From positions 1 to 23,160 of the IMG/VR virus record IMGVR_UViG_3300037153_000431: a stretch of 23,160 nt of DNA; one strand, written 5' to 3'. The stretch is from a virus. Positions 1-23,160 of this stretch are shown piece after piece (the first letter of the stretch is position 1; each line of letters starts with the position of its first letter). The translations under genes and the position numbers were made by a program. Below the pieces are notes generated by a model. It was not told the origin of the DNA. It saw nothing but the letters and a program-made list of their open reading frames with translations, and ran no database searches.

Positions 1-43
1 GCATCAGCGCCTGTTTCCAGAGTGGGTAGATCGCGTTCGCCAC
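1..43 (-). CDS. 5' end of a phage structural-region gene (partial)
   Basis: Reading leftward, a GTG codon at 43 opens a frame whose first residues are MANAIYPLWKQALM, after which the window ends. A Shine-Dalgarno-like AGGAG lies about 7 bases upstream, between this gene and the stop of the 53-358 gene. An N-terminus of the form MANAIYP.wKqaL is one I associate with conserved proteins of phage head/tail operons, but only 14 residues are visible, so no function is assigned. An overlapping ATG two bases upstream, in another frame, gives an unconvincing peptide and was not chosen. Confidence 0.5.
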   Translation of the reverse strand, partial: MANAIYPLWKQALM

Positions 44-52
44 ATCCGTCTC

Positions 53-358
53 CTACGGTATCTTCAGCGGCACATAGTCGGGGTTGACCGGCGGCGTCGC
101 CTTCTGCTCCGTACCGCGCGGGTTGAGGATCGGCACCGGGTCGGGCGGAAGCGTCTTCGAACGAAGCGTGTAGTTGGGGTGATCCCAGCAGGTCGGGCAC
201 GCCAGATGCCCAGTGCGCCGCAGCTCGTTGCCTGTCCACTCCACTTTCCACTTGAGATCGCGATGCAGGTACAAGAACCCGCAAGTGTCACAGAGCGCGA
301 ACGCAGACGGGTGCTGCGGATCGAGCTTGGCGTGGCCTTTGGGTGCGAAGCCGCCCAT
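53..358 (-). CDS. Small CxxC protein of the structural operon, unknown function
   Basis: The product is 101 residues. It has two CxxC pairs, CDTC at about residues 23-26 and CPTC at about 54-57, spaced as in a small zinc-binding fold, followed by a proline-rich C-terminal tail. ATG start. It lies one base downstream of the adaptor gene stop and about 10 bases upstream of the next gene, so it is part of the same leftward transcript. I know no function for this family. A structural zinc site is inferred from the four cysteines, and the operon position suggests a virion or morphogenesis role. Confidence 0.75.
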   Translation of the reverse strand: MGGFAPKGHAKLDPQHPSAFALCDTCGFLYLHRDLKWKVEWTGNELRRTGHLACPTCWDHPNYTLRSKTLPPDPVPILNPRGTEQKATPPVNPDYVPLKIP

Positions 359-359
359 A

Positions 360-1067
360 TCAATACACAGCGTTGGTGTAGATGCTCATCGCCGGCACGA
401 TGCGCAGCGAACTCTTCTCAACGTCGCGGTTCTTCGCTGTATCGAAGCTCTCCTTCGCCAGTGCCTTGAGATCGTTCGCCTTGGCCGGCGCGTAGTGCAC
501 CGCCAGCCGCCACGCCAGACCGCCGACATAGGCATCGAGGAACCGATAGGGCACCTCGGGCTCCAGACCATCGGGGATCAGCGCATCCTGTATCTGCCGC
601 GCGCGGTAGAACTTGAGCGTATAGGGCCCGCCGTCGTCGGGCGGCTGCCAGAGCGTAATCGTGGGAAGAATCTGGGCGTCGTACCAGTACTGCGTCGGCG
701 TGCCCGGCGAAGTCTTGTCGGGAAACGCAGCGTAGGTGTCGCGGTCAACGCTGGTGATCAGACGGTCTTTCTCGGGCGCATTGCCGGTGGCGATATAGCT
801 GCCGAGGATCATCACCGTCGTCGGATCGACGTCGTACTTAGCTTTACCGGGCACCAGCGGAATGCTTTGCAGGTCGACGGTCCAGAGGTTCACTTGGTTG
901 TTCGACCACTCGCTCTGAAGGAGGTTGGCCTCCATCGCCGCATCGTGCAGATGCTCGGGCGTCAGCGCGGTGCGACGAATGCCGCAGCGGCCATAGGCGG
1001 TCATCACCACGTCGGCGAGCGAGGGGGCGAAGTCGTAAGTCCTGCTGGTGTTGGTGCCGGCGGTCAT
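360..1067 (-). CDS. Head-tail adaptor / tail-completion protein (P22 gp4-like class)
   Basis: The product is 235 residues. An N-terminal helical region contains LADVVMTAYGRCGI and a segment listing residues for packing against the portal ring. It is followed by the pattern ITSVDRDTYAAFPDK, GTPTQYWYDAQ and LKFYRARQIQDA, which is typical of podovirus head-tail connector/adaptor proteins that bind beneath the portal and stabilise packaged DNA. The reading frame stays open upstream to 1331, but that extension overlaps the 1070-1321 gene. The ATG at 1067 sits just after that gene's TGA and was chosen. Gene order (portal, scaffold, capsid, then adaptor) agrees. The family assignment is from remembered sequence pattern only; the exact homologue is uncertain. 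Confidence 0.65.
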   Translation of the reverse strand: MTAGTNTSRTYDFAPSLADVVMTAYGRCGIRRTALTPEHLHDAAMEANLLQSEWSNNQVNLWTVDLQSIPLVPGKAKYDVDPTTVMILGSYIATGNAPEKDRLITSVDRDTYAAFPDKTSPGTPTQYWYDAQILPTITLWQPPDDGGPYTLKFYRARQIQDALIPDGLEPEVPYRFLDAYVGGLAWRLAVHYAPAKANDLKALAKESFDTAKNRDVEKSSLRIVPAMSIYTNAVY

Positions 1068-1069
1068 GC

Positions 1070-1321
1070 TCACCCCACGACCACGATGGGAATGGGCATG
1101 ACGGGCGCGAGCGGCCCACCTGCCACGTACGAGGCGTACTGCGGCTGCACCGGAGCGATCGGATAGGAGCCGTCGTTGGGGAACACCCTGACCGGCTGGA
1201 TATTGACCGGCGCTAACGGCTGCACCCCTGCGACGACCAGGATTACCGGCAGCGCGGCAACCTGCGCAAAGGGAACAGCGCCCTGATCCTGGATCGGCAG
1301 TGCATTCGTCGGGGCGACCAT
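1070..1321 (-). CDS. Small hydrophobic Pro/Val/Ala-rich phage protein
   Basis: The product is 83 residues and rich in proline, valine and alanine. It contains an AALPVILVVAGVQPLAPV stretch and ends in PIPIVVVG. ATG start, with a GAGGGA Shine-Dalgarno about 7 bases upstream. Its TGA lies two bases before the adaptor ATG, so the two are probably co-translated. No cysteines or catalytic motifs are visible. The hydrophobic stretches are too proline-rich for a clear transmembrane helix. It could be a minor virion protein; function is unknown. Confidence 0.6.
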   Translation of the reverse strand: MVAPTNALPIQDQGAVPFAQVAALPVILVVAGVQPLAPVNIQPVRVFPNDGSYPIAPVQPQYASYVAGGPLAPVMPIPIVVVG

Positions 1322-1341
1322 GTTCCCTCACATCTAGCGGA

Positions 1342-1439
1342 GAGGCTGGACCTCGCCGTACGCCAGGGGGAGGGCCTAGTAACGGGTCCAGCCTCCCCTA
1401 TCCCGTGTGGAGCATCGTGTGCGGGACGGGCCACACGGG
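1342..1439. other. Two consecutive perfect inverted repeats in a structural-operon gap
   Basis: The 120-base gap between the genes at 1070-1321 and 1442-2566 holds two perfect inverted repeats: an 11-bp repeat (1342-1352 with 1385-1395, arms GAGGCTGGACC and its complement) and a 9-bp repeat (1402-1410 with 1431-1439, arms CCCGTGTGG and its complement). Neither is followed by a T-run on the leftward strand, so they are not simple intrinsic terminators. They could attenuate expression, mark an RNA-processing site or bind protein. Confidence 0.6.
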
Positions 1440-1441
1440 TA

Positions 1442-2566
1442 TCAATCCCCCATGTCGGGGTACTTGGCCTTGACCTTGGCACGCACCTGGGCCGCCACCG
1501 GCTTGCCCGAGGAGCGCGCCAGCGCATTGGCAGCGTGCGAGCGATCCGGGATCGGGTAGGACCCAGAGCCAGCCCCCTTTGGGCCCGAACCTCTTCCAGG
1601 CAGGGCAAAGTCGGACTTGGGGAGAGACTGGCGCTGGGCAGCTGTGAGCCGGCCACCGTCCTTGTAACCGAGCTTCTTCTTCGCCCAGTCGACGGCCGAG
1701 CCAATACCGGGCTGTTTGACGTCCTTCTCCAACTCACCGAGGTTAGGCACCTGAGCCCCACCCCGAGGCGGCGGTTTCAGATCGGACGGCCAGCTGGTCG
1801 GCTTGTCTGGCGGCTTGAAGCCGCCGCGCGGCTCGCGCACGTCACCGCCGCTCTGGCGTTTCTTCACGCCGCCGCCACGCCGCATCCCGGGAACCCCGGG
1901 GGTCAACGGCGGGGTGGGTGGAGAGGGAATCGAAGCCGGCACCGGTCCTGGCGCACCTCCAGGCGTACCCGCAGCTGCCATGGGAGGAGCGGCTCCAGCG
2001 CCGAGACCGGCGCTCAGATCGCCCGCACCCAGGGCAGGGAGCAGCGGCTTGAGGCCGGCTGTCGTGAGATCGTCCACGCTGCTGCTTCTCGGCGGCTTGG
2101 TCGGGGCGTCGCTGTCCGAGGGCCCGCCGTCGGCGCGTTTCTTCACGCCACCGCCACGCCGGTAGCCGCCACGCTCCTCCTTCAGGTCAGGGCGCACATA
2201 GCGCGAGACGTTGGCGGTTTCCGTGCGCGGGTTGGCGAAAGGCCGGGCTCGACCAGGAACGCTCCTGCTCTCGCTCGCCATCGCGGGCGCGAGCTTCTTG
2301 ATGCCGGCGCTGCGCTCCTCCTCACCTGGACCGGCGTCAGCCACGCCGCCACTCTGGCGCTTGGCCACGCCACCTTTCTTGAAGTGCTGCTCTACCTTGC
2401 CGCTGGCGGGCGCCTTGGGCTCGTTGGGAGAAAGCAGCTCGGTCGTGGGTTTCACCGAGCCGCCACGGCGATAAGCCTTGCGGTCGGCACGCCGACGCGC
2501 GGCGCCGCCGTAGGCCCGGCCATAGAACGGCAGTTTCTTCTTCTTCTTGGGATCGTCCTTCTTCAT
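1442..2566 (-). CDS. Disordered Gly/Lys-rich structural-region protein with GGxVKK motifs
   Basis: The product is 374 residues, starts with a lysine-rich tract and is mostly low-complexity (Gly, Pro, Arg, Ala). A short basic motif recurs: RRGGSVK (about 33-39), KKGGVAKRQSGG (63-74), RRGGGVKKRADGG (136-148), RRGGGVKKRQSGG (229-241) and a weaker KDGGRLTA. The C-terminus is ordered and conserved-looking, with LPKSDFALPG and YPIPDRSHAANALAR followed by VRAKVKAKYP, a module I have seen in other phage head-region proteins. Its ATG overlaps the TGA of the preceding gene (ATGA). Likely a virion or assembly protein; exact role unknown. Confidence 0.75.
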   Translation of the reverse strand: MKKDDPKKKKKLPFYGRAYGGAARRRADRKAYRRGGSVKPTTELLSPNEPKAPASGKVEQHFKKGGVAKRQSGGVADAGPGEEERSAGIKKLAPAMASESRSVPGRARPFANPRTETANVSRYVRPDLKEERGGYRRGGGVKKRADGGPSDSDAPTKPPRSSSVDDLTTAGLKPLLPALGAGDLSAGLGAGAAPPMAAAGTPGGAPGPVPASIPSPPTPPLTPGVPGMRRGGGVKKRQSGGDVREPRGGFKPPDKPTSWPSDLKPPPRGGAQVPNLGELEKDVKQPGIGSAVDWAKKKLGYKDGGRLTAAQRQSLPKSDFALPGRGSGPKGAGSGSYPIPDRSHAANALARSSGKPVAAQVRAKVKAKYPDMGD

Positions 2567-2790
2567 CGGCGCACGAAGCCTCCCCGCCTGAAGTGGGGCT
2601 CGCGATCGGCGCGCTTGCCGGGCGTCTTGCCGCTCACCTTTGCGTGGAACGAGTTACCGGTGACGCGCGTAGGACCGCGCGTCTTGGTTGGGATCGCGCC
2701 GCCCTTGCACGGGTCGGCGGCGTCTCCAACGAAGTCATCGCGCAGATCGCGGGGAGAGTTGCCAATCGGACCACTGGGCGGACGCGCCAT
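2563..2790 (-). CDS. Small basic phage protein ending in RRGGFVRR
   Basis: The product is 75 residues and basic. The ATG at 2790 is preceded by a GGGAGG Shine-Dalgarno. The frame is open further upstream, but that part overlaps the gap after the capsid gene and has no ribosome site. The C-terminus RRGGFVRR resembles the GGxV motif of the next gene, to which it is joined by an ATGA overlap. It lies directly downstream of the major capsid gene. No known domain; probably a minor head or decoration-type protein. Confidence 0.65.
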   Translation of the reverse strand: MARPPSGPIGNSPRDLRDDFVGDAADPCKGGAIPTKTRGPTRVTGNSFHAKVSGKTPGKRADREPHFRRGGFVRR

Positions 2791-2843
2791 CAATCCCTCC
2801 CCGAAGTGAATGTCGGCACTCTCGTGTAAGTGCCGACGTTTGC

Positions 2844-3755
2844 TCAGCTGGTCGGGTAGGACCCGTACACTCCGCGCCAATCGAAGTAACTAAAGGCGTA
2901 GCGCTCGCGTCCCTTGACCTTGAGGTTGTCGGTGTCAAAGTCGACGTACATGTCCATCTCGAATGGGACACGGTCGTAATAGATCAGCCCGCGCTTGTCG
3001 GTCTTGATGAACCACGCGAAGTTCGAAGTGAAGAACTCGTTGACGATATAGTCGCGCAGCCCGCCACCGACGTGCTGGATGGCATTGACGTCGTTGTCGT
3101 TGGTGCCCGGCCGTAGCTCGGTACGGAGAAGCCGGACGATCACCTGCTCCAACGCCGCCGGCACCGCCACCAGCTCGGCCCGTGCACTGATCTTGATGTT
3201 GCGCTCATCGACCCAGTTGTTGCGGATGACGGTCATCGCCGTCAGCAACGAACTCTCGTTGAGGTCGATGTCGGCTGCCGGCCGGTTGCCGACACTTCCA
3301 GAGTCGGTGGGGTGGTCAACCGCGAAGAGCGCCTTCTGGTCACCACCAACAGTCTGATCGAATATCGTGCCGGTGTTGAAGATGTTCGCGGCGTATATCT
3401 CCTTCGTCGTCGCGAACACGTCCTGGAGGCCAAGGTTGGAGGGGTTGAACTCCGCCTTGTACTGGTTGTCCTCCACGGCGCGCCTCGTGATGATATAGCC
3501 GAGGCTCAGCTCTCGCATCTCGGCGCTGTACATCCAGCGCTCGCCGGCTCTCTCATCGAAGTAGGTGCTGGCGCCCTCGCCCTTCTCACGCGCGAGCGGC
3601 AGATACGCCATCTGGGTGCGGCGCTCCAGCGCCATCTTGGATGTGCGCTTCTCGAAGAGGCGAGACCACTTGGTCTCGATCTTCTTGTAACGACCTTCCA
3701 CAGCGGCCAAGCCGGGGAATAGCTCGTTCTTGATCGATGCCATATCAATAGCCAT
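2844..3755 (-). CDS. Major capsid protein (HK97 fold, Mu gpT-like)
   Basis: The product is 303 residues. It forms the icosahedral shell. An N-terminal helical part (about 1-75) is followed by a P-domain-like core, with GGDQKALFAVDHPTDSG at about 137-153 and NWVDERNIKISARAELVAVPAALEQ at about 180-204. The NDNDVNAIQHVG segment is at about 219-230, then WFIKTDKRGLIYYDR and a C-terminal beta region. This succession (HP motif, pre-VVP helix, dNDvN, WF, aromatic C-terminus) is the pattern of Mu-like major head subunits. The ATG at 3755 has AAGGAGAAGG upstream. It follows scaffold and a 196-residue virion protein in the same operon. Confidence in a capsid role is high, in the subfamily moderate. Confidence 0.85.
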   Translation of the reverse strand: MAIDMASIKNELFPGLAAVEGRYKKIETKWSRLFEKRTSKMALERRTQMAYLPLAREKGEGASTYFDERAGERWMYSAEMRELSLGYIITRRAVEDNQYKAEFNPSNLGLQDVFATTKEIYAANIFNTGTIFDQTVGGDQKALFAVDHPTDSGSVGNRPAADIDLNESSLLTAMTVIRNNWVDERNIKISARAELVAVPAALEQVIVRLLRTELRPGTNDNDVNAIQHVGGGLRDYIVNEFFTSNFAWFIKTDKRGLIYYDRVPFEMDMYVDFDTDNLKVKGRERYAFSYFDWRGVYGSYPTS

Positions 3756-3782
3756 GAGCCTTCTCCTTCAGCTCGCGCGCCG

Positions 3783-4373
3783 TTAGGCGTTGAGCGCGAC
3801 GGTCTTGTACGCCTGGGTGTTCCAGGCCACTTCAACGATGTTGTTTGCCGCCGAGGCGTCGTAGCCGTTCTCGCCGACAGGCACGCCGTAATTACCGACA
3901 GCGACAACCTTGAACGGCAGCACGTCACTGCCGGCGGCAACGGCTGGGGTGGCCAGTGCCCACTTCGAGAACCCGGTGGTGGAGGGGTTGACGACGAAGT
4001 CGGCGTTGTCACCGACATTGGCCAGGGTGATCGGCCCTGTCGCAGCCATCACCTCAAACACCACCAGCGGATCATCGATGATGAAGGCGTCGACTAGCCC
4101 GACCGCACCCGATCCCGGCCAGTAGTTTGACCAGATCGGATAGCCGAGCGCGGCCTGCAGGTAGTGGCAGCCGACGAAGATACCGAGGCTGGTGCCGGCG
4201 CCGCCCGCTGCGGCCACCGCGACGGTGCCATCGGCAAGCCCCTTCACGACGTCGCCCCGGTTCAGGGCGCCCGCCGTGTTCTGCATCTTGCGAGTGGTGT
4301 GGGTGCTCGACCAAGCGGCGCCGTCGAGCCGGCGGACGGGACGGAATCCGAACGGAGCATTGATGTTCGCCAT
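3783..4373 (-). CDS. Conserved virion structural protein, candidate capsid decoration
   Basis: The product is 196 residues. It begins MANINAPFGFRPVRRLDG, an N-terminus shared by a recurrent family of phage structural proteins encoded next to the major capsid gene. The remainder is glycine/alanine/valine-rich, predicted mainly beta, with no signal peptide or membrane helix and no cysteine except in GIFVGCHYLQ. The ATG is preceded by GGAGG at about 11 bases. It lies 27 bases upstream of the capsid gene. A decoration or cement role is inferred from position and family habit; it could instead be another head component. Confidence 0.75.
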   Translation of the reverse strand: MANINAPFGFRPVRRLDGAAWSSTHTTRKMQNTAGALNRGDVVKGLADGTVAVAAAGGAGTSLGIFVGCHYLQAALGYPIWSNYWPGSGAVGLVDAFIIDDPLVVFEVMAATGPITLANVGDNADFVVNPSTTGFSKWALATPAVAAGSDVLPFKVVAVGNYGVPVGENGYDASAANNIVEVAWNTQAYKTVALNA

Positions 4374-4444
4374 GAGCTGGCTCCCCTCCTCAAGGGTTGC
4401 CGGCTTTGGCGAGCTTCGCCTCTGCCCGAGCGGTGATGTGATGA

Positions 4445-4463
4445 GCGTCCAGGCGGTGGACGC
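4445..4463. other. 7-bp perfect hairpin in the gap before the 196-residue virion gene
   Basis: GCGTCCA (4445-4451) and TGGACGC (4457-4463) are perfect inverted repeats around a 5-base loop, in the roughly 100-base gap 4374-4474. There is no T-run after it on the leftward strand. It could stabilise or process the mRNA encoding the abundant virion proteins. Nothing else is visible in this gap except the downstream ribosome site. Confidence 0.45.
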
Positions 4464-4474
4464 GGACCCGAAGA

Positions 4475-5050
4475 TTACTCCTCGGGGATCGAGATTGCCT
4501 CACGCCGAGTGCGCGCGGCGTAAACGACTCGCTCGGAGTGGCCCTCGGGGGTCGTCCCCAGTTTCTCGCGGTTCACCTGCATAGCGCGAGTCGCTTCCAG
4601 TATCTCCTCACTTCTTGCCTGAAGTGTCAAGCGCATGGGCCGTTCCATCAGGATCATGTCCTTGACCACGACCGGGCCCTGCGTGCCGGGCGCCGCGAAC
4701 CGCCCGGGGAAGTGATGGTGCTGCACCGGGCGCCAACCCTGGTCTTGGTACATCCGGCTCTCAGCGTAGTCGGGCTTGCCGTATGTTTCGAATCTCTTCC
4801 AGTTGAAGTCGATCTCGTTGGGGACATTGCCCTTGGTGGGATCGCCGCGCGTAGGCGCGTACTTCGCCATGATGTCGGAGATGTCGAAGGGATCGATGGC
4901 GGCATTGCCTTGGTGACGGCGTTCGCGGTCGGGGTCGACGCGCAGCTCGCCATGCACCTCGGAGCGCAGTATCTGCTCGCCAGCGGCGAGACCTCCCGCG
5001 AGGCCGCCCTCGTGCGGCGCCTCTCGGAAGGGGGAGGGTACTTCGATCAT
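4475..5050 (-). CDS. Conserved phage head-operon protein, unknown function
   Basis: The product is 191 residues, soluble and without signal or membrane segments. A low-complexity N-terminal part (PHEGGLAGGLAAGEQ) precedes an ordered region with FDISDIMAKYAP, IDFNWKRFETYGKPDYAES and VVVKDMILMERPM. The ATG at 5050 has GAGAGG four bases upstream. A GTG at 5062 in frame is the alternative. It sits between scaffold and the 196-residue virion protein in the head operon, which suggests a capsid-assembly or minor-head role. I do not recognise a named family. Confidence 0.65.
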   Translation of the reverse strand: MIEVPSPFREAPHEGGLAGGLAAGEQILRSEVHGELRVDPDRERRHQGNAAIDPFDISDIMAKYAPTRGDPTKGNVPNEIDFNWKRFETYGKPDYAESRMYQDQGWRPVQHHHFPGRFAAPGTQGPVVVKDMILMERPMRLTLQARSEEILEATRAMQVNREKLGTTPEGHSERVVYAARTRREAISIPEE

Positions 5051-5071
5051 ATGGCCTCTCACTTATAGCTT

Positions 5072-6067
5072 TCAGGTAATGGGGGTGATTCGCCCTTCGC
5101 CGAGCAGCCGCACGTAGTTCTTGGCCCACTCCCTGGGCTCGACGCCCTGCTCCTCCGCAAGGCGCCGCATCTTGGGTGTCATCACGAAGGTGTTGCCGTT
5201 ACCGCCGCCGCCTCCACCGCCTACGCTTCCGCGCGCCACGGGCGCCGCGCCTGCCATGGTGGGATTGGGAGCACCGCGCTGGGGATTACCCCCACCGCCG
5301 GGTTGCTGTGCCATGATCGACCTCTCGATGTAATCGAAGTATCCGGGGCTGTCCGCCTTGTGGCCCTCATCCAGGGCACGCTCGTGGGCGTCCAAGGCGC
5401 TGCGCTTGATGGTGCCGTCGCTCCGCACGAGTTCCGGGTGCTTGCGCAGGAACTCCTGGGCCGCCGGGGTCTTACCGGCGAGCGCGCGCTCAAACGGGTC
5501 GGTGGGCTGCGCCGGGCGCTGCGGCTGCTGTTGCTGCGGCGGTCGCTGCTGTCGTTGCCGCGCCTCCGCCTCGGCGTTCTGGCGCTGCTGCTGCAGGACC
5601 GCTTGGTCGCGCTCCAGCACAGCGAGATTGCCGCCCAGCCGGCCGATCTCCAGGTTGAGGGCCTGGGCGCGCTTGAAGTCGCCGTCCACCATGGCCTGCT
5701 CGGCGCCATTGGACAGGGCGACCATCTTGTCCTGCACCGCCTTGATCTGGTTCTCGGTGTACAGCTCGTAGGTCGAGACGCCCCTGCGCTCGGCCTCCTG
5801 TGCAAACAGGATCGCCTCGTCGCGCTCACGGGCGATGGTCTGGGCTATCTGGGTGACCCGCACCCGCTCGGCGCGCTCGGCGTTCACCTGCCGGTTCAGC
5901 TCGGCGAGGCCGTCTTGCGCGGCCGGTGGGGGTGATGGGCTGGGGACAGGTGCCGGCTTGTGGTCTCCCGACGAAGCCTGCTGGGTTGTGCCTGGGTTGT
6001 CTTCTTCGTCCAGGTTAACGATCAGGTTCTCGTTCTCCCCGGCGGAGGGATTAACGTCGTCAGCCAT
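5072..6067 (-). CDS. Capsid scaffolding protein
   Basis: The product is 331 residues. An acidic N-terminus (NLIVNLDEEDNPG) and a Pro/Ser-rich linker precede a long alpha-helical coiled-coil segment (about residues 60-185). A glutamine-rich tract follows (about 175-195), then a helical region with DPFERALAGKTPAAQEFLRKHPELV, a glycine-rich linker, and a C-terminal basic helical part (MTPKMRRLAEEQGVEPREWAKNYVRLLGEG). This acidic/coiled-coil/low-complexity build, and its position between portal and capsid genes, is that of phage scaffolds that direct procapsid assembly. The ATG at 6067 follows a GGAGG at 6 bases; an in-frame GTG at 6079 overlaps that ribosome site and was rejected. Confidence 0.75.
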   Translation of the reverse strand: MADDVNPSAGENENLIVNLDEEDNPGTTQQASSGDHKPAPVPSPSPPPAAQDGLAELNRQVNAERAERVRVTQIAQTIARERDEAILFAQEAERRGVSTYELYTENQIKAVQDKMVALSNGAEQAMVDGDFKRAQALNLEIGRLGGNLAVLERDQAVLQQQRQNAEAEARQRQQRPPQQQQPQRPAQPTDPFERALAGKTPAAQEFLRKHPELVRSDGTIKRSALDAHERALDEGHKADSPGYFDYIERSIMAQQPGGGGNPQRGAPNPTMAGAAPVARGSVGGGGGGGNGNTFVMTPKMRRLAEEQGVEPREWAKNYVRLLGEGRITPIT

Positions 6068-6078
6068 AGATGCCTCCA

Positions 6079-6094
6079 CGCCAATGCGTTGGCG
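6079..6094. other. Hairpin just upstream of the scaffold ribosome site
   Basis: CGCCAA-TGCG-TTGGCG forms a 6-bp stem with a tetraloop. It fills the 27-base gap between the upstream gene's stop and the scaffold Shine-Dalgarno. It could tune scaffold translation. Confidence 0.45.
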
Positions 6095-6595
6095 CTAATA
6101 GATTAACCTTGGGTCCTTGATGCGAGCGACGATCTGCAGGTCCTTTAACCTTCGACAGTGCAACCGCTCGATGGTGAACTGACGCCCTTCCATAATGTCG
6201 TACATCACCCAGTCACCGACCTCGACGTCCTGACCGTGGAAGTCGACATGGGCGTCGTTCTTGAAGGCGAGAGGCCCCTTGGCGACCACCAGACCGACCT
6301 TCCCCTGCCAGAGCGCCTCGTCGTGGGTCTTGTCGGGCAGGTAGAGCTTGTGGCCGCCTGCCGTCTCCAGGTAATCGGGCAGGAAGTAGGTCGCGGTGAT
6401 CACCCAGTTGTGGAACGCCTCGATATTGTCTTCGAGCAGCGCCCAGCGATCGAGGAGGAAGCCCTTGGGATCGAGCTTGTAGTCTTCTTTCTCTTCGTCG
6501 GTGCGCCAGGGCGGCATCGGCCCCTGGTGCATAGTCGCAAGCGAAGAGAGCCTCGGGACGGCACTGGTGGCACCGATGATCGGAACAGCGGTCAG
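6095..6595 (-). CDS. GroES (Cpn10)-like phage protein, possible CTG start
   Basis: The product is 145 residues from the ATG at 6532, or 166 from a CTG at 6595. The C-terminal half (DEALWQGKVGLVVAKGPLAF, VEVGDWVMYDIMEG, then LHCRRLKDLQIVARIKDP) resembles the beta-barrel of 10-kDa co-chaperonins: a VGLVVA strand, a GDWV turn and a closing strand. It may assist host GroEL in capsid folding, or simply reuse the fold as a structural protein. The ATG at 6532 has no ribosome site. In frame upstream, the coding-like residues AVPIIGATSAVPRLSSLAT run back to CTG, which overlaps the previous TGA as CTGA and has GGGGAGG five to six bases upstream. The GroES call is from pattern; the start is uncertain. 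Confidence 0.55.
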   Translation of the reverse strand: MTAVPIIGATSAVPRLSSLATMHQGPMPPWRTDEEKEDYKLDPKGFLLDRWALLEDNIEAFHNWVITATYFLPDYLETAGGHKLYLPDKTHDEALWQGKVGLVVAKGPLAFKNDAHVDFHGQDVEVGDWVMYDIMEGRQFTIERLHCRRLKDLQIVARIKDPRLIY

Positions 6596-6837
6596 TTTGG
6601 CCTCCCCATGACATACTGTGGCCGCTCGCGCGGCTCGTTCATCTCGCGGGCGATCAGCTCCATCTGCTTTATGACTTGGTCATAAGCATAGATGATGCCC
6701 TTGGTCCGGCACACCGTATCCCAATCGGGTGCGCTATAGAGCGAGCGCAGCTGGCCCGCATACTCGCTGTCGCCGTTGATCTCACGCACCAGCCAACGGT
6801 GGAGCGCCGCCGCGAACGCGCTGTCGAGACCTTCCAA
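6592..6837 (-). CDS. Small conserved protein between portal and scaffold genes
   Basis: The product is 81 residues and helical. It has LHRWLVREINGD near the N-terminus and IIYAYDQVIKQMELIAREMNEP near the C-terminus. The start is TTG, directly after the TGA of the preceding gene, with AGGAG eight bases upstream. Proteins of this size and with an iIYAYDqvi..m..iareMNe segment recur between portal and scaffold genes of podovirus-like phages, but I know of no assigned function. Confidence 0.7.
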   Translation of the reverse strand: MEGLDSAFAAALHRWLVREINGDSEYAGQLRSLYSAPDWDTVCRTKGIIYAYDQVIKQMELIAREMNEPRERPQYVMGRPN

Positions 6838-7917
6838 TCAGGTCACTCCTTTGCCCCACTGGCGGTAAGCGCTCGCGCCCTTCATGCCGCGCGGCGCCGG
6901 ATTAAAGCCTGGGCTGGGCGAGCCGCCCTCACCTTTGACGCCCTTGGCCGCGCTGGTCTTGGCCTTGCGGGCCTTACCGCCAGCGCCACCTCCCGTGGCG
7001 TTGGTGACGGGAGTCTTCACCGCTCCGCCCTTGTTAAAGGTGGTGGTAGTCCCGGGCGCCGGCCGCTGGAGGAAGGAGCTGGCCAACTTGGGCTGCGGCA
7101 CGGTGAGCGGCTGCGCCGGCACTTGGTCGACACCGGACAGCGTCGGCGTGCCTCTTTGCGCTGGCATCGGACCGCGCCCTGGCGCGACCGTGCCGAGGAG
7201 CCCCGCGAGCCCCTGGCCCTGTGCCGTGCCCGGGCTCGCACCCGAGCCCATGCCGCCAGCGCCGCCGAACTGCAGCTTCTTGACCCCACCGCCGGCCTTG
7301 TGCGCGGAAACCTTGTCACCGCTCTCCGAGGTGGGCGAGTGCGGGTAGCCGGGGTAGCCCTTGCCCTTGCTGTCCTTCAGAAAGCCACCATTGGCCGCCT
7401 TCTTCACGCTACCGCCGGCTTTCATGCCGGGAGGGCGTACCGGAGGCCCAGGGGGAGGGCCCATCGGCATCGGCGGGCGTACCGGAGGCGCCGGCATCGG
7501 GCCTCCAGCAATCGGTGGGCGTACCGGAGCCGGTCCTCCAGGCCCCATCGGCCCGGGACCGGCTCCCACCGGCACCGGGACGGGACGGGGTACCGGCACC
7601 GGAACGGGTCCACTGGGCTGGCCACCAGCGCCACCGCCACCACCCGTGCCACCTCTGCCGCCAGCGTGTGATATAATGATGTTGGTGGTCGAGTGTGGCC
7701 GCCGCTTCCGCACGCTGCCGCCAGCCGCCATTCGGTCGGGGCGCGACCTCCCCTTGCCGCCAGAGATCGTGTACTCCCTCTGGGTGCCAGCCCCCGAGGG
7801 GTACGAAGTCTTGAGGTACATCGAAGACGAGCCGTGGCTCTTGCCGGCCTTGCCGGTGAGGCGCGAGAGGCGGGCCTTCTGCGAAGACTTGGCTTGACCT
7901 GCATACGGGTGCGCCAT
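6838..7917 (-). CDS. Low-complexity Gly/Pro-rich protein with GGSVKK motifs
   Basis: The product is 359 residues and largely disordered. After a basic N-terminus comes MAAGGSVRKR (about 63-72), a Gly-rich stretch, a PVPVPVPRPVPVPV tract (104-117) and proline/glycine repeats of the type PVRPPxxGPMP. Three more copies of the basic motif follow: MKAGGSVKKAANGG (about 165-178), HKAGGGVKKLQFGG (206-219) and NKGGAVKTP. The motif is shared with the proteins at 1442-2566 and 2563-2790. ATG with GGAGG upstream. It lies directly downstream of the portal gene. A role in assembly, DNA binding or as a virion linker is inferred, not known. Confidence 0.75.
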   Translation of the reverse strand: MAHPYAGQAKSSQKARLSRLTGKAGKSHGSSSMYLKTSYPSGAGTQREYTISGGKGRSRPDRMAAGGSVRKRRPHSTTNIIISHAGGRGGTGGGGGAGGQPSGPVPVPVPRPVPVPVGAGPGPMGPGGPAPVRPPIAGGPMPAPPVRPPMPMGPPPGPPVRPPGMKAGGSVKKAANGGFLKDSKGKGYPGYPHSPTSESGDKVSAHKAGGGVKKLQFGGAGGMGSGASPGTAQGQGLAGLLGTVAPGRGPMPAQRGTPTLSGVDQVPAQPLTVPQPKLASSFLQRPAPGTTTTFNKGGAVKTPVTNATGGGAGGKARKAKTSAAKGVKGEGGSPSPGFNPAPRGMKGASAYRQWGKGVT

Positions 7918-7939
7918 CTGCGCCTCCTGTGATTCGCGC

Positions 7940-10216
7940 CTAGATTATCCTCTGACCGGGCATTCCTGGCCAGACTTGAGCGACGGGAGCGGATGTCGGG
8001 TGAACCAAGGTGGATTGCGCCAGCTCCATGCGCTTCTGACTTAGCTTGGCGCCCTCGATCCGCTCGCGCGACTGCCGCTCCGCCGCGTTGTCCTGGATGG
8101 TCGCGCTCTCGACCAGCGCCTTGAGCTGCAGCTCCAGCTGTTGCAGCGCGGCTTTCCTGACGCTGTCGCGCTCGTCGGCCGCCATCTTCGACGCCTTCTG
8201 CTGCAGCTCGGCGATCTTGCCGGCGGTCTTGGGGTCTTGCTGAGACTGGGGCGGAGCGAACAGCTCATCGATGTTGCCCAGGCCGACCATGGTGGAAACC
8301 CTACGCACGACAGCATGAAGATCGAACATGCTCGGGTTGAGCTGCACCAGCTGGACGAGGGCGACAGCCTTCATCACTCTTATAGTGTGTGACGGGGTAT
8401 TCGGGTCGGCCTGCGGCGTCAGGTTACAGTCGTTGAGCGCGCGTATCAGGTCCTCGCGCTGCCACTGCCAGATCGCGCCGTCGCGCTGGTCCGCACACAG
8501 GAGAGCGTCGGGGTCCTCTTTGAAGAGTTCACGTAGCAGCCCGAACTCCTCGGACTGCGAGATGTGCATCCCCTTATGAACGCTATCGAGTACCTTCACC
8601 GCCTGATCAAGCATCGCGATGGTCGTGCCAACGGGCACGTCCTGCCGGCCTTCGCCGACCATCAGCTCGGGTGTACCCCCGACGCGGCGCGCCTCCTCCT
8701 CGATGTGCTGAGTGACCTGGACAAGCCCCGCCGTCACGTCCTTGTACGGCAGGTCCAAGATGTGGTTGCCGATCGGCTGGCCGCCGGTCTGCACTCTTAC
8801 GCCAGCCCCGAGACCGACCCGGAACGTCATGGTGTCCTGCCGCCCGACAGTCTCTGAGTAGAGGAAGCCCGGCCAGGACGCGAAACCAGCGCTGTCCAGG
8901 GCAAGCCGCCACGCAGTGGTGATCGCGGCGGTCGCGTTGCCCATAATGTGTAAGAGCCCGATGCCGTAGAAGCCGAGCCCGTCCACGAACGGGTACTTCA
9001 CGATCGGCATGTGCTTGATGTAGCGGTCGTCGTCCTCGGCCCAGTTCCTTCGTATCTCCAGAACGGTCTGAGAGTCCTTGTCGATGCTGACGCGGTAGGG
9101 CAGGGGGAGACCAGTGATCTTGCCCTTCTCGGTGTGCTCGAAGCCGGCGATGTCCAGCTCGCAGTACGTCTCGTAGACGATGTGCTTGTAATCCTGCGGA
9201 CGCTGGCTCCAGGCTGCGATCCCCGCCACGTCATGCTCAGCCTGCTCCATGGCGTCGGGGCTCGGGCCGACCGGATTGGTCAGGTCGACATCGACATACG
9301 TGCCGGCGAGCTGCATGCGCCGCATCACGCTCTGTCGCATCTCGATACGATGCGTGACGCGCCCGCATTCGTGCAGCGAGACCTCGTTGTCCGACACTAT
9401 AATATCTGCAGCGTCGACCGAGCGTGACACCGGTCTTCGTCGGATGGGACAGCGGTAGACCTTCTTGAAGCCGCAGCCGCCATAGCCTTGCATGAAGAAC
9501 ATTCTGGTCGTGTCGGGGTAGTACTCTTTGTCCACCTCGGTCAGGTACCTGTTGAAGAGCATCTCCAGGGCATCGGCCTGGATGTCCCGATCGTCACCGC
9601 GCTGCTCGCGCGGGACCTGCATCTGCTGCTCCATGAAGTCGCGATGGGGCGTCTTCGGCATGCTGTCGTTGCGCATCTTCACCGGGCCGCCGGCCGGGAG
9701 CAGCTCCCCTCTGGCGTTGGCCTGGAAGCGCAACACCGCGTCCAGCATGATCGGGGTTCGTATGGTGGCCTGCCCTTCCACCGCCGTATCGGCGTCGGCG
9801 GAGGGCGATCTCGGGTTCTCGATCTTCAGGGCAAGGTGCTTGATGCCGGCGGCACGCCGCTCCAGCCACTCAAGGCGTGTTTGCAGGTCGCTGTCGATGC
9901 CGTTGAGCAGTTCGTCGCATATGCGTGCCAGCTCGATCTCGTCAACGAACTCGGCGAGGTTGGCGTCGTGCTCCTTGGCGGCGACCTTGGGCTCGCGCAC
10001 GAAGGGCTTGCCGTCCAGACGGATGATCAGTGCGCCGTCGGCGCGCTCGATCCCCACCTGTTCGACCGGCTTGTCGGCATCCTCCTGGATGACCACCGTC
10101 AGGTCATCTTCCGCCCCCTCCTGGCCGCCGCTGTCGACCTCAAGGTTGCGGGCGAGATTACGGTAGTAGTCGCTCTCGTTGATGTAGTGGTCGGTCTGGG
10201 CGACACCGTCTGCCAT
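7940..10216 (-). CDS. Portal protein (P22/podovirus type)
   Basis: The product is 758 residues, a usual length for P22-class portals. It forms the dodecameric ring at one capsid vertex through which DNA is packaged and ejected. Visible landmarks are TIRTPIMLDAVLRFQANARGEL (about 151-172), MFFMQGYGGCGFKKVYRCP (about 239-257), DIIVSDNEVSLHECGRVTHR (about 271-290), a central KYPFVDGLGFYGIGLLHIMGN segment lining the channel region, and a C-terminal coiled coil of about 100 residues. The ATG at 10216 was chosen; the upstream frame extends to 10321 but overlaps the preceding gene and looks non-coding. The Shine-Dalgarno is weak (AGGA). It lies between tail-fibre genes and scaffold on the head operon. 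Confidence 0.85.
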   Translation of the reverse strand: MADGVAQTDHYINESDYYRNLARNLEVDSGGQEGAEDDLTVVIQEDADKPVEQVGIERADGALIIRLDGKPFVREPKVAAKEHDANLAEFVDEIELARICDELLNGIDSDLQTRLEWLERRAAGIKHLALKIENPRSPSADADTAVEGQATIRTPIMLDAVLRFQANARGELLPAGGPVKMRNDSMPKTPHRDFMEQQMQVPREQRGDDRDIQADALEMLFNRYLTEVDKEYYPDTTRMFFMQGYGGCGFKKVYRCPIRRRPVSRSVDAADIIVSDNEVSLHECGRVTHRIEMRQSVMRRMQLAGTYVDVDLTNPVGPSPDAMEQAEHDVAGIAAWSQRPQDYKHIVYETYCELDIAGFEHTEKGKITGLPLPYRVSIDKDSQTVLEIRRNWAEDDDRYIKHMPIVKYPFVDGLGFYGIGLLHIMGNATAAITTAWRLALDSAGFASWPGFLYSETVGRQDTMTFRVGLGAGVRVQTGGQPIGNHILDLPYKDVTAGLVQVTQHIEEEARRVGGTPELMVGEGRQDVPVGTTIAMLDQAVKVLDSVHKGMHISQSEEFGLLRELFKEDPDALLCADQRDGAIWQWQREDLIRALNDCNLTPQADPNTPSHTIRVMKAVALVQLVQLNPSMFDLHAVVRRVSTMVGLGNIDELFAPPQSQQDPKTAGKIAELQQKASKMAADERDSVRKAALQQLELQLKALVESATIQDNAAERQSRERIEGAKLSQKRMELAQSTLVHPTSAPVAQVWPGMPGQRII

Positions 10217-10224
10217 TCTGTGTC

Positions 10225-10539
10225 CTACGGAATGGGTGGTGGTGGCGTGGCTGCGCGCCGCGCCTGTTGGTTCGCCAATATGGTGGCCACGGCAGTGATG
10301 GCGGTATCGGCCCAGGCCCATGGCATCGGGCCGCCGCCGACGGTGTTGCCACCGTTGTTGTAAGCGTGTCTCACCCCTTGGGTGTATATCTGCTCGGTCA
10401 CCCCAGCGGGCAGAGCCGGCGCCGGCTGCCCGTAATCGGTGGCGAAGTTGGCGAGCGTATCGCCGTAGGTGTTGTCTTTGGTAGGATTGTCGGGGCGGAC
10501 GTAGATATAGCCGTCGGGATGGTGGTGGAACTCGCCCAT
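10225..10539 (-). CDS. Conserved small phage protein upstream of portal
   Basis: The product is 104 residues. N-terminal HHHPDGYIYVRPDNPTKDN, a central LANFATDYGQPAPALPAGVTEQIYTQGVRHAY, then a Gly/Pro-rich segment and an alanine-rich helical end. ATG at 10539 with GAGG upstream; it begins inside the stop region of the tail-collar gene (overlap with 10548 is absent, spacing 8 bases). I have seen proteins of this pattern in phage structural regions but know no function. A tail-associated role is inferred from position. Confidence 0.65.
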   Translation of the reverse strand: MGEFHHHPDGYIYVRPDNPTKDNTYGDTLANFATDYGQPAPALPAGVTEQIYTQGVRHAYNNGGNTVGGGPMPWAWADTAITAVATILANQQARRAATPPPPIP

Positions 10540-10547
10540 GGGTGCCT

Positions 10548-11471
10548 CTAGAGCTTCATCATCAGGGCCACGAAGGTCGTCGGCTGCATGTTGTTCATCG
10601 GCTGAGAGAGGCCAGCATATTCCACACCGCACGAGGCGAAGTGCGAACTGCCGGATGGCTCCCAGTTATTCTCGGCAACGGTGGCTAGCCCAATAAAGTT
10701 GCTGACCACACCAGAGGGGAGATGGGTGTGTTGCGCCATGGTGTTGTAGTCCTGGCTCACGGTCTCGCCGCCGACCACAGCGCCAAGGGCGCGACTGGTC
10801 AGCCCGGTGCCGTTCCCCGCACCAGCTAGGGCACGGCCAGCCAGCTTCGGCGTCATCAGCCGGCGGTGGGCATCAAAGTCGGCATCCGCCGAAGCGCCAC
10901 GCGTGACGGTAACGCCCGCGCTGTCCTGCAACACCAGAGCGGGGACGATGGCGCCATAGAGCAGCTTGAACAGCGCCCTGGTGTCGGCGTTGGCTCGATT
11001 GGTGGCGCCAGACGTAGCATCACCAATCGACCCGTCGATGGTCATGAGAATCCAGCCGGCGGGGACGAAGTTGTTTAAGGTCACGCGGATGTCGCCGGTC
11101 GTCCAGCCGGTGGCGGCCGAGCCGCCGAGCGAGAACCCGCCCTGGTCGGTGTATTCGAGTGAATCTCCGGGCAGTAGCGAGCACTTATAGAGCTGGACGG
11201 TGGTGGTACCGTCGGTGTGCTGCACCGTGACGTTGGTGGGCACTCCCGTGCCGGTGACGTTGTGGATATGGAGCGTCTTGATGTTGCGCTGGGTCGACGC
11301 CGGGGGTGTGCCGGCGACGCTGACGGTGGCCGCCGCACTGATCACGGTGTTGGCACGGCCGGGCGTGATCACCGCTGCGGCGGTATCAACCCAGGTGGTG
11401 TGGCAGTGGAGGGCACCGGCCGCGCTGGCGACGACCTGGAGCCGATCGTTGACCGAGGTAAGGAGGATCAT
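10548..11471 (-). CDS. Tail fibre / collar-domain protein
   Basis: The product is 307 residues. The N-terminal domain (about 1-115; NIKTLHIHNVTGTG, VQHTDGTTTVQLYK, SLEYTDQGGF) is a beta-rich domain repeated in the neighbouring 120-residue protein. The C-terminal part contains MAQHTHLPSGVV and ends LSQPMNNMQPTTFVALMMKL, the signature ending of phage tail-collar domains, which trimerise at the fibre tip. Expected to be on the virion surface and involved in adsorption. ATG overlaps the previous gene's TGA. Unusually, it lies between terminase and portal rather than with distal tail genes. Confidence 0.75.
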   Translation of the reverse strand: MILLTSVNDRLQVVASAAGALHCHTTWVDTAAAVITPGRANTVISAAATVSVAGTPPASTQRNIKTLHIHNVTGTGVPTNVTVQHTDGTTTVQLYKCSLLPGDSLEYTDQGGFSLGGSAATGWTTGDIRVTLNNFVPAGWILMTIDGSIGDATSGATNRANADTRALFKLLYGAIVPALVLQDSAGVTVTRGASADADFDAHRRLMTPKLAGRALAGAGNGTGLTSRALGAVVGGETVSQDYNTMAQHTHLPSGVVSNFIGLATVAENNWEPSGSSHFASCGVEYAGLSQPMNNMQPTTFVALMMKL

Positions 11472-11830
11472 ATCAATCCCGCCATGACCGGGAGGAAGCC
11501 GACTTCATCGACATATTCCAGGGTGTAACCGGCGGGCAGCGAGACCCGGTTCAGGAACACCGGGGTGGTGCCATCGGTGTGGATCACCCCGACATCGCTC
11601 GGGCCAGTGCCGCGATTACGGATATGCAGCGTCTTGAGGTTGCGCTGGATGCTGGCGGCGGGCGAGGGGACCACCGTCGTGGTGGTGGCAGTCGTAATCG
11701 TCGGGGTATTGGTCCTTCCGGGCTGCACTGCGCCCGAGACGTTGTCCATCCAGCTAGCGTGCACATCGATGGAGCCGGCATTGCCGGTGAACACCTGCAG
11801 AGCGTCGGTGGTGGAGGAAAGAATCAGCAT
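11468..11830 (-). CDS. Short paralogue of the tail-fibre N-terminal domain
   Basis: The product is 120 residues and corresponds to the first ~115 residues of the downstream collar protein. Matching landmarks are LQVFTGNAGSIDVHASW, GRTNTPTITTATTTT, IQRNLKTLHIRNRGTG, VIHTDGTTPVFLN and LEYVDEVGF. It stops where the fibre continues. The arrangement indicates tandem duplication of one beta domain, with one copy kept as a stand-alone protein. Possible roles are a fibre adaptor or a decoration protein on the tail or capsid. ATGA overlap to the next gene. Confidence 0.7.
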   Translation of the reverse strand: MLILSSTTDALQVFTGNAGSIDVHASWMDNVSGAVQPGRTNTPTITTATTTTVVPSPAASIQRNLKTLHIRNRGTGPSDVGVIHTDGTTPVFLNRVSLPAGYTLEYVDEVGFLPVMAGLI

Positions 11831-11867
11831 CGGCCAGCCCCGGTTGCTACCCCAGGAGGCCGGCAGT

Positions 11868-11893
11868 CTAGCGTAATCGCAGCGATTCGCTAG
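11868..11893. terminator. Bulged hairpin overlapping the stop of the DUF551-like gene
   Basis: CTAGCG-T-AATCG pairs with CGATT-CGCTAG around a CAG loop: 11 bp with a single-base bulge. It covers the TAG at 11890-11892 of the upstream gene. No T-run follows on the leftward strand, so it may be a partial (leaky) terminator or mRNA-stability element that lowers expression of the downstream fibre genes relative to terminase. Confidence 0.4.
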
Positions 11894-12210
11894 GAGCGTG
11901 CTTTGCCGTTGCGTGGCGAGGGTGGCGGGCAGGGCATCCAGGCGCGCGGCGGCTTGTGCGGCTTGCCGTCCGAGCTACGCCACTCGTGGAACTGGTTCTG
12001 CACCATCAGCACGACGCCCTCATCGCAGGTCGTGATCAGCAGGATGTCGGTTGGCGGCGGGATGTTCATCGGCCGCCACGCCGTGAGGGCGTATTCCTCC
12101 AACTTGGATTGCAGTTCCTTGATGTGGGTGAGCTGCAAGTGATCCCAGACCCGTTCCGACCAGTGCAGCAGAAAGTCAGCTTCATCAGTATCACGAATAT
12201 CGGCAATCAT
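11890..12210 (-). CDS. DUF551-like small protein
   Basis: The product is 106 residues from the ATG at 12210 (a GTG one codon earlier is possible); GAGGAA lies upstream. The first ~40 residues are helical. Residues about 45-98 follow the layout WRPMNIPPP...LLITTCDEGVVLM...FHEWRSSDG...AWMPCPPPS, which resembles the DUF551 domain of phage and prophage proteins (W-P-s--LP ... V-V ... W--P-P). Function of that domain is unknown to me. It lies eight bases after terminase and is co-transcribed with it. Confidence 0.6.
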   Translation of the reverse strand: MIADIRDTDEADFLLHWSERVWDHLQLTHIKELQSKLEEYALTAWRPMNIPPPTDILLITTCDEGVVLMVQNQFHEWRSSDGKPHKPPRAWMPCPPPSPRNGKARS

Positions 12211-12220
12211 CACTCGTTCC

Positions 12221-13924
12221 TCAACGCAACCCTGTTGGTATGGTCAATCCGCCGCCGAAGGCGGGGTACATGGGGGCCGGTGCCGGCCGATACTTCTTCT
12301 CCTCGATGTCATCCAGCTCGTCCTCATCGGGGAGGGTCGCGAGCCCGAGCGCGCGCATGTGGGCGAGCGCCTGGGTCATGGCATCCGCAAGATCATCGTG
12401 GGTGCCCTTGGGCATATCGGCGAGTTCGTTGATCACGCGATCGGCCCAGTCCTTGAACAGGAAGTCGCCCATCCCCGTTGCTTCGGCCGGGGCGTAGATC
12501 ATTCCACACTCAAACAGGTTCTGCTGGGCGTAGGCGCGCGCGACGTGGTCGCCTTCCGGTGTAACGAGCGTCACGCCGAAGTCAGCGCGGTCGGCGGTCT
12601 TTGGGTTGTGGCTGAGCGTGTCGCTGATCACCCGCCCGCGACGGCGCAGCTCCTGCGCCACCGGGTGGCCAGAGGCCTTGTCCTCGATCAGCACCCGGTC
12701 GATCTTGAACTTCTTGGCGGTCTCCTCGATCTTCTTGACCAGCTCGTACAGCTCCAGGCGCTCGGCCCAGGCCCACATAAGGATTAGTCGTCGGTTCTCC
12801 CAGATGTCGCGGCAAACCCCGAGCACCACGCCCGCCGTAGGGTCGTTCTGCTTCTTCTCGGTCTGCGCGGTGTCCAAAGAGAGCACCGTGTAGGACATGA
12901 TGGGAAACTTGGGCCAGGGCACGCCGAACTTGCCGCATTCGGCTTCGGTGTAGGGCCGCCACCAGTTGCGCTGGATTATCCCTCCGCCTCGGGGGGAGGG
13001 GCGCTGCTGGTACTGCCCGGCGTAGGCGAAGCTTCCTTTCTCGCGCTCGATGTTGGCGACGGCTTCGGGCGAGAAGCGCTCTGGCCACGCGAGGTCGCCG
13101 TCCTCGGTGCGCGGGTCCTTCCAACCGAGGGGGTTGTAGGGCTCCCGTCCGGCTTCGAACTCCATCGGCACCATGAGGTGGCAGTAGAGCCAGCCCTGCT
13201 CAAGAATGAATCCAGAGATATCGCTCTGATGAACGCGCTGCATGATGATGATGATGGCAGACTCGTCAAGGTTGTTAAGTCTGTCCGTGATTGTCTCTCT
13301 AAACCATCGCACCGTGTCAGTTCGAACCACGTCTGATTCACTCTTATGAACATCGTGAGGGTCATCGATGACCACGCGATCTCCACGCTCTCCGGTTCCG
13401 ATACCTTTGACCGACGACGCGAACTTCGACCCCGTCTTGTCGTTGGTGATCTTGATCTCACCTTCCTTCTCCAGGTTGAACCTTTCACCCCACAGCTCCT
13501 TGAACCTTTCACTCATGATCAGCTTGCGGAACTTGGTATTGTCACGCTCGGTCAGGCCCGACGAGTACGAGAAGCTCACGTAGCGCAGGTGCGGCATGTC
13601 CATGGCCGACCACTCCCACGCCGGCCAGAACACGTTGACCATGAGACTCTTCATGCTGCCTGGGGGCACGTTGATGAGGAGGCGCGTGATCTTCCCGAAG
13701 GTGACCGCTTCCAGGTGGTCGCAGATCGCGTACAGCAGCCAGCCTTCGACCAGCTTGGTTTCCGGCTCCAGGATGCTCCAGAAGTAGCGCACGAACTCGA
13801 TCAGCCCACCGGCTTTGGCCTGGGCTTTGCGGTTAGCGCGTTTGGCGATCTCAGCCTTGAGCGACTTGAGCGTCTCAAGCGCCTGCGCCTCAGTAATCGG
13901 AAAGCTGTTGGCAGCCTTGGTCAA
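12221..13924 (-). CDS. terL: Terminase large subunit
   Basis: The product is 567 residues. It is the ATP-driven packaging motor and headful or site-specific nuclease that docks on the portal. The ATPase part shows a Walker A-type loop INVPPGSMKS (84-93) and Walker B VVIDDPHD (184-191). The nuclease part has the RNase H-fold acids: SLDTAQ (D351), LIEDKASG (E414/D415) and THDDLADAM (D510/D511). Other family landmarks are GTGERGD (176-182) and YAGQYQQRPSP (301-311). The Walker A loop has SM in place of the usual GK or HGK spacing, which is known in this terminase branch. The ATG overlaps the upstream TGA (ATGA). Full length, no frameshift. Confidence 0.93.
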   Translation of the reverse strand: MTKAANSFPITEAQALETLKSLKAEIAKRANRKAQAKAGGLIEFVRYFWSILEPETKLVEGWLLYAICDHLEAVTFGKITRLLINVPPGSMKSLMVNVFWPAWEWSAMDMPHLRYVSFSYSSGLTERDNTKFRKLIMSERFKELWGERFNLEKEGEIKITNDKTGSKFASSVKGIGTGERGDRVVIDDPHDVHKSESDVVRTDTVRWFRETITDRLNNLDESAIIIIMQRVHQSDISGFILEQGWLYCHLMVPMEFEAGREPYNPLGWKDPRTEDGDLAWPERFSPEAVANIEREKGSFAYAGQYQQRPSPRGGGIIQRNWWRPYTEAECGKFGVPWPKFPIMSYTVLSLDTAQTEKKQNDPTAGVVLGVCRDIWENRRLILMWAWAERLELYELVKKIEETAKKFKIDRVLIEDKASGHPVAQELRRRGRVISDTLSHNPKTADRADFGVTLVTPEGDHVARAYAQQNLFECGMIYAPAEATGMGDFLFKDWADRVINELADMPKGTHDDLADAMTQALAHMRALGLATLPDEDELDDIEEKKYRPAPAPMYPAFGGGLTIPTGLR

Positions 13925-14217
13925 AGCGGCACGCTCCCGAGGTCACCGGGCGCCGGATGGTCCATCGGATACTCTTTCACAACGGGATCGGGCTCATGGT
14001 CGCGCGGCGAGCCGTCCGGGTGGCGCGTGATCGTCACATTGGCCCACATCGCCACCGTGCGCAGCGTGCGCAGGATGTAGGTCTTGTCGGGACCATCGGG
14101 CAGCTCGCGCTCCAGCGTCTTGGCGTAGTCCGCAGCGGCGCTGCGTACGATCACCATGCGATCCTTCTGATCTGCAGTCGGATTGAGATAGCCGAACGTA
14201 GTGTCGTGCAAGCTCAC
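13921..14217 (-). CDS. Small helical-hairpin protein resembling Acb2/Tad1-type nucleotide sponges
   Basis: The product is 98 residues. Residues about 16-67 read as two helices: RMVIVRSAAADYAKTLEREL, then PDGPDKTYILRTLRTV and AMWANVTITRHPDG. The ir.aA..yA..le...P......L..l..avMWAN..I.R layout is that of short phage proteins I associate with the Acb2/Tad1 hairpin family, some of which sequester cyclic nucleotides or cyclic ADP-ribose signals and block CBASS or Thoeris. A proline/aspartate-rich tail (about 68-98) follows. Start ATG; both ends overlap neighbours (ATGA with terminase). Family membership is remembered pattern; sponge activity is inference and many family members are untested. Confidence 0.5.
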   Translation of the reverse strand: MSLHDTTFGYLNPTADQKDRMVIVRSAAADYAKTLERELPDGPDKTYILRTLRTVAMWANVTITRHPDGSPRDHEPDPVVKEYPMDHPAPGDLGSVPL

Positions 14218-14432
14218 TTGTCTTTCTCCTCCAGCTCGTCGCGTGCGATCTGCCGCAGAGCGACCATTCTGATCCAGGCCGAAGTGGAGAGGCCGGACAT
14301 CGAGGCTCGGCGACCGAATGCCCGGTGCTCAGCATCGGTCACGCGCACCATAATCCCGGTGGTGCGTCGTCCGGGCAGGGGTGGCATTCCCTCTGGCCGC
14401 GAAAGTGTGCGTTTGGCCACTTGTACACTCAT
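14214..14432 (-). CDS. Ribbon-helix-helix DNA-binding regulator
   Basis: The product is 72 residues. A basic N-terminal arm precedes GIMVRVTDAEHRAFGRRASMSGLSTSAWIRMVALRQIA (about 26-64), which reads as a beta strand plus two helices: the ribbon-helix-helix layout of Arc/MetJ/CopG and of MobC-like proteins. It is the first gene of the leftward packaging operon and overlaps the next gene. A 7-bp inverted repeat overlaps its start and upstream region, so autoregulation, and control of the divergent rightward gene, is plausible. Confidence 0.65.
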   Translation of the reverse strand: MSVQVAKRTLSRPEGMPPLPGRRTTGIMVRVTDAEHRAFGRRASMSGLSTSAWIRMVALRQIARDELEEKDK

Positions 14433-14514
14433 GATTCGTTCCCGCGAGTGTATATCGTTTGTATAACGCTGCGCAACATGCTAACGCCGTTCCTGGCTGA
14501 GCTTAGGTGATTCG
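14424..14514. promoter_or_regulatory. Divergent control region with operator-like inverted repeat
   Basis: The region separates leftward gene 14214-14432 from rightward gene 14515. TACACTC (14424-14430) and GAGTGTA (14446-14452) form a perfect 7-bp inverted repeat with 15-base spacing, overlapping the regulator's start. The block is AT-richer than its surroundings. Leftward, TTGCGC and TATACA are spaced about 16 bases; rightward, TATAAC at 14462-14467 is a fair -10 with a poor -35. Promoter calls are by eye only. Confidence 0.45.
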
Positions 14515-14733
14515 ATGGACGACGGTGATCCTTGGAGTGAGGTCAGGCGGCTGGAGGCCGAGCTACAGTCGTGCCGGCGCGATGCGGCGCTGGTGATCCA
14601 CGCGCTCGACCGTTCCTGCCAGCTGATCGAGGCGCTGCTGGCGTGGTTACCGGATGGGCAGCCGCTGTCACCGGGGTTGAGCACGGCGCACGAGGCCTGG
14701 AAGCGGGCGATGGAGGCTGTTCGTGGCCGATGA
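14515..14733 (+). CDS. Small coiled-coil phage protein (paralogue of the next gene)
   Basis: The product is 72 residues: an N-terminal heptad-type helix (VRRLEAELQSCRRDAALVIHALDR), a hydrophobic LIEALLAWLPDG, and LSTAHEAWKRAMEAVRG at the C-terminus. The same order occurs in the next gene (LKAAHAKWNNAMKKLFG). ATG with AGGTG about 7 bases upstream. It is the first rightward gene and overlaps the next by 11 bases. Function unknown; a small regulatory or host-interaction role is possible. Confidence 0.65.
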   Translation: MDDGDPWSEVRRLEAELQSCRRDAALVIHALDRSCQLIEALLAWLPDGQPLSPGLSTAHEAWKRAMEAVRGR

Positions 14734-15067
14734 TGATCACGGCCAGGACATCGAGGACCTGACGCGGGAGCACGCTTTCAAGGTCAAACAGCTGGAGCAG
14801 GAGCTATATGCTGCCGCCGGCAAGATCGCCGGATTGGAGGAGGAGCTGAAGCGCCGGGAGATGGCTTACAAGTTCATGAGCCAGACCTTGGCGCAGCATG
14901 TCGAGCGGATCAGCTTATTGAGCACTGCACTCAACACCGGGACGGTGTTTGTCGATCAACTGATGGCCGATCTGCGCATTGCCGGGCGCGAGCCCAGCGC
15001 GGCGCTCAAGGCAGCGCACGCCAAGTGGAACAACGCGATGAAGAAGCTCTTTGGGCACGACCACTGA
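14723..15067 (+). CDS. Coiled-coil phage protein, GTG start
   Basis: The product is 114 residues. A long heptad-rich segment (EHAFKVKQLEQELYAAAGKI, then LEEELKRREMAYKFM; about 14-52) leads to a second helix and the C-terminal AALKAAHAKWNNAMKKLFG. GTG start with GGAGG seven bases upstream, inside the preceding gene. It looks like a longer version of the preceding product, so the pair probably arose by duplication. No catalytic motif is seen. Confidence 0.65.
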   Translation: MADDDHGQDIEDLTREHAFKVKQLEQELYAAAGKIAGLEEELKRREMAYKFMSQTLAQHVERISLLSTALNTGTVFVDQLMADLRIAGREPSAALKAAHAKWNNAMKKLFGHDH

Positions 15068-15106
15068 CCTGTTTAGGGGTTCCATCCACAGGAATATCTT
15101 GGTATA

Positions 15107-15154
15107 GTGTCGGCTAGCTGACTTTACACACGTCAAGAGTATGCTAGACGACAC
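15107..15154. other. Nested inverted repeats in the 15068-15269 gap
   Basis: Three nested complementary pairs lie on one axis: GTGTCG (15107-15112) with CGACAC (15149-15154), CTAG (15114-15117) with CTAG (15144-15147), and TGAC (15119-15122) with GTCA (15132-15135). The RNA could fold into an interrupted stem of 14 bp. A CTGACT / TATGCT pair with 16-base spacing inside it is a weak rightward promoter candidate. Confidence 0.4.
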
Positions 15155-15208
15155 AGGCCGCACTGTTCCCACCCGTGCCGTACGCCTCGGTTCCGGGGGA
15201 ACATGCCA

Positions 15209-15250
15209 CCGCCGCCGGGAACCCAGTCCGTACCCGGCGGCGGATTCTTT
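15209..15250 (+). terminator. Intrinsic terminator or attenuator
   Basis: An 11-bp perfect GC-rich stem (15209-15219 with 15233-15243, arms CCGCCGCCGGG and complement) with a 13-base loop is followed by ATTCTTTGT. It ends the coiled-coil gene pair or attenuates transcription entering the 15270 gene, whose ATG is only 20 bases beyond. A smaller hairpin (GTTCC-GGG-GGAAC, 15190-15202) precedes it. Confidence 0.65.
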
Positions 15251-15269
15251 GTGAGAGGGGGGCCAAGCG

Positions 15270-15395
15270 ATGGATTGGGCGTGGCTGTTCCTGTGGAGCA
15301 TGATCATGTTCAACCTGGGCTTCTGGGTTGCGGTTGCGTTCCATCATCATCTGGTCCACATCGCCCGGCGCAATCGCAAGCGATGGCCGCCATAG
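15270..15395 (+). CDS. Single-span membrane peptide
   Basis: The product is 41 residues, MDWAWLFLWSMIMFNLGFWV at its start. A single hydrophobic helix (about 2-25) is followed by a histidine and arginine-rich cytoplasmic-type tail (HHHLVHIARRNRKRWPP). The positive charges after the helix predict an N-out, C-in orientation. A GAGAGGGGGG purine tract lies about 8 bases upstream. It overlaps the next gene's ATG by 13 bases. Such peptides in phages can act in lysis or superinfection control, but nothing specific is visible. Confidence 0.55.
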   Translation: MDWAWLFLWSMIMFNLGFWVAVAFHHHLVHIARRNRKRWPP

Positions 15396-15787
15396 AGAGA
15401 ACCGTGAAGATCGACCCGCATCTGGAGCATTACCGTATCGCCGTCGGTGCCTATGCCAGCCCCGAGGGTGCGCCTTATGGCGTCTTCGAGGCCGTGCCTG
15501 GGCCGTGTGGCGAGAAGCTGACCGTCATGGTGGCCGACGGCGATGACACCGGGTGGGAGCATGTGAGCGTCTCGACCCGCAGGCGGATACCCAACTGGAT
15601 TGAGATGAGCTGGGTGAAGGACCGCTGCTGGGAGCCGGAAGACACCGTCGTGCAGTTCCACCCGCCGCACTCGCGTTACGTGAACAACTATTCCGTCGTG
15701 CTGCACATGTGGCGCTACGTGCGGGGTGAGTTCCCGGCACCGCCGGACATTCTCGTTGGCTACAAGGAGCTGGGCGAACTGGCTTGA
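15383..15787 (+). CDS. Conserved phage protein with WEHVSVS...YVNNYS signature
   Basis: The product is 134 residues and soluble. Landmarks are GWEHVSVSTRRRIPNWIEM (about 53-71), VKDRCWEPEDTVVQFHPP (about 73-90), RYVNNYSVVLHMWRY (about 93-107) and PAPPDILVG. This series is that of a family very widespread in phages and prophages (recently numbered DUF7694, as I recall) with no established function. ATG at 15383 overlaps the membrane-peptide gene; a GTG at 15404 with an AGAGAGA tract upstream is an alternative start. The frame is open upstream to 15203 but that part is the terminator region. Confidence 0.75.
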   Translation: MAAIERTVKIDPHLEHYRIAVGAYASPEGAPYGVFEAVPGPCGEKLTVMVADGDDTGWEHVSVSTRRRIPNWIEMSWVKDRCWEPEDTVVQFHPPHSRYVNNYSVVLHMWRYVRGEFPAPPDILVGYKELGELA

Positions 15788-15828
15788 ACTGATCCGCGTT
15801 TACCTCCGACCAACATGAAAGGACCCCC

Positions 15829-16035
15829 ATGAGCGATCGCGAGCGCGAAGACCATCTCGTTGCCAACCTCACCCTGGCGGCCGGCTTTCTGCGCGGCATG
15901 GCGAGCCGGCTCGATAATCTGAGCGCACGCTCGCTGCAGGCGGCGGCCCCCGAGTTTCGGAGGGCGGCGGCGGATTGTCGTGCACTTGCCAGCGGCCTGC
16001 ATGCGGCGTTGCGGGCGTACAACGCGGTCGATTAG
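15829..16035 (+). CDS. Small helical protein, paralogue of the 16458 gene
   Basis: The product is 68 residues and nearly all helix: LTLAAGFLRGMASRLDNLS followed by FRRAAADCRALASGLHAALRAY. ATG with AAAGGA six bases upstream. The same order of motifs (LTEAAAFLDRMAARLDAML, then IDRAGDECRAMADKIRA) occurs in the 16458-16751 product. Function unknown. A 160-base non-coding stretch with a terminator follows it. Confidence 0.65.
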   Translation: MSDREREDHLVANLTLAAGFLRGMASRLDNLSARSLQAAAPEFRRAAADCRALASGLHAALRAYNAVD

Positions 16036-16099
16036 GGTACCCCCACGCAGGCGTGGCGGCAGCGCGCGAGGGGGTTCTACCTTTCATACCCCCAACAAG

Positions 16100-16144
16100 G
16101 CCGGGCTCGGTGCTCTTCGTAACAGAACCACCGCGAAGCCCGGC
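16100..16144 (+). terminator. Two-stage hairpin terminator
   Basis: GCCGGGCT (16100-16107) pairs with AGCCCGGC (16137-16144) and, inside, CGGTG (16108-16112) pairs with CACCG (16129-16133), giving a 13-bp stem with a 3-base bulge. A pyrimidine-rich tail (CCCCTTCCTTCTT) follows. It probably ends the transcript of 15270-16035. Confidence 0.5.
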
Positions 16145-16161
16145 AAGCCGCCCCTTCCTTC

Positions 16162-16197
16162 TTGCGCTTTGCGATATATTGCACTACACTGCTATAC
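16162..16197 (+). promoter_or_regulatory. Promoter candidate directly at the 16198 start (leaderless)
   Basis: TTGCGC at about 16162 and TACACT about 17 bases later, or TTGCGA and TATACA with 18-base spacing, precede the ATG at 16198. The stretch is AT-rich in a GC-rich region. No Shine-Dalgarno is present before the ATG, which fits a leaderless or near-leaderless mRNA. Confidence 0.45.
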
Positions 16198-16461
16198 ATG
16201 AGCACGACAGCCGAGCAAGATCAGGTGCTGGCGCTGGTTGATGCGATCAATCACGTCCTGGCCGGCGTGCCGATCGCGCACGCGCAGACGGCGATGACCC
16301 TGGCCGTCGTTACCGGCATCATCTCCACCAGCACCAGTGCGCAAGAGCGTGAGATGCAGGCTGCGATATTTACCCAGCAGGTGAAGGAGTACATCGCCCG
16401 TCCCGAGATCGTCTCGTGGGTGTTGTCCGGCGTCCGGCCCACGCAAGTGGGGCGGGCATGA
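16198..16461 (+). CDS. Small alpha-helical phage protein, first gene of the TIGR-Tas transcript
   Basis: The product is 87 residues. It has an N-terminal helix (EQDQVLALVDAINHVLAGVP), a hydrophobic alanine/valine/isoleucine-rich middle (AMTLAVVTGII; possibly buried rather than transmembrane) and a charged helical end. It starts at the ATG at 16198; an upstream in-frame TTG at 16162 lies within the promoter. No ribosome site is visible. Its TGA overlaps the next ATG (ATGA). I do not recognise a family. Confidence 0.6.
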   Translation: MSTTAEQDQVLALVDAINHVLAGVPIAHAQTAMTLAVVTGIISTSTSAQEREMQAAIFTQQVKEYIARPEIVSWVLSGVRPTQVGRA

Positions 16462-16751
16462 GCATCATCAGCCCAGAGGAAGCCGACGAGTTCGTGCGCC
16501 TGAAGGCCGAGGTCGAGCAGCTGCGGGCCGACCTAGAGCTGCGCAATCAGACGGCATGTGACCGCAAGGAGATTATCGCGCGGCTTGAATGCGATCTCAC
16601 CGAAGCCGCCGCCTTCCTCGACCGGATGGCGGCACGGCTCGATGCAATGCTTGATGTTGGAGCAACACACGATACCGGCATTGCACCCGATATCGACCGC
16701 GCCGGTGACGAGTGCCGCGCGATGGCGGATAAGATAAGAGCGAGCCATTGA
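16458..16751 (+). CDS. Coiled-coil protein whose 3' end forms the first array repeat
   Basis: The product is 97 residues. Heptad-type FVRLKAEVEQLRADLELRNQ (about 12-31) is followed by IIARLECDLTEAAAFLDRMAARL and IDRAGDECRAMADKIRASH. The second half resembles the 15829-16035 product. ATG at 16458 overlaps the upstream stop; an earlier in-frame ATG at 16416 lies inside that gene. The final codons for RASH coincide with the first GAGCGAGCC repeat (16738-16746) of the TIGR array, so coding sequence and guide array are fused. Whether it has a role in the system is unknown. Confidence 0.65.
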   Translation: MSIISPEEADEFVRLKAEVEQLRADLELRNQTACDRKEIIARLECDLTEAAAFLDRMAARLDAMLDVGATHDTGIAPDIDRAGDECRAMADKIRASH

Positions 16752-17187
16752 GAATGAGCGCACCATCTCCACCGAGCGGGCCATCAGCGATGAGAGCACC
16801 ATCCCATTCGAGCGAGCCGTGCGATGTGAGAGCACCACGTAGAACGAGCGAGCCATCTGATCGGAAGGCACCACGATCCTGGAGCGAGCCAAAGAGGACC
16901 GAGAGCACCATACCGCGCGAGCGAGCCACCTAAAGAGAGCGCACCAGACCCTATGAGCGAGCCAACTGCGGAGAGGGCAACCAAAGGCCAGAGCGAGCCA
17001 CACTGCGAGAGAGCGCCGGAAACCATGAGCGAGCCACAGACCAGGAGTGCACCACTAGCGCAGAGCGAGCCATTGTAAGCGAGGGCACCGTTGCAGCCGA
17101 GCGAGCCATCTAGCCCGAGAGCACCATCCGCAAGCGAGCGAGCCACTCTCGAAGAGAGCGCCACATCAAGAGAGCACCACTGTGAAA
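16738..17187 (+). repeat. TIGR array 1 (36-nt dual-repeat, dual-spacer units), upstream of tas
   Basis: Repeat GAGCGAGCC (R1) occurs at 16738, 16774, 16810, 16846, 16882, 16919, 16955, 16991, 17027, 17063, 17099 and 17136: spacing 36, with two intervals of 37. Halfway between lies a second 9-nt repeat (R2, consensus GAGNGCRCC; e.g. GAGAGCACC, GAGCGCACC, GAGGGCACC). The four slots are R1, 9-nt spacer, R2, 9-nt spacer. R1 is exact in 11 of 12 copies (one GAGCGGGCC); R2 varies. About 24 spacers differ from each other; most begin with A. Two spacers are 10 nt (16891-16900, 17126-17135). The end is degenerate (GAGAGCACC at 17170) and runs into the tas ribosome site. The period equals the 36-nt tigRNA length reported for TIGR-Tas systems. 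The strand is given as that of tas; array transcription was not shown. Confidence 0.9.
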
Positions 17188-17191
17188 GGAG
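17185..17191 (+). promoter_or_regulatory. Ribosome binding site of tas
   Basis: AAAGGAG lies six bases before the ATG at 17198 and directly after the last degenerate array repeat. It fixes the tas start; the frame opening upstream at 17182 is a different, non-coding frame. Confidence 0.75.
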
Positions 17192-17197
17192 CGTCCC

Positions 17198-18004
17198 ATG
17201 GACGAGCAGGTACACGTTGCCAAGCTATCGGTCGATCTGAAGATCGCCGCCGCCACGCTGTCGGACGAGGAGGCGAGGTTTCTGGTCGGGGCGTACTACA
17301 TCATCCAGGAGGACCGCAAACGGTCGAGCAACCAAGTACGCGCCCTCGACAAGAGCGGGGAGCCGCACTTGTTGCTGACGTGGTTTGCCGAGCAGAACGA
17401 ACTCTTGGAGAGCCAGCTCAAGACCGCGCTCGGGCGCTACGCCCAGAGCAAGGAGGTCGGCAAGTGGATGCTGGGCATCTACGGCATCGGCCCGGTGATC
17501 TCGGCTGGTTTGATCGCGCACATCGACATCAAGAAGTGCCCCACCGTCGGCCACATCTGGCGCTTTGCCGGGCTCGACCCGTCGAGCGAGTGGAAGAAGG
17601 GCGAGAAGCGCCCGTGGAATGCCGAACTCAAGACCCTGTGCTGGAAGATCGGCCAGAGCTTCATGAAGTTCTCCAATGCCGAGGACTGCTATTACGGCAA
17701 GCTCTACCGCGAGCGCAAGGCGTTCGAGGTTGCCCGCAACGACAGCGGCGGCAATACCGAGCTTGCGCTGCGCCTGTCGATGAAGTTCAACAAGTCGACC
17801 GAGGCGTTCAAGCATCTGTCTGCGGGGCATCTCCCGCCGGCACAGATCGACGGGCGGGCGCGGCGCTGGGCGGTCAAGCTGTTTCTCTCTCACTTGCACA
17901 GCGTGTGGTGGGAGATCGACACCGGAGAGAAGCCGCCCAAGCCGTACATTCTCACGAAAGAGGGTGGCCACGCGCACGAGATCAGGCCACCGAACTGGAA
18001 GTAG
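17198..18004 (+). CDS. tasA: TIGR-associated Nop-domain protein, nuclease-free (TasA-type)
   Basis: The product is 268 residues. An N-terminal helical part (about 20-90) contains LSDEEARFLVGAYYIIQEDR and the conserved-looking RSSNQVRALDKSGEPH. A helix-hairpin-helix region follows, GIYGIGPVISAGLIAHIDI (93-111), then GHIWRFAGLDPSSEW (118-132) and KRPWNAELKTLCWKIG (137-152). This GIGP..aa.l...id ... faGLdP ... N..LK order is the core of the IS110 C-terminal (Transposase_20) domain, which is homologous to the Nop domain of Tas proteins and box C/D snoRNPs. The C-terminal part (LPPAQIDGRARRWAVKLFLSH, then HAHEIRPPNWK) is also conserved-looking. No RuvC-type DEDD residues upstream and no HNH motif are present, so DNA binding without cutting is expected. 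Arrays flank it in the same orientation on both sides; its last codons fall in phase with array 2. Confidence 0.85.
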   Translation: MDEQVHVAKLSVDLKIAAATLSDEEARFLVGAYYIIQEDRKRSSNQVRALDKSGEPHLLLTWFAEQNELLESQLKTALGRYAQSKEVGKWMLGIYGIGPVISAGLIAHIDIKKCPTVGHIWRFAGLDPSSEWKKGEKRPWNAELKTLCWKIGQSFMKFSNAEDCYYGKLYRERKAFEVARNDSGGNTELALRLSMKFNKSTEAFKHLSAGHLPPAQIDGRARRWAVKLFLSHLHSVWWEIDTGEKPPKPYILTKEGGHAHEIRPPNWK

Positions 18005-18692
18005 CCACGGATCGAAAGTGTGCCAGATGATATGAGCGAGCCAGCGTCGAAGAGAGCGCCGCAACAAGCGAGCGAGCCACGTCACATGAGAGCGCCATCC
18101 GCAGCGAGCGAGCCCAATCTTGGGAGTGTACCAGCATCTCAGAGCGAGCCAGTCGGGCGAAGAGTGCCATGCTCCAGGAGCGAGCCATCATGTCGGAGAG
18201 CGCCAATGTGTCTGAGCGAGCCTGATCTCCTGAGAGCACCAATCTCTGTGAGCGAGCCACGCACCACGAGAGCATCATTCAGAGAGAGCGAGCCCAGAAG
18301 CGGCGAGAGCGCCATTAGGCAGGAGCGAGCCATATCATGGAAGAGCGCCACACGACTTGAGCGAGCCAGTACTGGAGAGGGCATCAAAGACACTGAGCGA
18401 GCCATTCTGGTCGAGGGCACCGAATAGGCCGAGCGAGCCTCGCAAGCGGAGAGCGCCAATCACGAGGAGCGAGCCACGTCAGATGAGGGCACCACGCAGG
18501 TTCGAGTGAGCCATCCGGCCTGAGAGCGCCATATGAAGTGAGCGAGCCGGATGTGGAGAGAGCACCAGACTTGTAGAGCGAGCCAGTCGCCAGGAGAGCG
18601 CCGCTTGTTATGAGCGAGCCACCCACAGAAAGAGCGCCACGGTAGTAGAGCGAGCCATTGGGGTTGAGGGCACCAAACCTGTTGAGCGATCT
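17998..18692 (+). repeat. TIGR array 2, downstream of tas
   Basis: R1 GAGCGAGCC occurs at 18034, 18070, 18106, 18142, 18178, 18214, 18250, 18286, 18323, 18359, 18395, 18431, 18467, 18504, 18540, 18576, 18612 and 18648, then a degenerate GAGCGATCT at 18684. Spacing is 36 with two intervals of 37 (10-nt spacers at 18295-18304 and 18494-18503). R1 is exact in 17 of 18 full copies (one GAGTGAGCC); R2 at the half-way points is GAGAGCGCC, GAGAGCACC, GAGGGCACC, AAGAGCGCC and similar. About 36 unique spacers. In phase upstream, R2-like AAGTGTGCC (18016-18024) and R1-like GAAGTAGCC (17998-18006) carry the periodicity into the tas stop codon. This array is longer than array 1 and has the same orientation. 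Confidence 0.9.
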
Positions 18693-18972
18693 TACCCCTA
18701 AGCTTGCCGATTGGGAGATCACTTGGGAGCCGCGCGAGGGTGGGCGGGCGCCGAGAGTATCTCCCAACCCGGATTATCCGCATGGCAAGCATCTCGACGC
18801 CCACCATCCTGGGCTGCCGAGCTGCCGGGGTGAGCTACCCTATGTGTTGTGGCCCGAGCGCGGGCTGGGATTGCTCTACGTGCGTTGCCGGCGCTGTGGG
18901 GTCACGTCTGCCGTGACCACCGCAGGCCGACCGGACGATCCGATCAGCCTGCGCATCAACTGTGGCGGCTAG
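18682..18972 (+). CDS. Small CxxC protein following the TIGR array
   Basis: The product is about 96 residues if it starts at TTG 18682; the frame is open from 18658. It has ADWEITWEPREGGRAPRV, then SCRGELPYVLWPERGLGLLYV and a single CRRCG (about residue 70), with a final cysteine near the C-terminus. A half zinc-ribbon or hypothetical DNA-associated protein is possible. The start codon lies inside the last degenerate repeat (18684-18692) of array 2. Its stop is two bases from the stop of the convergent 18975 gene. The start is uncertain; function unknown. Confidence 0.5.
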   Translation: MSDLTPKLADWEITWEPREGGRAPRVSPNPDYPHGKHLDAHHPGLPSCRGELPYVLWPERGLGLLYVRCRRCGVTSAVTTAGRPDDPISLRINCGG

Positions 18973-18974
18973 GG

Positions 18975-19298
18975 CTACTTCTTGGCGCCGCTGGCCGCGT
19001 GCGAGGAGGCGCCGCCGTGTGAGGCGGCCTGGGGGGCATGGGGTTGCGCCGCAGGCGCAGCGGAAGACTTCTTCGCTTCGGCTTCCTTCTTGTCCTTGTC
19101 GGCTTTGGCCTCGGCGGCCTCCTTCTTGGCCTGCTCCTTGGCCTTCTCGTTCTCCTCTTCCAGCTCTTCGGCGACCTTCTCGGACCGTTCCTGGTCGGCC
19201 TTGAGCTTGGCCTTGGTGCGGTCCTCGATCTCCTCGGGGGTGAGGTTGCGCTGTTCGTGCAGGGTCTCGCCGCCTTCGCTCTTCGCTGCGGGCGCCAT
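18975..19298 (-). CDS. Lys/Glu/Ala-rich coiled-coil phage protein
   Basis: The product is 107 residues, almost all charged helix (LTPEEIEDRTKAKLKADQER, then EELEEENEKAKEQAKKEAAE), with a disordered Ala/Ser/His C-terminus (SHGGASSHAASGAKK). ATG at 19298 with AAGGAG nine bases upstream (an in-frame TTG overlaps the ribosome site). The composition fits a scaffold-like or virion-linker protein, but composition alone is weak evidence. Follows two other leftward small genes. Confidence 0.6.
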   Translation of the reverse strand: MAPAAKSEGGETLHEQRNLTPEEIEDRTKAKLKADQERSEKVAEELEEENEKAKEQAKKEAAEAKADKDKKEAEAKKSSAAPAAQPHAPQAASHGGASSHAASGAKK

Positions 19299-19331
19299 GG
19301 TGGTCTCCTTCAATGAACGGGGTTAACGGGA

Positions 19332-19652
19332 TCACTCGCCGACGGCCGAGCCGGACGGCCAGGAGCTGGCGCTGGCCGGCATGTTGACGCGCCGCATGGT
19401 ACACCACTGGCCGCTGGTTGGCCGGGTGCCGTAGTAGAACTGCACTCCGGTCTTGACCGACGAGGTTCCGGTTGCATCCCACACCACCAGATCGAGCACC
19501 GGGCCCGAGCCTGGGAGCGGGATACCGAAGCCAGAGCCGGCCACGGTGGCGATGTTCACCACCAGCGCGGCCTGCGGCAGCACGTTGGGCGGCGATGCCG
19601 ACATGTACCACACGATGTCTCCGACGGTCGGCCGGGTGGCGCTTCTGGGCAT
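19332..19652 (-). CDS. Small conserved phage protein of unknown function (VGDIVWY)
   Basis: The product is 106 residues and mainly beta: TVGDIVWYMSAS, AALVVNIATVAG, LDLVVWDATGTSSVKTGVQF and GQWCTMRRV. Short proteins with an opening vGd.VhY, a central aaiVt.V and late V.l.v...G segments are frequent in phages; none has a function that I know. ATG start. The TGA lies 34 bases before the next gene's ATG. Confidence 0.6.
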   Translation of the reverse strand: MPRSATRPTVGDIVWYMSASPPNVLPQAALVVNIATVAGSGFGIPLPGSGPVLDLVVWDATGTSSVKTGVQFYYGTRPTSGQWCTMRRVNMPASASSWPSGSAVGE

Positions 19653-19654
19653 GA

Positions 19655-19885
19655 TCAGTCTCCCTGAGCCTGGATGTTAGAATCACCCTCGGAGAGCTTA
19701 CCCTCTTCCTTGCCGGGGAACCAGTCGCCCAGCATCCAGTCCAGCAACACCGCCAGGGCCTCGACCTCGACCACCTCGGCAGTGCCGGCACGGCCGGCCG
19801 CCTCCACCCGCCGCGCGATCTCCCGCGCCATGGCCTCGCAATGCGTGCGGATGTTCTCCGCTACCTGCTCAGTGCTCGGCAGCAT
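19655..19885 (-). CDS. Small acidic helical phage protein
   Basis: The product is 76 residues: EQVAENIRTHCEAMAREIARRVEAAG, then VEVEALAVLLDWMLGDWFPGKEEG and a polar tail. No known domain. ATG at 19885 lies within the end of the upstream gene (17-base overlap), so the pair is translationally coupled. Confidence 0.6.
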   Translation of the reverse strand: MLPSTEQVAENIRTHCEAMAREIARRVEAAGRAGTAEVVEVEALAVLLDWMLGDWFPGKEEGKLSEGDSNIQAQGD

Positions 19886-20102
19886 CGCGCTTCTCCCGTA
19901 ACTGCGCCATCTGCCGGCCGAACTCCACCTTCCAGGCGCTGCCGTCCTCGATCGCCTTGCGCGTCACCACGAACCCACCCCAGGGGCTGCCGACCTCCAG
20001 GCTATCGGTGGCAACGTCGACAATGATCCAGGCCTCCTCCCCGAGCCAGCCAAACACCCCAGGCGCCAGCTCGTCGCGGTACGCCTTCAGGCTCCTAGCC
20101 AT
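19869..20102 (-). CDS. Small phage protein, unknown
   Basis: The product is 77 residues from the ATG at 20102. It has AYRDELAPGVFGWLGEEAWII, a VGSPWGGFVVTRKAIEDGSAWKV segment and a basic helical end. The layout suggests a small beta-sheet fold. A GTG five codons upstream is an alternative. It overlaps the upstream gene by 8 bases and the downstream by 17. Not recognised. Confidence 0.55.
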   Translation of the reverse strand: MARSLKAYRDELAPGVFGWLGEEAWIIVDVATDSLEVGSPWGGFVVTRKAIEDGSAWKVEFGRQMAQLREKRDAAEH

Positions 20103-20382
20103 GACCGGCACCCCCACGCTCCTGCTCCCGCTCCCGCTTGGCGTTGGCCACCGCCTTGCGCAGGTTCTCGATCATCACCTCCACCAACTCCACCGTCAGC
20201 ACCAGATCGCCAGCATACTCACCCTCCCCATCACCCATGACCCGCCCAGTAAACGTCATCCCAATGAACACCCCCTCCAACTGCGGCGAGCGCGCCAACC
20301 CAGTCTTGACCTCGCTCACCAACAACGGATCATCCACCCGCTCACTCTCGGCTATCACCTGACGCTCGATCCGGCCACGCAT
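20095..20382 (-). CDS. Small phage protein, unknown, with strong ribosome site
   Basis: The product is 95 residues: a basic start (MRGRIERQVIAESERVDDPL), SEVKTGLARSPQLEGVFIGMTFTGRVMGDGEGE, then a helical LVLTVELVEVMIENLRKAVANAKRERE. The ATG at 20382 follows AAAGGGAGG by 6 bases; the much longer open frame to 20748 is a shadow of the rightward gene and was discarded. First gene of the 18975-20382 leftward group. No family recognised. Confidence 0.6.
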   Translation of the reverse strand: MRGRIERQVIAESERVDDPLLVSEVKTGLARSPQLEGVFIGMTFTGRVMGDGEGEYAGDLVLTVELVEVMIENLRKAVANAKREREQERGGAGHG

Positions 20383-20481
20383 CCGTACCTCCCTTTCATG
20401 CAGAAGCCCCGCCGCTACACCCAGATCATCGCCCCCGAACACGTCCCCCGCAAACCACGCTGGAAACGAAAGGCCCCAACC

Positions 20482-20979
20482 ATGAAACTCGACCAGCGCC
20501 AACGCTACTCCCTGTTCAAGATGATCGAAGACGCCCGCCGCGCTACCCGCGAACCCTCCGTCATCACCCTGTGCGACCTCCTCGACCAAACCCTCCCAAC
20601 CTTCAACCCCGACTACTGCCAACGCCAGGGCATCCCAGTCGCCACCGTAATCCCGGAACTCACCATGCACCGGGTCGCCGCCGCCCACGCCGCCTTCCGC
20701 CACGAAGAGAAGACCATCGCCCTGTGCGAACGCCTCCTCAAACTCCAACCATATGCAACGGAAACTACTGCAACGATAACTCCAGATGCAACGGAAACCC
20801 CCGCAACGCCGCCGCCAGTTTCCGTTGCAGGAGGTGCAACGCTAAAGAAGCCACCCCGTCGTGGAGGTCGACCCCCCACCGGAAAGGCCCTGTCCTCCAC
20901 AGAACGCGCCCGCAAACGTCGTGCCCAGAAGAAAGCCGAACTGGATCAGGTACTTAAGGGGTCGGAACGAAGAAAGTAG
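20482..20979 (+). CDS. Putative DNA-binding protein with AT-hook-like basic tail
   Basis: The product is 165 residues from the ATG at 20482, preceded by GAAAGG. An earlier in-frame ATG at 20398 lacks a ribosome site but would add 28 basic residues. The N-terminal half is helical (RYSLFKMIEDARRATREP, LCDLLDQTLPTFNPDYC, MHRVAAAHAAFRHEEKTIALCERLL). A threonine/proline linker encoded by repeats follows, then RRGGRPPTGKALSSTERARKRRAQKK, whose GRP core and basic flank resemble an AT-hook tail seen in phage and plasmid regulators. It is the only rightward gene in this part. Codon choice (many CAA, CCA, CTC) differs from the structural genes, hinting at different origin. Confidence 0.6.
   Translation: MKLDQRQRYSLFKMIEDARRATREPSVITLCDLLDQTLPTFNPDYCQRQGIPVATVIPELTMHRVAAAHAAFRHEEKTIALCERLLKLQPYATETTATITPDATETPATPPPVSVAGGATLKKPPRRGGRPPTGKALSSTERARKRRAQKKAELDQVLKGSERRK
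20754..20840. repeat. TGCAACGGAAAC repeats with inverted copy
   Basis: TGCAACGGAAAC occurs at 20754-20765 and 20787-20798; a variant TGCAACGATAAC is at 20769-20780. The inverted copy GTTTCCGTTGCA is at 20818-20829, a perfect 12-bp inverted repeat with the second direct copy, and TGCAACG recurs once more just after. All lie inside the linker of the 20482 gene. They could be protein-binding iterons, a replication or partition element, or only linker expansion. Confidence 0.6.
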
Positions 20980-21200
20980 CGGCGTACGGGGGAGGGGCCA
21001 GAGCCAATGCTCGCTCTCTCTGCCGCCCCCCCACCCCCCCCGCCTGGGGCCCCTGGCCCGGGGCTGGCGCGCGGCGCTCGGCGCGCCGTTTCCCCCGTAA
21101 TCGCAACGGCTTACGGTAACCGCCGTGGGGTGGGGTCGCGACCTGGGATGTGGGTAGGGATGTGGGCAGGACGCGGCCGGCGCCGAATAGCCCTTATGGA
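20980..21200. terminator. GC-rich convergent intergenic region with hairpin
   Basis: It separates two convergent genes. It contains C- and G-homopolymer runs and a GGCGCGC / GCGCGCC stem (21066-21072 with 21081-21087) with an 8-base loop followed rightward by GTTTCCCCC. A terminator for one or both directions is likely from position. No coding sequence is seen. Confidence 0.4.
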
Positions 21201-21647
21201 TCAGGGCTTGTCGGCGGACGGTGTCTCCGCCACGCTGCCCTGGATCAGCTTGGCGTCATCCCCCGCGCGACGCGCCAGAAAGCCCTCAATCGCTGATACT
21301 GCGGCCTCCAGCGCCTCGTCGGACATGCCGCCTGGGCCGCGCGCCTGGGTGATCTCAAGCTCGCGCGGGACCAACAGCACCAACATCTTCAGGAATATCG
21401 CGGGCTGCTGCTTGGCGACCTTCTCGATGGCTCCGCGACCCCACTTGTCGAACGCCCACTGCATGCCAGCGATGGTGCTGGCGTTGAGCGTACGCCGTGC
21501 GCGTGCCGCGTCGGACGTGATCGCGCCTGAGAACCCTTTCTGGAACTGGCCGTTCGCTTTCCGGTATGCGGCCTGGGCTGGGGCTGGCTCGGTGGCCGCC
21601 AACAGGGCTTGTTTCTTCTTAGCTCTGGGGGATCGTTTCCCAGGCAT
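21201..21647 (-). CDS. Small-terminase-like or packaging-associated protein (tentative)
   Basis: The product is 148 residues. A basic N-terminus (RSPRAKKKQALL) leads to FQKGFSGAITSDAARARRT, then IAGMQWAFDKWGRGAIEKVAKQQPAIFLKMLVLLVPRELEI (about 58-98) and MSDEALEAAVSAIEGFLARR. The order aieK....P..flk.v..llPrElei ... sdeeL..a...i resembles a protein common in phages that I have seen next to terminase genes and sometimes called small terminase. ATG start with no clear Shine-Dalgarno. It is the last gene of the leftward chain and lies more than 7 kb from the large subunit, so the assignment is weak. Confidence 0.45.
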   Translation of the reverse strand: MPGKRSPRAKKKQALLAATEPAPAQAAYRKANGQFQKGFSGAITSDAARARRTLNASTIAGMQWAFDKWGRGAIEKVAKQQPAIFLKMLVLLVPRELEITQARGPGGMSDEALEAAVSAIEGFLARRAGDDAKLIQGSVAETPSADKP

Positions 21648-21680
21648 TACAGGCTCGTTTACGGGACCGCGACCTTCCGA

Positions 21681-21854
21681 CTATGTCCCAGGCCTCGGCG
21701 CTCGCGCAACCTCTGTGTGGGCTGCGCTGCTTGATGGCGCTGGCTCTGGCAGGCAGAGGTCCAGCGGGTTTGGCGCGATGAGGCCGCACTGGGCGCAGCG
21801 CCACCGGGGTGGCTGGACTTTGGGGGCGTTGGTGCGGTCTGGCAGGTTGCTCAT
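21681..21854 (-). CDS. 57-residue CxxC protein
   Basis: The frame begins MSNLPDRTNAPKVQPPRW, then has RCAQCGLIAPNPLDLCLP with a CxxC pair and a third cysteine, and a polar end. It could be a small zinc-binding peptide. The ATG at 21854 overlaps the TGA of the 27-residue gene (ATGA); an in-frame ATG two codons upstream is possible. No homologue recalled. Confidence 0.45.
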   Translation of the reverse strand: MSNLPDRTNAPKVQPPRWRCAQCGLIAPNPLDLCLPEPAPSSSAAHTEVARAPRPGT

Positions 21855-21934
21855 GGGCATTTCGTTAGCAGGTTGATAGCCAGGGAGAGGACCGAGATGG
21901 TGATCGCGGCCCAGGCGATGGTTCCGGTGCTCAT
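21851..21934 (-). CDS. 27-residue membrane microprotein
   Basis: The peptide begins MSTGTIAWAAITISVLSLAI and ends NLLTKCP; nearly all of it is one hydrophobic helix of transmembrane length. ATG at 21934 overlaps the upstream stop and its own TGA overlaps the downstream start, and GGAG lies about 8 bases upstream. This placement in a chain of ATGA overlaps supports translation more than length does. It could be a holin-like or host-membrane peptide; nothing specific is shown. Confidence 0.45.
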   Translation of the reverse strand: MSTGTIAWAAITISVLSLAINLLTKCP

Positions 21935-22182
21935 GGCCTGGGCTCCGCGAGCTTGTGGTAGAGCGTGGCTGGTGGGATCGGCAGCATGCGGCGCAGGCTA
22001 TCGGGGCTGCGCAGCCGGTACCAGCGCTCTGCCCTTGGCTTGTCTGGGAAGGGGCCGGCGATGGAGATGGCGCCGCCTGGGGGCGCCTTCACTGGGCTCG
22101 GCATGACCCGGCGCACGTACCAGCCCGCGAGGTCGCCGCCCTTGCCGTCCTCATGCTCGATCAGGTAGGTCGGCTCGATCAT
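21931..22182 (-). CDS. Small phage protein, unknown
   Basis: The product is 83 residues from the ATG at 22182. It has IEPTYLIEHEDGKGGDLAGWYV, ISIAGPFPDKPRAERWYRLRS and a short C-terminal RMLPIPPATLYHKL. The fold looks small and beta-rich. ATGA overlaps at both ends place it in a co-translated chain. The frame runs upstream to 22245, but that part lies inside the previous gene. Confidence 0.55.
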   Translation of the reverse strand: MIEPTYLIEHEDGKGGDLAGWYVRRVMPSPVKAPPGGAISIAGPFPDKPRAERWYRLRSPDSLRRMLPIPPATLYHKLAEPRP

Positions 22183-22361
22183 CTGGCGCGGTCCTCTGCC
22201 TTGATCAGCTTGATCAACTCCACACAACCCTCGCCCTTGCGCCACAGCTTGAATATCTGGGTGGCGCTGAACTGTTCGCCGCTCTCACTCAGCGCCTGCC
22301 GCAGCGTCTTTGGCAGCCGGTCAAAGGCCTGCATCTCGGCCTTGGCATTGGGCTGGGTCAT
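22179..22361 (-). CDS. Small helical phage protein, unknown
   Basis: The product is 60 residues and basic: MQAFDRLPKTLRQALSESGEQFSATQIFKLWRKGE, then CVELIKLIKAEDRAR. The F..LP..lr.al.es....s..qi..l...g layout resembles small prophage proteins of unknown function. ATG at 22361 overlaps the previous stop. Confidence 0.55.
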   Translation of the reverse strand: MTQPNAKAEMQAFDRLPKTLRQALSESGEQFSATQIFKLWRKGEGCVELIKLIKAEDRAR

Positions 22362-22555
22362 CGCCTGGGCTCCGCGACCTGGGCGAGGCACGAGCAGCGG
22401 GTCATGCGAGGGTCTGGGTCGCCCTCGCAGCCGAAGAGGGTCATGACAGGGTCGCCGCTGGCAGCCTGCAGCCGCACCGTCGGGCAGTCGGCCTTGTGCA
22501 GCACGAGGCGCTCGACCGGCCCTGGGCCCAGGCTGGGGGCAACCGCATAGTCCAT
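22358..22555 (-). CDS. Small cysteine-containing phage protein, first in the leftward chain
   Basis: The product is 65 residues with five cysteines: LVLHKADCPTVRL, MTLFGCEGDPDPRMTRCSC. ATG at 22555 with GGAGG about 10 bases upstream. It is the gene nearest to the leftward promoter at 22627-22654, so it opens the transcript that ends at 21201. Not recognised; a metal-binding peptide is possible. Confidence 0.5.
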   Translation of the reverse strand: MDYAVAPSLGPGPVERLVLHKADCPTVRLQAASGDPVMTLFGCEGDPDPRMTRCSCLAQVAEPRR

Positions 22556-22883
22556 ATCAGGGCACCTCCATCACTGTGTAGCCATGTGTAGCAATGTCGT
22601 GTCCACACGTAGTTTCCCGACTACCAATAATATCAATCACTTAGTAGGTTGCAAGACAGAATAATACACGTCAACCATCGTAAACCATCGCAATACGTGA
22701 CTACATGGACCCCCTCTCAATCGCCCAGAGAAGCCCGCTGGCGGGTTTGACTACAGGGGGGCTGTCTCGGTACCTGGAAGCGCTCAAACCCGCTGTACGG
22801 CCGTTTCAAGTGGTGATTGTTACCTCCATTCCTACAACTCATGAGTTGCGCCACAATCACTCGATGCGTGCCATAGTGACATA
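22556..22883. other. Mostly non-coding control region
   Basis: It holds the leftward promoter and a hairpin AAGCCCG-CTGG-CGGGTTT (22731-22748) that resembles an intrinsic terminator, probably for leftward transcripts from the right or as a bidirectional block. A rightward frame from 22705 (90 codons) has no ribosome site and unconvincing composition. I see no other feature. Confidence 0.4.
22627..22654 (-). promoter_or_regulatory. Leftward sigma70-like promoter
   Basis: On the minus strand TTGCAA (22649-22654) and TATTAT (22627-22632) are 16 bases apart, in a clearly AT-rich stretch upstream of the 22555 start. Predicted transcription start is near 22620. Short repeats (ACCATCG twice at about 22674-22690; GTAG-type pairs) nearby could be operators. 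Confidence 0.55.
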
Positions 22884-23075
22884 CTATAAGGCGTCAGCAC
22901 CCGGTACCATCAGCCAGCAAGCGCTCGGCCAGGACCATCGCCCATACTGCACCACCGCAACCGGGGACACCCCGTAGACCGCTTCAGCGTCCGGCCCCTC
23001 AAGCTCACCCAGGCAACACCCATGGGTATGAGCGAAGCTCGCTGTGTTCTTCGGCTTGGGCTTGGCTTGAGCCAT
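22884..23075 (-). CDS. Possible small protein near the right edge
   Basis: The frame gives 63 residues: AQAKPKPKNTASFAHTHGCC near the N-terminus, then LEGPDAEAVYGVSPVAVVQYG and SACWLMVPGADAL. The ATG at 23075 follows GAGGGG by 5 bases. The basic start and cysteine pair are compatible with a small phage protein, but nothing conserved is recognised and another frame is open over the same region. The remaining 85 bases to the window edge show no feature. Confidence 0.35.
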   Translation of the reverse strand: MAQAKPKPKNTASFAHTHGCCLGELEGPDAEAVYGVSPVAVVQYGRWSWPSACWLMVPGADAL

Positions 23076-23160
23076 TGCACCCCTCGGACAGCCCGCTTTC
23101 GGCCCGATGCCGTGATGCCGCGCGCGAGCGTCAGGTGATTCGTGGGGTCAGTCAATCAGT

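What the first reader, a model, noticed from the sequence alone, without database searches (positions are those of the whole stretch)
16738..18692. TIGR-Tas system in a phage: Nop-domain protein flanked by two 36-nt-period guide arrays
Seen directly: about 30 units of R1(9)-spacer(9)-R2(9)-spacer(9) at exactly 36 (rarely 37) bases, both sides of a gene with an IS110 C-terminal/Nop-like domain. Known: TIGR-Tas systems pair such arrays with Nop-domain Tas proteins and give 36-nt tigRNAs that use both spacers to bind double-stranded DNA. Inference: this phage makes a programmable DNA-binding ribonucleoprotein with about 30 dual guides.
Basis: partly seen in the sequence, partly recalled or inferred. 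Interest (0 to 1): 0.95.

Follow-up and report, generated by a model that had tools for sequence, protein, structure and literature searches.

The report
Phage TIGR-TasA system, two guide arrays
This phage carries a small RNA-guided DNA-binding system (TIGR-TasA, a kind described in 2025) with about 31 two-part guides; its relatives suggest that new guides arise partly by duplicating and reshuffling half-guides inside the array, which would bear on how such guide libraries grow.

Summary
Confirmed. Two arrays of alternating repeats with a strict 36-nt period flank a Nop-domain gene (17198-18004). There are about 31 units: 11 regular plus 1 irregular upstream, 18 plus 1 with a truncated first edge downstream. 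A family profile finds TasR (9mty, E 1e-21) and TasH (21kl, E 4e-13). The predicted fold matches TasH/TasR best (Z 18.5-19.8, IS110 about 13), with no nuclease domain, so this is TIGR-TasA: a new member of a published kind. The spacers are random-like, not a decayed tandem repeat.

Within arrays, 24 same-side half-spacers recur with an unrelated partner (0.65 expected). Two records of one phage, otherwise identical over 3.8 kb, differ by one 36-nt duplication across the loop repeat, which pairs an old spacer A with an old spacer B. Guides may thus be born inside the array; wholly new spacers also appear. No unit targets carrier phage DNA above chance (1075 units, 1.7 Mb). Targets and biological role remain unknown.

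The parts
16738..17197 (+). Upstream TIGR array: 11 regular 36/37-nt units plus one irregular unit; edge GAGCGAGCCA, loop GAGAGCRCCA, 8-nt spacers. The last edge-like repeat (17189-17198, GAGCGTCCCA) overlaps the GGAG before the tasA start and ends on the A of its ATG.
   Evidence: lag-36 autocorrelation 0.54
17198..18004 (+). tasA: solo Nop-domain protein, 268 aa, no nuclease domain
   Evidence: profile hits to TasR/TasH structures; AF2 pLDDT 86.9; Foldseek top 10 all TasH/TasR; Z 18.5-19.8; phrog_4285 E 8.5e-43
17998..18692 (+). Downstream TIGR array: first, degenerate edge GAAGTAGCCA holds the tasA stop codon TAG; then 18 regular units; ends in a 3'-truncated edge GAGCGATCT at 18684-18692
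   Evidence: lag-36 autocorrelation 0.58
16458..16751 (+). Small ORF just upstream; its last codons and stop lie in the first unit of the upstream array
   Evidence: sequence and ORF list; no Pfam or PHROG match

Best explanation
This is a TIGR-TasA system on a tailed phage. The two arrays and tasA lie head to tail on one strand and probably form one transcript (inferred). The transcript is cut inside edge repeats into 36-nt tigRNAs, each with an 8-nt spacer A and an 8-nt spacer B (inferred from the family). A TasA dimer binds one tigRNA; spacers A and B pair with opposite strands of a 16-18 bp site, opening and bending it (inferred from TasR/TasH). Lacking a nuclease, the complex most likely blocks transcription or replication of a competing element or a host gene (inferred; targets not found). 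Array growth, from the relatives: arrays change along their whole length by gain, loss and duplication of units, including duplication out of phase across the loop repeat, which gives new pairs of existing half-spacers. Point changes and wholly new spacers add to this; the source of new spacers is unknown. The confidence below is for the identification as a TIGR-TasA system; the blocking role alone I would put at about 0.5.
For: Protein. Array. RNA constraint: edge position 3 pairs with position -3 in 99.2% of adjacent edges against 58.4% if independent (G-C, A-U, U-A), and the last base of box C agrees between edge and loop in 63/63 arrays, as in the TasR structure (PMC12045711). Association: most relatives carry such arrays beside tasA, with different repeat sequences. 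Stop codon in or touching box C of the first edge in most loci with a downstream array. Array evolution: window and a 90% aa relative share only 4 recognisable units; shared units colinear with changes in between; half-spacer reuse 12+12 vs 0.28+0.37 expected; one-unit out-of-phase duplication, L005 vs L007. No self or relative targets.
Against: No RNA data, no identified target, no promoter above chance and no clear terminator after the array. The blocking role is by analogy only. The L005/L007 event comes from metagenome assemblies; a strain mixture or assembly ambiguity in a repeat of about 49 nt cannot be excluded. Out-of-phase pairs inside single arrays are few (2 vs 0.27 expected, maximum 3 in shuffles). 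In L163/L165 two units were replaced by spacers not seen in the partner array, so recombination of existing halves is not the only source.
Confidence: 0.93

Rival explanations
1. An IS110-like RNA-guided transposase or its remnant: the Nop-like C-terminal domain of a recombinase, with unrelated repeats next to it.
For: Weak Pfam hit PF02371 (E 7e-4); PHROG 4285 is labelled transposase; IS621/ISCro4 structures match at Z about 13.
Against: The whole 268-aa protein is the Nop part, with no room for a DEDD domain; TasH/TasR match better (Z 18.5-19.8; E 1e-21 vs 4e-4); the 36-nt dual-repeat array travels with the gene.
Confidence: 0.02
2. A decaying tandem repeat (minisatellite) with no guide function, next to a real Tas gene.
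For: Units are tandem; some arrays contain near-duplicate units (10 pairs); one close relative differs by a duplication; arrays in some loci are degenerate.
Against: Spacer columns hold about 0 bits while most repeat columns hold 1.4-2; edge positions 3/-3 covary 99.2% vs 58.4%; shared units stay colinear between phages.
Confidence: 0.02
3. The system regulates the phage's own genes (self-targeting) rather than foreign or host DNA.
For: TasA has no nuclease, so self-binding would be harmless; arrays are in phages.
Against: No unit of 1075 has an exact B+rcA match at gap 0 in 1.68 Mb of carrier DNA; 1-mismatch counts equal re-paired controls (58 vs 42-57); none in the unit's own locus; the window has none with 2 or fewer mismatches in its own record. 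The window is a fragment, and many carriers were searched only in part.
Confidence: 0.1
4. Arrays grow mainly by capture of foreign DNA, as in CRISPR, and the half-spacer reuse is a by-product of rare recombination.
For: Most units differ between close relatives (about 4 recognisable in window vs L002; L182/L185 97.6% tas nt identity, 5 units shared of 24); novel spacers replace old ones in L163/L165.
Against: No adaptation gene recognised beside tas in the window; changes not polarised to one end; half-spacers recur with new partners.
Confidence: 0.4

Closest known systems
TIGR-TasA (Flavonifractor plautii FpTIGR; Faure et al. 2025, PMC12045711)
   Same: Solo Nop-domain protein, alternating edge and loop repeats, 36-nt unit, arrays up- and downstream of the gene
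   Different: About 31 units (most known arrays have 5 to 15); different repeat sequences (GA...CCA, not the UG...CCA of TasR arrays); 8-nt rather than 9-nt spacers on the 10-nt reading; no clear terminator. FpTasA itself was not compared by sequence here.
TIGR-TasH of Salicola phage CGphi29 (SpTIGR; PDB 21kl, 9w04)
   Same: Nop fold (Z 19.8), detectable sequence homology (tblastn E 5e-7), phage-borne, 36-nt unit with 10-nt repeats and 8-nt spacers, similar AGCGAGCCA edge
   Different: No HNH nuclease domain in the window protein
TIGR-TasR (PDB 9mty)
   Same: Nop fold (Z 18.6, 29% identity over 195 residues), dual-repeat array, covarying pair in the edge repeat
   Different: No RuvC domain; box motifs differ
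IS110 family recombinases (IS621, ISCro4)
   Same: Related Nop-like RNA-binding domain (Z about 13)
   Different: No DEDD catalytic domain here, no bridge RNA seen; has an array instead

Membership tests
TIGR-Tas | Nop-domain protein of the Tas family | tested here: met
   (E 1.1e-21 to TasR, 3.7e-13 to TasH)
TIGR-Tas | Array of two alternating 8-12-nt repeats with short random spacers, unit about 36 nt | tested here: met
TIGR-Tas | Array next to the tas gene, up- and/or downstream | tested here: met
   most relatives
TIGR-Tas | Box motifs covary between edge and loop; covarying pair inside the edge repeat | tested here: met
   last base 63/63 agree; edge 3/-3 pairs 99.2% vs 58.4% expected
TIGR-Tas | Truncated first and last edge repeats | tested here: met
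   downstream array: first edge degenerate over the tasA stop codon, last edge GAGCGATCT
TIGR-Tas | Rho-independent terminator after the array (typical, not essential) | tested here: inconclusive
   only a chance-level candidate at 18827
TIGR-Tas | Processing to 36-nt tigRNAs | not testable with these tools
   no RNA data
TIGR-Tas | Dual-spacer binding of double-stranded DNA | not testable with these tools
   no biochemistry; no target found
TasA subtype | No nuclease domain | tested here: met
   268 aa, helical model that starts at the coiled coil, no N-terminal nuclease
IS110 transposase | N-terminal DEDD RuvC-like catalytic domain | tested here: not met
   only IS621 residues 125-320 align, to model residues 20-267
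CRISPR array | Single 25-36-nt repeat with spacers of similar size, cas genes | tested here: not met
   two alternating 10-nt repeats, 8-nt spacers; no cas gene among the ORFs tested
TIGR stem-loop array | Palindromic stems in place of edge repeats | tested here: not met
   edge repeats GAGCGAGCCA are not palindromic and nearly invariant

The most novel reading that the evidence does not exclude
TIGR arrays are self-diversifying combinatorial guide libraries: out-of-phase duplication at the loop repeat and reassortment of half-spacers, with point change, make new two-part guides inside the array without any capture machinery.
Probability: 0.4. Interest if true: 0.75.

Novelty: new member of a known kind. 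Interest (0 to 1): 0.5.

Why it matters
The system itself belongs to a kind published in 2025. What is useful is the comparative set. The discovery paper (PMC12045711) calls the emergence and expansion of these arrays an enigma. Here 352 viral relatives were found (80 kept), and close pairs catch arrays in the act of changing: all along the array, by duplication, with half-spacers reused in new pairs. That gives a concrete, testable account of part of guide birth. It also gives a clean negative: carriers' guides do not hit the carrier DNA searched, which points to host or rival targets.

Tried and rejected
Self and relative targets with four geometries and gaps 0-2, with re-paired controls: chance level. 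Own-chromosome targets for the 39 units of L052: no exact match, both positive-control 18-mers found, one 17/18 match against about 0.3 expected by chance. One conserved unit scanned against all viral contigs: 20 stretches in phages that are mostly unrelated to each other, no informative cluster. Rfam: no match. Promoters and terminators: chance level. Plasmids: no homologue at E 1e-3. A-to-B side exchange of spacers was weak: 4 vs 0.58 expected, where two of the four are a misparse of L138. In-place exchange of a half-spacer at the same array position was not supported as a general rule (6 colinear vs 5.0 expected), although L160/L163 show two cases that look like it.

Full report
What is there. 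The window is a whole IMG/VR viral record of 23160 bases, without end repeats and possibly a fragment. It holds phage genes: large terminase, portal, major head protein and a tail protein. Between 16738 and 18692 two arrays flank a 268-aa gene at 17198-18004. One search reads 30 units; in the 26 with exact spacing the repeats are near-invariant and the spacers are random-like. With the unit that starts on the truncated edge at 17998 the total is about 31.

Anatomy. The edge repeat is GAGCGAGCC followed by A in most copies; the loop repeat is GAGAGC(A/G)CC followed by A in most copies. In relatives that last base is A in both repeats, or G in both, or C in both (63 of 63 arrays), so it belongs to the repeat. 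Repeats are then 10 nt and spacers 8 nt. In edge repeats the third base and the third base from the end are complementary between adjacent edges in 99.2% of 1098 cases against 58.4% if independent, by G-C, A-U and U-A. This parallels the covarying edge pair in the TasR structure (PMC12045711). The edge is the repeat that begins and ends the arrays in truncated form. In most relatives with a downstream array the tas stop codon touches or lies in box C of the first edge (TAGCCA, TAACCA, TGAGCCA). In the window and L002 the last upstream edge-like repeat overlaps the tasA start. That could couple tasA expression to processing; this is an idea, not a result.

The protein. Pfam gives only a weak IS110 hit. 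A profile of 25 relatives finds TasR 9mty at E 1.1e-21 and TasH 21kl at 3.7e-13, then IS621 at 4e-4. The AlphaFold2 model has mean pLDDT 86.9. Foldseek's ten best are all TasH or TasR. The structural aligner gives Z 19.8 to 18.5 for TasH/TasR and about 13 for IS110 recombinases. There is no nuclease domain. By tblastn the only phage records hit are Salicola phage CGphi29, the source of SpTasH, and a Microcystis phage. The anatomy and the protein agree: this is TIGR-TasA.

Relatives. One scan gave 37 viral loci, a profile scan 352 relatives of which 80 were kept, and bacterial genomes 12 loci, among them Halomonas sp. NO4 and an Acidobacteriaceae isolate. Most carry a 36-37-nt array beside the gene; others show a lag-36 signal, and for a few (L048, L201, L202) none was seen.

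How arrays change. Window and L002 (tas 88.5% nt identity) share four recognisable units, one moved from the upstream to the downstream array. L182 and L185 (97.6%) share about 5 of 24. Shared units are colinear, with differences spread in between. In 63 non-redundant arrays (1204 units) exact 8-nt half-spacers recur on the same side with an unrelated partner 24 times (one a misparse) against 0.65 expected; whole-unit near-duplicates occur 10 times against 0. L005 and L007 are identical over 3.8 kb except for one 36-nt insertion, loop-B-edge-A, which makes the new pair CGATCCAC/CTCCAGCA from two old halves. L005 itself holds what looks like an older, diverged event at the same spot. Against a pure recombination account, L163 and L165 differ by two units with spacers new to the pair. 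The library of papers I could search holds no account of how these arrays evolve beyond the open question in the discovery paper; subscription papers were not searched.

Targets. I used target = B + reverse complement of A, the geometry I derived from the published 8-nt 3' overhangs, and three other arrangements. In each, 1075 units show no excess over re-paired controls in 1.68 Mb of carrier DNA, and the B+rcA geometry gives none in a unit's own locus. The window's units have none in its own record. L052's units have no exact match in their own chromosome.

Verdict. The system is a new member of a known kind. The evolution of the arrays is the part worth following.

Noticed in passing
window 13921-14217 (-): Small protein with the Acb2/Tad1 hairpin domain (Pfam PF24729, E 2e-6, just above cut-off), next to the terminase: a candidate anti-CBASS or anti-Thoeris sponge.
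   Followed up: no
L005 6168-6240 and L007 6204: One-unit out-of-phase duplication in an otherwise identical phage.
   Followed up: partly
L009, L017, L038 tas genes: Cysteine-rich insertions in the Nop domain after the GIGP helix, zinc-finger-like; L037 has an insertion of about 60 aa.
   Followed up: no
window 17198-18004: PHROG 4285, which covers the whole protein, is labelled transposase (integration and excision); for this clade the label looks wrong.
   Followed up: partly
L043, upstream of tas (about 5700-6000): Degenerate array in a Halomonas prophage; L186 appears to be the same element in the viral collection.
   Followed up: partly
window 18711-18719 and 18759-18767: Perfect 9-nt inverted repeat TTGGGAGAT/ATCTCCCAA just after the downstream array.
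   Followed up: no
L014, L004: Sub-arrays split over several places, up to kilobases apart, on one strand.
   Followed up: no
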